This document shows positions 1-64,000 of a DNA stretch of 64,000 nt, one piece after another. Source of the DNA: Streptomyces sp. NBC_00271 (GTDB taxonomy: Bacteria > Actinomycetota > Actinomycetes > Streptomycetales > Streptomycetaceae); assembly GCF_036178845.1 (NCBI RefSeq), contig NZ_CP108070.1, positions 6,138,001 to 6,202,000 on the forward strand. Direction: 5' to 3'. Below the pieces are notes generated by a model. The model searched no databases. It worked only from the letters and a program-made list of their open reading frames with translations, and was not told where the DNA came from. Every line of letters begins with the position of its first letter. Position 1 is the stretch's first letter. The position numbers and the translations under genes were made by a program.

Positions 1-501
1 ACCGCGGTGGCCGCGCTGGCGGTACGTCCCTCCCGCGAGGCCAATCTGCGGGCGCTGGCCCGCACGCCCCGCACCGCCCCCGTGGTCGTCCTCGACCATC
101 CGCGCAACCTCGGCAACGCCGGCGCCGTGATCCGCCTGGCGGCCGGCTTCGGCGCGACCGGCGTCGTCACCACGGGCACCCTCGACCCCTGGCACCCCAC
201 GGTGGTGCGGGGCGGGGCGGGCCTGCACTTCGCGACCGCCGTGGAGCGGCTGACGGTGGCCGAGCTGCCGTCCGGGCCGGTGTTCGCCCTCGACCCGGAC
301 GGCGAGGACATCCGGGGACTCAAGCTCCCGGACGACGCCGTGCTCGCCTTCGGCTCCGAGCGCAGCGGCCTTTCCACCGACCTACGCGCGCGTGCCGACC
401 ACTTGGTGTCACTCCCGATGCGCCCCCAGGTCTCCAGCTACAACCTGGCGACGAGCGTGGCCATGACCCTGTTCCACTGGAGCGCCCCACAAGGGGGCTA
501 G
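1..501 (+). CDS. TrmH/SpoU-family RNA 2'-O-methyltransferase, 5' end missing
   Basis: This is the C-terminal part of a SPOUT-class methyltransferase that moves a methyl group from S-adenosylmethionine to a ribose 2'-OH in rRNA or tRNA. The reading frame is open from base 1 and the upstream part lies outside the window, so no start is assigned. All three SPOUT motifs are present: NLGNAGAVIRLAAGFGA near residue 35 of the visible part, FGSERSGL near 115, and PMRPQVSSYNLATSVA near 138, which together form the trefoil-knot cofactor site. Full-length relatives have about 260-290 residues, so roughly 100 are missing. The RNA target cannot be read from the sequence. The gene converges on paaN, with a hairpin between them. 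Confidence 0.85.
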   Translation, partial: TAVAALAVRPSREANLRALARTPRTAPVVVLDHPRNLGNAGAVIRLAAGFGATGVVTTGTLDPWHPTVVRGGAGLHFATAVERLTVAELPSGPVFALDPDGEDIRGLKLPDDAVLAFGSERSGLSTDLRARADHLVSLPMRPQVSSYNLATSVAMTLFHWSAPQGG

Positions 502-516
502 GGGTGGGCTAGGGGG

Positions 517-574
517 TGTCCGGCGGATCACGCCGCAGGCGCGAGGCCTGGGACCTGTCCGGCGAATCAGGTCC
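517..574. terminator. Convergent-gene hairpin with a short direct repeat
   Basis: GGACCTG (551-557) and CAGGTCC (568-574) form a 7-bp stem with a 10-base loop, ending at the paaN stop codon. TGTCCGGCGGATCA (517-530) recurs with one mismatch at 556-569. It is probably a shared terminator between the methyltransferase gene and paaN. Tracts beginning TGTCCGGCGGATCA recur, from memory, in Streptomyces intergenic DNA. Confidence 0.5.
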
Positions 575-2274
575 TAGCGTCGGACCTCCACCACTCGGAA
601 CCGGTTGGCCACGAAGCCGCCGTCGCACAGCGCGGCGTTCGCCGCCGGGTTGCCGCCCGACCCGTGGAAGTCCGAGAACGCCGCCGTCTGGTTGACGTAC
701 ACGCCGCCCGTCAGATTCAGGGACAGCTGGGCACACTCCTCCAGACAGGCCTCCCGTACGGCCTCCTCGACGACCTCGTCGGTGGTGTACGCCCCGACGG
801 TCATCGCCCCCTTCTCCCGGACGGTCCGGCGCAGCAGCTCCACCGCGTCCCCCGCCGAGTCGACCGCGACCGCGAAGGACACCGGTCCGAAGCACTCGTT
901 CATGTAGGCGGCCTCGTCGTCGGCACCCTCCCAGTACTTCCGGGCACCGTCGAGCTTGACGATCACCGGGGTGCGGACGACCGCGTCCGGGAACTCCGCG
1001 TTGCCCACCTCACGCGACGCGAGGGCGACCTCGCCGAGCCCTGCCGCGGCCTCCAGACGCGCCTTGACGTCCGGGTTCACGATCGCGCCCAGCAGCCCGT
1101 TGGCACGCGCGTCGTCCCCGAGGAGTCCGTCGACCGACCGGGCGAGGTCGGCGACCACCTCGTCGTACGACTTGGAGCCCTCCTCCGTACGGATGCCGTC
1201 GCGGGGGATGAGGAGGTTCTGCGGGGTCGTGCACATCTGGCCGCTGTACAGGGACAAGGAGAAGGCCAGGTTGGACAGCATCCCCTTGTAGTCGTCGGTC
1301 GACTCCACGATCACCGTGTTGACGCCGGCCTTCTCCGTGTAGACCTGCGCCTGGCGGGCGTGGGTCTCCAGCCAGTCGCCGAACGCCGTCGACCCGGTGT
1401 AGTCGATGATCCGGATCTCGGGGCGCACGGCCAGGGTCTTGGCGATGCCCTCCCCGGGCCGCTCGGCGGCCAGCGCCACCAGGTTCGGGTCGAAGCCCGC
1501 CGCGGCGAGCACCTCGCGCGCGACCTGCACGGTGAGCGCGAGCGGCAGCACCGCGCGCGGGTGCGGCTTGACGAGCACGGCGTTACCGGTGGCCAGGGAG
1601 GCGAACAGGCCCGGATAGCCGTTCCACGTCGGGAAGGTGTTGCAGCCGATCATCAGCGCGATACCGCGCGGCACCGGCGTGAACTGCTTGGTCATCGCGA
1701 GCGGGTCGCGCTTGCCCTGGGGCTTGGTCCACTCCGCGGTGTCGGGCGTGCGGACCTGCTCCACATACGCGTACGCCACCGCCTCCAGGCCGCGGTCCTG
1801 CGCGTGCGGGCCGCCCGCCTGGAACGCCATCATGAAGGCCTGGCCGCTGGTGTGCATGACCGCGTGCGCGAACTCGTGCGTGCGGTCGGCGATCCGCTTG
1901 AGGATCTCCAGACAGACCATCGCGCGCATCTCCGCGCCCGCGTCGCGCCAGGCCCGCTGTCCGGCCCGCATGGCGGGCAGCAGCACGTCGACGTCCGCGT
2001 GCGGGTAGGTGACGCCCAGCTCGATGCCGTACGGGGAGGTCTCGCCGCCCACCCAGTCGTCGGTGCCGGGCTGGCCGAGGTCGAGGCGGCTGCCGAGGAG
2101 GGCGTCGAAGGCGGCCTTGCCCTCGGCCATGCTCAGGCTGCCGTTCTCCCCGTAGGCCTTCGGGTGCTCGGGGTGCGGGGACCAGTACGCGCGCGTACGG
2201 ATCGCTTCCAGCGCCTGGTCGAGCGTGGGCCGGTGCTGGGCGGTCAGCTCGTGCGCGGTCAGTTCGGCGGCCAT
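574..2274 (-). CDS. paaN: Phenylacetic acid degradation protein PaaN (aldehyde dehydrogenase fold)
   Basis: The 566-residue protein matches the stand-alone PaaN form found in actinobacteria, an aldehyde dehydrogenase without the hydratase domain of PaaZ. In the phenylacetyl-CoA pathway such enzymes oxidise the ring-opened semialdehyde. Visible ALDH features are VLVKPHP (Lys236), the TGSTAFGD loop (293-300), Glu314 in YTEKAG, and the probable catalytic Cys348 in SGQMCTTP. The ATG at 2274 has GGAGA about 8 bases upstream. It is divergent from paaH, and the shared 148-bp gap carries a TetR-type operator. The ring-epoxidase genes paaABCDE are not in this window. Confidence 0.88.
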   Translation of the reverse strand: MAAELTAHELTAQHRPTLDQALEAIRTRAYWSPHPEHPKAYGENGSLSMAEGKAAFDALLGSRLDLGQPGTDDWVGGETSPYGIELGVTYPHADVDVLLPAMRAGQRAWRDAGAEMRAMVCLEILKRIADRTHEFAHAVMHTSGQAFMMAFQAGGPHAQDRGLEAVAYAYVEQVRTPDTAEWTKPQGKRDPLAMTKQFTPVPRGIALMIGCNTFPTWNGYPGLFASLATGNAVLVKPHPRAVLPLALTVQVAREVLAAAGFDPNLVALAAERPGEGIAKTLAVRPEIRIIDYTGSTAFGDWLETHARQAQVYTEKAGVNTVIVESTDDYKGMLSNLAFSLSLYSGQMCTTPQNLLIPRDGIRTEEGSKSYDEVVADLARSVDGLLGDDARANGLLGAIVNPDVKARLEAAAGLGEVALASREVGNAEFPDAVVRTPVIVKLDGARKYWEGADDEAAYMNECFGPVSFAVAVDSAGDAVELLRRTVREKGAMTVGAYTTDEVVEEAVREACLEECAQLSLNLTGGVYVNQTAAFSDFHGSGGNPAANAALCDGGFVANRFRVVEVRR

Positions 2275-2352
2275 GCGGGACCATCTCCTCGTCTCAAGAA
2301 CTCTTCGCTGAGCTCATGACCTGGGCAGAAATAGCCGGACAGAGTTAGAGTA

Positions 2353-2366
2353 ACCGAACGATCGGT
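2353..2366. promoter_or_regulatory. Inverted repeat, candidate PaaR (TetR-family) operator
   Basis: ACCGAACGATCGGT has 5-bp arms ACCGA/TCGGT around a 4-base spacer; extended to 2354-2369 it is a 16-bp palindrome with one mismatched pair. It lies between the divergent paaN and paaH genes. From memory, the PaaR motif of Corynebacterium glutamicum has the core ACCGNNCGNNCGGT, which this site matches. The TetR gene at 3934 is the obvious candidate binder. A near copy lies at 5139-5152. Confidence 0.65.
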
Positions 2367-2422
2367 CGGGACAAGGGGGACCGCCGCATCTGTGGAAAAC
2401 CCCGTGCGGGAGGATCGCGCAC

Positions 2423-3937
2423 ATGACAGCACTCGACCTCAGCAGCCCCGTGGCCGTCGTCGGCACCGGCACCATGGGCCAGGGCATCGCCCAGGTCGCG
2501 CTCGTCGCGGGCCACCCCGTGCGGCTCTACGACACGGTTCCCGGGCGTGCCGACGCGGCGGCCGAAGCGATCGGCGCGCGGCTCGACCGGCTCGTCGAGA
2601 AGGACCGGCTCGCCGCCGCCGACCGGGACGCGGCACGCGCCCGGCTGCACCCCGCGCACAGCCTCGCCGAGCTGGCGGACTGCGCGCTCGTCGTCGAGGC
2701 GGTGCTCGAACAACTCGAGGCGAAACAGCAGCTGTTCCGCGAGCTCGAGGACATCGTCGAGCACGACTGTCTGCTCGCCACCAACACCTCGTCGCTGTCC
2801 GTCACGGCCATCGGCGGCGCCCTGCGCAACCCCGGCCGGCTGGTCGGACTGCACTTCTTCAACCCGGCGCCGCTGCTGCCGCTGGTGGAGGTCGTCTCCG
2901 GGTACGCGAGCGACTTCTCGTCGGCCACGCGCGCGTACGAGACGGCACGCGCCTGGGGCAAGACGCCGGTCGCCTGCGCCGACACCCCCGGCTTCATCGT
3001 CAACCGCATCGCCAGGCCCTTCTACGCCGAGGCCTTCGCGGTGTACGAGGCGCAGGCCGCCGACCCCGCGACGATCGACGCCGTCCTGCGCGAGTGCGGC
3101 GGCTTCCGGATGGGGGCCTTCGAGCTGACCGACCTGATCGGCCAGGACGTCAACGAGTCCGTGACGCACTCCGTGTGGCAGTCCTTCTTCCAGGACGTGC
3201 GCTTCACGCCCTCGCTCGCCCAGCGGCGGCTCGTCGAGTCCGGCCGGCTCGGCCGCAAGACGGGGTACGGCTGGTACGACCACGGGGCCGACGCCGAGCG
3301 CCCGGAGCCGCACACCGCGGAGAAGGCGCAGGCACCCGCGTACGTCGTCGCCGAGGGTGATCTGGGTCCGGCCTCCGAACTGCTCGCGCTGATCCGCGAG
3401 GCGGGCATCCAGGTCCGCGAGGACGAGGAGGACCACGGGACCCGCCTGGTGCTGCCCAGCGGCGGCCAGCTGGTCCTCGCCGACGGCCAGACGTCGGTCG
3501 AGTTCCGCGACGTCGTCTACTTCGACCTGGCGCTCGACTACCGCCGGGCGACCAGGATCGCCCTCTCCGCCTCCCAGGACACCGCCCCGCAGACCCTCGC
3601 CGAGGCGGTCGGCCTGTTCCAGGCGCTGGGCAAGACCGTCAGCGTCATCGGGGACGCACCCGGCATGATCGTCGCCCGGACCGTGGCGAGGATCGTCGAC
3701 CTGGCGCACGACGCCGTCGCCAAGGGCGTCGCCACCGAGGAGGACATCGACACCGCGATGCGGCTCGGGGTCAACTACCCCCTGGGCCCCTTCGAATGGA
3801 GCCGAAGGCTCGGCCGGAGCTGGGCCTGCTCCCTTCTGGACGACCTGCACCAGCGCGATCCCTCCGGGCGCTACGCGCCCTCTCTCGCGCTCTACCGCCA
3901 CGCGTACGCCACCGAGAAGCGCGAGGGAACCTCATGA
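2423..3937 (+). CDS. paaH: 3-hydroxyacyl-CoA dehydrogenase PaaH-type
   Basis: NAD-dependent oxidation of a 3-hydroxyacyl-CoA; next to paaN and a TetR gene the likely substrate is 3-hydroxyadipyl-CoA in the lower phenylacetate pathway, although straight-chain substrates are possible. The 504 residues begin with a Rossmann fold (VVGTGTMGQG, glycines 14, 16 and 19), followed by the family signatures NTSSLSVTAIGG and GLHFFNPAPLLPLVEVV (His near 142). Two helical 3HCDH C-terminal domains follow, the second with GDAPGMIVARTVARIVD and GVNYPLGPFEW. GGGAGG lies 9 bases before the ATG. Its stop overlaps the next start as ATGA, so it is cotranscribed with the regulator. Confidence 0.87.
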   Translation: MTALDLSSPVAVVGTGTMGQGIAQVALVAGHPVRLYDTVPGRADAAAEAIGARLDRLVEKDRLAAADRDAARARLHPAHSLAELADCALVVEAVLEQLEAKQQLFRELEDIVEHDCLLATNTSSLSVTAIGGALRNPGRLVGLHFFNPAPLLPLVEVVSGYASDFSSATRAYETARAWGKTPVACADTPGFIVNRIARPFYAEAFAVYEAQAADPATIDAVLRECGGFRMGAFELTDLIGQDVNESVTHSVWQSFFQDVRFTPSLAQRRLVESGRLGRKTGYGWYDHGADAERPEPHTAEKAQAPAYVVAEGDLGPASELLALIREAGIQVREDEEDHGTRLVLPSGGQLVLADGQTSVEFRDVVYFDLALDYRRATRIALSASQDTAPQTLAEAVGLFQALGKTVSVIGDAPGMIVARTVARIVDLAHDAVAKGVATEEDIDTAMRLGVNYPLGPFEWSRRLGRSWACSLLDDLHQRDPSGRYAPSLALYRHAYATEKREGTS

Positions 3938-4524
3938 CCACCGCCAAGCGCGACACGTACACCCCCGAGAGCCTGCTCTCCGTCGCCGTCCAGGTCTTCA
4001 ACGAGCGTGGCTACGACGGTACCTCCATGGAGCACCTCTCCAAGGCGGCGGGCATCTCCAAGTCGTCGATATACCACCACGTCACGGGCAAGGAGGAGCT
4101 GCTGCGCCGCGCCGTCAGCCGGGCCCTGGACGGCCTCTTCGCCATCCTCGACGAGGAGCACGCGCGCGTGGGGCGTGCGGTGGAGCGCCTGGAGTACGTC
4201 GTCCGGCGCATGGTCGAGGTACTCACCGCGGAACTCCCGTACGTGACCCTGTTGCTGCGCGTGCGCGGCAACACGGGCACCGAGCGCTGGGCCCTGGAGC
4301 GGCGCCGCGAGTTCGACCACCAGGTGGCCGAACTCCTGAAGGCGGCGGCCGCCGACGGCGACGTACGCGGTGACATCGAGGTCCGCCTCGCGACCCGCCT
4401 GGTCTTCGGAATGATCAACTCGCTCGTCGAGTGGTACCGCCCCGACAGCCGGGGAATGGGCGAACGCGAGGTCGCCGACGCGGTGGCGCAACTGGTCTTC
4501 AGCGGCCTCAGAGAGGAACGCTGA
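3934..4524 (+). CDS. TetR-family transcriptional regulator, likely PaaR
   Basis: A 196-residue TetR regulator with an N-terminal helix-turn-helix (about residues 28-50, ending SKSSIYHHVTGKEEL) and an all-helical ligand domain. The ATG at 3934 overlaps the paaH stop (ATGA), so translation is coupled; the open frame continues upstream inside paaH, but without a ribosome site. Position in the paaH operon suggests control of the paa genes by an aryl- or acyl-CoA ligand, as known for PaaR repressors. This is inference from context and from the palindrome at 2353-2366. The gene ends 12 bases before the convergent Lrp-type gene. Confidence 0.85.
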   Translation: MTTAKRDTYTPESLLSVAVQVFNERGYDGTSMEHLSKAAGISKSSIYHHVTGKEELLRRAVSRALDGLFAILDEEHARVGRAVERLEYVVRRMVEVLTAELPYVTLLLRVRGNTGTERWALERRREFDHQVAELLKAAAADGDVRGDIEVRLATRLVFGMINSLVEWYRPDSRGMGEREVADAVAQLVFSGLREER

Positions 4525-4536
4525 CCCTCCGCCCCT

Positions 4537-5037
4537 TCACCCCTCCGGCTCCAGGTCCTCCTCCTCGAAGACCAGGAGTGTGCGGGTGCTGAGGACCTCG
4601 GGGATGGCCTGGAGGCGGGTGAGGACCAGTTCGCGGAGGGCTCGGTTGTCGGGCGTGTGCACCAGGAGCAGGACATCGAAGTCGCCGCCCACCAGGGCGA
4701 TGTGGGAGGCGCCGGGCAGCACCCTGAGCTGCTCACGGACCGTGCGCCAGGAGTTCTGCACGATCTTGAGGGTGATGTACGCGGACGTGCCCTGCCCGGC
4801 GCGTTCGTGGTCGACGCGCGCCCCGAAGCCGCGGATCACACCGTCCTCGATGAGCCGGTTGATCCGCGCGTAGGCGTTGGCGCGGGACACATGGACCCGT
4901 TCGGCCACGGAGCGTATCGAGGCGCGGCCGTCCGCCTGGAGCATCTGCAGGATGTCCTGATCGATGGCGTCGAGCGGACGGGCGGGCGGCGGGACGGGGC
5001 CGGCCTCCGGCGGCTCGGCCATTTGTTCAGGTGCCAT
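4537..5037 (-). CDS. Lrp/AsnC-family regulator divergent from bkd operon 1
   Basis: A 166-residue Lrp/AsnC protein: a 20-residue Pro/Glu-rich leader, then the winged helix-turn-helix (about 23-70, with SIRSVAERVHVSRANAYARI) and a RAM ligand-binding domain (about 75-160, containing HIALVGGDFDVLLLV). The ATG at 5037 is chosen because GGGAGG lies 8 bases upstream; the ATG at 5058 lacks this and falls inside a palindrome. Its divergence from bkdA and the amino-acid-responsive family suggest it senses a branched-chain amino or keto acid and controls bkd, as BkdR does in Pseudomonas. That role is inferred. Confidence 0.85.
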   Translation of the reverse strand: MAPEQMAEPPEAGPVPPPARPLDAIDQDILQMLQADGRASIRSVAERVHVSRANAYARINRLIEDGVIRGFGARVDHERAGQGTSAYITLKIVQNSWRTVREQLRVLPGASHIALVGGDFDVLLLVHTPDNRALRELVLTRLQAIPEVLSTRTLLVFEEEDLEPEG

Positions 5038-5056
5038 GTCCCCCCGCCTCCCTACC

Positions 5057-5075
5057 ATGGACGTACTGCGTCCAT
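5057..5075. promoter_or_regulatory. 19-bp perfect palindrome, candidate Lrp-family operator
   Basis: ATGGACG-TACTG-CGTCCAT has perfect 7-bp arms. It sits 20-38 bases upstream of the chosen start of the Lrp-type gene and about 135 bases upstream of bkdA. Lrp-family proteins bind degenerate palindromes of about 15 bp and are usually autoregulated, so this is the best candidate site. Confidence 0.5.
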
Positions 5076-5138
5076 CTCAGGCTGTGCAGAACCGTTTGTC
5101 CACAGCCTGGCGCTGCCTGTAGCCAAAATGTGCCGACG

Positions 5139-5152
5139 ACCGAACAATCGGT
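5139..5152. promoter_or_regulatory. Second copy of the PaaR-like inverted repeat upstream of bkdA
   Basis: ACCGAACAATCGGT has the same arms as the 2353-2366 site; the wider 17-base block differs from that site at only two positions. It lies 58 bases before the bkdA start, in a promoter-proximal position. Confidence 0.55.
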
Positions 5153-5210
5153 AGGTGAGGCGCCTCACACCCGTGCAGCGCCCAAGCCGCTCCCACGAGG
5201 AGGTGCCGTC

Positions 5211-6353
5211 ATGACGGTCATGGAGCAGCGAGGCGCTTACCGGCCCACGCCGCCGCCCGCCTGGCAGCCCCGCACCGACCCCGCGCCGCTGCTGCCCGAC
5301 GCGCTGCCCCACCGCGTCCTCGGCACCGAAGCCGCCGCGCAGGTCGACCCGGGCCTGCTGCGCCGTCTGTACGCGGAGCTGGTCCGCGGTCGTCGCTACA
5401 ACGCGCAGGCCACCGCCCTCACCAAGCAGGGCCGCCTCGCCGTCTACCCGTCCAGCACCGGCCAGGAGGCCTGCGAGGTCGCCGCCGCACTCGTCCTCGA
5501 GGAGCGCGACTGGCTCTTCCCGAGCTACCGCGACACCCTCGCCGCCGTCGCCCGCGGCCTCGACCCCGTCCAGGCCCTCACCCTCCTGCGCGGCGACTGG
5601 CACACCGGCTACGACCCCCACGAGCACCGCATCGCACCCCTGTGCACCCCCCTCGCCACCCAGCTCCCGCACGCCGTGGGCCTCGCGCACGCCGCCCGCC
5701 TCAAGAGCGACGACGTGGTCGCGCTCGCCCTGGTCGGCGACGGCGGCACCAGCGAGGGCGACTTCCACGAGGCGCTGAACTTCGCGGCGGTCTGGCAGGC
5801 CCCGGTCGTCTTCCTCGTCCAGAACAACGGCTTCGCCATCTCCGTCCCGCTCGCCAAGCAGACCGCCGCCCCCTCCCTGGCCCACAAGGCCGTGGGCTAC
5901 GGAATGCCCGGCCGGCTGGTCGACGGCAACGACGCGGCGGCCGTGCACGAGGTCCTGAGCGACGCCGTGCGCCACGCGCGCGCGGGGGGCGGCCCGACGC
6001 TGGTCGAGGCCGTGACGTACCGCATGGAAGCCCACACGAACGCCGACGACGCCACCCGCTACCGCGGAGACTCCGAGGTCGAGACCTGGCGGGCGCACGA
6101 CCCGATCGCCCTCCTGGAGCACGAGTTGACCGAGCGCGGCCTGCTCGACGACGACGGCATACGGGAGGCCCGCGAGGCCGCCGAGATCATGGCCGCCGAC
6201 CTGCGCGCCCGCATGAACCAGGACCCGGTGCTCGACCCCATGGACCTCTTCGCCCACGTGTACGCCGAGCCCACACCACAACTGCGCGAGCAAGAGGCGC
6301 TGTTGCGCGCCGAGCTCGCGGCCGAAGCCGAGTCGGAGGGTACGGCCCGATGA
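5211..6353 (+). CDS. bkdA: Branched-chain 2-oxo acid dehydrogenase E1 alpha (copy 1)
   Basis: Thiamine-diphosphate-dependent decarboxylase subunit acting on keto acids of valine, leucine and isoleucine and working with the E1 beta encoded next. The 380 residues include the ThDP motif GDGGTSEGDFHEALN (from 176) ending at NN (205-206), and the segment YRMEAHTNADDATRYR (about 269-284), equivalent to the regulatory loop of mitochondrial E1 alpha. GAGGAGGT at 5197-5204 sits 6 bases before the ATG at 5211; an ATG three codons on is an alternative. It is first of three genes joined by ATGA or TGATG overlaps. The complex feeds isobutyryl-, isovaleryl- and 2-methylbutyryl-CoA into fatty acid and polyketide priming. 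A pyruvate-specific E1 is less likely. Confidence 0.88.
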   Translation: MTVMEQRGAYRPTPPPAWQPRTDPAPLLPDALPHRVLGTEAAAQVDPGLLRRLYAELVRGRRYNAQATALTKQGRLAVYPSSTGQEACEVAAALVLEERDWLFPSYRDTLAAVARGLDPVQALTLLRGDWHTGYDPHEHRIAPLCTPLATQLPHAVGLAHAARLKSDDVVALALVGDGGTSEGDFHEALNFAAVWQAPVVFLVQNNGFAISVPLAKQTAAPSLAHKAVGYGMPGRLVDGNDAAAVHEVLSDAVRHARAGGGPTLVEAVTYRMEAHTNADDATRYRGDSEVETWRAHDPIALLEHELTERGLLDDDGIREAREAAEIMAADLRARMNQDPVLDPMDLFAHVYAEPTPQLREQEALLRAELAAEAESEGTAR

Positions 6354-7354
6354 CCACCGTCGCGCTCAAACCCGCCACCATGGCGCAGGCCCTGACCCGC
6401 GCGCTCCGTGACGCCATGGCCGCCGACCCGACCGTCCATGTCATGGGCGAGGACGTCGGCACCCTGGGCGGCGTCTTCCGCGTCACCGACGGGCTCGCCA
6501 AGGAGTTCGGCGAGGACCGCTGCACGGACACCCCGCTCGCCGAGGCGGGCATCCTGGGGACGGCCGTCGGCATGGCCATGTATGGGCTCAGGCCGGTCGT
6601 CGAGATGCAGTTCGACGCGTTCGCCTACCCCGCGTTCGAGCAGCTGATCTCGCACGTGGCGCGGATGCGCAACCGCACCCGCGGCGCGATGCCGCTCCCG
6701 ATCACCATCCGGGTCCCGTACGGCGGCGGCATCGGCGGAGTCGAGCACCACAGCGACTCCTCCGAGGCGTACTACATGGCGACTCCGGGACTCCATGTCG
6801 TCACGCCCGCGACCGTCGCCGACGCCTATGGGCTGCTGCGCGCCGCCATCGCCTCCGACGACCCGGTCGTCTTCCTGGAGCCCAAGCGCCTGTACTGGTC
6901 GAAGGACTCCTGGAACCCCGACGAGCCGACGGCCGTCGACCCGATAGGCCGCGCGGTGGTGCGGCGCCCGGGCCACAGCGCCACGCTCATCACGTACGGG
7001 CCGTCCGTGCCCGTCTGCCTGGAGGCGGCCGAGGCGGCGCGGGCCGAGGGTTGGGACCTCGAGGTCGTCGACCTGCGCTCGCTCGTGCCCTTCGACGACG
7101 AGACCGTGGCGGCATCGGTGCGGCGGACCGGACGCGCGGTCGTCGTGCACGAGGCCGGTGGTTACGGCGGCCCGGGCGGCGAGATCGCGGCCCGCGTCAC
7201 CGAGCGCTGCTTCCACCACCTGGAGGCGCCGGTGCTGCGCGTCGCCGGATTCGACATCCCGTACCCGCCGCCGATGCTGGAGCGGCACCACCTGCCCGGC
7301 GTCGACCGGATCCTGGACGCCGTGGGGCGCCTGCAATGGGAGGCGGACAGCTGA
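6350..7354 (+). CDS. bkdB: Branched-chain 2-oxo acid dehydrogenase E1 beta (copy 1)
   Basis: The 334-residue E1 beta subunit has the transketolase pyrimidine-binding domain (about 5-180, with MGEDVGTLGGVFRVTDGL and DTPLAEAGILGTAVGMA) and the C-terminal transketolase domain (about 200-325). It pairs with E1 alpha to form the alpha2beta2 decarboxylase that reductively acylates the E2 lipoyl group. The start overlaps the bkdA stop as ATGA, with GGAGGG 9 bases upstream. It is strongly similar to the E1 beta at 22601; the conserved stretch IRVPYGGGIGGVEHHSDSSE differs only slightly there. Confidence 0.9.
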   Translation: MTTVALKPATMAQALTRALRDAMAADPTVHVMGEDVGTLGGVFRVTDGLAKEFGEDRCTDTPLAEAGILGTAVGMAMYGLRPVVEMQFDAFAYPAFEQLISHVARMRNRTRGAMPLPITIRVPYGGGIGGVEHHSDSSEAYYMATPGLHVVTPATVADAYGLLRAAIASDDPVVFLEPKRLYWSKDSWNPDEPTAVDPIGRAVVRRPGHSATLITYGPSVPVCLEAAEAARAEGWDLEVVDLRSLVPFDDETVAASVRRTGRAVVVHEAGGYGGPGGEIAARVTERCFHHLEAPVLRVAGFDIPYPPPMLERHHLPGVDRILDAVGRLQWEADS

Positions 7355-8739
7355 TGGCCCAGGTGCTCGAGTTCAAGCTCCCCGACCTCGGTGAGGGTCT
7401 CACCGAGGCGGAGATCGTCCGCTGGCTGGTGGAGGTCGGCGATGTCGTCGCCGTCGACCAGCCCGTCGTCGAGGTCGAGACGGCCAAGGCGATGGTCGAG
7501 GTCCCCTGCCCCTACGGAGGCGTGGTCACCGCACGCTTCGGCGAGGAGGGCACGGAACTGCCCGTGGGATCCCCCCTGTTGACCGTCGCGGTCGGCGCGC
7601 CGACCTCCGGCGAAGAGACCGAGGGCTCCGGCAACGTGCTGGTGGGGTACGGCACCGGGGCGCCGCCGGCGCGCCGCAGAAGGGTACGGCCGACCACCGG
7701 GGCAGCCACACCGCCCGGGGCGCACACACGGACCCGGCCCGCGCACCAACCCGCCGCCGACGGCCACCCGGGCGCCCCGGCGCGCGAACCCGGACCGGCC
7801 CGCGACCACATCGCGGCGGCGGCACGCGCCGACGGCCCCGTACCGGTGATCTCCCCGCTCGTCCGCAGGCTCGCCCGGGAGAACGGCCTGGACCTGCGGA
7901 CCCTGGTGGGCTCCGGCCCCGACGGGCTGATCCTGCGGTCGGACGTGGAGCACGCGTTGCGCTCGGCCGGCACCCCGGTCCGGCAGCCGGAAATTCCGCT
8001 CGCCCCGCACACCCCCGAACCCACCCCCGCGGCCCCCGCATCTGCCACGGGCGGCACCCGTATCCCCCTCCGCGGCATCCGCGGCACGGTCGCCGAAAAA
8101 CTCTCCCGCAGCCGTCGCGAGATCCCCGACGCGACCTGCTGGGTGGACGCCGACGCGACGGAACTCCTGCACGCGCGCCGGGCGATGAACGCCACCGGCG
8201 GTCCCAAGATCTCCCTGCTGGCGCTGCTCGCCCGCATCTGCACCGCCGCACTGGCCCGCTACCCGGAACTCAACTCCACGGTCGACACGGAAGCCCGCGA
8301 GATCGTCCGCCTCGACCACATCCACCTGGGCTTCGCGGCGCAGACCGAGCGCGGTCTCGTCGTCCCCGTCGTCCGGGACGCCCACACGCGCGACGCGGAA
8401 TCGCTGAGCGCGGAGTTCGCCCGGCTGACCGAGGCCGCACGCACCGGCACGCTGACACCCGCGGACCTCACGGGCGGCACCTTCACGTTGAACAACTACG
8501 GAGTGTTCGGCGTCGACGGCTCCACACCGATCATCAACCACCCCGAGGCCGCCATGCTCGGCGTCGGCCGGATCGTCCCCAAGCCCTGGGTGTACGAGGG
8601 CGAGCTGGCCGTGCGCCAGGTCGTCCAGCTCTCGCTCACCTTCGACCACCGGGTGTGCGACGGCGGCACGGCGGGCGGCTTCCTGCGCCATGTCGCGGAC
8701 TGCGTCGAACAGCCGGCGGTGCTCCTGCGTTCCCTGTGA
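7354..8739 (+). CDS. bkdC: Branched-chain 2-oxo acid dehydrogenase E2, lipoamide acyltransferase (copy 1)
   Basis: This 461-residue core enzyme transfers the acyl group from lipoyl-lysine to CoA. In order: one lipoyl domain (about 3-78, lipoylated Lys45 in VETAKAMVEV), a Pro/Ala/Arg-rich linker, the peripheral-subunit-binding domain that holds E1 and E3 (about 164-203, ISPLVRRLARENGLDL), and a catalytic domain ending with the active-site DHRVCDGG. The start overlaps the bkdB stop as TGATG, with GGGAGG 10 bases upstream. No dihydrolipoamide dehydrogenase follows, so E3 must come from elsewhere. The mobA-like gene starts 25 bases downstream and may be read through. Confidence 0.9.
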   Translation: MAQVLEFKLPDLGEGLTEAEIVRWLVEVGDVVAVDQPVVEVETAKAMVEVPCPYGGVVTARFGEEGTELPVGSPLLTVAVGAPTSGEETEGSGNVLVGYGTGAPPARRRRVRPTTGAATPPGAHTRTRPAHQPAADGHPGAPAREPGPARDHIAAAARADGPVPVISPLVRRLARENGLDLRTLVGSGPDGLILRSDVEHALRSAGTPVRQPEIPLAPHTPEPTPAAPASATGGTRIPLRGIRGTVAEKLSRSRREIPDATCWVDADATELLHARRAMNATGGPKISLLALLARICTAALARYPELNSTVDTEAREIVRLDHIHLGFAAQTERGLVVPVVRDAHTRDAESLSAEFARLTEAARTGTLTPADLTGGTFTLNNYGVFGVDGSTPIINHPEAAMLGVGRIVPKPWVYEGELAVRQVVQLSLTFDHRVCDGGTAGGFLRHVADCVEQPAVLLRSL

Positions 8740-8764
8740 TCGCGGCGGCACGCATACTCGGGGG

Positions 8765-9718
8765 ATGACCGCGTACGAGCCACCGGGCACCCCCGGCCCC
8801 GCCGCCCCGTACGACGCCGTCGTCCTCGCGGGCGGCGCCGCCCGCCGGCTCGGCGGAGCGGACAAGCCCGGTCTGCGCGTGGGCGGGCGCCCGCTGCTCG
8901 ACCGGGTGCTCGCCGCCTGCGCCACCGCCACCACCACGGTGGTCGTCGCCGCGCCGAGGGAGACCGCGCGCCCCGTGGAGTGGGCGCGCGAGGAGCCGCC
9001 CGGCGGGGGGCCGCTCGCCGCGCTCGACGCCGGCCTGCGGCACATTTCGGCGGAACACGTCGTGGTGCTCTCCGCCGACCTGCCGTTCCTGGATCAGGTG
9101 ACGGTACGGCGCCTGCTGGACGCCCTGCGGACGGGCGACGCCCCCCAGGGTCCGGCGCGACCCGACGGCGTGCTGCTCACCGACCCCGACGGCCGCGACC
9201 AGCCGCTCGTGGCCGCCTACCGCGCGGACGCCCTGCGCCGGGAGCTGGCCGCGCTCGCCGTCGCCCACGGTGGAGTCACCGGGCTGCCGCTGCGGCGGCT
9301 CACCGCCGCGCTCGACCTCACCCGCATCTCCGACCCCGTCGCGTCCTTCGACTGCGACACCTGGGACGACATCGCCGCCGCCCGGGCCCGCATCAGGGAG
9401 CATGGGAACGTGTTGGATGAATGGATTTCCGCAGTCAAGGACGAGCTGGGCATCGACCTGGACGTCGACACCGGTGGCCTGCTCGACGTGGCCCGCGACG
9501 CCGCGCACGGTGTGGCCCGGCCCGCGGCGCCGCTGACCACGTTCCTCGTGGGGTACGCCGCCGCACAGGCCGGGGGCGGCCCCGAGGCCGTCGCGGAGGC
9601 GTCCCGCAAGGCCACGGCGCTCGCGCTCCGCTGGGCGGCCGAGGACACCCCCGACGCCAAGCCGGCCTCGGACGCCAAGCCGACCGCCGAAGCCAAGCCG
9701 ACCCCCGACGCCGGATGA
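8765..9718 (+). CDS. MobA-like molybdenum cofactor nucleotidyltransferase fused to a DUF6457-type domain
   Basis: The N-terminal part (about 15-210) is a MobA-type nucleotidyltransferase that would join GMP (or CMP) to molybdopterin: LAGGAARRLGGADKP (21-35) is the nucleotide-binding signature, and SADLPFLD supplies the metal-binding Asp. Residues about 218-290 form a small helical domain (DEWISAVKDELGIDLDVD) seen fused to or beside MobA in actinobacteria. The tail is a short imperfect repeat of DAKP and EAKP units. The start at 8765 follows GGGGG rather closely. Its stop overlaps the moeA start as ATGA, confirming a two-gene cofactor operon. MobA versus MocA specificity cannot be told here. 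Confidence 0.8.
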   Translation: MTAYEPPGTPGPAAPYDAVVLAGGAARRLGGADKPGLRVGGRPLLDRVLAACATATTTVVVAAPRETARPVEWAREEPPGGGPLAALDAGLRHISAEHVVVLSADLPFLDQVTVRRLLDALRTGDAPQGPARPDGVLLTDPDGRDQPLVAAYRADALRRELAALAVAHGGVTGLPLRRLTAALDLTRISDPVASFDCDTWDDIAAARARIREHGNVLDEWISAVKDELGIDLDVDTGGLLDVARDAAHGVARPAAPLTTFLVGYAAAQAGGGPEAVAEASRKATALALRWAAEDTPDAKPASDAKPTAEAKPTPDAG

Positions 9719-11109
9719 ACGCGCCCCGCGCCCGGCCCCTCGGTCAGGACGCCGACGACCTCGACGTGGAGGAGGCCCTGGCCTTGGTCAAGGACCCCCG
9801 AGGCACGTCCGGCCCCCGGCACGGCCACGGCACCCCCGCTGTTCCCTCGCCCACGTCGGAGGGCGAGAGCCGCACCCAAGCCCCCGACAGCGCCAAGGGC
9901 AAGGGCGACGGGCGCAGGGCCACCCCCTGGCCCCAGGCCCGTACGACCGCCGAGCGGGCCGCCCGTTCCGTCCCGCGGCGCGCCCCCGTCTCCGTGTCCC
10001 TGGACGCGGCCCTCGGTCTGGTCCTCGCCGCCCCGCTCGCCGCGCTCACCGACCTCCCCTCCTTCGACACCTCCGCGATGGACGGCTACGCGGTCGCCGG
10101 ACCCGGCCCCTGGGACCTCCGCGAGGAGCGGGTACTCGCGGGCCACACGAAGCCGGAGCCGCTCATCGACGGCGAGGCGGTGCGGATCGCCACCGGTGCG
10201 CGCATCCCGCAGGACGCCACCGCCGTGCTGCGCAGCGAGCACGGGCGCCTCGACGACAAGGGGCGGCTGCACGCCACCCTGGAGGCCGTGCACGGGCAGG
10301 ACATCCGGCCCCGTGGCCAGGAATGCCGCAGCGGCGACCAACTCCTGCCGGCCGGCGCCCTGGTCACCCCCGCCGTGCTGGGCCTCGCCGCGGCCGCCGG
10401 ATACGACACCCTCACCGTGATCCCCCGCCCCCGTGCCGAAGTCCTCGTCCTCGGCGACGAACTGCTCACCGAGGGGCTTCCCCAGGAGGGCCTGATCCGG
10501 GACGCGCTCGGCCCGATGCTGCCGCCCTGGCTGCGCTCGCTCGGTGCCGAGGTCCTCGCGGTACGCAGGCTGGGCGACGACGCCAAGGCCCTGCACAAGG
10601 CGATCACCCGCTCCGAAGCCGACCTGATCGTCACGACCGGGGGCACCGCCTCGGGCCCCGTCGACCACGTCCACCCCACCCTGAGCCGCATCGGTGCCCA
10701 ACTCCTCGTGGACGGCGTCGAGGTCCGCCCGGGTCACCCCATGGTCCTGGCCCGCACCAAGGAGAACCAGCACCTCGTCGGCCTGCCCGGCAACCCCTTG
10801 GCGGCCGTCTCCGGCCTGCTGACGCTCGCGGAGCCCCTCCTGCGCGTCCTGGCAGGTAGGGCGGCCCCGGAGCCGTACACGCTGCCCCTCGGGGACGCGG
10901 TCCACGGGCACCCGTACGACACCCGGCTCATCCCCGTCGTGGTGCGTGCCGACCGGGCCATGCCGCTGCACTACAACGGTCCGGCCATGCTGCGGGGCAT
11001 CGCGGCCGCCGACGCCCTCGCGGTCGTACCACCCGGCGGCGCCCGTCCGGGGCAGGAGCTGGAACTCCTCGATCTACCCTGGGCGTTGGTGGATATGGGG
11101 AATGCCTGA
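9715..11109 (+). CDS. moeA: Molybdopterin molybdenumtransferase MoeA
   Basis: Inserts molybdate into adenylylated molybdopterin. The 464-residue protein carries the family marks SAMDGYAV, IATGARIPQDATAV, LGDEL, TTGGTASGPVDHV and GLPGNPLAAVSG, and the C-terminal beta-barrel domain IV. Compared with typical MoeA of about 400-420 residues it has an extra low-complexity stretch of roughly 50 residues near the N-terminus (about 25-75, rich in Gly, Pro, Ser and charged residues), likely disordered. It is translationally coupled to the mobA-like gene by an ATGA overlap. Confidence 0.88.
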   Translation: MNAPRARPLGQDADDLDVEEALALVKDPRGTSGPRHGHGTPAVPSPTSEGESRTQAPDSAKGKGDGRRATPWPQARTTAERAARSVPRRAPVSVSLDAALGLVLAAPLAALTDLPSFDTSAMDGYAVAGPGPWDLREERVLAGHTKPEPLIDGEAVRIATGARIPQDATAVLRSEHGRLDDKGRLHATLEAVHGQDIRPRGQECRSGDQLLPAGALVTPAVLGLAAAAGYDTLTVIPRPRAEVLVLGDELLTEGLPQEGLIRDALGPMLPPWLRSLGAEVLAVRRLGDDAKALHKAITRSEADLIVTTGGTASGPVDHVHPTLSRIGAQLLVDGVEVRPGHPMVLARTKENQHLVGLPGNPLAAVSGLLTLAEPLLRVLAGRAAPEPYTLPLGDAVHGHPYDTRLIPVVVRADRAMPLHYNGPAMLRGIAAADALAVVPPGGARPGQELELLDLPWALVDMGNA

Positions 11110-11153
11110 GATGAGTGGGGGCATGAACCGGACGGTGAGTCGGATCGGGGAGT

Positions 11154-11167
11154 GTTTCACGTGAAAC
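11154..11167. promoter_or_regulatory. parS centromere site (ParB binding)
   Basis: A perfect 14-bp palindrome GTTTCACGTGAAAC, identical to the Streptomyces parS consensus. ParB loads there to organise the origin region during sporulation segregation. It straddles the translation start of the potassium channel gene: the right half provides the GTG start and AAA second codon. A second perfect copy is at 41505. Confidence 0.9.
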
Positions 11168-12258
11168 TGCCGGGCCATGATGCGATCGCCCGCCAAGCGG
11201 ACGAGCATCTCGTGACCCGCCGGGTGAAACTCCCGAGAAAAGTCGTGGAACGCCCCATCCGCCAGGTCGTCAAACGCCTGGCGATGGCCTTGTTCTTGCT
11301 CGCCGTGACCGCCTTCATCGTCTGGGTCGACCGCGACGGCTACCACGACAACGCGGGTGACGGCGTCGACTTCCTCGACTCCCTCTACTACGCGACCGTC
11401 ACTCTCTCGACCACCGGATACGGCGACATCACCCCGGTCAGCGACGCCGCCCGGCTCACCAACATCTTCGTCATCACGCCGCTGCGCGTGCTGTTCCTGA
11501 TCATCCTGGTCGGCACCACGCTCGAGGTCCTCACGGAACGCACCCGCGAGGAGTGGCGATTCAACCGCTGGAGGGCGGCTTTGCGCGACCACACCGTCGT
11601 TGTCGGGTTCGGGACCAAGGGGCGGTCGGCGGTGCAGACCGTCTGTGCGACCGGGCTGAAGAAGGAGCAGGTCGTGGTCGTCGACCCCAGTGCCCAGGCG
11701 GTCGACGCGGCGACGGCCGAGGGGTACGCCGGGGTCATAGGGGACGCGACGCGCAGCGATGTGCTGATGGGGGCCGAGGTCCACAAGGCGCGGCAGATCA
11801 TCATCGCGACCCAGCGCGACGACACGGCCGTGCTGGTCACGTTGACCGCACGTCAGCTCAACCGGCAGGCAAAGATCGTCGCCGCGGTGCGCGAGGAGGA
11901 GAACGCTCCGCTGCTCAAGCAGTCGGGTGCCGACGCCGTCATCACCAGTGCCAGCGCGGCCGGACGGCTCCTCGGGCTCTCCGTGCTCAGCCCCAGCGCC
12001 GGCATGGTCATGGAAGACCTCATCCAGCAGGGCAGCGGGCTCGACATCGTGGAACGGCCGGTCGTGAAGGCCGAGGTGGGCAAGGGCGTACGCGAGACGG
12101 ACGACCTGGTGGTCAGCGTCGTACGGGGGCATCGCGTGCTCGGCTACGACGATCCGGCCATCGGGAAGCTCCAGTTGACCGACCGGCTCATCACCATCGT
12201 GCGGGTCACGCCCGGCACCCGGGTGGCACCGCACAGCCGACCGCTGCCCCAGGACTGA
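11161..12258 (+). CDS. Ion channel with RCK (TrkA-N) domain, probable potassium channel
   Basis: A 365-residue membrane protein with two transmembrane helices (about 40-56 and 101-121) flanking a pore loop with the potassium selectivity sequence TTGYGD (84-89). A cytosolic RCK/TrkA-N domain follows (VVVGFGTKGRSAVQTV from about 146, a nucleotide-binding Rossmann motif), then a TrkA-C-like domain, as in MthK-type channels. The GTG at 11161 is chosen because GGGGAG (11147-11152) is 8 bases upstream; the GTG at 11152 overlaps that site. The start codon lies within parS, so ParB binding could impede early transcription. That consequence is inferred. Confidence 0.85.
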   Translation: MKLPGHDAIARQADEHLVTRRVKLPRKVVERPIRQVVKRLAMALFLLAVTAFIVWVDRDGYHDNAGDGVDFLDSLYYATVTLSTTGYGDITPVSDAARLTNIFVITPLRVLFLIILVGTTLEVLTERTREEWRFNRWRAALRDHTVVVGFGTKGRSAVQTVCATGLKKEQVVVVDPSAQAVDAATAEGYAGVIGDATRSDVLMGAEVHKARQIIIATQRDDTAVLVTLTARQLNRQAKIVAAVREEENAPLLKQSGADAVITSASAAGRLLGLSVLSPSAGMVMEDLIQQGSGLDIVERPVVKAEVGKGVRETDDLVVSVVRGHRVLGYDDPAIGKLQLTDRLITIVRVTPGTRVAPHSRPLPQD

Positions 12259-12289
12259 ATCCCGGGGCCGAATCCCCAGGACTGAATCC
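12247..12289. repeat. 16-bp direct repeat across the channel gene stop
   Basis: CCCCAGGACTGAATCC occurs at 12247-12262, covering the stop codon, and again at 12274-12289. The 27-bp spacing looks like a local tandem duplication in the non-coding tail. No function is apparent. Confidence 0.6.
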
Positions 12290-12440
12290 TCGGAGCTTCC
12301 TCGGACTCCCGCAGACACCCACCCCGCGTGCGGGCAGCACGCGACCGCCCTCGTCGTCGTCCGCCGGGCCGAGCGCCGGCAGCGCGCCGCGGACGGTGCC
12401 CGCGGGCGTCTCACCGTGTGGCAGGGGTAGCGTCAGCTTC

Positions 12441-13430
12441 ATGAAGGCAGTGACGATCACCCAGCCCGGCGGACCCGAAGTGCTCACCTGGACGGATGTG
12501 CCGGATCCCGTTCCCGGTGACGGGGAAGTTCTCGTCGAAGTAGTGGCCAGCGCCGTCAACCGCGCCGATCTGATGCAACGGCAGGGCTTCTACAACCCGC
12601 CGCCCGGCGCCTCCCCGTACCCCGGACTCGAATGCTCGGGCCGGATCGTCGAGATCGGCCCCGGAGTCTCCGGATGGGCCGTCGGCGACGAGGTCTGCGC
12701 GCTGCTCGCGGGCGGCGGATACGGCGAGAAGGTCGCCGTCCCGGCCGGACAGCTGCTGCCCGTTCCCGAGGGCCTGGACCTCAAGCGGGCGGCCGCGCTG
12801 CCCGAGGTGACCTGCACCGTCTGGTCCAACGTCTTCATGGTCTCCCACCTGCGCCCGGGCGAGACCCTGCTCGTGCACGGCGGCTCCAGCGGCATCGGCA
12901 CCATGGCGATCCAGCTGGCGAAGGCCGTCGGTGCGAAGGTCGCCGTCACGGCCGGTACCAAGGAGAAGCTCGACTTCTGCGCCGAGCTCGGCGCCGACAT
13001 CCTCATCAACTACCGCGAGCAGGACTTCGTGGAGGAGATCGAGCGGGCCACGGGCGGCTCGGGCGCCGACGTCATCCTCGACAACATGGGCGCCAAGTAC
13101 CTCGACCGGAACGTGCGGGCCCTCGCGGTCAACGGACGGCTCGCGATCATCGGTCTGCAGGGCGGCGCCAAGGGGGAGCTGAACATCGGCGCGCTCCTCA
13201 CGAAGCGTGCCGCGATCAGCGCCACCTCGCTGCGCGCCCGCCCGCTCGGCGAGAAGGCGGCGATCGTCGCGGCCGTGCGCGAGCACGTGTGGCCGCTGAT
13301 CGCCTCCGGCCACGTGCGGCCGGTCGTCGACCGCGAGCTACCGATGGGCGAGGCGGCGACGGCGCACCAGGTCCTGGAGGAGAGCGGTCACATCGGCAAG
13401 GTCCTCCTCGTGGTCCCCGGCGAGAAGTAG
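12441..13430 (+). CDS. NAD(P)H-quinone oxidoreductase, zeta-crystallin type
   Basis: A 329-residue zinc-free medium-chain dehydrogenase/reductase. It has the N-terminal GroES-like domain (AVNRADLMQRQGFYNPPPG), a Rossmann domain with VHGGSSGIGTMAIQLAK (about 140-157), and the quinone oxidoreductase continuation to the C-terminus. It probably reduces quinones or other electrophilic carbonyls with NADPH; the substrate is unknown. It matches the PIG3/tumour-protein-like subgroup. The ATG is at 12441. The 182-bp upstream gap after the channel gene leaves room for its own promoter. It converges on the small surface-protein gene. Confidence 0.85.
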   Translation: MKAVTITQPGGPEVLTWTDVPDPVPGDGEVLVEVVASAVNRADLMQRQGFYNPPPGASPYPGLECSGRIVEIGPGVSGWAVGDEVCALLAGGGYGEKVAVPAGQLLPVPEGLDLKRAAALPEVTCTVWSNVFMVSHLRPGETLLVHGGSSGIGTMAIQLAKAVGAKVAVTAGTKEKLDFCAELGADILINYREQDFVEEIERATGGSGADVILDNMGAKYLDRNVRALAVNGRLAIIGLQGGAKGELNIGALLTKRAAISATSLRARPLGEKAAIVAAVREHVWPLIASGHVRPVVDRELPMGEAATAHQVLEESGHIGKVLLVVPGEK

Positions 13431-13481
13431 GACGAGAAGTAGGAAAGGGCCAGGAAAGGGCCAGGTCCTCGGGCGATCCGC

Positions 13482-13961
13482 TCAGCCGCGTCGCAGGCGC
13501 AGGGCGAGGAAGGCGAGGCCCAGGCCGAGGCCGATGAGGATCAGCCCGCTGCCGAGGGGCAGGATCTTGAGGACCGGTTCGGGGGTGGTCGCCGGGCCGA
13601 CCTCGTTGTGCTGGACGGGCACGGCCGCGGGCCGCGACGGCTCGGGGGCGCCGGTCGCGTCCGGGCGGTCCGACGCGGCGTTCTCCCCGGCGGGGTCGCG
13701 GTCCGTGTACGTCGGCACGGTGTCCTCGCGGCTCCCGCTCCCGTCCTCGTCCCGCGCCGGGGACTCCTCGCGCCCCGGCCGCGTACGGCCCTCGCCCGCG
13801 CTGCTTCCCGCGTGGGAGGCGCGGGCGCTCGGAGCGGGATCGGCGGCGTACGACACCGCGTACGGGACGGCGCGCGAGACGGCGTACGAAGGGGATACCG
13901 CGCCGGTCGTCAGGACGAGCAGCAGTCCGGTCACACGGAGCGCGCTGAGCCGTGGAGTCAC
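13482..13961 (-). CDS. Small exported protein with C-terminal membrane anchor
   Basis: Not recognised as a named family. The 159 residues start with a signal peptide (ALRVTGLLLVLTTGAVSPSYA). A disordered segment rich in Ser, Arg, Glu, Asp and Pro follows, then a C-terminal hydrophobic helix (about 133-153) ending in LRLRRG. This signal-linker-helix-basic-tail architecture suits a surface protein held by its C-terminus. PLGSG precedes the helix, but there is no LPXTG or LAXTG, so sortase anchoring is not supported. The GTG at 13961 is chosen for the GGGAGGGGG ribosome site about 9 bases upstream; the frame stays open further upstream without a signal peptide at its start. Confidence 0.65.
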   Translation of the reverse strand: MTPRLSALRVTGLLLVLTTGAVSPSYAVSRAVPYAVSYAADPAPSARASHAGSSAGEGRTRPGREESPARDEDGSGSREDTVPTYTDRDPAGENAASDRPDATGAPEPSRPAAVPVQHNEVGPATTPEPVLKILPLGSGLILIGLGLGLAFLALRLRRG

Positions 13962-14117
13962 GTGGGTGACCCCCTCCCGGTGAGGAGTCCCATGATCAAT
14001 GGGGCAAGCCTCACATGACCTCTTCTTCCCGGCATCTCGACGGTCACCTGGACGGTGGATCACGCTGTATGGGGGGCACCACCGTGATGGGGTGGAGGTG
14101 TGCGAGAGAATGGCGGC

Positions 14118-14660
14118 ATGGAGATGCCGAGGAACGAAAGGTCGCCGGAGAACCCCCAGATCCTGGTCGTGGGCCAGGACGGGATGGCTCTCGGCGGCAC
14201 CGGTGACGAGGACTCCCGCGAGGTCCCGGTGACAGAGATGGTCGAACAGCCCGCCAAGGTCATGCGTATCGGGAGCATGATCAAGCAACTTCTCGAAGAG
14301 GTGCGCGCCGCACCTCTGGACGAGGCGAGCCGGGTCCGGCTCAAGGAGATCCACGCCAGCTCCGTGAAGGAGCTGGAGGACGGTCTGGCGCCCGAGCTGG
14401 TCGAGGAGCTGGAGCGGCTCTCGCTGCCCTTCACGCACGACGCGACCCCCAGCGACGCCGAGCTGCGCATCGCGCAGGCCCAGCTGGTGGGCTGGCTCGA
14501 GGGCCTCTTCCACGGGATCCAGACGACCCTGTTCGCCCAGCAGATGGCGGCCAGGGCCCAGCTGGAGCAGATGCGCCGCGCGCTCCCGCCGGGCGTCGGC
14601 GGCCTGGACGGCGACGAGGACCCGCGCGCGGGTGGCCGCTCCGGCGGACCGTACCTGTAG
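14118..14660 (+). CDS. bpa: Bacterial proteasome activator (Bpa/PafE family)
   Basis: Bpa forms a ring that caps the 20S proteasome and opens its gate without ATP. The 180-residue protein has a disordered N-terminus, a four-helix core (about 45-150, from VMRIGSMIKQLLEEVRAAPL to IQTTLFAQQMAARAQLEQM), and a flexible tail ending in GPYL. That tail corresponds to the C-terminal GQYL proteasome-docking motif of the mycobacterial protein. Start choice is uncertain: ATG 14118 has only a weak GAGAGA site, and GTG 14100 in the same frame would add six residues. No proteasome genes are in the window. It converges on a kinase gene across a strong hairpin. Confidence 0.85.
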   Translation: MEMPRNERSPENPQILVVGQDGMALGGTGDEDSREVPVTEMVEQPAKVMRIGSMIKQLLEEVRAAPLDEASRVRLKEIHASSVKELEDGLAPELVEELERLSLPFTHDATPSDAELRIAQAQLVGWLEGLFHGIQTTLFAQQMAARAQLEQMRRALPPGVGGLDGDEDPRAGGRSGGPYL

Positions 14661-14687
14661 CCCCGGGCGACCCCTTCTCACGTAACG

Positions 14688-14712
14688 GGCCCGGCACGTG
14701 AAGTGCCGGGCC
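14688..14712. terminator. Bidirectional terminator hairpin
   Basis: GGCCCGGCAC (14688-14697) pairs perfectly with GTGCCGGGCC (14703-14712) around a 5-base loop. It lies between the convergent bpa and PASTA-kinase genes and can serve both. There is no clear T-tract, as is common in Streptomyces. Confidence 0.7.
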
Positions 14713-14765
14713 TGTCCTATGGGCGCTTGTGGGTGTTACGGGCGCTTATGTGTGGAGGTGGAGGT

Positions 14766-16406
14766 TCAGGACGGGTTGCCCGAAGAGACGCTCAGCTCGA
14801 TCTCCGGCATGTTCTTGGGATCGACGTCCTGGTCCGCGGACGGGAACTGATCCATGATCGTGTCCTGGCCGTAGGTGTTCTCGTCGACGCGCTTGATCTT
14901 CATGTGCCAGCCCGCGGCCTGGAAGCAGGACTTCACGGACGTCAGGTTCTTGTACTGGAAGTCCGGGATCTTGATCTTGTTCGGGTCGTTGTACGACTCC
15001 TGCGGAGACGTGCACTTCTCCTTGTCGATCGTCTTCGACGTGTCCGGACCCTTGTGCCCCGCCACCACGGACGGCGAGGGGCTGCTGCCGCCGCCTCCCT
15101 GGTTGTCGCCGCCGCCACCGTTGTTCAGCGCGAGGGCGATGATCAGACCGCCGATCGCGACGAGCGCGACCACGATCGAGCCGACGACGACCGCCTTGTT
15201 GCCCTTGCGGCCACCGGAACCGCCCGGGCCGCCCGGAACGGAGGTCTGGGGCTGGGGAGCGAGGTGGTACGGCGGCGGGGTCGACATGCCCTGCTGGGGG
15301 GCGTACACCGGCGCCCCCGGCGTCGGGTAGCCCCCCTGCTGCGGATACCCGTACGCCTGGGACGGCGCGGGCGGCGGGGTCGGTGCCCCGTAGGGATGGG
15401 GCTGGTACGGCGTCTGTACGGGACCCGGGGCCGGCATCGCCTGGTCGACGGGCGGGAAGACGGCCGAGCCGACGCCCGCGCCGCTCGACGTCCTGGCCCC
15501 CGGCACGATGCTCGGCGCGGCGGCCTGCAGAGACTGGGACACCCGCAGACACTCGTCGCGCATGATCTCGGCGCTCGGGAAACGCTCGTTCGGGTTCTTC
15601 TTCAGCGCGCGGGCGATCAGCGCGTCCACCGCCGGGGGCAGTGAGCGGTTGATCGAGGAGGGCGTGACCGGCTCCTCCTGGACATGCGCGTACGCGATGG
15701 CCAGCGGCGAGTCGGCCTCGAACGGCAGCCGCCCGGTGACCAGTTGGAACAGCATGATGCCGACGGAGTAGAGGTCGGACCGGGCGTCCACGCCCCGGCC
15801 GAGCGCCTGCTCCGGGGAGAGGTACTGCGGGGTGCCGACGACCATGCCGGTCTGCGTCATCGAGGTGACGCCGGACTGCATGGCGCGGGCGATGCCGAAG
15901 TCCATCACCTTGACGACGTTGCGCTTCGTCATCATCACGTTGCCCGGCTTGATGTCCCGGTGGACCAGGCCCATCTCGTGGCTGATCTCCAGGGCCGCCA
16001 GCACGTCCGCGGTGATCTTCAGGGCCTTGTCGGCGGGCATGGCGCCGTACTGCGCGATGTCCTGGTCGAGCACGGAGCCGAGCGGGCGGCCCTCGACGTA
16101 CTCCATGACGATGTACGGCGTCGTCATGCCGCCCAGTTCGTCCTCGCCGGTGTCGAAGACCGAGACGATGTTCGTGTGCGTGAGTTTCGCCACCGCCTGG
16201 GCCTCGCGGCGGAAGCGCTCGCGGAAGGCCTGCTCGCGGCCGAGCTCGGTGTGCAGTGTCTTGATCGCGACCTGGCGGTCGAGCACCGAGTCGTAGGCGA
16301 GGTGCACCGAGGCCATGCCGCCTTCGCCGAGCAGATCACGCAGCTGGTAGCGGCCGCCGGCGACCGCGCGTCCCGCGTACCGGCCCTGTGCGCCGTCCTG
16401 GCTCAT
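14766..16406 (-). CDS. Membrane Ser/Thr protein kinase with one PASTA domain
   Basis: A PknB-like Hanks kinase of 546 residues. The kinase domain spans about 20-285 with the glycine loop GEGGMASV (27-34), Lys49, catalytic HRD (149-151), DFG (169-171) and an activation loop with MTQTGMVVGTPQYLSPE. A Pro/Tyr/Gln-rich juxtamembrane linker (about 300-405), one transmembrane helix (about 410-433) and one extracellular PASTA-like domain (about 470-540, with two cysteines) follow. PASTA domains bind muropeptides or lipid II, so cell-wall sensing is likely. The ATG at 16406 is chosen for GGGGGA 8 bases upstream. It is divergent from a second kinase. Confidence 0.87.
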   Translation of the reverse strand: MSQDGAQGRYAGRAVAGGRYQLRDLLGEGGMASVHLAYDSVLDRQVAIKTLHTELGREQAFRERFRREAQAVAKLTHTNIVSVFDTGEDELGGMTTPYIVMEYVEGRPLGSVLDQDIAQYGAMPADKALKITADVLAALEISHEMGLVHRDIKPGNVMMTKRNVVKVMDFGIARAMQSGVTSMTQTGMVVGTPQYLSPEQALGRGVDARSDLYSVGIMLFQLVTGRLPFEADSPLAIAYAHVQEEPVTPSSINRSLPPAVDALIARALKKNPNERFPSAEIMRDECLRVSQSLQAAAPSIVPGARTSSGAGVGSAVFPPVDQAMPAPGPVQTPYQPHPYGAPTPPPAPSQAYGYPQQGGYPTPGAPVYAPQQGMSTPPPYHLAPQPQTSVPGGPGGSGGRKGNKAVVVGSIVVALVAIGGLIIALALNNGGGGDNQGGGGSSPSPSVVAGHKGPDTSKTIDKEKCTSPQESYNDPNKIKIPDFQYKNLTSVKSCFQAAGWHMKIKRVDENTYGQDTIMDQFPSADQDVDPKNMPEIELSVSSGNPS

Positions 16407-16841
16407 GTTCTGCGTCCCCCATTGGCGCGGATTGTTCTGCCTGTGCTGCGAGCCGTCCCGCACGCGCTCCACGCGGTCGTGCGGTGGTCCGCGCGGTGAA
16501 CTGCGCTGTGATCCGCACCGAGTCCGTCCGAGTCCGTGCTGTGATCGATCTGTGTCTCAGTGATCGATTGGCTGATTCCCGGCCAAGTCTGCCGTAGGGC
16601 ACTGACACGTCAAGCGCGGTGCCCGTTCCGTGACCGTCTGCGAAAGAAGCGTCGCGGAAGCGTTACAGGTGCCGTACGGGCGGTACACAGAATTTGCACG
16701 CCGACACCCTGGACAGGTTTCATGGCCGGTCCATCTCACTTCCATCTCGGGCCGGAGCCTTGCGCGAAGCCTGTAGCGTGGCCCGACGGAGACCGTAACA
16801 ACCACCGCGCAGACCGCGGGCAGAAACGACGGCGAGGACTG
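16407..16841. other. 435-bp divergent intergenic region between two kinase genes
   Basis: No credible gene is seen here. It contains a direct repeat GTGATCGAT (16541-16549 and 16560-16568) and a TTGCAC hexamer at 16694-16699 that could be a -35 element for the rightward kinase, without a convincing -10 partner. The upstream extensions of both kinase frames lack ribosome sites. It must hold both promoters. Confidence 0.5.
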
Positions 16842-18413
<1,572 letters not shown>

Positions 18414-18435
18414 GGGACACCGACGGAAACGTCCT

Positions 18436-18478
18436 CCACGCGCGCGTGATGCCCGAAACGGGCGCCACGCGCGCGTGG
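18436..18478. terminator. Long bidirectional hairpin terminator
   Basis: CCACGCGCGCGTG (18436-18448) pairs with a matching arm at 18466-18478. An inner stem GCCCG-AAA-CGGGC (51-63) stacks on it, and flanking GGAAAC/GTTTCC can extend it. It separates the convergent kinase and phosphotransferase-fold genes. Confidence 0.75.
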
Positions 18479-18539
18479 TGTTTCCCCCCGGTCGCGGTGT
18501 TCGCGCCCCGGCCGCTGCGTCTTCCCCGACCGGTGTCGG

Positions 18540-19667
18540 TCAGCCCGCGAACGCCTCGCACACCGTGTCGTACTCCCTCGTCCACCACACCGCCAGCGCC
18601 GAGGCCGCCGGGAACTGCGGATCGGCGCGGGTGTCGCCGCGCTCGTAGTGCCAGCGCAGCATCCAGAAGTCGTTGAGGCGCTCCCACCACACCCGGTGCA
18701 CGGCGGCCGCCAGTTGAGTGGGGCCGGCGCCCGCGGTACGCCGGTACGCGCGCGCGTAGGCCCGCACCTTCGCCAGGTCCAGCGCGCCGACGGGGCGTAC
18801 AAAGAAGATCACCGCGGCGCGTACGGCCTCCTCGGCGCGGGGATGGACGCCCAGCCGGTCCCAGTCGACGATCGCGGCCGGTTCGCCGTCGCGGTAGAGC
18901 AGGTTGAAGGGGTGGAAGTCGCCGTGCACCCAGCCCACCGAGCCGCCCTGCGGGGGCCGTCGGTCGGCATGGCGCTCCAGGAGGGCGCGCCGCTCCAGGA
19001 GCCGGTGGCGAGCCAGCTCGTCGAAGGCGTTGTACGGGCGGTGGCGGCGTACCTGGGCGAGCAGGCGGTCGATGAGTGCGAAGGTGTCGGCGGGGTCGGC
19101 TCCCCGGGCCGGATCGACCCCTTCCGCCGCCGCTGAGCCTCCCGCGTCGGCCTTCGCCGAGCCTCCTGTTCCCGCCGAGCCGTCCGTCGCGCCGGTGACG
19201 TCGGTCGGTCTCGCCGGGGTGCGGCCCTGTGTCGGCATCACCCGCTCCAGGCTCGCGTGGACGACGCCCAGGAGCGCCCCCAGCCGTGCGCACTGCTGCG
19301 TGGTGAGCTGGCCGCCGTGCCGGTGCCGGCCGTCGATCCAGGGGTGCAGCGCGTACGCGTGGCCTCCGATGACGGCGACGGTGCGCCCGTCGGTGCCGGT
19401 CAGCGGCGGGGCGACGGGGACGCCGAGGTCGGCGAGACGCTGGGTCGCCCGGTGCTGGCGGGCGATCGCGACCGGGTCGGCGGTCTCGGGGTCGAAATGG
19501 TGCTTGAGGAAGTAGCGGCCGCGGGTGGTGCGCAGCCGGTAGCCGCGGTTGAGCAGCCCCTGTTCGACGGGGTCGCAGGTCAGCGCGGACCCGGCGGCGT
19601 ACTGGCGGAGGAGGGCGCCCAGAGGGGGCGCGTGAGACACCGGGGGTGGTGCGGATAGGCGCGGCAC
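18540..19667 (-). CDS. Aminoglycoside-phosphotransferase-fold protein
   Basis: A 375-residue protein of the phosphotransferase (APH/choline kinase) superfamily: N-lobe with RYFLKHHF (putative ATP-binding Lys), catalytic WVHGDFHPFN (Brenner-like HxDxxxxN), then AIVDWDRLG as the metal-binding Asp. The substrate is unknown; such core-genome copies in Streptomyces are rarely true resistance enzymes. An Ala/Gly/Thr/Ser-rich insertion between the lobes (about 150-200) is low complexity. The start at 19667 gives a Pro-rich leader and is not backed by a clear ribosome site, so a start a few residues in is possible. Confidence 0.75.
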   Translation of the reverse strand: MPRLSAPPPVSHAPPLGALLRQYAAGSALTCDPVEQGLLNRGYRLRTTRGRYFLKHHFDPETADPVAIARQHRATQRLADLGVPVAPPLTGTDGRTVAVIGGHAYALHPWIDGRHRHGGQLTTQQCARLGALLGVVHASLERVMPTQGRTPARPTDVTGATDGSAGTGGSAKADAGGSAAAEGVDPARGADPADTFALIDRLLAQVRRHRPYNAFDELARHRLLERRALLERHADRRPPQGGSVGWVHGDFHPFNLLYRDGEPAAIVDWDRLGVHPRAEEAVRAAVIFFVRPVGALDLAKVRAYARAYRRTAGAGPTQLAAAVHRVWWERLNDFWMLRWHYERGDTRADPQFPAASALAVWWTREYDTVCEAFAG

Positions 19668-19743
19668 GCGCCAGATGCTAGGGCACGATCCGGGCCTCTG
19701 ACCTCGCGTTTGTCACAGACAGTCGTCTTCGATCACGGGACAG

Positions 19744-20166
19744 TCACAGGGTGCGCCGGAACTGGCGTTCCATGGCATCGTCCGCGGAATGGACGGTGGA
19801 GAACTGGGGCTCGATGCTCAGATGAACCGGGTCGAAGGGCTCGCCGTCCATGAACCGCGGCGCGGGCGCGAACAGCTCGCGCTGGGACGCGGTCGGCTCC
19901 ACGGCCTCGCACCGGCCCACGATCTGCACGGACCACACGCTCTCGCCGGGCCCTGCCGAAGCCAGGTTGTCGGTGCCGTAGGCGACGACGCTCCCGAGGC
20001 AGGCTCGGTGGTAGCCGCAGCCCCGGTGCAGGCGCAACAGGACGCGGTCGTCCACCACGACGTGGCGGGCGGGGGCGAGGAAGGGCATGGCACGCAGGCT
20101 GGCCGCCAACCGGCCGTGGTCGGTTCGGCCGAGAAGTTCCACGGCGAGCTCTTCGTCGATGGGCAT
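19744..20166 (-). CDS. Pyridoxamine 5'-phosphate oxidase-fold protein
   Basis: A 140-residue split-barrel protein of the PPOX superfamily, probably binding a flavin or related cofactor; members reduce small substrates or protect cofactors. Recognisable are MPIDEELAVELLGRTDHGRLA (first 20 or so residues), the strand FLAPARHVVVDDRVLLRLH, and VWSVQIVGRCEAVE. The ATG at 20166 is the natural family start, although its ribosome site is poor; the frame stays open upstream to 20301. No specific substrate can be assigned. It lies downstream of the response regulator on the same strand, behind a hairpin. Confidence 0.72.
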   Translation of the reverse strand: MPIDEELAVELLGRTDHGRLAASLRAMPFLAPARHVVVDDRVLLRLHRGCGYHRACLGSVVAYGTDNLASAGPGESVWSVQIVGRCEAVEPTASQRELFAPAPRFMDGEPFDPVHLSIEPQFSTVHSADDAMERQFRRTL

Positions 20167-20211
20167 GCCCCCAATTTCCGACACCCTGAAGGCCCCGAAA
20201 AAGAGGCGCCC

Positions 20212-20228
20212 GCCCCTTGAAGAGGGGC
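20212..20228 (-). terminator. Small hairpin downstream of the response regulator
   Basis: GCCCCT/AGGGGC arms surround a 5-base loop; read on the minus strand, a CTTTTT run follows seven bases later. It is plausible as an intrinsic terminator for the DevR-type gene, 74 bases past its stop. Confidence 0.5.
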
Positions 20229-20301
20229 CAAAGGTCCCGAAACGCAAGTAGGGCGGTATCGGCGGCGCCGCACTCAGTGACCCGTGTTCTTGGTACCGCA
20301 C

Positions 20302-20988
20302 TCAGTGGTGCTGCTTCTCCGCCTGGATGCGCGCCACATAGGCGGCGGCCTGCGAACGCCGTTCCATGCCCAGTTTGGACAGCAGGCTCGACACGTAATT
20401 CTTGATCGTCTTTTCGGCGAGATGCAGCCGCTCGCCGATCACGCGGTTGGTGAGCCCCTCGCCGATCAGGTCGAGGACCTTGCGCTCCTGCTCGGTGAGG
20501 TGTCCGAGCTTGTCGACGTTCCTGGCACCGCCGCCGTGCCGCAGCCGCTCCAGGACCTGGGCGGTGGCCACGGGGTCGAGCAGCGACTTGCCGGCCGCGA
20601 CATCGCGTACGGCCGAGAGCAGTTCGGCGCCGCGGATCGCTTTCAGCACATAGCCCGACGCGCCCGCCATGATCGCGTCGAAAAGCGCCTCGTCGTCGGC
20701 GAAGGAGGTCAGCATCAGGCAATTGATGTCCTGATTCCGCGACCGGATCTCGCGGCAGACCTCCACTCCGCTGCCGTCCGGGAGCCGTACGTCCAGGACC
20801 GCGACGTCCGGGGCCGTGGCCGGGATCCGCGCCAGCGCGTCGGCCGCCGTACCGGCCTCGCCGACGACCTCGATGTCGCCCTCACTCGAAAGCAACTCAT
20901 GGACACCGCGGCGTACCACTTCGTGATCGTCGAGGAGAAATACGGTAATTTTTCCGCTTTCGGGCACAAAGTCAGTGTCACACGCCAC
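20302..20988 (-). CDS. NarL/FixJ-family response regulator, DevR/DosR-like
   Basis: A two-component DNA-binding regulator, 228 residues with this start. The receiver domain (about 13-130) has the acidic pair Asp20-Asp21, phospho-acceptor Asp66 in VAVLDVRLPDG, a Ser/Thr at LTSF and Lys in YVLKAIRG. A LuxR-type helix-turn-helix follows (about 157-205, LTEQERKVLDLIGEGLTNRVIGERL), ending in a His-rich tail. There is no adjacent histidine kinase, so it is an orphan. The closest family is DevR/DosR, redox- or hypoxia-responsive in mycobacteria; that similarity is a family call, not a shown function. GTG 20988 has AGGA 6 bases upstream; GTG 20967 is the alternative. Confidence 0.85.
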   Translation of the reverse strand: MACDTDFVPESGKITVFLLDDHEVVRRGVHELLSSEGDIEVVGEAGTAADALARIPATAPDVAVLDVRLPDGSGVEVCREIRSRNQDINCLMLTSFADDEALFDAIMAGASGYVLKAIRGAELLSAVRDVAAGKSLLDPVATAQVLERLRHGGGARNVDKLGHLTEQERKVLDLIGEGLTNRVIGERLHLAEKTIKNYVSSLLSKLGMERRSQAAAYVARIQAEKQHH

Positions 20989-21347
20989 CCTTGGTCCTGC
21001 CCGGGGTGAACTCTTCCCGTGCCTGGGGTGACCGGGATAACGTGCCCGTGTTCCGGCCCCCTGCGAGGCTGTGACCAGTGCTGTGACCAGCGACTGTTCC
21101 CGACCTGCGTGCATTACTTGGAAATCCGACTAATAAATAGTGGGAAGTCCAAGCAAAAACGCAGGTCAGGAGGGGTTTCACAGAATTGTGGAGCACTGGG
21201 TAACGTGGCCGTTGCAGGGCGCTCGCCGGGGCACCTGTCACGCCTGTTCCCGGCCGAGTGCACCCACCCCGTGCACGGGTACTTGGAACAGGCGAGCCGC
21301 ACTGGCCACCCGGCAACCCCGGGGGCCGGACCGACGGAGGAGCACAC
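20989..21347. other. 359-bp regulatory gap between devR-like gene and bkd operon 2
   Basis: No gene is seen. It holds a 12-bp-period direct repeat CTGTGACCAG (21069-21078 and 21081-21090). An unusually AT-rich block follows (21123-21140, with TAATAAATAG) flanked by inverted arms CTTGGA (21117-21122) and TCCAAG (21148-21153). These are likely promoter or operator elements for the divergent genes; hexamer spacing does not give a clean sigma-70 promoter. Confidence 0.5.
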
Positions 21348-22598
21348 GTGACCGTGGAGAGCACTGCCGCGCGCAAGCCGCGACGCAGCGCCGGTACGAC
21401 CGCTGCGAAAAGCGGCGCCAGTACGACCGGTACGAAGAGCGCCGCGAGCAAGCGCACCAGCGCGGCCGGCAAGAAGTCACCGGGCGTACCCGGCGCACCT
21501 GGCGCATCGGGCCCCGGTCCCGAGCTCGTCCAGCTGCTGACGCCGGAGGGCGAGCGGGTCAAGGACGCCACGTACGACCCGTACGTCGCCGACATCACCC
21601 CCGAAGACCTGCGCGGTCTGTACCGGGACATGGTGCTGACCCGTCGCTTCGACGCAGAGGCCACCTCCCTGCAGCGCCAGGGCGAGCTGGGCCTGTGGGC
21701 CTCGCTGCTCGGCCAGGAGGCCGCCCAGATCGGCTCCGGGCGGGCCACCCGCGAGGACGACTACGTCTTCCCGACCTACCGTGAGCACGGCGTCGCCTGG
21801 TGCCGCGGGGTCGACCCGACCAACCTGCTCGGCATGTTCCGGGGTGTGAACAACGGCGGCTGGGACCCGAACAGCAACAACTTCCACCTGTACACGATCG
21901 TCATCGGCTCGCAGACGCTGCACGCCACCGGCTACGCCATGGGCGTCGCCAAGGACGGCGCGGACTCGGCCGTGATCGCGTACTTCGGGGACGGCGCCTC
22001 CAGCCAGGGCGACGTCGCTGAGTCGTTCACCTTCTCCGCGGTCTACAACGCCCCGGTCGTGTTCTTCTGCCAGAACAACCAGTGGGCGATCTCCGAGCCG
22101 ACCGAGAAGCAGACCCGCGTCCCGCTCTACCAGCGCGCGCAGGGCTACGGCTTCCCGGGCGTCCGGGTCGACGGCAACGACGTCCTCGCCTGCCTGGCGG
22201 TCACCAAGTGGGCGCTGGAGCGGGCCCGCCGCGGCGAGGGCCCCACCCTCGTGGAGGCGTACACCTACCGCATGGGCGCGCACACCACCTCCGACGACCC
22301 GACCAAGTACCGGGCCGACGAGGAGCGCGAGTCGTGGGAGGCGAAGGACCCGATCCTGCGCCTGCGCGCGTACCTGGAGGCTTCAAACCACGCGGACGAG
22401 GGATTCTTCGCGGAACTTGAGGCCGAGAGCGAAGCGTTGGGCAAACGAGTACGCGAAGTCGTCCGCGCCATGCCGGACCCGGACCGCTTCGCCATCTTCG
22501 AGAACGTGTACGCCGACGGGCACGCGCTCGTCGACGAGGAGCGGGCCCAGTTCGCCGCCTACCAGGCGTCGTTCGCGGATGAAGGGGAGGGCAAGTAG
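21348..22598 (+). CDS. bkdA: Branched-chain 2-oxo acid dehydrogenase E1 alpha (copy 2)
   Basis: The 416-residue E1 alpha paralogue has ThDP motif GDGASSQGDVAESFTFS (from about residue 219) ending QNN, and the loop YRMGAHTTSDDPTKYRAD. It differs from copy 1 by a 50-residue N-terminal extension of Ala, Lys, Ser, Thr and Gly with repeated AAKSGAS/TKSAASK-type segments, basic and probably disordered. The GTG at 21348 has GGAGGA 6 bases upstream. Automated annotation may call it pyruvate dehydrogenase alpha; the neighbouring E1 beta and E2 and the paralogous operon favour branched-chain substrates. It is first gene of a three-gene operon. Confidence 0.86.
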   Translation: MTVESTAARKPRRSAGTTAAKSGASTTGTKSAASKRTSAAGKKSPGVPGAPGASGPGPELVQLLTPEGERVKDATYDPYVADITPEDLRGLYRDMVLTRRFDAEATSLQRQGELGLWASLLGQEAAQIGSGRATREDDYVFPTYREHGVAWCRGVDPTNLLGMFRGVNNGGWDPNSNNFHLYTIVIGSQTLHATGYAMGVAKDGADSAVIAYFGDGASSQGDVAESFTFSAVYNAPVVFFCQNNQWAISEPTEKQTRVPLYQRAQGYGFPGVRVDGNDVLACLAVTKWALERARRGEGPTLVEAYTYRMGAHTTSDDPTKYRADEERESWEAKDPILRLRAYLEASNHADEGFFAELEAESEALGKRVREVVRAMPDPDRFAIFENVYADGHALVDEERAQFAAYQASFADEGEGK

Positions 22599-22600
22599 CG

Positions 22601-23581
22601 ATGGCTGCGGAAAAGATGGCGTTGGCCAAGGCGATCAACGAGTCGCTGCGCACGGCCCTCGACGCCGACCCCAAGGTCCTGATCATGGGTGAGGACGTCG
22701 GCAAGCTCGGCGGTGTCTTCCGGGTCACCGACGGGCTCCAGAAGGACTTCGGCGAGGACCGGGTCATCGACACCCCGCTCGCGGAGTCGGGCATCGTCGG
22801 CACGGCGATCGGTCTCGCGCTGCGCGGCTACCGGCCGGTGGTGGAGATCCAGTTCGACGGTTTCGTCTTCCCGGCGTACGACCAGATCGTCACGCAGCTC
22901 GCGAAGATGCACGCGCGGGCGCTGGGCAAGATCAAGCTTCCCGTCGTGATCCGGATTCCGTACGGCGGTGGCATCGGCGCGGTCGAGCACCACTCCGAGT
23001 CCCCCGAGGCGCTGTTCGCGCACGTGGCGGGCCTGAAGGTGGTCTCTCCGTCGAACGCGTCGGACGCCTACTGGATGATGCAGCAGGCCATCCAGAGCGA
23101 CGACCCGGTGATCTTCTTCGAGCCGAAGCGGCGCTACTGGGACAAGGGCGAGGTCACCACCGACGCGATTCCCGGACCGCTGCACAAGGCGGTCGTGGCG
23201 CGCGAGGGCAGCGATCTGACGCTCGCCGCCTACGGCCCGATGGTGAAGGTCTGCCTGGAGGCGGCCGCGGCCGCCCAGGAGGAGGGCAAGTCGATCGAGG
23301 TCCTGGACCTGCGCTCGATGTCCCCGATCGACTTCGACTCCGTCCAGGCCTCGGTGGAGAAGACCCGCCGCCTGGTCGTGGTGCACGAGGCCCCGGTCTT
23401 CCTCGGTACGGGCGCGGAGATCGCCGCCCGCATCACGGAGCGGTGCTTCTACCACCTGGAGGCACCCGTCCTGCGGGTGGGCGGCTATCACGCCCCCTAT
23501 CCGCCGGCGCGCCTGGAGGAGGAGTACCTTCCGGGCCTGGACCGGGTGCTCGACGCCGTCGACCGCTCACTGGCGTACTGA
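22601..23581 (+). CDS. bkdB: Branched-chain 2-oxo acid dehydrogenase E1 beta (copy 2)
   Basis: The 326-residue E1 beta has the N-terminal transketolase-like domain (IMGEDVGKLGGVFRVTDGLQ, DTPLAESGIVGTAIGLAL, IRIPYGGGIGAVEHHSESPE) and C-terminal domain (about 195-320). It starts two bases after the E1 alpha stop, with GGGGAGG at 22584-22590 inside that gene. It forms the decarboxylase with copy-2 E1 alpha; mixed complexes with copy 1 are conceivable but untested. Confidence 0.9.
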   Translation: MAAEKMALAKAINESLRTALDADPKVLIMGEDVGKLGGVFRVTDGLQKDFGEDRVIDTPLAESGIVGTAIGLALRGYRPVVEIQFDGFVFPAYDQIVTQLAKMHARALGKIKLPVVIRIPYGGGIGAVEHHSESPEALFAHVAGLKVVSPSNASDAYWMMQQAIQSDDPVIFFEPKRRYWDKGEVTTDAIPGPLHKAVVAREGSDLTLAAYGPMVKVCLEAAAAAQEEGKSIEVLDLRSMSPIDFDSVQASVEKTRRLVVVHEAPVFLGTGAEIAARITERCFYHLEAPVLRVGGYHAPYPPARLEEEYLPGLDRVLDAVDRSLAY

Positions 23582-23591
23582 GGAGAGGGTC

Positions 23592-25058
23592 GTGACGACG
23601 ATGACTGAGAACGCGTCGGGGCTCCGCGAGTTCAAGATGCCCGACGTGGGCGAGGGGCTCACCGAGGCGGAGATCCTCAAGTGGTACGTCCAGCCCGGTG
23701 ACACGGTCACCGACGGCCAGGTCGTCTGCGAGGTCGAGACCGCCAAGGCCGCCGTGGAACTGCCCATCCCGTACGACGGCGTGGTGCGCGAACTCCACTT
23801 CCCCGAGGGGACGACGGTGGACGTGGGCCAGGTGATCATCGCGGTCGACGTGGCCGGCGGATCGGCACCCACCGGACAGGCTCCCGTCGCCGAGGAAGCG
23901 CCTGTGGCCGAGGCGCCCGCCGCCCCCGACCCCCAGGCACCGGTTGCCGACGAACCCAAGCCCGAGGGCCGCACGCCGGTCCTCGTCGGGTACGGGGTGG
24001 CCGAGGCCTCCACGAAGCGCCGCCCCCGCAAGGGCGCCGAGGTCCCGGCCCAGCAGCCCGAGACGTTCCTGGCGGCGACCGCGATCCAGGGCGAGCTCAA
24101 CGGCCACGGCCACGCGTCCGTGGTGGTCGGGCAGCGCCCGCTCGCCAAGCCCCCGGTCCGCAAGCTGGCCAAGGACCTCGGCGTCGACCTGGCGACGATC
24201 ACGCCTTCGGGCCCGGACGGCATCATCACGCGCGAGGACGTGCACGCGGCGGTCGCACCGGCTCCGGCCCCCGAGCAGCCGTCGGTGACGGCGGTGACGG
24301 CGCCCCCGGTTCCCGCCCAGGCCCAGGCTCCCGCTCCGGTCGTGACATACGACACGGCGCGTGAGACGCGTATTCCGATCAAGGGGGTCCGCAAGGCCAC
24401 GGCCGCCGCGATGATCGGTTCGGCGTTCACCGCGCCGCACGTCACGGAGTTCGTGACGGTCGACGTGACGCGCACGATGAAGCTCGTCGAGGAGCTCAAG
24501 CAGGACAAGGAGATGCAGGGCCTGCGGGTCAACCCGCTCCTGCTCATCGCCAAGGCCCTGCTGGTCGCCATCAAGCGCAACCCGGACGTCAACGCGTCCT
24601 GGGACGAGGCGGCCCAGGAGATCGTGCTCAAGCACTACGTGAACCTGGGCATCGCCGCCGCCACCCCGCGTGGTCTGATCGTCCCGAACATCAAGGACGC
24701 CCACACCAAGACGCTCCCCCAACTCGCCGGGTCCCTGGGCGAGCTGGTGGCCACGGCCCGCGAGGGCAAGACCTCACCCGCCGCGATGCAGGGCGGCACG
24801 GTCACGATCACGAACGTCGGCGTCTTCGGCGTCGACACCGGCACGCCGATCCTCAACCCCGGCGAGTCGGCGATCCTCGCGATCGGCGCGATCAAGCTCC
24901 AGCCGTGGGTCCACAAGGGCAAGGTCAAGCCCCGCCAGGTGACGACGCTCGCGCTGAGCTTCGACCACCGCCTGGTCGACGGCGAGCTGGGCTCCAAGGT
25001 CCTGGCCGACGTGGCGGCGATCCTGGAACAGCCGAAGCGCCTGATCACCTGGGCGTGA
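23592..25058 (+). CDS. bkdC: Branched-chain 2-oxo acid dehydrogenase E2 (copy 2)
   Basis: The 488-residue lipoamide acyltransferase has a lipoyl domain (about 12-88, Lys52 in VETAKAAVEL), an Ala/Pro/Glu-rich linker of about 40 residues, and a peripheral-subunit-binding domain (about 187-225, PLAKPPVRKLAKDLGVDL). A further Pro/Ala linker leads to the catalytic domain with SFDHRLVDGELG near the C-terminus. Linkers are longer and better preserved than in copy 1. The GTG at 23592 has GGAG 6 bases upstream; ATG 23601 is an alternative. A perfect terminator follows 32 bases after the stop. No E3 gene is nearby. Confidence 0.9.
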   Translation: MTTMTENASGLREFKMPDVGEGLTEAEILKWYVQPGDTVTDGQVVCEVETAKAAVELPIPYDGVVRELHFPEGTTVDVGQVIIAVDVAGGSAPTGQAPVAEEAPVAEAPAAPDPQAPVADEPKPEGRTPVLVGYGVAEASTKRRPRKGAEVPAQQPETFLAATAIQGELNGHGHASVVVGQRPLAKPPVRKLAKDLGVDLATITPSGPDGIITREDVHAAVAPAPAPEQPSVTAVTAPPVPAQAQAPAPVVTYDTARETRIPIKGVRKATAAAMIGSAFTAPHVTEFVTVDVTRTMKLVEELKQDKEMQGLRVNPLLLIAKALLVAIKRNPDVNASWDEAAQEIVLKHYVNLGIAAATPRGLIVPNIKDAHTKTLPQLAGSLGELVATAREGKTSPAAMQGGTVTITNVGVFGVDTGTPILNPGESAILAIGAIKLQPWVHKGKVKPRQVTTLALSFDHRLVDGELGSKVLADVAAILEQPKRLITWA

Positions 25059-25090
25059 GCGTCGGCGCGCAGTCGGCGCGCGGCATGACG

Positions 25091-25125
25091 AAGGGGGCCC
25101 GTCGCGTTCGGCGACGGGCCCCCTT
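25091..25125. terminator. Terminator of bkd operon 2
   Basis: AAGGGGGCCCGTCGC and its exact complement form a 15-bp stem around GTTCG, ending in CTT. It lies between bkdC and the convergent carboxypeptidase gene and can act in both directions. Confidence 0.8.
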
Positions 25126-25160
25126 CGGCTGTGGTGTGCGGGAACCACTCCGTCCGGGAA

Positions 25161-26057
25161 CTACCTGGCGAAGCCGTAGTTCAGGAGCTTGGTGGCGTCC
25201 GTGGCGCGCTGGGTGATCGAGGTCGACGCGAGGACCGTGCCGATGATCGTCTTGCCGTTGCGGGTGGCGGCGAAGACGAGGCAGTACTTGGCCTCGGGGC
25301 CGGAGCCGGTCTTCACGCCGATGGTGCCGCTGTAGCTGCTGAGCAGCGTGTTCGTGTTGGTCCACGCCGCCATGGTGCGGGTGCTGCCGGTCTTCGTGAC
25401 GGTCTTCGCCGTGTACGACTTGGTCTTCACGACCGTCTTGAACGTGGTGCTCTTCATCGCGCTGCTGGCGAGCTTCGTCAGGTCGCGCGGCGTCGAGTAG
25501 TTGCTGCCGTTGCCGATGCCGTCGAACGAGTCGAACTTCGTGTTCGTCATGCCGAGGCTCCGCGCGGTGGTGTTCATCTTGCCGATGAACGACTTCACAC
25601 GGGCGGCACGGGTGGAGCCCGAGCCGAACTTGTCGGCGAGCGCGTAGGCGGCGTCACAGCCGGACGGCAGCATCAGACCGTAGAGGAGCTGACGGACGGT
25701 GACCTTGTCGCCGACGATCAGGTGGGCGGAGGACGCGGTGTTGGCGACGATGTAGTCGCTGTACGCCTTCTGGATCGTGACCTTGGCGTCGAGGTTGAGG
25801 TTCGGCTGCGAGAGCACGACCTTGGCGGTCATGATCTTGGTGGTGGAACCGGTGGAACGCTTGGTGTCGGCAGCCTTGGTGTACAAGGTCTTGGCCGTGC
25901 CGTTGTTCATCACGTAGCCGCCGGCGGCGGCGATGGTGGGCGTCGTGACGGCCCCTGCGGGGGCGGCCCCGAAGGCTCCGGCCGCCAGTACGGCGCCGGT
26001 GGTAACGGTGACAGCGGCGGCTCGGCGGAAACGCGTGCCCTTAATGCCGGTAATCAA
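25161..26057 (-). CDS. Secreted D-alanyl-D-alanine carboxypeptidase (peptidase S11)
   Basis: A penicillin-binding-protein-type serine hydrolase that trims the terminal D-Ala of peptidoglycan stem peptides. The 298 residues begin with a signal peptide (basic TRFRRAAA, then a hydrophobic stretch, cleavage probably after AGA near 36). Catalytic motifs are STTK (Ser71, Lys74), SGC (132-134, the S-x-N position occupied by Cys as in several actinobacterial members), and KTG in IGVKTGSGPE. No C-terminal membrane anchor is present. The start is TTG at 26057 with GGAG 8 bases upstream. Confidence 0.85.
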   Translation of the reverse strand: MITGIKGTRFRRAAAVTVTTGAVLAAGAFGAAPAGAVTTPTIAAAGGYVMNNGTAKTLYTKAADTKRSTGSTTKIMTAKVVLSQPNLNLDAKVTIQKAYSDYIVANTASSAHLIVGDKVTVRQLLYGLMLPSGCDAAYALADKFGSGSTRAARVKSFIGKMNTTARSLGMTNTKFDSFDGIGNGSNYSTPRDLTKLASSAMKSTTFKTVVKTKSYTAKTVTKTGSTRTMAAWTNTNTLLSSYSGTIGVKTGSGPEAKYCLVFAATRNGKTIIGTVLASTSITQRATDATKLLNYGFAR

Positions 26058-26094
26058 AATGAACGCTCCGAATGCGCGAAATGCCCCTGGGAGA

Positions 26095-26114
26095 ACGGCA
26101 CATGGCAGTGCCGT
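26095..26114. promoter_or_regulatory. Inverted repeat upstream of the carboxypeptidase gene
   Basis: ACGGCAC-ATGGCA-GTGCCGT has perfect 7-bp arms and lies 38-57 bases upstream of the carboxypeptidase start. It could be an operator or a leader hairpin; which one cannot be told. Confidence 0.4.
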
Positions 26115-26266
26115 CTTACGTACGGACTAGTCAGGGCCCCAAAGGGATGCACGGAAGAGGGGGTGGAATTGTGTGACGTGGGTTACGCCAAGGGGCGGGC
26201 GTTGACCGCGTGAAGGCTACCGGTCCGCATCCTGGACGACGCACCACCATGTGTACGTGTTGTATC

Positions 26267-26272
26267 TATGAT
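26267..26272 (+). promoter_or_regulatory. Candidate -10 element for leaderless GntR transcript
   Basis: TATGAT ends 6 bases before the ATG at 26279, so transcription would start at about the A of the start codon. No recognisable ribosome site precedes the ATG. No good -35 hexamer is seen at 17-18 bp. Confidence 0.4.
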
Positions 26273-26278
26273 GTGCGC

Positions 26279-26953
26279 ATGCCTGCCGCGCCGTCCGTGA
26301 CCGCTCCGCCCGCCACCAAGCAACCCCCCGCCGCCGACCGCGTCTACGCCCACGTCAAGCGGGGCGTCCTGGAACGTCGTTACGAGGGTGGGACGCTGCT
26401 CACCGAGGGTGAGCTCGCCGAGGCCGTGGGGGTCTCGCGGACGCCGGTGCGCGAGGCGTTGCTCCGGCTCGAGGTCGAGGGCCTGATCAAGCTCTACCCG
26501 AAGAAGGGCGCGCTCGTCCTGCCCGTCTCCGCGCAGGAGATCGCGGACGTGGTCGAGACACGGCAACTCGTGGAGGAGCACTCGGTCCGCAAGGCCGTGC
26601 CCGCGTCGCCGTATCTCATCGCGCGCCTGGAGGAACTCCTCGCGCAGCAGAAGGAGCAGGCAGCCGCGGGGGACCTGGCCGGCGCCGCCGTCACCGACCG
26701 CTGCTTCCACGCCGAGATCGTCCGCAGTGGCGGCAACGAGATCCTCTCCCGGCTCTACGACCAGTTGCGCGACCGGCAGTTGCGGATGGGCGTCGCCGTC
26801 ATGCACGCGCACCCCGACCGGATCACCAAGACGCTCACCGAGCACGAGGCGATCCTCGAAGCACTGCGGTCCGGCGACGCGGAGGCGGCGGTCGATATCG
26901 TCCACAGTCACGTCAGCTGGTTCTCGAACCTGGCGCGGGGAGAGGTTCGATGA
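26279..26953 (+). CDS. GntR-family regulator (FadR/FCD subfamily)
   Basis: A 224-residue regulator: winged helix-turn-helix (about 20-82, LTEGELAEAVGVSRTPVREALLRLEVEGLI) and an all-helical FCD ligand domain (about 90-215). Members usually repress transport or catabolic genes for organic acids. The start is set at ATG 26279, preceded by a -10-like TATGAT. Its stop overlaps the MFS start as ATGA, so it most likely controls this transporter. The effector is unknown. Confidence 0.85.
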   Translation: MPAAPSVTAPPATKQPPAADRVYAHVKRGVLERRYEGGTLLTEGELAEAVGVSRTPVREALLRLEVEGLIKLYPKKGALVLPVSAQEIADVVETRQLVEEHSVRKAVPASPYLIARLEELLAQQKEQAAAGDLAGAAVTDRCFHAEIVRSGGNEILSRLYDQLRDRQLRMGVAVMHAHPDRITKTLTEHEAILEALRSGDAEAAVDIVHSHVSWFSNLARGEVR

Positions 26954-28254
26954 GCTCCCACTCGGCCGTCTCGCTCCCCGGGGACCCGCCCGGCGGCCGC
27001 CGCGCGATCGGCGTCTGGGGCATCGGCGTCTCCGTCTACTTCGTCGCCGTCATCTTCCGTACCTCGCTGGGAGTGGCCGGGCTCGACGCCGCGGACCGCT
27101 TCCATGTGAACGCCTCCGCCCTCTCCACCTTCTCGATCCTGCAACTCCTCGTCTACGCGGGCATGCAGATACCCGTGGGACTGCTGGTCGACGGACTCGG
27201 CACCAAGAAGGTGCTGACCATCGGCGTACTGCTCTTCACCGCGGGCCAGTTGGGCTTCGCGTTCTCCTCCACGTACGGGATGGCCCTGGCCTCGCGCGCG
27301 CTGCTGGGCTGCGGGGACGCGATGACGTTCATCAGCGTGCTGCGGCTGGGCACGCGGTGGTTCCCGGCGCGGCGGGGGCCGTTGGTCGCGCAGCTCGCCG
27401 GTCTGGTGGGCATGGCGGGCAACCTGGTCTCCACCCTCGTCATCGCGCGGCTGCTGCACGGGGTGGGGTGGACGACGGCGTTCGCGGGCAGCGCGTTCGC
27501 CGGGGTCGTCGTCCTCGTACTCCTCCTTCTCTTCCTGAAGGACCACCCCGAGGGGCACGAGCCGGAACCGTTCCCGCACCAGGGGGCCGCGTATGTGCGG
27601 CGGCAGATCGCGGCGTCGTGGCGGGAGCCCGGTACGCGACTGGGGATGTGGGTGCACTTCACGACGCAGTTCCCGGCGATGGTCTTCCTGCTCCTGTGGG
27701 GCATGCCGTTCCTGGTCCAGGCGCAGGGGCTGTCGCGGGCGACGGCCGGTGAACTGCTCACCCTCGTGGTGCTGTCCAACATGTTCGTGGGTCTTGTCTA
27801 CGGGCAGATCGTCGCCCGGCATCACGCGGCGCGGCTTCCGCTGGCGCTCGGGACGGTGACGGCGACGGCCGTGGTCTGGGCGAGTGTGCTGGCGTATCCC
27901 GGTGACCGGGATCCCCTGTGGCTGCTGGTCGTGCTGTGCGCGGTGCTCGGGGCGTGTGGGCCGGCTTCCATGATCGGGTTCGACTTCGCGCGGCCCGCGA
28001 ATCCGCCGGAGCGGCAGGGCACCGCGTCCGGGATCACCAACATGGGTGGTTTCGTCGCCTCCATGACGACGTTGTTCGCGATCGGCGTGCTGCTGGACGC
28101 GACCGGGGACAGCTATCGCGTCGCCTTCTCCGCCGTGTTCGTCCTTCAGGCGCTGGGGCTGAGTCAGATCTTCCGGTTGCGGAAGCAGGCGGCGCGCAGG
28201 GAGCGTGAGCGGCTGGTGGCCAGCCGCGTGGAGACGGTACACGTCCCCGCGTAG
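26950..28254 (+). CDS. Major facilitator superfamily transporter
   Basis: A 434-residue permease with about 12 hydrophobic helices. The MFS loop between helices 2 and 3 reads GLLVDGLGTKKVLTIG, close to the GxxxDRxGRR signature. A hydrophilic central loop (about 193-220) divides the two halves, and the C-terminus is basic. It is translationally coupled to the GntR gene. The substrate is unknown; sugar-acid, anion or drug export families are all possible. The 3' side has an intergenic repeat that forms a long hairpin with the next convergent gene. Confidence 0.82.
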   Translation: MSSHSAVSLPGDPPGGRRAIGVWGIGVSVYFVAVIFRTSLGVAGLDAADRFHVNASALSTFSILQLLVYAGMQIPVGLLVDGLGTKKVLTIGVLLFTAGQLGFAFSSTYGMALASRALLGCGDAMTFISVLRLGTRWFPARRGPLVAQLAGLVGMAGNLVSTLVIARLLHGVGWTTAFAGSAFAGVVVLVLLLLFLKDHPEGHEPEPFPHQGAAYVRRQIAASWREPGTRLGMWVHFTTQFPAMVFLLLWGMPFLVQAQGLSRATAGELLTLVVLSNMFVGLVYGQIVARHHAARLPLALGTVTATAVVWASVLAYPGDRDPLWLLVVLCAVLGACGPASMIGFDFARPANPPERQGTASGITNMGGFVASMTTLFAIGVLLDATGDSYRVAFSAVFVLQALGLSQIFRLRKQAARRERERLVASRVETVHVPA

Positions 28255-28267
28255 CGCCCCTTCAGGA

Positions 28268-28358
28268 GCGCGGGGAACTGCCTGACCAGCCCCCGCCCAC
28301 CCGCAGGCTCCCCTTCACCCGCAGGCCCCGATTCACCCGCAGTCGAAGAACCCCGCGC
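28268..28358. repeat. Streptomyces-type intergenic repeat forming a long hairpin
   Basis: GCGCGGGG (28268-28275) pairs with CCCCGCGC (28351-28358) at the stop of the opposite gene. Between them lie GAACTG, a CCAGCCCCC tract and three copies of CACCCGCAG. Tracts of the form GCGCGGGGAACTG...GACCAGCC are, from memory, dispersed in many copies between Streptomyces genes. It probably acts as a bidirectional terminator here. Confidence 0.6.
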
Positions 28359-29182
28359 TACGGCGTGACCGCGAAGTTCCTCAGGATGGCCGTGGTCAGT
28401 TCCGGGTCGCCCTCCGTCTTGATGCGGTCGGAGACGGCGTCGGCCGTGACGCGGCCGCAGGCGAGACGGAAGTACGTCTCCCAGTCGAGGCTGAGGGTGG
28501 CGGCCGGGCCGAGCGAGGGGGCGCCGTCTATCGAGCCGCGTCCGTCCGCATCGACCCGTACCGTCCGCAGGAACTCCAGCGGCCCGTGGATGTCGAAGAC
28601 GACCGCCGAGTTCGCGGGCGCCCCCGCGTCCTTGGCGACGACCTTGGGCAGGGCCCCGAGGAGCTTGTCGCGGACGATGTGTGCGCCGGGAGAGTCGAGG
28701 TTGCCGGGCACGCCGAGGGCCACCCGCAGGTCCTGTTCGTGCACCCATACGTCGAACGCACGCCTGCGCATCGCCTGTTCGAGGGTGATCTCGGTCCCGA
28801 GCGGCCCACGCACCTTGGCGTCCGGCTGCCGCGACTCGTTCCGCAGCTGACGGTTGCGGCGGATGATCGTGTACTCCAGCTCGGAGGTCATCTCCGGCGC
28901 CGTGTGGTGGCGGCGCACGTCGACCTGCATCTCCATGTACCGCTGGTGTTCGTTCGTCACGTGGTACAGGTCGCGGGGGAGCGTGTGGATCGGCCGCGGA
29001 TCGCCCAGCATCTCGCAGTCGAGCCCGATGACATGCGAGACGAGATCCCGCACCGACCAGCCGGGGCAGGGCGTGCGCCGGTTCCACTCGCCTTCCACCA
29101 GCGGCGACACCAACTCGGATATCGCATCGACGGAGTGGGTCCAGGCGTCGGCGTAGGACTGAAGGCTGGGATGCAGACTCAC
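28358..29182 (-). CDS. Maleylpyruvate isomerase-family, putative mycothiol-dependent enzyme
   Basis: A 274-residue member of the actinobacterial DinB-like fold family whose best known member is mycothiol-dependent maleylpyruvate isomerase. The N-terminal four-helix region carries the signature CPGWSVRDLVSHVIGLDCEM (about 37-56), where His is a likely metal ligand; RRRAFDVWVHEQDLRVALG carries another conserved His. A sterol-carrier-like C-terminal part follows. The substrate is unknown. The GTG at 29182 is chosen for the GAGGGG site 8 bases upstream; the longer frame upstream runs into the divergent promoter region. Confidence 0.78.
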   Translation of the reverse strand: MSLHPSLQSYADAWTHSVDAISELVSPLVEGEWNRRTPCPGWSVRDLVSHVIGLDCEMLGDPRPIHTLPRDLYHVTNEHQRYMEMQVDVRRHHTAPEMTSELEYTIIRRNRQLRNESRQPDAKVRGPLGTEITLEQAMRRRAFDVWVHEQDLRVALGVPGNLDSPGAHIVRDKLLGALPKVVAKDAGAPANSAVVFDIHGPLEFLRTVRVDADGRGSIDGAPSLGPAATLSLDWETYFRLACGRVTADAVSDRIKTEGDPELTTAILRNFAVTP

Positions 29183-29336
29183 GGAACGGGACCCCTCGGG
29201 CGGTTGGACGCGGGCAGTGCTCAGGCAGCGGGTGTCTTGGGACGCTAAGTTACGCTGCTGTGAGGCACCCCGGCAGTGCTTTCGTGTGACGATCGTAGGC
29301 CTGTATGGACGGCTCGAATGCCAGGACGGTGGTAGT

Positions 29337-30131
29337 GTGCGCGCCTCTCTCCTCCAGATCGACGTAAACGACGGCGAAACGGTCGATTCGCGTCGACGGC
29401 GTGTGGCGGCTCTGGTACGAGAACAAGCCGGAGTCGATCTGATCGTGCTGCCGGAGCTGTGGACCACCGGCGCGTTCGCCTACGAGGCGTTCGGTACGGA
29501 GGCGGAGTCCCTCGAAGGGCCGACGTTCGAGGCCATGGCGAAGGCGGCGAGCGACGCGGGCACCTGGCTGCACGCCGGGTCGATCCCCGAGCGGGACGCC
29601 GACGGCACGCTCTACAACACCTCCCTCGTCTTCACCCCCTCCGGCGACCTGGCCGCCGCCTATCGCAAGATCCACCGCTTCGGCTTCGACAAGGGCGAGG
29701 CCGTACTGATGGGGGCGGGCGGCGAACTGGTGACGGTCCGTCTGCCGGAGACCACCCTCGGCATCGCCACCTGCTACGACCTCCGCTTCCCCGAGCTCTT
29801 CCGCGGGCTCGTCGACGCCGGCGCCGAGACCCTCGTCCTCTCGGCCGGCTGGCCCGAGCGGCGCCGCTCCCACTGGACGCTGCTCGCGCAGGCCCGCGCG
29901 GTCGAGAACCAGGCGTTCGTTCTTGCCTGTGGAACGGCCGGCACGCACGCGGGCGTTCCCCAGGCCGGTCACTCGGTCGTGGTCGATCCATGGGGGGAGG
30001 TCCTGGCGGAGGCCGGGGCCGGGGAGCAGGTGCTCACGGTGGACTTCGACCCCGGCAAGGTCGCGACCACGCGGGAGCAGTTCCCGGCGCTGAAGGACCG
30101 GATGCTGGGACTGACGGCACCGCGCCGCTGA
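29337..30131 (+). CDS. Carbon-nitrogen hydrolase (nitrilase superfamily)
   Basis: A 264-residue amidase-type hydrolase with a complete Glu-Lys-Cys triad: Glu40 in VLPELW, Lys111 in YRKIHRFGF and Cys146 in ATCYDLRFPELFR. The length and the CYDLRFPE motif fit the Nit/omega-amidase branch, which hydrolyses small amides such as deaminated glutathione or alpha-keto amides; the real substrate is unknown. The GTG at 29337 follows GGTGG. It is divergent from the isomerase-family gene. The active site is intact. Confidence 0.83.
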   Translation: MRASLLQIDVNDGETVDSRRRRVAALVREQAGVDLIVLPELWTTGAFAYEAFGTEAESLEGPTFEAMAKAASDAGTWLHAGSIPERDADGTLYNTSLVFTPSGDLAAAYRKIHRFGFDKGEAVLMGAGGELVTVRLPETTLGIATCYDLRFPELFRGLVDAGAETLVLSAGWPERRRSHWTLLAQARAVENQAFVLACGTAGTHAGVPQAGHSVVVDPWGEVLAEAGAGEQVLTVDFDPGKVATTREQFPALKDRMLGLTAPRR

Positions 30132-30183
30132 GTCAGTCCTTTCCCGGTCTTCTGGCCGCTCCGCTCCTCTCCTCTGGCCTTCC

Positions 30184-30729
30184 TCACCTCGGTCCGTCGA
30201 GTCCGTCCCCGCCCCGCTCCTTCTCCGCCAGGTGGATCACGCACACCGCCACCGCGATCAGCAGCGCGGGGTCCGCGTCCTCGCGGACGACGTCGACGCC
30301 GTACGTCTCCCGTACGTGCAGCCAACGGCGCGAGATCACCGCCAGCAGCTCACCCTCGTACTCGACGGCGAACTCGCGGTCGAGGATCTTGCCGCTGACG
30401 TCGAGTTCCGTACCGTCCACCAGGGACACCCGGTAGTGGTTGCGGAGCAGGGACAGCCGCTTGCGTCTGATCGTCGCCAGCGGTTCCCCGTCCCGCCCGA
30501 TCACCATCGTGTCCCGCAGGGCGAACATCTTCTGGTGGATGTCGATGAGGACACGCCCGCGGGTGTCCTTCAGCTCGAAGGTGTCCCGCAGTCGCATCGC
30601 CTTGCCGTCGACGAGGAACACCTTGGTGCCGTGGTCGTCCTCGATCCAGTAGTCGTCACCGAAGCCGAGGAGCCGGTCGCGTACGAGGAATCTCATACCG
30701 GTACCGGTTCCCGGCAACCGCAAGATCAT
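30184..30729 (-). CDS. LURP-one-related (YxjI-like) protein
   Basis: A 181-residue protein of the LURP-one/Tubby-like beta-barrel family, with the repeating pattern KVFLVDGKAMRLRDTFELKD, GRVLIDIHQKMFALRDTMVI and KILDREFAVEYEGELLAVIS. A C-terminal helix (ALLIAVAVCVIHLAEKERGG) would be the central hydrophobic helix of the barrel. The function is not established; relatives may act as membrane-associated phospholipid sensors. ATG 30729 has GAGG 8 bases upstream and is preferred to GTG 30732. Confidence 0.75.
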   Translation of the reverse strand: MILRLPGTGTGMRFLVRDRLLGFGDDYWIEDDHGTKVFLVDGKAMRLRDTFELKDTRGRVLIDIHQKMFALRDTMVIGRDGEPLATIRRKRLSLLRNHYRVSLVDGTELDVSGKILDREFAVEYEGELLAVISRRWLHVRETYGVDVVREDADPALLIAVAVCVIHLAEKERGGDGLDGPR

Positions 30730-30824
30730 CACGCGTTCCTCGCGAAGGGGCCGGGTGTCGAGCAGGGGAGCGAAGTGAGGTGGGGAGTAAAACAGGGCTC
30801 AGCGGGGTGTGGTTGGCTTGATCC

Positions 30825-32630
30825 ATGGCAAAGCGAGTGCGTGTCCGAGCCCCCGAACTGACAGGTAAGGGTGGCTGGATCAACACAGTCGGTGGACAGC
30901 TCGGCCTCACTGAACTCCGAGGCCGCATCGTAATTGTTGATTTTTGGACATTTTGTTGCGTGAACTGTCTGCATGTCCTGGACGAGCTGCGGGAGCTGGA
31001 GGAGAAGCACCGGGACACGGTGGTGATCATCGGGGTGCACTCGCCGAAGTTCGTGCACGAGGCCGAGCACCAGGCGGTCGTGGACGCGGTGGAGCGGTAC
31101 GGGGTCGAGCACCCGGTGCTCGACGATCCCGAGCTCGCGACCTGGAAGCAGTACGCCGTGCGTGCCTGGCCGACGCTCGTCGTGATCGACCCCGAGGGAT
31201 ACGTGGTCGCGCAGCACGCCGGTGAGGGGCACGCGCACGCCATCACCCGCCTGGTGGAGGAGCTGGAGGCCGAGCACGCGGCCAAGGGGACGCTGCGCCG
31301 CGGCGACGGGCCGTACGTGGCACCCGAACCCGAGCCCACGACGCTCCGCTTCCCCGGCAAGGCCCTCGCCCTGCCGAGCGGGAACCTCCTGGTCAGCGAC
31401 ACGACCCGGCACCAGCTCGTCGAGCTGGAGGGCGACGGGGAGAGCGTCGTACGGCGGATCGGCTCCGGGGTGCGGGGGTTCGTGGACGGGTCGGCCGAGG
31501 AGGCCGGGTTCAGCGAGCCGCAGGGGCTGGCGCTGCTCGACGACGGTTCGGTCGTCGTCGCGGACACCGTGAACCACGCGCTGCGCCGCCTGGACCTCGC
31601 GACCGGCGAGGTCAGCACCCTCGCGGGGACGGGACGCCAGTGGTGGCAGGGCTCGCCGACGTCCGGCCCGGCGCGCGAGGTGGACCTGTCCTCGCCGTGG
31701 GACGTGGCGCTGTTCGGTGGAAAGGTCTGGATCGCCATGGCCGGGGTGCATCAGTTGTGGGCGTACGACCCGGAGGGCGCCACCGTCGGGGTCGCCGCCG
31801 GTACGACGAACGAGGGGCTCGTGGACGGGCCGGGGGCCGAGGCCTGGTTCGCGCAGCCGTCCGGGCTCGCCGCCACCGCCGACCGGCTCTGGCTCGCCGA
31901 CTCCGAGACGAGCGCCCTGCGCTGGGTGGACCTCGACGGGAGCGTGCACACCGCCGTCGGCACCGGTCTTTTCGACTTCGGACACCGGGACGGAGCCGCC
32001 GAACAGGCCCTGCTCCAGCACCCGTTGGGTGTCACGGCCCTCCCCGACGGCTCGGTCGCGGTCAGCGACACGTACAACCACGCACTGCGCCGCTACGACC
32101 CCGCGACGGGCGAGGTGACCACGCTGGCGACCGACTTGAGGGAGCCCAGCGACGCGGTTCTCGTCGGGGACGACATCGTGGTCGTGGAGTCGGCGCGACA
32201 CCGGCTGACCCGGCTGCGGCTCCCCGAGGAGGCCGTGCGGGTGGAGTCGGTGGCCCACCGCACCCAGCGCGCGGCGACCGAAGTGGCTCCGGGAGGGCTT
32301 CGGTTGGACGTGATCTTCCAGGCGCCGGCCGGCCAGAAGCTCGACACCCGCTACGGCCCGTCCACCAGACTCCTGGTCTCCTCGACCCCACCCGAGCTGC
32401 TGCTTACGGGCGAGGGCGCGGGAACCGATCTCTCCCGCGCCCTGGAGCTGAACCCGGCCGTCACGGAGGGCGTCCTGCACGTCTCCGCGATGGCGGCGTC
32501 CTGCGACGACGATCCCGCGAACGAGTACCCGGCCTGCCACGTCCACCAGCAGGACTGGGGCGTGCCGGTCCGCCTCACCGAGGGCGGCACGGACCGGCTG
32601 CCGCTGGTGCTGGCGGGCATGGCCGACTGA
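30825..32630 (+). CDS. Thioredoxin-like domain fused to NHL-repeat propeller
   Basis: A 601-residue cytosolic protein. The N-terminal part (about 5-150) is a thioredoxin/AhpC-TSA-like domain with redox motif CVNC (Cys45, Cys48) in FCCVNCLH and cis-Pro region RAWPTLVVID. It is followed by six or so NHL repeats (about 170-450; for example FSEPQGLALLDDGSVVVADT and HPLGVTALPDGSVAVSDTYN) and a C-terminal beta domain (about 475-590). The architecture resembles human NHLRC2; the function in bacteria is unclear. No ribosome site is apparent before the ATG. Codons 36-50 around the CxxC are unusually AT-rich for this genome. Confidence 0.85.
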   Translation: MAKRVRVRAPELTGKGGWINTVGGQLGLTELRGRIVIVDFWTFCCVNCLHVLDELRELEEKHRDTVVIIGVHSPKFVHEAEHQAVVDAVERYGVEHPVLDDPELATWKQYAVRAWPTLVVIDPEGYVVAQHAGEGHAHAITRLVEELEAEHAAKGTLRRGDGPYVAPEPEPTTLRFPGKALALPSGNLLVSDTTRHQLVELEGDGESVVRRIGSGVRGFVDGSAEEAGFSEPQGLALLDDGSVVVADTVNHALRRLDLATGEVSTLAGTGRQWWQGSPTSGPAREVDLSSPWDVALFGGKVWIAMAGVHQLWAYDPEGATVGVAAGTTNEGLVDGPGAEAWFAQPSGLAATADRLWLADSETSALRWVDLDGSVHTAVGTGLFDFGHRDGAAEQALLQHPLGVTALPDGSVAVSDTYNHALRRYDPATGEVTTLATDLREPSDAVLVGDDIVVVESARHRLTRLRLPEEAVRVESVAHRTQRAATEVAPGGLRLDVIFQAPAGQKLDTRYGPSTRLLVSSTPPELLLTGEGAGTDLSRALELNPAVTEGVLHVSAMAASCDDDPANEYPACHVHQQDWGVPVRLTEGGTDRLPLVLAGMAD

Positions 32631-32654
32631 CCGCCCCCACGTCCGTGGCGTCGG

Positions 32655-32888
32655 CTACACGCCGTAGCCGCCCCGGTGGTGCCGCTCCTCCTCGATCACC
32701 GGGGTGCTGGGCGGCATGACCACCCGGCGCCTCCTGGCGATGCTGCTGAACGTCACCACGCCGATCAGCCCGACGATCATGAAGATGAGGCCGACCAGGT
32801 CGAGGTTGACTCCCTTCATGTGCCAGTCGGTCGCGAATGTGAGGACCGCCCCCGCTGCGATCAGGATGATGCATCCGCCCAGGCTCAT
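32655..32888 (-). CDS. Small two-helix membrane protein (DUF6458-type)
   Basis: 77 residues with two transmembrane segments (GCIILIAAGAVLTFATDW, about 5-22; LDLVGLIFMIVGLIGVVTFSS, about 29-49) and a basic, His/Arg-containing cytoplasmic tail ending HHRGGYGV. The conserved actinobacterial family has no known function. The ATG at 32888 has GGAGG 8 bases upstream. The gene lies in a short gap between larger genes and is probably transcribed on its own. Confidence 0.72.
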   Translation of the reverse strand: MSLGGCIILIAAGAVLTFATDWHMKGVNLDLVGLIFMIVGLIGVVTFSSIARRRRVVMPPSTPVIEEERHHRGGYGV

Positions 32889-32966
32889 GGGTGTCGCCTC
32901 CTTGTAACCAACTCGGCTTCTCTCAGGCCCGGTCCGGGTACCCGGCGGCGCGCCGGGCATGCGGAA

Positions 32967-34319
32967 CTAACCTTCCAGGAACGCCACCAGCGCGTTGGCC
33001 AGCAGGAACGGGTCGTCAGCGCCGCAGAGTTCGCGGACGCTGTGCATCGAGAGGATGGCCACGCCGATGTCGACGGTCCTGATGCCGTGGCGGGCTGCGG
33101 TGATCGGGCCGATGGTGGTGCCGCAGGGCATCGAGTTGTTGGAGACGAAGGACTGGAAGGGCACGCCGGCCTTCGCGCAGGCGGCGGCGAAGACCGCACG
33201 GCCCGAACCGTCCGTGGCGTAGCGGTTGTTGACGTTCACCTTGAGGATGGGGCCGCCGCCCGCCCGCGGGTGGTGCGTCGGGTCGTGCCGCTCCGCGTAG
33301 TTGGGGTGGACGGCGTGGCCGGTGTCGGAGGAGAGGCAGATGGTGCCCGCGAAGGCGCGCGCCCGGTCCTCGTACGAGCCGCCCCGCGCGAATACCGAGC
33401 GTTCCAGCACGCCGCCGAGCAGCGGACCGTCGGCGCCGGTGTCGCTCTGCGAGCCGCTCTCCTCGTGGTCGAAGGCCGCGAGGACGGGGATGTACGAAAG
33501 CCCCGACCCCGACCCCGAACCCGACCCGGAACCCGAACCGGAATCTGAACCGGAGGGGGAGCCCTCGCCCGTCGCCGCCGCGATCAGCGCCGCCGTGCCG
33601 GCGTGCACGGACAGCAGGTTGTCCATGCGCGGTCCGGCCACCAGCTCCTTGTCGCGGCCCAGGTACGCGGGCCGCTCGACGGAGTGGGTCATCAGGTCCC
33701 AGCCGGTGACCTCACCCGCCGACAGCCCCGACTCCTCCTCCAGGAAGGCGATCAGATCGCCCTCGCCGGGGTCGCCCAGACCCCAGACGGGCTGCAGATG
33801 ACGCTGCTTGTCGAGCTTGAGGCCGTCGGTGGAGACGGAACGGTCGAGGTGCACGGCGAGCTGGGGCACGCGCAGCAGGGGCCGGTCGATGTTCACCAGA
33901 CGCGAGGAGCCGTCCTTCAGCGTCAGCCGTCCCGCCAGCCCCAGGTCCCGGTCCAGCCAGGAGTTCATCAGCGGGCCGCCGTAGATCTCCACGGCGACCT
34001 GGCGCCAGCCGTGCGCCCCGCTGTCCGGCTGCGGCTTCACCCGCAGATTGGGGGAGTCGGTGTGCGCGCCCACGATCCGGAACGGGGTGTGAGGCTCGGC
34101 ACCCTCGGGCACGTACCAGGCGACGATCGCGCCGCCGCGCAGCACGTACTTGCCGCCGCTCGTCCCCTCCCAGGCATCGGTCTCGGCGACCTGACGGAAT
34201 CCGGCCTTCTCCAGCCGCTCGGCGGCGTTCGCCACGGCGTGGTACGGCGTCGGGCTCGCCGCCAGAAAGGTCATGAGGTCGTCGGTGTGGCCGCGGTCGA
34301 AGCGGGCGCTTGTGCTCAT
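32967..34319 (-). CDS. M18-family aminopeptidase
   Basis: A 450-residue zinc aminopeptidase of the aspartyl aminopeptidase family, cleaving N-terminal residues from peptides in the cytosol. Visible metal and catalytic regions are GAHTDSP (His86), the RMDNLLSVH segment (Asp), FDHEESGSQSDTGADG (Glu pair) and ILSMHSVRELC near the C-terminus (His). Between the Asp and Glu segments is a low-complexity insert of alternating Gly-Ser (about 256-276). The ATG is at 34319. Confidence 0.87.
   Translation of the reverse strand: MSTSARFDRGHTDDLMTFLAASPTPYHAVANAAERLEKAGFRQVAETDAWEGTSGGKYVLRGGAIVAWYVPEGAEPHTPFRIVGAHTDSPNLRVKPQPDSGAHGWRQVAVEIYGGPLMNSWLDRDLGLAGRLTLKDGSSRLVNIDRPLLRVPQLAVHLDRSVSTDGLKLDKQRHLQPVWGLGDPGEGDLIAFLEEESGLSAGEVTGWDLMTHSVERPAYLGRDKELVAGPRMDNLLSVHAGTAALIAAATGEGSPSGSDSGSGSGSGSGSGSGLSYIPVLAAFDHEESGSQSDTGADGPLLGGVLERSVFARGGSYEDRARAFAGTICLSSDTGHAVHPNYAERHDPTHHPRAGGGPILKVNVNNRYATDGSGRAVFAAACAKAGVPFQSFVSNNSMPCGTTIGPITAARHGIRTVDIGVAILSMHSVRELCGADDPFLLANALVAFLEG
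33500..33561. repeat. Hexanucleotide-like microsatellite inside the M18 gene
   Basis: Imperfect six-base units (CCCGAC, CCCGAA, CCGGAA) repeated about ten times encode an alternating Ser-Gly stretch in the aminopeptidase. The repeat keeps the frame, so copy number can change without a frameshift. Confidence 0.75.
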
Positions 34320-34463
34320 GGGTTCACCTTAACGAGGCCCGTGGGCCCGCTCCCGGCGATGGGGACGGCCCTTCGTAAGGGGGATGTGAAGGGCGGGCGA
34401 CTGACTGGAGGGGCAGGTGTGCGAGGAGCGGGCCGCCGCCAGCCCCCTGTGGCCGCATACGGC

Positions 34464-34504
34464 GGCGGCCCGCCCCCGGAGATTCGCTCCGGGAACGGGC
34501 CGCC
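34464..34504. terminator. Terminator downstream of the acyl-CoA dehydrogenase gene
   Basis: Outer arms GGCGGCCCG/CGGGCCGCC and inner arms CCCGGAG/CTCCGGG with a 5-base loop form a long interrupted hairpin, 28 bases beyond the acyl-CoA dehydrogenase stop. Confidence 0.65.
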
Positions 34505-34531
34505 CACGACGATGCCCTCAGACCACGAGGA

Positions 34532-36358
34532 TCAGAACGCCGCCTCGTCCAGCTCCATCAGGTCCAGGTCCACGCCCTCGGCGAGCTTGCGGGCGCCGGT
34601 GACGCCGGGCAGGACGTTGGCGGCGAAGAACTTCGCCGCGGCGATCTTGCCGGTGTAGAAGGGCCTGTCCTTCGCCGAGGCCGTCTCCAGCTTCTCGGCG
34701 GCCACGGCGGCACCGCGCAGCAGCAGGTAGCCGACGACCACGTCGCCGGAGGCCAGCAGCAGGCGGGTGGTGTTGAGGCCGACCTTGTAGATGTTCTTGA
34801 CGTCCTGCTCGGTGGCCGCCAGGTCCGTGAGCATGAGGCCGACGATGGCCTCCAGCTCGACGGCCGCCTTGGCGAGCTGCTCGCGGGCCGCGGACAGGTC
34901 CTCGCCGCCCGTGCCGAGCGCCAGGAACTTCTTGATGTCCTCGGCGAGGGAGTTCAGCGCCGCGCCCTGGTTGCGGACGATCTTCCGGAAGAAGAAGTCC
35001 TGGCCCTGGATCGCGGTGGTGCCCTCGTACAGGGTGTCGATCTTGGCGTCGCGGATGTACTGCTCGATCGGGTACTCCTGCAGGAAGCCGGAGCCGCCGA
35101 AGGTCTGCAGCGACTGGGCGAGCTGCTCGTAGCCCTTCTCGGAGCCGTAGCCCTTCACGATCGGCAGGAGCAGGTCGTTGAGGGCCTCCAGGGCGGCGGT
35201 GTCCTCGCCGGCGGCCTCCTTGACCTGGATGTCGTCCTGGATCGCGGCGGTGTGCAGCACCAGGGCGCGCATGCCCTCGGCGTACGCCTTCTGCGTCATC
35301 AGCGAGCGGCGCACGTCGGGGTGGTGCGTGATGGTGACCTTGGGCGCGGTCTTGTCCATGAAGTTCGCGAGGTCCGGGCCCTGGACGCGCTCCTTGGCGT
35401 ACTCCAGCGCGTTCAGGTAGCCGGTCGAGAGCGTGGAGATCGCCTTCGTGCCGACCATCATGCGGGCGAACTCGATGATCCGGAACATCTGGCGGATGCC
35501 GTCGTGCTTGTCGCCGATCAGCCAGCCCTTGGCGGGGTGGCGGTCGCCGAAGGTCATCTCGCAGGTGTTGGACGCCTTGAGGCCCATCTTGTGCTCGACG
35601 TTCGTCGCGTACGCGCCGTTGCGCTCGCCCAGCTCGCCGGTCTCGAAGTCGAACTCGTACTTCGGGACGAGGAAGAGGGACAGGCCCTTGGTGCCGGGGC
35701 CGGCGCCCTCGGGGCGGGCGAGGACGTAGTGGAGGATGTTCTCCTCCATGTCGTGCTCACCCGAGGTGATGAAGCGCTTCACGCCCTCGATGTGCCAGGA
35801 GCCGTCCTCCTGCTGGACCGCCTTGGTGCGGCCCGCGCCCACGTCCGAGCCGGCGTCCGGCTCGGTGAGCACCATGGTGGAGCCCCACTGCTTGTCGACG
35901 GCGATCTTCGCGATGTGCTTCTGGACCTCGGTGCCCTCCTCGAAGAGGATGCCCGCGAAGGCGGGGCCGGAGGAGTACATCCAGACCGCCGGGTTGGCGC
36001 CGAGCACCAGCTCCGCGTACGCCCAGATCAGGGAGCGGGGCGAGGTGGTGCCGCCGAGCTCCTCGGGCAGGCCCAGGCGCCAGTACTCGGAGTCCATGAA
36101 GGCCTTGTACGACTTCTTGAAGGAAGCCGGTACGGGAGCCGTGTTGGTCTCCGGGTCGAAGACCGGCGGGTTGCGGTCGGCGTCCGCGAAGGACTCCGCC
36201 AGCTCGTTCTCCGAGAGACGGGCCAGCTCGTCGAGGACGCTCTTGGCGGTGTCGACGTCCATCTCCGCGAACGGTCCGGTGCCGTACAGCTTGTCGCGCC
36301 CGAGCACCTCGAAGAGGTTGAACTCGATGTCGCGGAGATTCGACTTGTAGTGCCCCAT
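34532..36358 (-). CDS. Acyl-CoA dehydrogenase, long form
   Basis: A 608-residue FAD-dependent dehydrogenase forming trans-2-enoyl-CoA. It has the long-form domain order: N-terminal extension (AcylCoA_DH_N), the N domain with [17 protein letters not shown] (FAD and substrate binding), the middle domain with [12 protein letters not shown], the C-terminal helical domain ([27 protein letters not shown]), and the acyl-CoA dehydrogenase C domain (about 470-600). The catalytic Glu is expected in [15 protein letters not shown]. It resembles the long FadE-type enzymes of actinobacteria. It is divergent from the SseB-like gene. Confidence 0.87.
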
Positions 36359-36488
36359 GGCGACGGCTCCGTAAGGGATCGGGGAGGTGGAGGTACTCGC
36401 AGCCTCGTTACACGTACTGGCAAGTAGCTACGATGATGCTACCCGTCGGTAATAAGAATCAACCCCTGATGGCCCATATGTGGCCGAC

Positions 36489-36494
36489 TACTCT
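36489..36494 (+). promoter_or_regulatory. Candidate -10 element for leaderless SseB-like gene
   Basis: TACTCT ends 7 bases before the ATG at 36502, and the intervening TTGACCC is not a ribosome site, which suggests a leaderless transcript. The -35 region is not recognisable. Confidence 0.4.
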
Positions 36495-36501
36495 TTGACC
36501 C

Positions 36502-36966
36502 ATGTACGGCTACGACCAGAATGCGGGCGCCCAGCAGCAGTACGCCCCGCCGCAGCAGCAGATGCCCGGCGGTTACGGCCAGCAGCCGCCGCTCTACCCC
36601 GAGCCGTCCCCGCCCTCGCTGGCGGACGCGGTGCGGGCGTTCACCACGGGATCGATGTCCGCGGAGGACTTTCAGCAGGTCTTCGCGACGTCGAAGGTCT
36701 ACTGTCCGCGCGGCGACAACCCCGGATTCCTGGCGCTGCACAACACCCAGCAGCCGGTCATCCCGATGTTCACCTCGCTCAAGGAGCTGCGCCGGTACGC
36801 CGGCAAGGAGTCCAAGTACTTCGTGATCACCGGCGCCGAGGTGATCGACCTGCTCCCCACCGGTTACGGCTTCGTCGTCGACATGGAGGGGGAGCACCGT
36901 ATGGTCTTCGACGCGAAGGCCGTGGAGCAGATGGTGGACTTCGCCATGCGCCGTATGTACGGCTAG
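36502..36966 (+). CDS. SseB-family protein
   Basis: 154 residues: a Gln/Pro/Gly/Tyr-rich N-terminus (1-35, prion-like, probably disordered) and an SseB N-terminal domain (about 38-154, ALHNTQQPVIPMFTSLKELRRYAG). Such domains in Streptomyces occur singly or beside secretion or cell-envelope genes. The function is not known. There is no ribosome site in front, in agreement with leaderless translation. A strong terminator follows. It is divergent from the acyl-CoA dehydrogenase gene. Confidence 0.72.
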   Translation: MYGYDQNAGAQQQYAPPQQQMPGGYGQQPPLYPEPSPPSLADAVRAFTTGSMSAEDFQQVFATSKVYCPRGDNPGFLALHNTQQPVIPMFTSLKELRRYAGKESKYFVITGAEVIDLLPTGYGFVVDMEGEHRMVFDAKAVEQMVDFAMRRMYG

Positions 36967-36995
36967 CGCCCGCTCCCCTACTCCTACGACAGTCC

Positions 36996-37027
36996 GGACG
37001 CCCGGAGGGAATGCCCTCCGGGCGTCC
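36996..37027 (+). terminator. Terminator after the SseB-like gene
   Basis: GGACGCCCGGAGGG and CCCTCCGGGCGTCC form a perfect 14-bp stem with a 4-base loop, about 30 bases after the stop. Confidence 0.8.
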
Positions 37028-37089
37028 GTCGTTGTGGGTGGCAGAAAGTTCAACAATCAACTAAACTCGAAGCACAAGGAGGTACCGAC

Positions 37090-38061
37090 ATGCCTGCAGT
37101 GACCGTCGAGAACCCGCTGACCCTTCCCCGTGTGGTCGCGCCGGCCGACGCCGTGGACCGTCCCGTGCTCACCGTGACGACCGCGCCCAGCGGCTTCGAG
37201 GGTGAGGGCTTCCCGGTCCGCCGTGCGTTCGCCGGGATCAACTACCGCCACCTCGACCCGTTCATCATGATGGACCAGATGGGCGAGGTGGAGTACGCGC
37301 CGGGCGAGCCCAAGGGCACCCCTTGGCACCCCCACCGCGGCTTCGAGACCGTGACCTACATCATCGATGGCATCTTCGACCACCAGGACTCCAACGGTGG
37401 TGGTGGCACCATCACCAACGGCGACACCCAGTGGATGACCGCGGGCGCCGGCCTCCTGCACATCGAGGCCCCGCCGGAGTCGCTCGTCATGTCCGGCGGC
37501 CTCTTCCACGGCCTCCAGCTGTGGGTGAACCTCCCGGCCAAGGACAAGATGATGGCCCCCCGCTACCAGGACATCCGCGGCGGCTCGGTCCAGCTGCTGA
37601 GCACCCCCGACGGCGGCGCGCTGCTGCGCGTCATCGCCGGTGAGCTCGACGGGCACCAGGGTCCCGGCATCACGCACACGCCGATCACCATGGTCCACGC
37701 GACCCTGGCGCCCGGCGCCGAGATGACCCTCCCGTGGCGCGAGGACTTCAACGGTCTCGCGTACGTCCTCGCCGGACGCGGCAGCGTCGGTACGGGACGT
37801 CGACCGGTCCACACCGGCCAGACCGCCGTCTTCGGCGCGGGCGGCTCGCTGACCGTCCGCGCGGACGAGAAGCAGGACGCGAACACGCCGGACCTCGAGG
37901 TCGTCCTGCTCGGCGGACAGCCGATCCGCGAGCCCATGGCCCACTACGGCCCCTTCGTGATGAACACCCGCGAGGAGCTGCAGCAGGCCTTCGAGGACTT
38001 CCAGAAGGGCCGCCTGGGCACCGTTCCGGCGGTGCACGGAATGTCCGAGGGCGGGATCTGA
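37090..38061 (+). CDS. Pirin-family bicupin protein
   Basis: A 323-residue pirin: N-terminal cupin with the metal-binding PWHPHRGFETVTYIIDG (three His and a Glu), TAGAGLLHIEAPPESL, and a C-terminal cupin-like half (about 205-310). Pirins bind iron; some have quercetin dioxygenase activity and others act as transcription cofactors. Which role applies here is not visible. AAGGAGG (37076-37082) lies 7 bases before the ATG. A textbook terminator follows. Confidence 0.83.
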   Translation: MPAVTVENPLTLPRVVAPADAVDRPVLTVTTAPSGFEGEGFPVRRAFAGINYRHLDPFIMMDQMGEVEYAPGEPKGTPWHPHRGFETVTYIIDGIFDHQDSNGGGGTITNGDTQWMTAGAGLLHIEAPPESLVMSGGLFHGLQLWVNLPAKDKMMAPRYQDIRGGSVQLLSTPDGGALLRVIAGELDGHQGPGITHTPITMVHATLAPGAEMTLPWREDFNGLAYVLAGRGSVGTGRRPVHTGQTAVFGAGGSLTVRADEKQDANTPDLEVVLLGGQPIREPMAHYGPFVMNTREELQQAFEDFQKGRLGTVPAVHGMSEGGI

Positions 38062-38086
38062 CCCCCTTCCGCTCGACCACGAAAGG

Positions 38087-38114
38087 CCCCGTCCGTACCC
38101 CGGACGGGGTTTTT
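38087..38114 (+). terminator. Intrinsic terminator with T-tract after pirin gene
   Basis: CCCCGTCCG-TACCC-CGGACGGGG followed by TTTTT gives a classical rho-independent terminator, unusual here for its T run. Confidence 0.88.
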
Positions 38115-38187
38115 CGTGTTGACGCCGTGTCACCCGGCCGGGCCGTCCCGGCGGGACGGCCCGGCCCTCGCGTGGTCGGGTGGAAGC

Positions 38188-39279
38188 GTGCAGCTACTCC
38201 CCGAGGGCGCCCGGCGGCTGGCCGCCTGGTGCGCCGTGATCCTGCTCGTCGCCGGTGTGGCGTGGGTCGGGATCCGGCTGTGCGGGGAGTTCCGCACGGC
38301 GGTCGTGCCCGTGCTGCTCGCGCTCCTCGGTACCGCGCTGCTCGGGCCGATGCACCGGCGGCTGGTGGACGTCGGGGTCAACCGGTCGCTGGCCGCGGGG
38401 CTCACCTGTGTCGCGGTGGTCGTGGTCGTCGGCGGCGCCGTCTACATCGTGGTCGCCGCGCTCATCGACAGCGGGGACCAGATCATCGCCTCGCTCAGGC
38501 TGGCCGCGCGGTCCGTCACCGAGCACTTCGGTGCGGCGGGCACCTCGCTCGACGACCTCGCCGCCCATGCCAAGGACCTGCTGACCAAGTTCGGCGGGAC
38601 GGCCGCGTCCAACGTCATCAGTGGCGTGAGCGTGGTGGGTGAGTCCATCGCCATGGCCGTACTGGCCCTGCTGCTCGTCTTCTTCTTCCTCCGCGACTCC
38701 CACCGCGTCGTCGGGCTGCTGCGCTCGCTGGCGCCGCACGGCACCGCGGACACGGTGGAGGCCATGGCCCGCCGCGCCTTCGACGGTGTCCAGGGCTTCA
38801 TGCGCGGGACCACGGTGATCGCCCTGATCGACGCCCTGTGCATCACGATCGGCCTGCTGATCCTGCGCGTCCCGGGCGCGGTCGGGCTCGGTGCGCTGGT
38901 CTTCGTGGGGGCGTACATCCCCTACCTCGGCGCGTTCCTCTCCGGCGCGGTGGCCGTGCTGGTCGCGCTCGCCGACCGGGGGTTCGTGATCGCGCTGTGG
39001 GCGCTCGGGGTCGTGCTCGCCGTGCAGGTCCTCGAAGGGCATGTGCTGCAGCCGGTGATCCAGAGCCGGACCGTGCAGATGCATCCGGCGGTGGTGATGC
39101 TGGCGATCACGGCGGGCGCGTCCGTCGCGGGCATCCTGGGCATGCTGCTCGCCGTACCGCTGACGGCCGCCGGGTTCGGGGTCCTCGCGGAGCTACGGAG
39201 CCACTACGAGTCGGCCTCCCCGTCTCCACCGGCCTCCCCGTCCCCACCGGACGCCTCGTCTCCACCGGACGCCTCGTAG
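38188..39279 (+). CDS. AI-2E family transporter (PerM/UPF0118)
   Basis: A 363-residue polytopic membrane protein with about 7-8 helices: an N-terminal pair (about 11-50), a third hydrophobic segment (about 71-92), a long extracytoplasmic loop (about 95-140), then helices from SIAMAVLALLLVFFFLRDS onward. The conserved late region reads GAYIPYLGAFLSGAVAVLVAL...VLEGHVLQPVI. Despite the name, substrates vary. The GTG at 38188 is chosen; ribosome-site support (GGTGGAAG) is weak. The C-terminal tail of Ser, Pro and Ala repeats overlaps the end of the convergent phosphatase gene by 76 bases. Confidence 0.78.
   Translation: MQLLPEGARRLAAWCAVILLVAGVAWVGIRLCGEFRTAVVPVLLALLGTALLGPMHRRLVDVGVNRSLAAGLTCVAVVVVVGGAVYIVVAALIDSGDQIIASLRLAARSVTEHFGAAGTSLDDLAAHAKDLLTKFGGTAASNVISGVSVVGESIAMAVLALLLVFFFLRDSHRVVGLLRSLAPHGTADTVEAMARRAFDGVQGFMRGTTVIALIDALCITIGLLILRVPGAVGLGALVFVGAYIPYLGAFLSGAVAVLVALADRGFVIALWALGVVLAVQVLEGHVLQPVIQSRTVQMHPAVVMLAITAGASVAGILGMLLAVPLTAAGFGVLAELRSHYESASPSPPASPSPPDASSPPDAS
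39204..39279. repeat. Short tandem repeats in the overlap of two convergent genes
   Basis: Imperfect units of TCTCCACCGGACGCCTCG and shorter relatives encode Ser-Pro-Pro-Asp-Ala repeats on the plus strand and Glu-Ala-Ser-Gly-Gly-Asp repeats on the minus strand, at the C-termini of both proteins. Confidence 0.75.
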
Positions 39280-41399
39280 AACTCGAACCAGATGCTCTTG
39301 CCCTCGCCCCGTGGGTCGACGCCCCAGGCGTCGGCGAGGAATTCCACGAGCATCAGCCCGCGCCCGGAGGACGCCAGTTCGCCCGGGTGGCGGCGGTGCG
39401 GCAGGTCGTCGCTGGCGTCCGTGACCTCGACCCGCATCCGGCGGTCGCCCGCACCGCCGGTCACCTCGGCGACGAGCAGCGCGTCGGCGTCGGTGTGGAC
39501 GAGGACGTTGGTCAGCATCTCGGAGACGAGGAGGACCGCCGAGTCGCGCTGGTCGTCGGAGGCCCAGTCGTGCAGCATCTCGTGCAGCTGCCGGCGGGCC
39601 CCCGAGATCCGCTCGGGCTCGGCCTGCGCCACGGTCAGCGCGGTGCGTCGCACCGAGGGGGAGAGCAGGGCCTCGACCGTGTCGCCGTCCTCCTTGCCCT
39701 GCCGGCTCAGCAGCAGCACGGCGATGTCGTCCTCGCGCCGGTCGGCCAGCGGCCCCGGGGTGTGGTGCGAGGAGGGCCCGTGCACGCCCTGGACCAGCGC
39801 GTCGGCGAGCTCCTCCATGTCGCCGTCGTGGGACTCCAGGATGTGGCGGATACGGCGCCATCCGGTGTCGAGGTCGTGGCCGCCGGTCTCGATCAGCCCG
39901 TCGGTGCAGAGCAGCATGGTCTCGCCGGGTTCCAGGGCGAGCCGGGTCGTGGGGTAGTCGGCGTCCGGGTCGATGCCGAGCGGCAGTCCGCCCGCCGTGG
40001 GCCGTATCAGCACCGTCCCGTCCGCCATGCGTATCGCGGGGTCCGGGTGGCCCGCGCGGGCGAAGTCCAGGATGCCGGTCGCCGGGTCCACCTCGACGTA
40101 CAGGCAGGTCGCGAAGCGCGGGTCCGAGGTGTTGCCGCCGCTCTCGCCGGTGGAGCCGTACGTCACCGAGTCCGTGATCCCGCACAGAAACCGTGAGGCC
40201 CGGGAGAGGACCGCGTCGGGCCGGTGGCCCTCGGAGGCGTACGCACGCAGGGCGATACGGAGCTGGCCCATCAGCCCGGCGGCGCGCACGTCGTGGCCTT
40301 GGACGTCCCCGATGACCAGGGCGAAGCGGCCGCTCGGCAGCGGGATCACGTCGTACCAGTCGCCGCCGACCTGGAGGCCGCCGCCGGTGGGGACATAGCG
40401 CGCGGCGACCCCCATGCCCGGCATCTGCGGGCCGAGGGTGGGCATCATCGAGCGCTGCAGGCCGTCGGTGAGTTCCCGCTCCGTCTCGGCGGCCACGGCC
40501 CGGGAGAGGGCCTGCGCGAGCATCCGGGCCACGGTCGTCAGCACGGAACGCTCGTCGGGCGTGAAGCTGACGGGGTAGGTGAAGGCCGCCATCCATGCGC
40601 CCATCGTGCGTCCGGCGACGGTCAGCGGCAGAAAGGCCCAGGACTCCCGCCCGAAGTGTTCGGCGAGCGGCCAGGAGACCGGATAGCGCTCCTTGTAGTC
40701 GTTCGGGGAGGAGAGATAGACGGCGCGGCCCGTGCGGACGACCTCCGCGGCCGGGTAGTCGGTGGCCAGGGACATATGGGTGAAGGGGCCCTCGTCTCCC
40801 GGCTTCTGCCCGTGGTGGCCGACGACGGTGAGCCGGTCTCCGTCCACGCCGAAGACGGCCAGCCCGTCCGGTGTGAACCCCGGCATCGACAGCCCTGCCG
40901 CGACCCGCAGTACCTCCGCCGTGGACCGCGCCTCGGCCAGCGCCCGCCCCGCGTCCAGCAGGAACGCCTCGCGCGAGCGTCGCCAGTCACCGGTGAGCGG
41001 GGTGCGCGCGGCGGTGGCCCCCGAGGTCTCGGTGACCTCCTGGAGGGTGCCGAACAGCATGAACTCCCCGGTCTCGGGGTCGACGGTCGGCTTGGAGCGG
41101 CTGCGCACGGTACGGATCACCCGCCCGTGCTCGTCCATGATCCGCAGCCGGACCTCGGCGAGCGTGTCCTCGGCGACGGCGAGCTGTACGACGCTGACGA
41201 CCTCGTTCCAGTCGGCCGGGTGGAACCGGGAGCGCATGGCCACCTCGGTGACCGTCGTCCTTTCCGCGGGCAACCCGAGGAGCCGGGCGGCCTCGGCGTC
41301 GACGGTGACCTGCCCGTGTGCGTTGTCCCAGCGCCACACGCCGGTCGCAAGGGCGGCCAGTACGTCCCCTACGGCGGGCAGGGGCTCACCAGTGCGCAT
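39204..41399 (-). CDS. PAS-GAF-SpoIIE (PP2C) phosphatase with C-terminal ATPase-like domain
   Basis: A 731-residue multidomain regulator. In order: PAS (about 8-115), GAF (about 145-310, LSMPGFTPDGLAVFGVDGDRL), SpoIIE/PP2C phosphatase (about 330-565, GGDWYDVIPLPSGRFALVIGDVQGHD supplies metal Asp residues; REDDIAVLLLSR the last), and a HATPase/RsbW-like domain (about 590-715, LLVSEMLTNVLVHTDADALL, with GRGLMLVEFLADAWGV). Such proteins dephosphorylate anti-sigma antagonists and may bind them through the kinase-like domain, so they work in sigma-factor partner switching; the partner is unknown. The tail is a Gly/Asp/Glu/Ser repeat. TACAGT lies 6 bases upstream of the ATG, suggesting leaderless expression. 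Confidence 0.85.
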   Translation of the reverse strand: MRTGEPLPAVGDVLAALATGVWRWDNAHGQVTVDAEAARLLGLPAERTTVTEVAMRSRFHPADWNEVVSVVQLAVAEDTLAEVRLRIMDEHGRVIRTVRSRSKPTVDPETGEFMLFGTLQEVTETSGATAARTPLTGDWRRSREAFLLDAGRALAEARSTAEVLRVAAGLSMPGFTPDGLAVFGVDGDRLTVVGHHGQKPGDEGPFTHMSLATDYPAAEVVRTGRAVYLSSPNDYKERYPVSWPLAEHFGRESWAFLPLTVAGRTMGAWMAAFTYPVSFTPDERSVLTTVARMLAQALSRAVAAETERELTDGLQRSMMPTLGPQMPGMGVAARYVPTGGGLQVGGDWYDVIPLPSGRFALVIGDVQGHDVRAAGLMGQLRIALRAYASEGHRPDAVLSRASRFLCGITDSVTYGSTGESGGNTSDPRFATCLYVEVDPATGILDFARAGHPDPAIRMADGTVLIRPTAGGLPLGIDPDADYPTTRLALEPGETMLLCTDGLIETGGHDLDTGWRRIRHILESHDGDMEELADALVQGVHGPSSHHTPGPLADRREDDIAVLLLSRQGKEDGDTVEALLSPSVRRTALTVAQAEPERISGARRQLHEMLHDWASDDQRDSAVLLVSEMLTNVLVHTDADALLVAEVTGGAGDRRMRVEVTDASDDLPHRRHPGELASSGRGLMLVEFLADAWGVDPRGEGKSIWFEFYEASGGDEASGGDGEAGGDGEADS

Positions 41400-41504
41400 T
41401 GACCCACTGTATGAAGAGGTGATCGGAAGGTGCCACCGAGAGTATTCGGGGTGGTGATCTTTGGGCGGCCGGTACCCTTGGGGGATCCGGGCGTCGGCCC
41501 GGAA

Positions 41505-41518
41505 GTTTCACGTGAAAC
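41505..41518. promoter_or_regulatory. parS centromere site (ParB binding), second copy
   Basis: A perfect GTTTCACGTGAAAC palindrome, the Streptomyces parS consensus, in the 173-bp divergent gap 54 bases upstream of the aspS start. It is a second high-affinity site about 30 kb from that at 11154. Confidence 0.92.
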
Positions 41519-41572
41519 AGACCCAAGCTCATGTGAGACAGACCCCGATCCGCGAAGACTGGATGAACGACG

Positions 41573-43336
41573 ATGCATCGGTACAGGTCCCACACCTGCG
41601 GCGAGCTCCGCGCCTCTGACGTCGGCAGCGACGTCCGGCTGAGCGGCTGGCTGCACAATCGCCGAGACCTGGGCGGCATCCTCTTCATCGATCTGCGCGA
41701 TCACTACGGCATCACGCAGCTCGTCGCCCGCCCCGGCACGCCCGCCTACGAGGCCCTCGACAAGGTCTCCAAGGAGTCGACGGTCCGCGTCGACGGCAAG
41801 GTCGTCTCGCGTGGCGCGGAGAACGTCAACCCGGACCTGCCCACCGGTGAGATCGAGGTCGAGGTGAGCGAGGTCGAGCTGCTCGGCGCCGCCGCCCCGC
41901 TACCGTTCACGATCAACGCCGAGGACGGCGTCAACGAGGAGCGGCGCCTGGAGTACCGCTTCCTCGACCTGCGCCGCGAGCGCATGCACCGCAACATCCT
42001 GCTGCGTACGGCCGTGATCTCCGCGATCCGTCACAAGATGACGGCGCTGGGCTTCAACGAGATGGCGACCCCGATCCTCAGCGCCACCTCCCCCGAGGGC
42101 GCGCGCGACTTCGTGGTCCCCTCCCGTCTGAACCCGGGCAAGTTCTACGCCCTGCCGCAGGCGCCGCAGCAGTTCAAGCAGCTGCTGATGATCTCCGGCT
42201 TCGACCGCTACTTCCAGATCGCGCCCTGCTTCCGCGACGAGGACGCGCGCGCGGACCGCTCGCCGGGCGAGTTCTACCAGCTCGACGTGGAGATGTCCTT
42301 CGTCGAGCAGGAGGACGTCTTCCAGCCCATCGAGAAGCTGATGACGGAGCTGTTCGAGGAGTTCGGCGGTGGCCGTCATGTCACCTCGCCCTTCCCGCGC
42401 ATCCCGTTCCGCGAGGCGATGCTGAAGTACGGCTCCGACAAGCCGGACCTGCGCGCCCAGCTGGAGCTGGTCGACATCACCGACATCTTCGAGGGCTCGG
42501 AGTTCAAGGCCTTCGCCGGCAAGCACGTACGCGCCCTGCCGGTGCCGGACGTCGCCGGTCAGACCCGGAAGTTCTTCGACGGCCTCGGCGACTACGCGGT
42601 CGAGCAGGGCGCGAAGGGCCTGGCCTGGGTCCGGGTGGGTGAGGACGGCTCGCTGACGGGCCCGATCGCCAAGTTCCTCACCGAGGACAACGTCGCCGAG
42701 CTGACCAAGCGCCTCTCCCTGGCCCCCGGCCACGCGGTGTTCTTCGGCGCGGGCGAGTTCGACGAGGTCTCGAAGATCATGGGCGCGGTGCGGGTCGAGG
42801 CCGCGAAGCGCTCGGGCAACTTCGAGGAGAACGTCTTCCGGTTCTGCTGGATCGTCGACTTCCCGATGTACGAGAAGGACGAGGACACCGGGAAGATCGA
42901 CTTCTCGCACAACCCGTTCTCGATGCCGCAGGGCGGCCTGGAGGCCCTGGAGTCCCAGGACCCGCTGGACATCCTGGGCTGGCAGTACGACATCGTCTGC
43001 AACGGCGTCGAGCTGTCCTCCGGCGCGATCCGCAACCACGAGCCCGAGATCATGCTCAAGGCCTTCGAGATCGCGGGCTACGACCGTGACACCGTCGAGG
43101 AGCAGTTCGCCGGCATGCTGCGCGCCTTCCGCTTCGGCGCCCCGCCGCACGGCGGGATCGCCCCGGGCGTCGACCGCATCGTCATGCTCCTCGCGGACGA
43201 GCCGAACATCCGCGAGACGATCGCGTTCCCGCTCAACGGCAACGCGCAGGACCTGATGATGGGCGCGCCGACGGAGCTGGACGAGACGCGACTGCGCGAG
43301 CTGCACCTGTCGGTGCGGAAGCCGCAGCCGAAGTAG
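41573..43336 (+). CDS. aspS: Aspartyl-tRNA synthetase
   Basis: A 587-residue bacterial-type class II synthetase charging tRNA-Asp. It has an OB-fold anticodon domain (about 1-110, [21 protein letters not shown]), class II motif 2 region ([25 protein letters not shown]), the bacterial GAD insertion domain (about 300-410), and motif 3 ([27 protein letters not shown]). Whether it also charges tRNA-Asn depends on the amidotransferase genes elsewhere. The ATG is at 41573, with parS upstream. A perfect 15-bp terminator follows. Confidence 0.95.
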
Positions 43337-43359
43337 GCGGTTCGACCTCAGTCAGGCCG

Positions 43360-43393
43360 AAGGGCTCGAAACCGACGCCGGTTTCGAGCCCTT
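43360..43393 (+). terminator. aspS terminator
   Basis: AAGGGCTCGAAACCG and CGGTTTCGAGCCCTT form a perfect 15-bp stem with a 4-base loop, followed by TTCCCTT. Confidence 0.85.
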
Positions 43394-43464
43394 TCCCTTG
43401 CGCACCACGTTTCACAGCGCATTCCAATATTCTCCCAGGCATCCCACCTCTACCGTCCCGGGTC

Positions 43465-44391
43465 ATGACGGATTCTCAAGTACCCGAAAACAGAGGGAAA
43501 TTGGCTCGCCGTACGGTCCTGATGGCGAGTGGTGCGGCGGTGACCGCGGTGGGGGTCGGCGGCGCGCTGTCGGTGAACGCCTCGGCGGAGGAGGCCGCCC
43601 CGAAGACGCACGCTTCGGCGGAAACGTGCTACACGCTCACTTCGGAGCTCGTCGAGGGCCCGTACTACATAGACGCCGACAAGATCCGCCGGGACATCAC
43701 CGAGGACCAGGAGGGCATCCCGCTCACCCTCGAACTCAAGGTGATCGACGCGGACACCTGCAAGCCGCTCAGGAACGCGGCCGTGGACATCTGGCACTGC
43801 AGCGCGACGGGCGTCTACTCGGGCTACGAGTCGAGCGGCAACGGCGGCGGTGGCCCGGCCCCGACGGGCCCGCCGCCCTCCGGCACCCCCACCGGCGAGC
43901 CTCCGACCGGCGGCCCGGGCGGTGGCGGCGGGGGCCACCAGGAGCCGACCGACGACGACCGCTTCCTGCGCGGCACCTGGCACACGGACCGGCACGGCCA
44001 TGTCACCTTCAAGACGATCTTCCCGGGCTGGTACCAGGGCCGCGCCGTCCACATCCACACGAAGGTGCACGTGGACGGCACCTGGACCGACGCGGGTTAC
44101 GAGGGCGGGCACACCTGCCACACGGGCCAGTTCTTCTTCGACGAGAAGTCGGTGCTGGCGTCGGCGGAGGTCGCCCCGTACTCCACCAACACCAGCACGC
44201 GCACCACGCTCACCGAGGACACGATCTACCCCCAGAACGGCCACACGGGCGGCCTCCTGTACCTGAAGTACGACAAGAGGAACATCGCGAAGGGGGTTCG
44301 CGCCCATTTGACGATGGGCGTGGCCCCGGACGAGACGCACGACAGCTCGGACACGCAGCCGAGCCCGTCGGTGTCGCCCTCGGCGAGCTGA
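43465..44391 (+). CDS. Exported intradiol ring-cleavage dioxygenase-like protein
   Basis: A 308-residue protein with a Tat-type signal (ARRTVLMASGAAVTAVGVGGA, twin Arg at 15-16). The mature part has the intradiol dioxygenase beta-sandwich: EGPYYIDADKIRRD (first Tyr ligand), NAAVDIWHCSATGVYSGY (in-barrel His and Tyr), WYQGRAVHIHTKV (second Tyr, His-x-His iron ligands) and GQFFFDE. A Gly/Pro-rich loop (about 128-158) interrupts the domain and the tail is Ser/Pro-rich. The substrate of such secreted family members is not established; aromatic lignin-type or catechol compounds are possible. The ATG is at 43465. Confidence 0.8.
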   Translation: MTDSQVPENRGKLARRTVLMASGAAVTAVGVGGALSVNASAEEAAPKTHASAETCYTLTSELVEGPYYIDADKIRRDITEDQEGIPLTLELKVIDADTCKPLRNAAVDIWHCSATGVYSGYESSGNGGGGPAPTGPPPSGTPTGEPPTGGPGGGGGGHQEPTDDDRFLRGTWHTDRHGHVTFKTIFPGWYQGRAVHIHTKVHVDGTWTDAGYEGGHTCHTGQFFFDEKSVLASAEVAPYSTNTSTRTTLTEDTIYPQNGHTGGLLYLKYDKRNIAKGVRAHLTMGVAPDETHDSSDTQPSPSVSPSAS

Positions 44392-44468
44392 CCCACCAGC
44401 CCGCTCGAGTCGGGCCCGGAACTCCACTGGTTCCGGGCCCGTTGGGCCGTCGGCGCGGGAGGAGCGGG

Positions 44469-45194
44469 TCAGCCGAGCTTGAGCAGCAGTTCGGTGAGTT
44501 CGACCGGCATGGTGACCATGCAGTCGTGGCCGGTCGCCAGTTCCCACACCTGCGCCGGGGTGCCGTTGGGCTGTGTCGCGGGGACGGGCCGCCGGGCGAA
44601 GCCCTCCGGCTTGCCCACCGTGCAGTGGATGTGCGTCCGCGGGATCGTGTTCACGGCCGGGTTGTCCAGCCGGACCGGTTGTTGGAGGCAGCGCACCGGC
44701 TGATCGGACAGCATCGTGCGCAGCCAGGCGACATCCGCCGGGTCGGTGACCCCGAACAGACCCGAGGGCGGCGGCATCTCGGGCAGCGGCGGGACCCGCC
44801 AGCCGCTGTCGGACCGCACGGCGAGGTCGATCAGGGACTGGGTGACGGGGAGGACGTCGGCCGCGCTCTCGCCGTCCTCGGGGACCATCGCGTCGAGGTA
44901 GACCAACCGCGCGATCCGGTCCGGGACCCGGTTGGCCACGGACGAGATGACCAGCCCGGCGTAACTGTGTCCCACGAGGACCACCTCGGTGAGGTCTTCC
45001 TCGACGATCAGATCGACGACGTCGTCGACGTGTGTGTCGAGCCCTACCTCGGGGCCGAGCAGATGCGACTTGTCGCCGTAGCCGGTCAGGGACGGCGCGC
45101 TCACCCGATGCCCGGCCGACGCCAGCAACGGGACCACCCGCTCCCAGCACTCTCCGCTGTGCCAGGCACCGTGTACCAGCAGATACGTTGACAT
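44469..45194 (-). CDS. Alpha/beta-fold hydrolase
   Basis: A 241-residue hydrolase with the oxyanion region YLLVHGAWHSGECWERV, the nucleophile elbow GHSYAG (Ser near 77), and catalytic His in ATGHDCMVT near the C-terminus. The lineup resembles plant esterase/methylesterase-like proteins of the HNL/MES type. The substrate is not known. It is divergent from an XRE regulator, which may control it. Confidence 0.8.
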   Translation of the reverse strand: MSTYLLVHGAWHSGECWERVVPLLASAGHRVSAPSLTGYGDKSHLLGPEVGLDTHVDDVVDLIVEEDLTEVVLVGHSYAGLVISSVANRVPDRIARLVYLDAMVPEDGESAADVLPVTQSLIDLAVRSDSGWRVPPLPEMPPPSGLFGVTDPADVAWLRTMLSDQPVRCLQQPVRLDNPAVNTIPRTHIHCTVGKPEGFARRPVPATQPNGTPAQVWELATGHDCMVTMPVELTELLLKLG

Positions 45195-45363
45195 GGTTTC
45201 GCTCCTTGCGCGCCGTCGATACCGGCGGTGAGGTCGATGGCGGTGTGGTCGGGCTCGGTCGTGTTGAAGGCTGCCGCCGGGGTTTCGACCGAGCCAGGGC
45301 CCCCGCGATCCTGGGGGTGACAGGACCAGGCACGCGCGCGACGGCCCGAATTACAGTGGAGAG

Positions 45364-46197
45364 ATGACCGACGCACCCAACCTGTTGGGCGCATACGTGC
45401 GCGCCCGCCGTGAGCTCGTCACTCCCGAACAGGTCGGTATCCCCGTTTCGGGGGTACGGCGGGTGCCGGGTCTGCGCAGGGAAGAGGTCGCGATGCTCGC
45501 CGGTATCAGCGCCGACTACTACCTGCGCCTGGAGCAGGGCCGCGACCGCAACCCCTCCGTGCAGGTCCTCGAGTCCCTCGCCCGCGTGCTGCGCCTGGAC
45601 GACGCCGCGACGGCGTATCTGCTGCGCCTCGGCGCCGACAAACCCCGACGGCACCGACGCCGACGCCGGAGGGAGACCGTTCCCGCGGGCATCGCCAAGC
45701 TCGTCGCCACGCTCCCGCTGCCCGCACTGGTCGAGGGCCGCTACTTCGACGTCCTCGCCGCCAACGCCCTGGCGACCGCCGTGTCACCGCGCCTCGTGGC
45801 GGGAGCCAACCGGCTGCGGGCCCTGTTCCTCGACCCTGCCGAGCAGGCCCTCCACCCGGACTGGGAGAGCGCGGCCGGGGGCATGGTCGCCGGCTTCCGC
45901 GAGTCCGTGGGCACGGACACCGACGATCCGAGATGCATCGAGCTCGTCGGCGAACTCTGCCTCGCCAGCCCGCGCTTCAGCCGGCTCTGGGCCCGCCACG
46001 ACGTGGAGGCGTGCGAAGGCGCACCCAAGCACATCGACCACCCCCAGGTCGGCGACCTGCGACTGAACCGGGAGCGGCTCGGCATCGACGGAACGGCAGG
46101 CCAGACGCTCGTCATCTACCACCCGGACCCCGGCACCGACAGCGCCGAAAAGCTCCTGCTCCTCGCCTCCACCCTGCAGACACCGGCCGTCTCCTGA
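45364..46197 (+). CDS. XRE-family (MmyB-like) transcriptional regulator
   Basis: 277 residues: N-terminal helix-turn-helix (about 8-78, GLRREEVAMLAGISADYYLRLEQGRDRNPSVQVLESLARVL) and a C-terminal MmyB-type ligand domain (about 105-272). This type often represses a divergent oxidoreductase or hydrolase gene and binds fatty-acid-like ligands in the structure of one member. TACAGT ends 6 bases before the ATG, suggesting a leaderless start. GGAGAG also lies there, but too close for a ribosome site. The neighbour at 44469 is the likely target. Confidence 0.83.
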   Translation: MTDAPNLLGAYVRARRELVTPEQVGIPVSGVRRVPGLRREEVAMLAGISADYYLRLEQGRDRNPSVQVLESLARVLRLDDAATAYLLRLGADKPRRHRRRRRRETVPAGIAKLVATLPLPALVEGRYFDVLAANALATAVSPRLVAGANRLRALFLDPAEQALHPDWESAAGGMVAGFRESVGTDTDDPRCIELVGELCLASPRFSRLWARHDVEACEGAPKHIDHPQVGDLRLNRERLGIDGTAGQTLVIYHPDPGTDSAEKLLLLASTLQTPAVS

Positions 46198-46335
46198 ACG
46201 ACGTCCCGCGAGGGAGGTTCACCGTCGACGCACAGGCGGTTCGGCGGGGGTGCACAGTGGCTGGGCGTGTGATGGGGGGAGGCGGGTGAGGTCACCTCGC
46301 GCCGTACCGGGACACCGCAAGCGCCGGAGGAAGCC

Positions 46336-47004
46336 ATGGGAGTCGTGCTGGTCGCAGTGTTGCTGATCGTCGGAGCGGTGGCCGCGGTCGCCTACCAGCG
46401 ACGGCTGTCGCAGCCGTACGGCGCGGTGTCCGACCTGGACGCGGAGGCGGAGGCCCACCGGTGGGTGGAGCGGCTCGGCGGGAGCCTGTCCACGCTCGAC
46501 GCGCGGGGCAACGCGGCGGCGGCGCAGGCGCTGACCGACGCCGCCGAGCGCCACCGGGCCGCGCAGGGGCAGTTGGTCACGGCGCGCTCCGGCGCGCAGT
46601 ACGCGATGGCCTCGCGGACCGCCCTGGAGGGCCTGCACTACCTCCGCGCCGCCCGTACCTCGCTCGGCCTCGACCTCCCCGACCTGGGTACGGGCGCGAT
46701 CACCGCCCGGAACGGCCGCGTCACGGTCGACGGCCGGACCTACGCGGCCTCGCCCCGCCCCGGTGACGCGACGCCGTACTACTACCCCGGCGGGGTCGTC
46801 AGCGGCCGGCAGATGCCGGGCGGTTGGTACAGCGCCCCCTGGTGGAAGACGGCCCTCGTCGCCGGCGCGGCCGGAGTCGGCGGGGTGATCCTGGCCGACG
46901 CCCTCCTCGACGGCCTCCGCCGCCCGCACGGGGGCGGCCCGATGGCCGGACCCGATGGATTCGGCGGGCTGGGAGGTGTGGGGGACTTCGCCGGGCGCTT
47001 CTGA
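46336..47004 (+). CDS. Predicted membrane protein of unknown function
   Basis: Not recognised. 222 residues: an N-terminal transmembrane helix (about 2-20), a helical Ala-rich region (about 33-105, AEAEAHRWVERLGGSLSTLD), a short beta-like region (NGRVTVDGRTYAAS), an aromatic-Gly segment GDATPYYYPGGVV / MPGGWYSAPWWKTALVA, a second hydrophobic stretch (about 175-194), and a Gly/Pro/Phe-rich tail. It may be a surface or membrane scaffold; no motif gives a function. The start at 46336 follows GCCGGAGGAAGCC, which contains a good ribosome site. Confidence 0.65.
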   Translation: MGVVLVAVLLIVGAVAAVAYQRRLSQPYGAVSDLDAEAEAHRWVERLGGSLSTLDARGNAAAAQALTDAAERHRAAQGQLVTARSGAQYAMASRTALEGLHYLRAARTSLGLDLPDLGTGAITARNGRVTVDGRTYAASPRPGDATPYYYPGGVVSGRQMPGGWYSAPWWKTALVAGAAGVGGVILADALLDGLRRPHGGGPMAGPDGFGGLGGVGDFAGRF

Positions 47005-47138
47005 AGGTCGGGCTTCAGGTCTCTGAACAAAGATCGGCAACCTTTCCGGTCTCCGCGGCCACTGATGAGTCAGAAGCACCGTTCGGCGGGGCTTCGCGCA
47101 CCACAACACGTGCTCCACAACCACGTAAGGACTCATCC

Positions 47139-48485
47139 GTGGCATCCCCCTCGCACCGCAGGTCCCTCCGCAAGCGTCGCGTCGTCATCGTTTCCGCCGC
47201 CGCCGTCACGGCCGCGGGCCTCGGCGCCGTCGCGTTCGTGATGAACGCGAACGCGGGTACGGTCGACCTCGCGCACCAGGTGCTGCCCGCCAAGGACGGC
47301 TGGGCGGCATCCGGATCCGGGACGACCGGCGGCTCGCAGGCCGACTCCTCGCACGTCTACACCGTCAGCACCCGCGCCCAGCTCGTGAAGGCACTGGGCA
47401 AGGCCGACAACTCCACGCCGAAGATCATTCAGGTCAAGGGCGTCATCGACGCCAACACCGACGACTCGGGCAAGAAGCTGACCTGCGCCGACTACTCCGC
47501 CGGTACGGGGTATGCGCTGGCCGCCTATCTGAAGGCCTACGACCCGGCCACGTACGGCACCTCCAAGCTGCCCTCCGGCACGCAGGAGAAGGCCCGCGAC
47601 GCCGCGCAGCAGAAGCAGGCGAAGAACATCGTCTTCAAGGTGCCCGCCAACACCACCATCGTGGGCGTGCCGGGCACCAAGGCCGGGATCACCGGTGGCA
47701 GTCTGCAGGTGCAGAGCGTCGACAACGTCATCATCCGTAATCTGACCTTCTCCGCCACCGAGGACTGCTTCCCGCAGTGGGACCCGACCGACGGCGACAG
47801 CGGCAACTGGAACTCCGCGTACGACGCCGTCACCCTGCGCGGGGCGACGCACGTGTGGGCCGACCACAACACCTTCACCGACGCGTCGCACTTCGACAGC
47901 GCCAACCCGAAGTACTACGGCCGCGAGTACCAGATCCACGACGGTGACCTCGACATCACCAAGGGCTCGGACCTGGTGACCGTCGAGCGCAACCAGTTCA
48001 CCAACCACGACAAGACGATGCTGATCGGCAGCAGCGACACCGACAGCGTCGGCAAGCTGCGCGTCTCCATCCACCACAACGTGTGGAAGGGGATCGTTCA
48101 GAGGGCTCCCCTGACCCGGATCGGGCAGGTGCACATCTACAACAACTACTTCGACACCACGACCGTCAACGGGTACGCGCCCCTCTACAGCATCAACTCC
48201 CGTGCCAAGGCCCAGGTCGTCGCCGAGGACAACTACTGGAAGGTCCCGACGGGCGGGAAGATCTCCAAGCTGCTCAGCGGCGACGGGACCGGCTCGATCG
48301 CCGGCGGCGGCAACCTCGTCAACGGCACCTCGACCGACCTCGTCGCCGCGTACAACGCCGCGAACTCGAAGAAGCTGAAGACGACGGTGAACTGGACGCC
48401 GACCCTGAACGCCGGGATCCAGTCCTCCGCGAAGAACCTGCCCACCGAGCTGGCCACCACCACCGGTGCGGTTCTGACCGACTAG
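47139..48485 (+). CDS. Secreted pectate lyase, polysaccharide lyase family 1
   Basis: A 448-residue exported enzyme that cleaves polygalacturonate by beta-elimination. An N-terminal signal (RRSLRKRRVVIVSAAAVTAAGLGAVAFVMNANA) leads into a PL1 parallel beta-helix. Its calcium-binding region is ATHVWADHNTFTDASHF with GDLDITKGSDLVTVERNQFTNHDKTMLIG, and the catalytic Arg is expected in HHNVWKGIVQRAPLTRIGQVHIYNNYF. The GTG at 47139 has AAGGA 7 bases upstream. It is consistent with plant-matter breakdown in soil. A terminator follows. Confidence 0.87.
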   Translation: MASPSHRRSLRKRRVVIVSAAAVTAAGLGAVAFVMNANAGTVDLAHQVLPAKDGWAASGSGTTGGSQADSSHVYTVSTRAQLVKALGKADNSTPKIIQVKGVIDANTDDSGKKLTCADYSAGTGYALAAYLKAYDPATYGTSKLPSGTQEKARDAAQQKQAKNIVFKVPANTTIVGVPGTKAGITGGSLQVQSVDNVIIRNLTFSATEDCFPQWDPTDGDSGNWNSAYDAVTLRGATHVWADHNTFTDASHFDSANPKYYGREYQIHDGDLDITKGSDLVTVERNQFTNHDKTMLIGSSDTDSVGKLRVSIHHNVWKGIVQRAPLTRIGQVHIYNNYFDTTTVNGYAPLYSINSRAKAQVVAEDNYWKVPTGGKISKLLSGDGTGSIAGGGNLVNGTSTDLVAAYNAANSKKLKTTVNWTPTLNAGIQSSAKNLPTELATTTGAVLTD

Positions 48486-48519
48486 GTCGGGTAGGTCGGT
48501 TAGGCCGGGATACGGAAAC

Positions 48520-48549
48520 GGCGCCCGGGGCTTGAAAGCCCCGGGCGCC
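48520..48549. terminator. Terminator between pectate lyase and FG-GAP protein genes
   Basis: GGCGCCCGGGGCT and AGCCCCGGGCGCC form a perfect 13-bp stem with a 4-base loop. It lies between two convergent genes. Confidence 0.78.
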
Positions 48550-48567
48550 CGGCCCGACTTCGAAGGC

Positions 48568-51500
48568 TCAGGACAGGGACTTGTAGCCGCCCCAGCCCGT
48601 GCCGATCTGCGTACGGCCGCCGAAGGAACCGGCGCCGTTCCCGTTCAGGCGCCAGAGCTTTCCGGCGGTGTCGCGGGCCACGAGGTCGGCCTTGCCGTCG
48701 CGGTTCAAGTCGCCGATGCCGACGACCGTGTCGTACGTGGAGCCCCAGTTGGTGAACAGCTTCACCCGGGCAGCGAAGGTGCCGTTGCCCTTACCGGTGT
48801 ACCGGTAGAGGGTGTTGGACTTGTCCTGGGCGAGCAGGTCGCCGATGCCGTCGCCGTTGAGGTCGCCGACGCCGACGATCTTCTTGTAGCCCTTCCAGTT
48901 GTCGTAGAGCTTCACCCGGGAGGACAGCTTCCCGGTGCTCGTGCCCTTGTGGAGGTAGACCGCGCCGGTGGAGGAGTTGCGGGTGATCAGGTCCGGACGG
49001 CCGTCACCGCTCATGTCGCCGGGCGAGGTGAGGATGTCGTACTGCGTCCAGCCGCTCGTCGCGAGCGTGGTGTACGACGTCGACGGCTTGAGCGCGCTGC
49101 TGCAGCCCGGCTTGTAGAGGCGCAGCGCCCCGCTGCTGTAGCGGACGAGGACGTCGTTGCAGCGGTCGCCGCTGAGGTCGCCGAACGGGACCGCCTTGAT
49201 GGAGGTGGCCCAGCCGGTGCCGGTCGTCTTCTCGGAGAACGTGCCGTTGCCCGTGCCGTGTTGGTAGGTCAGCCCGCCGGAGGAGTTGAGGGTGAGGAGA
49301 TCGCCGACGCCGTCCGGTTCGCCCTCGATGCTGTTGAAGTCGTGGCGTACCGCCGCGCCGCCGAACACTATTCCCGTGCCGGTGGTCACCGTGGCCGCCG
49401 TCGCGCTGCCGAGGCCGGTCGCCTTGAGGGTCCACTTGAAGGGGCCGTTGGGGAAGTAGGTCCCGTTCGTCGCCTTTGCGTTCCAGGTCGCCGACAGCCG
49501 GGCCGTGGCGGCGCCGCCGGTGAGGTTGCGGCCCGCCCTGCCGGTCTCGCCGCTCTGGACCGAGGTGAAGGTCAGGGACCAGGAGGTGACGGGGCGGGAC
49601 AGCAGCCAGTAGCCGTTCCACGTCTTGGAGTCGGTGTCCGGGGCCTTGGACCAGATGAGGTCGTCGACCGTGCCCTCGTAGACGGTCGTGGCCGACGGGG
49701 CCACCCCGGTCGTCGCGACATGCGTCCGCTCGTACGTGTCGAACCAGGCGACCAGGCCCGTGTACTCGTCCACCGTCCACCGGTGGCGGCGGTCGGTGAC
49801 CAGGCCGGAGTCCGGGAGCTGGGAGGCGATGACACGGGTGGCGCCGGTAGCCGCGTCGGTCAGGACGAGTTCGTCCCTCGTGTGGTCGTGGCGGACGGTG
49901 AATCCGTCGCCGAGCAGGACGTCACCGGGGGTCACGGGCACGGACGTACCGGCCTTGGTGTCGTACACACCCGCCGAGTCCCCGCAGGACCAGTACACCC
50001 AGCGGCCCGCCGCCTGGAGCTCGGTCGGGACGCAGCCCGCGCCCGCGACGGTGACCGTGGAGAGGGTCTTCTGCTCGGTCAGGCCGTACGAGGTGAGCTT
50101 GCCTGCGGTGGAGGTGGCGCTCCAGAGGGTGGAGCCGTTCAGTGCCGCGGCCCGGATCGTACGCTTCAGCTGCTGCCCGTAGCCGAACCGGCCGACGTAC
50201 TGCATGGGCGTGGTGCCGCCGGAGTCGTAGACCGCGTAGCCGTCCGAGACGTCGACGATCCTGCCGCCCTGGGTCCCGAACTCCAGCGTGTAGTTCGACG
50301 TGGCGTCTCCGATGGCGACCAGTTTGTCCGCGTTCGGGAGGCCGGTGCCGCCTTCGTCGACGTCGTCGAACGTCGTGAGGTAGACGTCCTCGGGCCTGTT
50401 CCCGCGGTTGCCCCACATCGCGGAGCAGGTGGTGCCGGCGTACGGGCACGCGGGTCGGACCGAGTCGCCCGCCGTGGCGGCGGAGGCCGTCAGGCCGGCG
50501 GCGCCGTCCATGGTGAGGGTCCGGATCGACGTGGTGTCGAGGGTGGAGGAGGGGTTCTCCTCGGCCACGCGCAGACTGCCCCGGCTGAGCGCGAGCCCCG
50601 TCTTGGCGTTCTCCGCCGCCGGGATCTCCCGCACCTTCGTCAGCTCCGGGGAGCCGTCGGCGGCCTGGCCGACGCGCTGCACCCACCAGTCGGCGGCGCC
50701 GGTGCCGCCGGTGACGAGGGCGTCGTCGCCGGACGCGTGGATCGCGTACGCGCCGGAGGCTCCCAGCAGGGTCCGCGAGGAGCCGTCGGCGAGTGAGACC
50801 GCCGTGATCGCCGTGCCGGTGTTCGTGTCCGTGGGCAGCAGCAGCCAGTCGCCGACCAGGACCGGATCGCCGTCGAGGGCGCCGAAGTTCGGCAGGTCGA
50901 CGACCTGTTCCTCGGCGGCGGCCGGGTCGGTGCGGGACTTGAGGTGGAGGTCGCCGGTGCCGGGCTCGTACCAGCCGATGCGGTCCGCGCTCTGTACGTA
51001 CGACGAGTTGGCGGTGACGTCGCCGAAGGCCCGGGTGCCGACGGCCGAGTCGACGTCGACGTAGTACAGGGCGGTGCCGCTCTCGACCAGTACGCCGGCG
51101 GAGTCGGCGGCCACGACCGCCTGGTCCTGGACGGTCAACCAGGCGCCGGTCACGAAGCGTTCGCGTCGCTCGCCGGCCACGGAGTCGATCAGGGTGCGGC
51201 CGGTGACCACGGTGTCACCGGCCAGCGCCCGGTAGTAGTAGTCCGAGGTGACCGTCGACGTCTTGTGCGTCGCCGGGTCCCAGAGGGTGACGGACTTGCT
51301 GGTCAGGGACGTCGGCAGGGCGACCAGGTCGCCGTCCGAGCCGTACCAGGCCGTCCGGCACTGCGAGCCGAGGTGGGTGCAGCCCGTGCCGGGCGTGTAG
51401 ACGCCGTTCGCGTTCTCGACGGCGACGGTGGAGCCGTCGTCGTAGTCCGTCCACAGCAGTCCGTCGACCCCGCTCTGCCGGTGCAGGAAGCCGGTGGAGC

Positions 51501-51705
51501 CCGCGGTGAGCGGCCGGTCGACGCGCGGGGTGTCCGTGCTCGGGTCGGCGAGCGCGATCTCCTTGGTGCCCGCGCCCGCCACGGGCGCCGCCTGGGCGGT
51601 CGCGCCGCCCGGCCCCTGCGCGAGCACGGTGATCGCCGTGGCCGTGACGGCGAGTGTGGAGACGGCAGCGGCAAGACCGCCCCGTCTCAGGGCGTGTCTG
51701 CCCAC
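48568..51705 (-). CDS. Large secreted FG-GAP/VCBS repeat protein
   Basis: A 1,045-residue exported protein. A signal peptide (RRGGLAAAVSTLAVTATAITVLAQG, about 6-38) precedes a long region (about 50-640) of short beta-rich motifs resembling a seven-bladed propeller (YSWDG-free; segments such as VVTGRTLIDSVAGERRERFV). The C-terminal third (about 770-1045) is made of FG-GAP-type calcium-binding repeats, for example GDLNGDGIGDLLAQDKSNTLYRYTGKGNGTF and the similar units before and after. The fold suggests adhesion or polysaccharide binding; no enzyme motif is seen. The GTG at 51705 has GGGAGGG 8 bases upstream. Confidence 0.78.
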   Translation of the reverse strand: MGRHALRRGGLAAAVSTLAVTATAITVLAQGPGGATAQAAPVAGAGTKEIALADPSTDTPRVDRPLTAGSTGFLHRQSGVDGLLWTDYDDGSTVAVENANGVYTPGTGCTHLGSQCRTAWYGSDGDLVALPTSLTSKSVTLWDPATHKTSTVTSDYYYRALAGDTVVTGRTLIDSVAGERRERFVTGAWLTVQDQAVVAADSAGVLVESGTALYYVDVDSAVGTRAFGDVTANSSYVQSADRIGWYEPGTGDLHLKSRTDPAAAEEQVVDLPNFGALDGDPVLVGDWLLLPTDTNTGTAITAVSLADGSSRTLLGASGAYAIHASGDDALVTGGTGAADWWVQRVGQAADGSPELTKVREIPAAENAKTGLALSRGSLRVAEENPSSTLDTTSIRTLTMDGAAGLTASAATAGDSVRPACPYAGTTCSAMWGNRGNRPEDVYLTTFDDVDEGGTGLPNADKLVAIGDATSNYTLEFGTQGGRIVDVSDGYAVYDSGGTTPMQYVGRFGYGQQLKRTIRAAALNGSTLWSATSTAGKLTSYGLTEQKTLSTVTVAGAGCVPTELQAAGRWVYWSCGDSAGVYDTKAGTSVPVTPGDVLLGDGFTVRHDHTRDELVLTDAATGATRVIASQLPDSGLVTDRRHRWTVDEYTGLVAWFDTYERTHVATTGVAPSATTVYEGTVDDLIWSKAPDTDSKTWNGYWLLSRPVTSWSLTFTSVQSGETGRAGRNLTGGAATARLSATWNAKATNGTYFPNGPFKWTLKATGLGSATAATVTTGTGIVFGGAAVRHDFNSIEGEPDGVGDLLTLNSSGGLTYQHGTGNGTFSEKTTGTGWATSIKAVPFGDLSGDRCNDVLVRYSSGALRLYKPGCSSALKPSTSYTTLATSGWTQYDILTSPGDMSGDGRPDLITRNSSTGAVYLHKGTSTGKLSSRVKLYDNWKGYKKIVGVGDLNGDGIGDLLAQDKSNTLYRYTGKGNGTFAARVKLFTNWGSTYDTVVGIGDLNRDGKADLVARDTAGKLWRLNGNGAGSFGGRTQIGTGWGGYKSLS

Positions 51706-51752
51706 GTGAGTTTCCCTCCCCGCGAGGGTCCCCACCCCCGCCAAGTGGCCGG

Positions 51753-51781
51753 ATGCTACCAGCGGGTTTGGCTTTTGTTAA
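51753..51781 (-). promoter_or_regulatory. Good sigma-70-type promoter for the FG-GAP protein gene
   Basis: On the minus strand, TTAACA (51781-51776) and TAGCAT (51758-51753) are separated by 17 bases, close to the HrdB consensus. Transcription would start near 51746, about 40 bases before the GTG. It is the clearest promoter in the window. Confidence 0.7.
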
Positions 51782-51822
51782 AGAAAAGGCAAAGGAGGGG
51801 AAGGGCGGGGGCGCCGCGCGGC

Positions 51823-52299
51823 TCAGGTGTCGTACTGGCCGTCCCACGGCTCGGCGAACGCGAGGCGGTCCGGGTAGAGCTCGGCCCAGGCCTCCTCCTC
51901 GTCCTCCCTGATCACCAGGCCGAACAGGACGCCGTCGACGGTGCGTTGGAAGGGGCGGATCGCGATGTCCGTGTAGGAGCGGCGGGGCAGGCTCCGCAGG
52001 AGTTTCGCCAGATGGGCCCTGGCCCGGGAGAGCACCGAGTCCGGTCCGTCCGGCGCCAGTTGCTGTTCGGCCCAGGTGCCCGCGCACCAGATCTCCGACT
52101 CGCGGTAGCGGCCTGCGGCGTCGAAGGTGTGCAGCACCGTGTAGAGGCGTTTGTGCTGTTCCCAGCCATCGTCGGGACGGTAGCCCTCGGGGAAGGCGTA
52201 GGTGATCGACGCCAGGAACTGGCCGTCCGCGTAGCGACCGATGCTCTCGGTGCGGGACTTCGGCTCGTAGGCGATCGGGATGACCGGAGGGACTGCCAT
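51823..52299 (-). CDS. Conserved hypothetical protein
   Basis: A 158-residue protein that I do not recognise by name. It is soluble and rich in aromatic and charged residues, with GRYADGQFLASITYAFPEGYRP, FDAAGRYRESEIWCAGTW and the acidic end REDEEEAWAELYPDRLAFAEPWDGQYDT. It looks like a conserved actinobacterial orphan domain; there is no signal peptide or membrane helix. The ATG is at 52299. It lies between the FG-GAP protein gene and metG on the same strand, with a terminator upstream. Confidence 0.62.
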   Translation of the reverse strand: MAVPPVIPIAYEPKSRTESIGRYADGQFLASITYAFPEGYRPDDGWEQHKRLYTVLHTFDAAGRYRESEIWCAGTWAEQQLAPDGPDSVLSRARAHLAKLLRSLPRRSYTDIAIRPFQRTVDGVLFGLVIREDEEEAWAELYPDRLAFAEPWDGQYDT

Positions 52300-52376
52300 G
52301 GCGAAACCATACGGGTGGTCAAGAGCATGTCACCAGCGGGGTCGGTTTCCGGCCGAGGAGTGAGACACAGGACGGG

Positions 52377-52415
52377 AAAAGAGGGGCCCGGCACCTCTTC
52401 GGTGCCGGGCCCCTC
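52377..52415 (-). terminator. metG intrinsic terminator
   Basis: GAGGGGCCCGGCACC (52381-52395) pairs with GGTGCCGGGCCCCTC (52401-52415). On the minus strand the hairpin is followed by TTTTCCCG, so it terminates metG 13 bases after the stop. Confidence 0.85.
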
Positions 52416-52427
52416 GCTACGCCGTCA

Positions 52428-54164
52428 CTACTCCGGTGCGCCGCCGAAGCGCTCCTTGTACGACTCCAGGTCCTCGTCCGTGATCTTGGCGAACAGGACC
52501 GGGGGAACCGTGAAGGGGGTGCCCGCGGGAACGGAGGACAGGGACCTCGCCTCGTCCGCCGACACCCACACCGCCGTGTCGTCCGTCAGCGCGAACGCCG
52601 AGCGCATCGCGCGGGAGGACGCGGGGATGAAGGGCTCCGAGACCACCGAGTAGAGGTGGATCAGGTTCATCGCCGTGCGCAGGGTCAGGGCCGCGCCGTC
52701 GGGGTCGGTCTTGATCTCCAGCCAGGGGGCCTTCTCCTCCAGGTAGGAGTTGCCCGCCGACCACAGGGCGCGCAGCGCCGCCGCGGCCTTGCGGAACTGG
52801 AGGGCCTCCATCTGGGTCTCGTATTCGGCCAGCAGGCCCGCGATCTCCTCGCCGAGCTTCGCCTCAGCCGCGCCCGCCTCGGCGCCCGCCGGGACCTCCT
52901 CGCCGAAGCGCTTCTTGGAGAAGGACAGGACGCGGTTGACGAAGTTGCCGAGGGTGTCGGCCAGGTCCTTGTTCACCGTGGCGGTGAAGTGCTCCCAGGT
53001 GAAGGACGAGTCGTCCGACTCGGGGGCGTTGGCGATCAGGAAGTAGCGCCAGTAGTCCGCGGGCAGGATGTCCAGCGCGTGGTCGGTGAAGACACCGCGC
53101 TTCTGGGACGTGGAGAACTTCCCGCCGTAGTACGTCAGCCAGTTGAAGGCCTTGACGTAGTCGACCTTCTTCCACGGCTCGCGCACGCCCAGCTCGGTGG
53201 CCGGGAACATGACGGTGTGGAAGGGGACGTTGTCCTTGGCCATGAACTCCGTGTAGCGGACCGGGTTCTCGCCGGTGTCCGCCTCGTACCACCAGGACTT
53301 CCAGTCGCGGTTCTCCGAGTCTGTGTCTCGCGCGGCGTCTGCCCACTCCTTCGTCGCCCCGATGTACTCGATCGGCGCGTCGAACCAGACGTAGAAGACC
53401 TTGCCCTCCGCCGCCAGCTCCGGCCAGGTGTCGGCCGGGACCGGGACGCCCCAGTCCAGGTCACGGGTGATCGCCCGGTCGTGCAGGCCCTCCGTCAGCC
53501 ACTTGCGGGCGATGGAGGAGGCGAGCTGCGGCCACTCGTGCTCGTGGCGCGCCACCCACTCCGAGACCTCGCTCTGGAGCTTCGACTGGAGGAGGAAGAG
53601 GTGCTTGGTCTCGCGGACCTCCAGGTCCGTCGAGCCGGAGATCGCGCTGCGCGGGTTGATCAGGTCGGTCGGGTCCAGGACGCGGGTGCAGTTCTCGCAC
53701 TGGTCGCCGCGGGCCTTGTCGTAGCCGCAGTGGGGGCAGGTGCCCTCCACATAGCGGTCCGGGAGGAAGCGGCCGTCCGCCGGGGAGTACACCTGGCGGA
53801 TCGCGCGCTCCTCGATGAAGCCGTTCTCGTTCAGGCGGCGCGCGAAGTGCTGGGTGATCTCGCGGTTCTGCGGGCTGGAGCTGCGGCCGAAGTAGTCGAA
53901 GGCCAGCTCGAAGCCGTCGTACACCGCCTTCTGCGCGTCGTGCGCCTGTGCGCAGAACTCGTCGACCGGCAGACCCTGCTCCTTGGCCGCCAGCTCGGCC
54001 GGGGTGCCGTGCTCGTCCGTCGCGCAGATGTAGAGGACGTCGTGGCCGCGCTGGCGGAGGTACCGGGAGTACACGTCCGCCGGGAGCATGGACCCCACCA
54101 TGTTGCCCAGGTGCTTGATCCCGTTGATGTACGGAAGGGCGCTGGTGATGAGGTGTCGAGCCAT
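52428..54164 (-). CDS. metG: Methionyl-tRNA synthetase
   Basis: A 578-residue class I synthetase charging initiator and elongator tRNA-Met. The HIGH-type motif is KHLGN, in [15 protein letters not shown]; the KMSKS-type loop reads KFSTSQKRG; a zinc knuckle [17 protein letters not shown] lies in the connective peptide; an anticodon-binding helical domain makes up the C-terminal part. It belongs to the branch without the C-terminal tRNA-binding domain. The ATG at 54164 has GGAG 9 bases upstream. The upstream gap has a tandem repeat of TCGTTACGTG. Confidence 0.94.
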
Positions 54165-54180
54165 CGCGGCTGCTCCCAAG

Positions 54181-54200
54181 TCGTTACGTGTCGTTACGTG
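54181..54200. repeat. Tandem 10-bp repeat upstream of metG
   Basis: TCGTTACGTG is repeated twice without a gap, just upstream of the ribosome site of metG. It could be a protein-binding site or a spacer in the leader; no function is apparent. Confidence 0.55.
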
Positions 54201-54272
54201 GGGTGACGATCGTCGGTGCTGGTCGTACCGTCGGTCGTCTTGCGAACCTTGAAATCGTAGCCGACATGGGTG

Positions 54273-54314
54273 GGCCGCCCGTTTCCCTTTTCAAGGGGTG
54301 GGAAACGGGCGGCC
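54273..54314. terminator. Terminator after the VWA protein gene
   Basis: GGCCGCCCGTTTCCC (54273-54287) and GGGAAACGGGCGGCC (54300-54314) form a perfect 15-bp stem around a 12-base loop, 31 bases past the VWA gene stop. Confidence 0.8.
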
Positions 54315-54344
54315 TCGGATTGTTCTCGTTGGGCCTACGGAGTG

Positions 54345-56078
54345 CTACGGGCGCCAGTTCTCCAGTACGCCCTCGTAGACCTCCGCGTCGGTCAGCTCAC
54401 GCGGGGTCGGGCCCGCGTGGAAGAAGGCCGTGTTGTCGGTCTTCAGCTTGCGGAGGTAGTCGAAGGCCTTGTTGTCCTGCTCGCCGAACGCGACGAACGA
54501 GAAGAACACGGTGGGGTGGTCCTTCGCCGCGTCCGTGAGGGACTGGGTGGCGGGGGTCTTGGCGTCCGGGGCGCCGTCCGTCTGGAAGATCACCAGGGCC
54601 GGGTCGGTGGTGCCGGACTTCTGGTGGTGCGTGACGACTTCTTCCACCGCGATGTGGTAGCTCGTACGGCCCATGCGGCCGAGGCCGGCGTGGAGGTCGT
54701 CGATCTTGTTCTCGTGCTCGGAGAGGGTGAGCTCGCCGGTGCCGTCCAGTTCGGTGGAGAAGAAGACGACCTGGACCTTGGCCTCGGGGTCGAGGTGGGC
54801 GGCGAGGGCGAGGGCCTGCTCGCCGAGGGCCTGGGCGGAGCCGTCCTTGTAGTACGGGCGCATGGACGCGGAGCGGTCGAGGACGAGGTAGACCTTGGCC
54901 CGGGTGCCGGTGAGGTCCCTCTTCGCGAGGGCCGTTCCTGCTTCCTGGTAGGCGGTGGCGAGGTCGGGGGCGTGGGTCTTCACGTGGGTGAGGGGGGTGG
55001 CGGGGGTGTCGGTGCCGGTCGTTCCGGCCTCGGCTTCGCCTTCGGCCGGGTCTTCTTCCCCGCCCGCACCACCCGTGACGCTCTCGTCGTCGGGTGCGGG
55101 TGGCCCCGCCGGGGGCTGATCGCCGTCGGCGGCGACCGGCTCGTTCGCCGGGGCTGCCACCGGTTCGGTGACCGGTTCCGTGGTCGGTTCGGTGACCGGT
55201 TCCGCGGTCGGTTCGGTGGGGATTTCCTCGGCGGTGACCGGGGCGGGGGTTTCCTCGGCGGCCGGCTCCGAGGGCTCCTCCGCGGCGGGCTCGGGAGCCT
55301 CTTCGGCCACGGGCTCGGAGGCCTCCGCGGCGACCGGTTCCGGGGTCTCCTCGGCGGCGGGCGCGGGGGCTTCTTCGATGACGGGTTCCGGCTCGGGCTC
55401 GGAGACCTCCTCGGCCACGGGCTCGGGAGCCTCTTCGGCCGTGGGCTCGGGCTCCGGGGCGGACACCTCGGGAGTTTCGGCGACCGGCTCCGATTCGACC
55501 ACGGGCTCCGGCTCGGGCGCGGGCGCCTCGACCACGGCCTCAGCCTCGACCGCGGCCTCAGCCTCGACCTCTGCCTCAGCTTCGGCCGGAGCCTCGACCT
55601 CGACCTCAGTCTCGGCCACCGGCTCGGCCTCAGGCTCCGCCGCGACCTCGGTCTCGACCTCGGCGGCGCTCACCGGCTCGGGATCCGGAGCCGGAGACGG
55701 AATCGAAGCGGAAGCAGAAGCGGGAGCGGGAGCGGGAGCGGAATCGGCAGTCGGAGTCGGCTCCGTCTCGGCCTCCTCCGTCGCCTCCGTCGCCTTCGTC
55801 TCCTCGGTCGCCTTCTCCTCCAGTACCGGCTCCGCCGGCTTGGGGACCGTGACGTTGTCGAAGGCCGCCGACACCAGCTCGTCCACCACGGACGGCTCCG
55901 ACGAAGGTGCGGGGATCTTCGGCTCGGCCTCCTGAGCAGGAGCCGGTGCGGGCTCCGGCTCGGTGGCAGGGGCCGGGACCGTGGGGGCCGTAGCCTCCGT
56001 CGGCGAGGTCTCCGCGTCGGCGTCACGCCCCTGGCGTGAGCGGCCGAACGCGTTCCGCAGGAGAGTGAGAATGCCCAT
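54345..56078 (-). CDS. VWA-domain protein with long Glu-Pro-Val-Ala repeat region
   Basis: 577 residues. A short basic N-terminus ([16 protein letters not shown]) is followed by a low-complexity acidic region (about 20-340) with repeats of EPVAEE, EPAAEE and TEPTTEPV type, likely an extended spacer. The C-terminal von Willebrand A domain (about 385-577) has MIDAS-type motif [11 protein letters not shown] and matches the tellurium-resistance TerF/TelA-associated VWA proteins ([24 protein letters not shown]). It is probably a protein-interaction module using a metal ion. The ATG at 56078 has GAAGGG 8 bases upstream. Confidence 0.75.
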
Positions 56079-56229
56079 GTGCGCAACCCTTCGCATGAGT
56101 TGAAGCCGTCAATCCCTGGCCAGGACGGACACGTAAGGTTAGCGGCCGTCTTCGGCGATCTTGGGCAGGGTCGGGTACCGACAGGTAGCGGTGTCAAGAG
56201 CGTTATCAAGACCCCTGTGAGAGCGGGAG

Positions 56230-56251
56230 GTTCACACTCTGTTCACCCGGC
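56230..56251 (+). promoter_or_regulatory. PHO box (PhoP-binding direct repeat)
   Basis: GTTCACACTCT (56230-56240) and GTTCACCCGGC (56241-56251) are adjacent 11-bp units starting GTTCAC, the Streptomyces PhoP direct-repeat signature. The box lies 70 bases upstream of the phoX start, suggesting activation under phosphate starvation. Confidence 0.72.
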
Positions 56252-56320
56252 CGCAGGGTGCTTGCACCCGCACCCCCCTAGCGTCACGCTCACACCAAGG
56301 GTTCGTATGGGGAGAGTAAA

Positions 56321-58405
56321 GTGCGCAGACTGCTGCCGTTGATCGGAACGCCCGGTTCGCATCCCGGTGGGCGATCCGCCCTGACCTGTCGGTTCCGCTG
56401 TGGTGACGCATGCTTCCACGAGGTGCCCAACACCAGCGACAACGCGTACGTCGGTGATGTCATCGCCGGTGCGATCGGTCGCCGTTCGATGATGCGGGCC
56501 GCGGCCGTCGTCACGGTCGCCACGGCGACGGGTGCGGCGGTCGTCGGCACCGGCGCCCAGGACGCGCGGGCCGCTCAGGCGGTGGAAGGGGGCGCCGCGG
56601 CCCGTACCGGACACACGGTCGACAAGGCCGCGCGCGGGCTCCGGTTCAGCCCCGTCGCGCCGAACACCGCCGACGCCGTCACCGTCCCCGGTGGATATGG
56701 CCAGAATGTCGTCATCCGTTGGGGTGAGCCCATCCTGCGCGGTGCTCCCGCCTTCGACCCGGAGCACCAGACCGCCACGGCCCAGGCCGGCCAGTTCGGT
56801 TACAACAACGACTTCCTCGCTCTCCTCCCGCTGCCCGGTGAGCGCGGTCGGCAGCTGCTCGTGGCGAACCACGAGTACACCGACGAGGTGCTGATGTTCC
56901 GCGGCTACGACCCCGCGAACCCCACCCGTGAGCAGGTCGAGGTGGCGTGGGCGGCCCACGGTCTGTCCGCCGTCGTGGTCGAGGAGGACCGCAGGACCGG
57001 TCGGCTCACCGCCGTCACCCGGCACGCCCTCAACCGTCGTGTCACCGCCACCACCGAGTTCCGGCTCACCGGCCCCGCCGCCGGGTCCGACCTGCTCAAG
57101 ACCTCCGCGGACCCGACCGGCCGCAAGGTGCTCGGCACGCTCAACAACTGCTCCGGCGGCACCACCCCCTGGGGCACCACGCTGCACGGCGAGGAGAACT
57201 TCAACCAGTACTTCGCCAACGCGAGCCGTGACACCGACAAGCGGTACGGGCTCGGTACGGGCGCGACCGAGCGCAAGTGGGAGCGGTTCGACAAGCGGTT
57301 CGACGTGGCGCAGGAGCCCAACGAGTCGCACCGCTTCGGATACGTCGTCGAGTTCGACCCGTACGACCCTTCCTCGAGGCCCCGCAAGCACACCGCGCTG
57401 GGCCGCTTCAAGCACGAGGCGGCGACCGTGCGGCTGACGGACGACGGGCGGCCCGTCGTCTACACCGGCGACGACGAGCGTTTCGACTACTTCTACAAGT
57501 TCGTCGGCAGCAAGCGGATGCGGCACGGTTCCTCGCGCTCCGTCCGGGAGCACAACCTCTCCCTCCTCGACGAGGGGACGCTCTACGTGGCCCGGCTGAC
57601 CGGCGACTCCCCGGCCGCCGAGATCGACGGGAGCGGGAAGCTTCCGGCCGACGGGGAGTTCGACGGCAGTGGTGAGTGGATTCCGCTGGTCACCGCGACC
57701 GCCCGCGGGGCCGTCTCGCACGTGGACGGGATGACGGTCGAGGAGGTCCTCGTCTTCACGCGGCTCGCCGGTGACAAGGTCGGCGCCACCAAGATGGACC
57801 GGCCCGAGGACATCCAGCCCTCCCCGCACACCGGGAAGGTCTATGTCGTTCTGACCAACAACACCAACCGTGGCAAGGCCGGGTCCGCGGGCGCCGACGA
57901 GGCCAATCCGCGCAACGCCAACAAGCACGGGCACATCCTGGAGCTCACCGAGCGCCGGGGCCGCGCCGAGGCGACCACCTTCGGCTGGTCGCTGTTCCTC
58001 GTCGCGGGCGACCCCGCCGACCCCGCGACCTACTTCGCGGGCTTCCCGAAGGACAGGGTCAGCCCGATCTCCTGCCCGGACAACGTGGCCTTCGACCCGC
58101 ACGGCAACCTGTGGATCTCCACGGACGGCAACCAGCTCGGCTCGCACGACGGCCTGCTGGGCGTGGCGACGAAGGGCGAGCGGCGCGGTGAGCTGAAGCA
58201 GTTCCTGACGGTGCCGACCGGCGCGGAGACCTGCGGGCCGATCATCCAGGACCGGCGGGTGCTCGTCGCGGTCCAGCACCCGGGCGAGATCGACGGCGCG
58301 TCGGTGGAGAAGCCGGCGAGCAACTGGCCCGACGGACCCGGGAAGATCGTGCGCCCGGCGGTCGTCTCGGTGTGGCGCACGGACGGCTGCGACATCGGGG
58401 TCTGA
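56321..58405 (+). CDS. phoX: PhoX-family alkaline phosphatase, Tat-exported
   Basis: A 694-residue calcium-dependent phosphatase of the DUF839/PhoX family that frees phosphate from organic esters outside the cell. Its signal lies after a 50-residue leader, as in PhoX: IGRRSMMRAAAVVTVATATGAAVVG (twin Arg near 54-55), which suggests Tat export. PhoX-typical regions are LLVANHEYTDEVLMF, NNCSGGTTPWGTTLHGEENFNQYF, MDRPEDIQPSP and CPDNVAFDPHGNLWISTDGNQ. The GTG start follows GGGGAGAG. A PHO box lies upstream. Confidence 0.86.
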   Translation: MRRLLPLIGTPGSHPGGRSALTCRFRCGDACFHEVPNTSDNAYVGDVIAGAIGRRSMMRAAAVVTVATATGAAVVGTGAQDARAAQAVEGGAAARTGHTVDKAARGLRFSPVAPNTADAVTVPGGYGQNVVIRWGEPILRGAPAFDPEHQTATAQAGQFGYNNDFLALLPLPGERGRQLLVANHEYTDEVLMFRGYDPANPTREQVEVAWAAHGLSAVVVEEDRRTGRLTAVTRHALNRRVTATTEFRLTGPAAGSDLLKTSADPTGRKVLGTLNNCSGGTTPWGTTLHGEENFNQYFANASRDTDKRYGLGTGATERKWERFDKRFDVAQEPNESHRFGYVVEFDPYDPSSRPRKHTALGRFKHEAATVRLTDDGRPVVYTGDDERFDYFYKFVGSKRMRHGSSRSVREHNLSLLDEGTLYVARLTGDSPAAEIDGSGKLPADGEFDGSGEWIPLVTATARGAVSHVDGMTVEEVLVFTRLAGDKVGATKMDRPEDIQPSPHTGKVYVVLTNNTNRGKAGSAGADEANPRNANKHGHILELTERRGRAEATTFGWSLFLVAGDPADPATYFAGFPKDRVSPISCPDNVAFDPHGNLWISTDGNQLGSHDGLLGVATKGERRGELKQFLTVPTGAETCGPIIQDRRVLVAVQHPGEIDGASVEKPASNWPDGPGKIVRPAVVSVWRTDGCDIGV

Positions 58406-58435
58406 AGCCGCGGTCGCGAACGTCGCGTACGGGTT

Positions 58436-59377
58436 CTAGGGGAGGGCTGGGACGGGGTTGTCCACGCCGCTGCGTTCCAGCCACTCCCGGTAGGCCGGGG
58501 ACTGCTGTGCCGTCTCCCGGTACGCCTCCGCCAGGTCCGGATAGACGCCGTCCAGCTCGGTCTCGGTGCGGGCCGCGAGCAGCAGGCGTACGCCGAGGGG
58601 GTCGCCGTACAGTCTGCGGACGACCGACTCGGGGCCGGACTGGCGGGTCGGCTGGCAGACGGTGATGACCTCACCGGTCGCCACCAGGGACGCCGTCGTG
58701 TGGTAATCGCCGTGCAGGACACGGGGGTTGATCCCGGCCGAGCGCAGCATCCGGTGCACCGCGTCCCACTCGCCGTCGACCGTCGGATCGATCATCCAGC
58801 GGTCCTCGGCCAGGTCGGAGAGGTGTACGACGGAGCGTGCGGCGGCCGGGTGGTCGTTCGGCAGGGACACGAACTGGGGCTCGCGCTCGACCAGGACGCG
58901 CAGCCGCAGCCCGCTGGGGATGCGCAGCGGGCAGCCCTCGACCTCGTGCACGAAAGCCACGTCGAGCCGGCCCTCGGCGACCAGGTTGAGCAGGGCGTTC
59001 GCGGACACGTCCATCTGGAGGACCGGCTCCTGGCGGCGTTCGCGCAGTCGGCGCAGCCAGCCCGCGAGGGCACGGCTCGCGGTGGAGCCGATGCGCAGTT
59101 GGGGGTCGTCCGCGGCGGCGGCGCGGGCCTCCGCGACCAGGGACCGCATTTCGGCCACCAGCGGGCGGGCCCGGCCGAGCACGACCCGGCCGAGCGGGGT
59201 GGGCCGGCAGCCGGTACGTTCGCGGGTGAACAGCTTCCCGCCCAGCTCCTGTTCGATCCGCCGCAGCTGGGTGCTCAACGAGGGCTGGGCAACGCCGAGC
59301 AGGCGCGCGGCGCGGTGCAGGCTGCCGGTGTCGGCGATGGCGCACAGCGCGCGGAGATGCCGGACCTCAAGCTCCAT
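58436..59377 (-). CDS. LysR-family regulator divergent from snapalysin gene
   Basis: A 313-residue LysR-type regulator: helix-turn-helix (about 3-62, RHLRALCAIADTGSLHRAARLLGVAQPSLSTQLRRIEQEL) and a periplasmic-binding-type effector domain (about 92-300). The arrangement matches the snpA-snpR pair of Streptomyces, in which the LysR protein activates the protease gene. The ATG at 59377 (MELEVRHL) is the usual LysR start, with a weak ribosome site. The name snpR is not assigned because identity was not verified. Confidence 0.82.
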   Translation of the reverse strand: MELEVRHLRALCAIADTGSLHRAARLLGVAQPSLSTQLRRIEQELGGKLFTRERTGCRPTPLGRVVLGRARPLVAEMRSLVAEARAAAADDPQLRIGSTASRALAGWLRRLRERRQEPVLQMDVSANALLNLVAEGRLDVAFVHEVEGCPLRIPSGLRLRVLVEREPQFVSLPNDHPAAARSVVHLSDLAEDRWMIDPTVDGEWDAVHRMLRSAGINPRVLHGDYHTTASLVATGEVITVCQPTRQSGPESVVRRLYGDPLGVRLLLAARTETELDGVYPDLAEAYRETAQQSPAYREWLERSGVDNPVPALP

Positions 59378-59426
59378 GCCGTCGGAGCCTAAGTCGGAAG
59401 CGTGGGTTGCACCAGACGTATAAATC

Positions 59427-59496
59427 CCTTGCAAGGCAGGCGAGTTGGGCGCTCCGGGACGGTGCGGGCAGCTCGTCCCGATAGGGCTGTCCTATC
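59427..59496. promoter_or_regulatory. Two inverted repeats in the LysR-snapalysin gap
   Basis: CCTTGCAAGG (59427-59436) is a perfect 10-bp palindrome. GATAGG-GCTGT-CCTATC (59480-59496) is a perfect 6-bp inverted repeat with 5-base spacer, resembling LysR-type T-N-A-containing sites. Both lie between the two divergent starts; the second is the better operator candidate, 80-97 bases before the snapalysin start. Confidence 0.5.
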
Positions 59497-59576
59497 GCCG
59501 ATTGCCATCATCACAGCGGACGCACAGGCATCGACACTCACCGATGACGACTTCCACCCCCACACAAGGAGTCATC

Positions 59577-60251
59577 GTGCGATTCTCCCTGCCCATGCTC
59601 TCGGCCGCGGTCGGGTTGGGCCTCACGGCCGCCACGTTCGGCGCGGTTCCGGCCACGGCGGCCCCCGCCCCCGCCTCCGCGTCGGCCCCGTACGCCGCCT
59701 ACTCCGGATCGGCCGCGGAGGCCAAGGCGAACCAGGCGTTCTTCCAGGCGGTCATCAGGTCCGTCGCCGAGAAGCGCGCCGCGAACCCGAGCAGCGCCGC
59801 CGCCGTCACGGTCGTCTACAACGCCTCCCGCGCGCCGTCCTTCAGCGCGGAGATAGCGCGCAGCACCCAGATATGGAACAGCGCGGTCTCGAACGTCAAG
59901 CTCCAGTCGGGTTCGGCGTCGAGCGCCGACTTCACCTACCGCGAGGGCAACGACTCGCGTGGCTCCTACGCCTCCACGGACGGCCACGGCAGCGGGTACG
60001 TCTTCCTCGACTACGCGCAGAGCGAGCAGTACGACCCGATCCGTATCACCGCGCACGAGACCGGCCATGTGCTGGGTCTGCCCGACCACTACTCCGGTCC
60101 GTGCAGCGAGCTGATGTCGGGCGGTGGCCCCGGCCCGTCCTGCACCAACGCGATCCCCAACGCGACCGAGCGCTCGCGCGTCAACCAGCTCTGGGCCAAC
60201 GGTCTCGCACAGGCGCTGGACAAGGCCCTGAGCAAGAGCAACGCCCGCTGA
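59577..60251 (+). CDS. snpA: Snapalysin (M7 metalloendopeptidase), secreted
   Basis: The small neutral protease of Streptomyces, 224 residues with a signal peptide (about 1-30, [23 protein letters not shown]) and a short propeptide. The zinc site is [11 protein letters not shown] (His160, Glu161, His164, Asp170 in the extended HExxHxxGxxD motif of M7), with the Met-turn SELM (Met180) and Cys176/Cys189 probably disulfide-bonded. The GTG at 59577 has AAGGAG 5 bases upstream. It is divergent from a LysR gene. A terminator follows. Confidence 0.9.
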
Positions 60252-60289
60252 TCACCTGACCCGTCAACAGCCAGTCCCCACCCCCCACA

Positions 60290-60324
60290 GGTGCGGGCCG
60301 TCCCCTGCACGGGCGGCCCGCACC
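60290..60324. terminator. Terminator after snapalysin gene
   Basis: GGTGCGGGCCG (60290-60300) and CGGCCCGCACC (60314-60324) form a perfect 11-bp stem; three more pairs can form inside the 13-base loop. It lies between convergent genes. Confidence 0.75.
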
Positions 60325-60368
60325 CCCCTGTTTCCGGGCCGGACGACGCGGCTGCTGTCTCCGGTCGG

Positions 60369-62351
60369 TCAGTGCGGTGACGCGATGGCGCGGGCCGCCG
60401 CGACCTCCTGGCGCAGTGGCTCCAGCACACTGCCGGCCGGCCCGGTGAGATCCGTACGGACCGCGACGAGGGTGTCGGTCTCGCGAAGCCCGTCCGACAA
60501 CTCCCGCAGTTGCAGCGCGACGTGGGAGATCTCGGCCGAGGAGGGGCACTGGGCGCCGTGCCGGATCCGTACCCCGGCGGCCGTGGTCGCGTCGACGATC
60601 CGCTCGACCGCGACGACGAGCGGCAGCCAGGCGGCGGCGCGCCGACCACTGGGCGGCGGTTCGCTCAGGGCGCGCTGGAACTCCGTGCGGATGGCGGACA
60701 GGTCGCGGTAGAGGCGGCGGCGCATCCGGGCGCGGGCCGCGGGGTCGACGTCCGCTCCGAAGGCGTACTCCACATAGCGGGCGGTGTCCGCGACCGCGTC
60801 CGCGAGGCGGTCGCCGACCCGGGTGTGCCAGCTCTCCGGCCACAGCAGATAGCCGGCGACGAGGGCGATCGCGCAGCCGATGAGGGAGTCGACGAGGCGT
60901 GGCACCAGCAGGGCGGTGCCCAGCTGGTTGAGGACGTCGGAGAGGAGGAGGATCACCGGGGTGACGGCGGCGGTCTGGTAGCCGTAGCCGCGTCGGCCGA
61001 GGACCGGGATGAGCGGGCCGAGGACGAACATGACCGGCACGTCCCACCAGCCGAGCGGCACCAGGGCGAGGACGACGGCCGCGACGACGAGTCCGGCCAC
61101 CGTGCCGAGCGCGCGCAGCAGCGCCCGGGAGAAGACCGAGCCGAAGTCGGGCTTCATGACGAAGGTGATGGTGAGGGCGACCCAGTACGAGCGGGGCACC
61201 GGGACGAGGGAGACCAGGGCCTGGGCGAGGCCGATGCAGAGGGCGAGGCGCAGGCCGTAGCGCCAGGAGGCGGCGGACAGCAGGACGTTGCGGGAGGCGC
61301 GGGCGGCGCGCACGCGCAGGGATGGGGGTCCCCCCTGGTCGAGCGAAGCCGAGAGCTTGGGGGAGGGCCTGCCGAGGCGGTCGTCGACATTGCGGAGGGA
61401 CGCCTGGCCGGCGGACCGGTCGCTGACGACGTCGGCGGCGTGCCGCAGGGCGTGGTCGACGGCGCGAGCGGTCTCGTTGGTGGGGACCGGGAGGCCGAGC
61501 CCTATGGGGCCGGTGTAGCCGGTCTCGACGGCGTCGGCGAGGTGGCGCAGGGCGTCCGGGACCTCGGGGGCCAGCGGCTCGTCGAACTGGTGGGCCGCCG
61601 GGGCGGCTTCGATGATGGGCGTGATGGCGTTGAGCTGGGCGAGCAGCCGGGCGAGTTCGGGGTTGCGGCCGTGGTGGAAGGCGCGCCGGGCGAGGGCGAG
61701 GTCGTAGGACTGGTTGAGGGACTGGGTGACGGCGAAGCGGATGTCGACGTACCGCTCGGTGCCGGTCGCGGCGAGCAGGTCGGCGACGGTCCGGTAGGTG
61801 TGGGCGACGGCGGCCCGTTCGGGGATGCCCGAGCGCAGCGGCCAGGCGAGCAGGGCCAGGGCCAGGACGAGGAGGCCGCCGCCGGACATCAGCACGGGCG
61901 CGAGCCACCAGGATCCCGGCAGGGGAAGTCCGGCGCCGATGGAGCAGTTGAGCAGGAGCAGCAGGCTGGACACGGAGGCCACGGCGCCGATCGTCGAGAT
62001 CATCCCGGAGACGAGCGCGACGCCGGTGACCGCGCCGACGGCGACCCAGCCGTGGCCGTGGACGAGCGAGCCGATGGTGACGCCGATCGCGCCGAAGAGC
62101 TGGGGGATCGCGATGTTGAAGATGCGCATGCGGTAGGCGTCCGCGGTGTCGCCGATGACGCCGGACAGGGCGCCCATGGAGGCGAGGGCGCCGTACGCGG
62201 GTTCGCCCGCCGCGAGGCCGATCGCCAGCGGCAGGGCCAGCGCGATCGCGGCGCGCGCGGCGGCGGCCCAGGGCACGGGGGCCTGCTGCGGTCGGAGGTT
62301 CCTGACCAGCCAGTCGGGAGGGGTGAGAACACTGGGCAACTGGCGGGGCAT
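60369..62351 (-). CDS. FUSC-family membrane protein (aromatic-acid-exporter-like)
   Basis: A 660-residue membrane protein with two halves of about 5-6 helices each (about 30-175 and about 355-505) and intervening and C-terminal cytoplasmic segments, like AaeB/YccS-type FUSC proteins that may export aromatic acids. The second half has [25 protein letters not shown] hydrophilic linker (about 320-350) contains LDQGGPPS, encoded by a known type of Streptomyces repeat (61322-61366). The ATG at 62351 is used; its ribosome site is weak. It lies 39 bases downstream of the next gene on the same strand. Confidence 0.82.
   Translation of the reverse strand: MPRQLPSVLTPPDWLVRNLRPQQAPVPWAAAARAAIALALPLAIGLAAGEPAYGALASMGALSGVIGDTADAYRMRIFNIAIPQLFGAIGVTIGSLVHGHGWVAVGAVTGVALVSGMISTIGAVASVSSLLLLLNCSIGAGLPLPGSWWLAPVLMSGGGLLVLALALLAWPLRSGIPERAAVAHTYRTVADLLAATGTERYVDIRFAVTQSLNQSYDLALARRAFHHGRNPELARLLAQLNAITPIIEAAPAAHQFDEPLAPEVPDALRHLADAVETGYTGPIGLGLPVPTNETARAVDHALRHAADVVSDRSAGQASLRNVDDRLGRPSPKLSASLDQGGPPSLRVRAARASRNVLLSAASWRYGLRLALCIGLAQALVSLVPVPRSYWVALTITFVMKPDFGSVFSRALLRALGTVAGLVVAAVVLALVPLGWWDVPVMFVLGPLIPVLGRRGYGYQTAAVTPVILLLSDVLNQLGTALLVPRLVDSLIGCAIALVAGYLLWPESWHTRVGDRLADAVADTARYVEYAFGADVDPAARARMRRRLYRDLSAIRTEFQRALSEPPPSGRRAAAWLPLVVAVERIVDATTAAGVRIRHGAQCPSSAEISHVALQLRELSDGLRETDTLVAVRTDLTGPAGSVLEPLRQEVAAARAIASPH
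61322..61366. repeat. Dispersed Streptomyces repeat inside a coding region
   Basis: A tract reading ATGGGGGTCCCCCCTGG, then GAGCGAAGCCGAGAGCTTGG and GGGAGG, resembles, from memory, a sequence that recurs between Streptomyces genes. Its GGGGGTCCCCCC core can fold back. Here it is in-frame within the FUSC gene. Confidence 0.65.
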
Positions 62352-62390
62352 GGACCCATTATGACCGCATCGCGCCACCGCTCCGGGGGC

Positions 62391-63398
62391 TCATTTGTGC
62401 TGGTGAAGGGTGATATCGACGACGAGCGCGCGATGGTCGCTGCCGGCGATGCCGAGGAAGGTGCCCGCGTTCGCGGAGAAGTCCCGGGAGACGAGGACGT
62501 GGTCGATCTGGGCGCCGAGGGTGGGGGCGGTGCGGGCGGGCCAGCTGGGGGTGCGCGGGGAGCCGGCCAGGCGGGCGCTGTCGCGCAGTCCGGTGTCGAG
62601 GATGCGGCGGAACGCGGCGTGGTCCTGGGAGGCGTTGAAGTCCCCGGCGAGGATGGTGGAGCCGTCCTTGCCCGCGGCGGCGTAGTCGCGCAGTTCGCCG
62701 AGCTCGTGCCGCCACAGTGCGACCTGCCCCGGCAGCGGTGGCATGGGGTGCGCGAGCTGGAGCCGTACGGCGTGCCCCTGTACGTCGGCCACGGCCCCCG
62801 GCATCCCCATCGTCCCGCGTACGCCGTCCGCCACCGCGAGCGGGAACCGGCTGATGATCACGGAGCCGTCGGATCCGGCGCCCTCGACGGACACGCGGTA
62901 CGGATAGGCGCCCCCCGGGCCCTGGAAGGCCTTCTTGAGCGCGGCGGAGCACGTGTACTCGCACTCCTCCACGAACACGATGTCGGGCCGTCGCTGTTCG
63001 ACGGCGGCGACGAGCGCGCGGGCACCTCTTCCGAACTGCACGTTCGACGTCATCACCCGCAGTTCGGCGACCGGACTCCCGGTCGGCTCACTGGTCCTGC
63101 CGTAGGGCTCGATGTACCAGGCGAGCGCGCCCAGCACCAGCACACCCCACACCATGCCGATGAGTCGGCGGGCGAACAGGGCGAGCAGGAGTGCGAGGCC
63201 GGTGGGCGCCAGGAGCCAGGGCAGGAAGGCGAGCAGTTGGGGCACGGGGGTGATGCCGTCGCTGTCGGCGGCCCGGCATCCGACTACCACGCTCACCCCG
63301 GCCAGCAGCAGCCCGCCCGCCCAGGCCGCGCCCCGTCGGCCCCCGGACCGCGTCGGCCGGTCCTCGGACCCCGCCGGGGCAGTCACCGCAGTCTCCAC
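62391..63398 (-). CDS. Membrane-anchored endonuclease/exonuclease/phosphatase-family protein
   Basis: 335 residues: three N-terminal transmembrane helices (about 23-40, 50-75 and 80-95), then an EEP fold catalytic domain (about 105-335) facing outside. Catalytic and metal motifs are MTSNVQFGRG, IVFVEECEY (Glu), IISRFPL, ILAGDFNASQDH (Asp-x-Asn) and IDHVLVSR with GSDHRALVVD (Asp-His). Similar anchored domains act on phosphodiesters or phospholipid-type substrates; specificity is unknown. The start is GTG at 63398. It is 71 bases downstream of an alpha/beta hydrolase gene and 39 upstream of the FUSC gene, probably one operon. Confidence 0.8.
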   Translation of the reverse strand: METAVTAPAGSEDRPTRSGGRRGAAWAGGLLLAGVSVVVGCRAADSDGITPVPQLLAFLPWLLAPTGLALLLALFARRLIGMVWGVLVLGALAWYIEPYGRTSEPTGSPVAELRVMTSNVQFGRGARALVAAVEQRRPDIVFVEECEYTCSAALKKAFQGPGGAYPYRVSVEGAGSDGSVIISRFPLAVADGVRGTMGMPGAVADVQGHAVRLQLAHPMPPLPGQVALWRHELGELRDYAAAGKDGSTILAGDFNASQDHAAFRRILDTGLRDSARLAGSPRTPSWPARTAPTLGAQIDHVLVSRDFSANAGTFLGIAGSDHRALVVDITLHQHK

Positions 63399-63469
63399 GT
63401 CCGGGCCTGCCTTCCGCTCGTTCGCGTGGGGTGCCCGAATCCTCCCTCACCGACGGGTGGGGCGTCTGC

Positions 63470-64000
63470 TCAGGCGTCGAGTCCGTCCAGGAAGTCCGCC
63501 AGCGCCCCGTTGAACTCCTTCGGTCGCTCCAGGTTCGGCAGATGGGCCGCCGAGGCGATCACGCGGAGCGTCGAGTGCGGCAGCGCCGCGTGCATCGCCT
63601 CCGCGTCCGCGACCGGGGTGTACTCGTCGTCGGCGCCCACGACGACGAGGGCCGGGACGGTGACGCGGGTCAGCAGGTCGCGGTAGTCGGGGCGCTCGGC
63701 CCGTCCGCGCAGGGCCGCCGCCGCGCCCTCGGGCGGCGTGGCGGTCATCATGCGGTGCACATGCGCCGCGACCTCGGCGTCCGCGTACGGCGCGACCATC
63801 TTGTACAGCACCTCGTCGGCGTAGCCGGCCATGCCCTCGCGCAGCAGGCGGTCCGCCGTCGCGGCGCGCGCCTTCCTGCCCTCCGGGGTCTCGGCCGTCG
63901 GGAACGTGTCGGCCAGCACCAGCCCCCGGATCCGCTCCGGGAACAGCCGGTAGCACTCCATCGCGATCTGGCCGCCCATGGAGAGTCCGGCGAGGATGAA
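63470..64000 (-). CDS. Alpha/beta hydrolase, cut off by the window end
   Basis: The frame is open to base 64000, so the N-terminal part is missing. The visible 176 residues include the nucleophile elbow GLSMGG (Ser within the first ten), VVGADDEYTP (catalytic Asp region) and IASAAHLPNLERP (catalytic His), as in RsbQ/lactonase-like enzymes (3-oxoadipate enol-lactonase type). The substrate is not known. It is probably the first gene of a run with the two following minus-strand genes. Confidence 0.8.
   Translation of the reverse strand, partial: FILAGLSMGGQIAMECYRLFPERIRGLVLADTFPTAETPEGRKARAATADRLLREGMAGYADEVLYKMVAPYADAEVAAHVHRMMTATPPEGAAAALRGRAERPDYRDLLTRVTVPALVVVGADDEYTPVADAEAMHAALPHSTLRVIASAAHLPNLERPKEFNGALADFLDGLDA

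Follow-up and report, generated by a model that had tools for sequence, protein, structure and literature searches.

The start region of a predicted potassium channel gene (kch) in Streptomyces sp. NBC_00271 is very probably also a genuine parS site of the oriC-proximal cluster, which would have arisen on a start of the type GTG-Lys. As far as sequence comparison tells, the main point beyond an earlier sequence-only reading is that a large part of the genus keeps the exact register of site and start codon, and that this register recurs at other genes. In our judgement, it is a segregation site first and a start codon second. The window, that is the whole stretch of 64,000 nucleotides analyzed here, corresponds to positions 6138001-6202000 of an 11.9 Mb chromosomal contig and contains the following features.

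9715..11109, plus strand: MoeA-like gene (molybdopterin molybdotransferase family), upstream of kch
11147..11152, plus strand: Shine-Dalgarno-like element GGGGAG, from sequence, 8 nt upstream of the GTG at 11161
11154..11167, no strand: parS, perfect palindrome GTTTCACGTGAAAC, from sequence match, with the register kept in relatives
11161..12258, plus strand: kch, predicted two-transmembrane-type potassium channel with TrkA_N, 365 aa, from ORF and domains
41505..41518, no strand: second parS copy, also perfect, 123 kb from dnaA and flanked by divergently oriented predicted genes

The sequence-only reading had claimed a full match to the Streptomyces parS consensus at 11154-11167, and the 14-mer indeed has no mismatch. 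Its claim that the site covers the GTG start and the second codon of a potassium channel gene also holds, and the 365-aa product of this gene carries Ion_trans_2 and TrkA_N domains (Pfam). No NCBIfam model attains its cut-off for this product. The GTG (11161-11163) begins exactly in the middle of the palindrome and is followed by AAA (11164-11166) as codon 2. The left half-site GTTTCAC makes up most of the spacer between the Shine-Dalgarno-like element and the start, and the right half-site GTGAAAC consists of the start codon, the Lys codon 2 and the first base of codon 3. With GGGGAG, an 8-nt spacer and an ORF with Pfam domains, the elements of translation initiation are present. A scan for promoters and terminators between 10800 and 11400 found none, using a sigma-70-type consensus only, which is little informative for Streptomyces. 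At up to three mismatches the window contains two parS hits, both perfect. As a bare count this is not unusual; shuffled sequences gave a mean of 0.93 hits, and 24 of 100 had at least two.

The whole genome contains 16 perfect parS copies, nine with one mismatch and one with two, compared with five hits at up to two mismatches, none of them perfect, for a reversed control pattern. All 16 perfect sites are located between 5.933 and 6.180 Mb in a cluster spanning 247 kb, and a strong DnaA match is found at 6056270 (6.056 Mb). Mapped on the full genome, the kch-start site lies 93 kb from dnaA and within the ordinary cluster; the view that it stands apart from oriC as an outlier was therefore rejected. 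The contrast drawn in the sequence-only reading between sites close to oriC and a site in a gene start also fails, since this site is both. By position and sequence it is an ordinary member of the cluster; its register is not ordinary. A ParB-family protein (TIGR00180, 179.6 bits, cut-off 58.45) is encoded next to oriC, beside a ParA-like ORF that carries KGGVGKTTT. In 61 evenly drawn Streptomyces genomes, including this one, perfect parS is present throughout with 6 to 36 copies each, and the reversed control pattern has no perfect copy in any of them. One site with a single mismatch, GTTTCACTTGAAAC, stands alone at G000:C1:8929379-8929392, nearly 3 Mb off the cluster.

The parS cluster of S. 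coelicolor was reportedly the subject of work by Jakimowicz et al. in 2002. The chromosomal clusters of S. venezuelae and S. coelicolor are formed by a 14-bp palindrome of the same type as here. In the consulted parts of the literature, 16 palindromic parS sites within about 200 kb near oriC are given for S. venezuelae, compared with 16 perfect sites over 247 kb here, and 23 central sites plus one near the chromosome end for S. coelicolor (PMC4852455). ChIP-seq in S. venezuelae located ParB at 16 parS sites and one additional site, according to the consulted part of that study (PMC12511625). Within the portions consulted, the published accounts of Streptomyces parS describe no site as a start or stop codon.

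For kch, parS is found at exactly -7 from the GTG in 80 of 80 named loci, which are the best 80 of 225 relatives, picked by similarity and thus biased to near relatives; 79 of these sites are perfect and one (L084) has a single mismatch. A protein search of the 61 evenly drawn genomes gave 60 kch loci, of which 42 have a perfect parS with an in-frame GTG start; the other 18 do not. The aligned -7 position is kept in 41 of the 42, and the last one (L130) has a different, longer N-terminus which still begins inside parS. In the one genome where the protein search gave no kch locus (G025), a matching junction is found by a degenerate pattern of parS followed by the kch N-terminus. This pattern occurs in 277 of 393 Streptomyces genomes, an approximate count that misses variants such as G002 and L130 and includes at least one match, in G214, that is apparently not kch. 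In other genera of the family the register was seen in none of the 22 genomes with examined loci (51 drawn). Because it is absent from 18 of 60 kch loci, the register is, judged by these loci, not essential, and clades without the parS start still keep kch and cydCD.

Among 76 representatives below 90% DNA identity, the majority base reaches a mean frequency of 0.999 in the 14 parS columns, compared with 0.645 in the 53 columns upstream. Downstream the mean is 0.668 for third codon positions and 0.894 for first and second positions. Codon 2 is AAA in 75 of the 76 representatives, L084 being the exception; among Lys codons AAA accounts for 88 of 838 in the kch bodies and for 128 of 2817 in the oriC region of the genome.

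Some loci carry arrays of parS, with four copies within 127 nt that lead up to and include the kch start (L065, L115), five where kch ends or directly behind it (L170) and four before and at the cydCD start (L253). It seems from these loci that parS multiplies at gene junctions. In a distant Streptomyces clade, parS coincides with the kch end or follows it closely (locus L317 of G012, as well as L169, L170 and, with one mismatch, L172), and at L317 (G012:C1:4564497) it even contains the stop codon of kch. Nearby on the opposite strand, G012 has another stretch with 78% identity to kch residues 138-361.

Two further genes of the cluster have putative starts inside a parS site.

L022:3-716 (G000:C1:5987213-5990716), minus strand: cydCD, with its start in parS at the -7 register, from sequence comparison
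G000:C1:6049823-6051061, minus strand: long parA ORF beginning inside parS, 55 residues longer than from the conserved-Met start

CydDC is an exporter which is needed for cytochrome bd. The assignment of cydCD is based on an NCBIfam CydD score of 277.9 bits for a 238-aa fragment, where the cut-off of 435 applies to the whole protein. The -7 register is present at cydCD in 53 of the 61 Streptomyces genomes and, by pattern, in 348 of 393. In the eight cydCD genes without it, the codon after the ATG or GTG start is AAG (7) or AGG (1), never AAA. Outside Streptomyces, the 20 best-scoring loci from the 51 genomes of the family draw were examined. All nine examined genomes of one genus (g7) show the register, four with a perfect site and five with GTTCCAC as the left half; it was found in none of the 11 other genomes.

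At parA, a GTG at the parS centre opens the long ORF in five of five genomes inspected and in 58 of 61 by pattern. The stretch before the conserved Met comprises 51-64 residues. It is probably translated, because its length differs by whole codons and changes at the third codon position dominate (82, 91 and 185 differences at the first, second and third positions in 544 codon pairs); conservation of the reading frame is the sole evidence here. The frame is open further upstream of the putative start, and no good Shine-Dalgarno sequence is visible. A second parS inside parA keeps the frame as VSRET in five of five genomes. The parA start is probably a further site in the same register as kch.

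The position of the 16 perfect sites of this genome (G000) relative to flanking orthologs was compared in four further genomes (G004, G008, G009 and G012); for two sites, the three flanking genes tested had no ortholog in the fetched stretches. The second parS of the window has a counterpart in G012 only. Other intergenic sites mostly stay at the same gene junction, yet their distance from the flanking genes shifts by tens of bases, for example from 15 nt behind a gene end in G000 to 25, 19, 12 and 2 nt elsewhere, or from -216 relative to a start to -196, -175, -168 and -188. A lock at -7 is seen only at cydCD (5/5), parA (5/5) and kch (3/5). Such a difference between lock and drift is what bases shared with a start codon or a coding frame would produce. 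By chance, 0.066 sites in this register are expected under the stricter null model (P for at least two, 0.002) and 0.013 under the other (0.00009), in a post hoc test which uses crude gene calls, with the kch and parA starts misplaced, and a kch start added by hand. Elsewhere in the analysis, both starts were placed by hand and from relatives.

The upstream side of the kch site involves a second coding sequence. In the window, the stop codon TGA of the MoeA-like gene is located at 11107-11109, 51 nt before kch, and a GTGA overlap of stop and start is lacking. Most relatives differ from this. Among the 125 non-redundant loci with a parS start, the moeA-like stop, counted from gene ends placed by tblastn, is the TGA inside the start parS in 99, with GTGA common to stop and kch start. 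In 14 loci the stop lies in a second, upstream parS copy. It falls outside any parS in 11, among them the window, L033 as a near relative of it, and L067, where the moeA frame reads on beyond the kch start; no moeA was found in the remaining one. The even draw has the GTGA overlap inside the start parS in 36 of 42 loci. The frame is open for 100 codons before the TGA in 41 of 42, a crude measure which by-chance open frames also pass.

At some junctions parS was probably duplicated, with the upstream copy keeping the moeA stop and the downstream copy the kch start. By eye, the moeA end of L034, L035 and L114 resembles a decayed upstream copy, and in the window this decay may have gone one step further. 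Four-base overlaps of stop and start, GTGA or ATGA, are a general feature of bacterial operons. The GTGA shared by the moeA stop and the kch start in most relatives with a parS start is like these overlaps; unlike a plain operon overlap, it is embedded in a centromere site, and the window itself is without it. All NCBIfam hits of the MoeA-like protein are under their cut-offs. Among them, the model for Glp, a divisome protein, matches the protein from 9715-11109 with 180 bits, where 475 is the cut-off.

The origin of the kch site was addressed by two protein trees. In a quick tree, built from the 86 kch rows of the even draws with the first 24 residues dropped, the parS start needs two changes, and a parS-less clade (8 rows) and two parS groups are left as a three-way polytomy. 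For a careful tree, 59 of the 86 rows were selected by hand (45 with parS, L155, 8 parS-less, 5 outgroup). Here a branch with 92/84 support, below the starred threshold, sets the parS rows together with L155 apart from the others. With the parS-less outgroups, this tree reads as one gain within Streptomyces and one loss, in G009 (L155). An older gain followed by loss in the parS-less clade is possible and would cost one extra change. At the kch start of G009 parS is gone; upstream copies remain, and the moeA stop still lies in one of them. Because the start lost its parS while the upstream copies stayed, the two functions can apparently be separated.

The nearest parS-less clade has GTG followed by AAG in most members. 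After GC-rich spacers, L157-L161 read GTGAAGCT and L156 reads GTGATCCT. The GTGA overlap with moeA is present here without parS in L156 and L158-L161 and absent in L162 and L163; in L157 moeA was not found. Since this clade reads GTGAAGC, the right half-site GTGAAAC would be one synonymous change away. In the simplest scenario, the site would have a single origin within Streptomyces, at a moeA/kch junction that read ...GTGAAGC... and in which GTGA already overlapped stop and start. Such a junction would have lacked only one base of the right half-site, and the other changes would have been cheap for coding, with those of the left half-site falling in the spacer between Shine-Dalgarno and start and in the last moeA codons. 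Afterwards, ParB binding would fix all 14 bases and translation would fix the GTG, so that the site could not slide like other parS sites. Its main job would be the loading of ParB-CTP for segregation, and selection for segregation would then underlie the conservation.

The shared bases might also serve gene regulation, with ParB at the site or spreading from it controlling kch, cydCD and parA by blocking initiating or passing polymerase, so that the channel level follows segrosome occupancy in sporulation. The position locked over three likely start codons (kch, cydCD, parA) fits this idea. In the consulted part of the S. venezuelae study, ParB extends up to 2.5-3 kb from parS (PMC12511625), and at this spread ParB at the kch parS would cover all of kch. 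The consulted part of a further account (PMC7022226) states that ParB of Pseudomonas aeruginosa represses the genes adjoining parS3 and parS4, and that in Streptococcus pneumoniae the loss of one parS induces comCDE, 5 kb away. The P. aeruginosa sites, upstream of PA0011 and PA0013, are like the kch site in lying beside gene starts; they repress through ParB but are described there as intergenic and not as a coding start (PMC7022226). However, the same source also reports that loss of Spo0J in Bacillus subtilis leaves parS-adjacent genes unaltered and that in Vibrio cholerae just three genes inside the ParB zone changed (PMC7022226). The low cost of the shared bases for coding would account for the lock without regulation, and kch and cydCD are retained where the parS start is missing. 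A regulatory role is possible, though rather unlikely.

Alternatively, the palindrome could belong to the 5' leader only, with kch starting at the GTG at 11152 or downstream, which would make the overlap an annotation artefact. The GTG at 11152 is in frame with kch, and the equivalent codon is GTG in 71 and ATG in 7 of the best 80 of 225 named loci, the ATG variants taking the form GGAGGATG; a crude gene caller set the start downstream. On the other hand, the Shine-Dalgarno-like element overlaps this GTG, and two of the 80 named relatives (L056 and L089) have GCG in its place. The parS-less clade L156-L161 has a start at the equivalent of 11161 and no start codon in place of 11152, and the codons from VKLPGH onward are largely conserved in relatives. 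We consider a start elsewhere to be very unlikely; most likely, GTG 11161-11163 is codon 1 of kch.

That the 14-mer is a chance match, the site of another palindrome-binding factor or an RNA hairpin is hardly credible: the oriC cluster contains 15 more perfect sites of identical sequence and all 14 bases are conserved, including the third base of codon 2, and although the predicted fold shows a 5-bp hairpin with the start codon near the loop, shuffled versions of the local RNA fold just as well (z 1.32; 184 of 200 at least as well), for which reason a hairpin controlling the start was rejected as main account.

The preferred reading is thus an oriC-proximal parS doubling as the kch start region, in which a centromere site and a likely protein-coding start use identical bases across many species. 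It suggests a route for the birth of parS in gene-dense chromosomes of high GC content, where a GTG-Lys start is nearly a half-site already. More speculatively, and with considerable doubt on our side, the fixed subset of parS sites could form a control layer, in which 14 bases nucleate ParB and initiate translation of the channel, the CydDC exporter and ParA; the register occurs in a large part of the genus and, in the case of cydCD, in a second genus as well. If this were true, the assembly of the segrosome would exert feedback on the physiology of the membrane as well as on its own motor. A change of codon 2 from AAA to AAG alters parS and leaves the protein the same, which offers a clean way to probe the effect of ParB on neighbouring genes, and the natural clades with and without the site can serve as controls for such effects. 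For Streptomyces in general, start-codon annotation and parS maps are best read jointly, with parA as a case in point.
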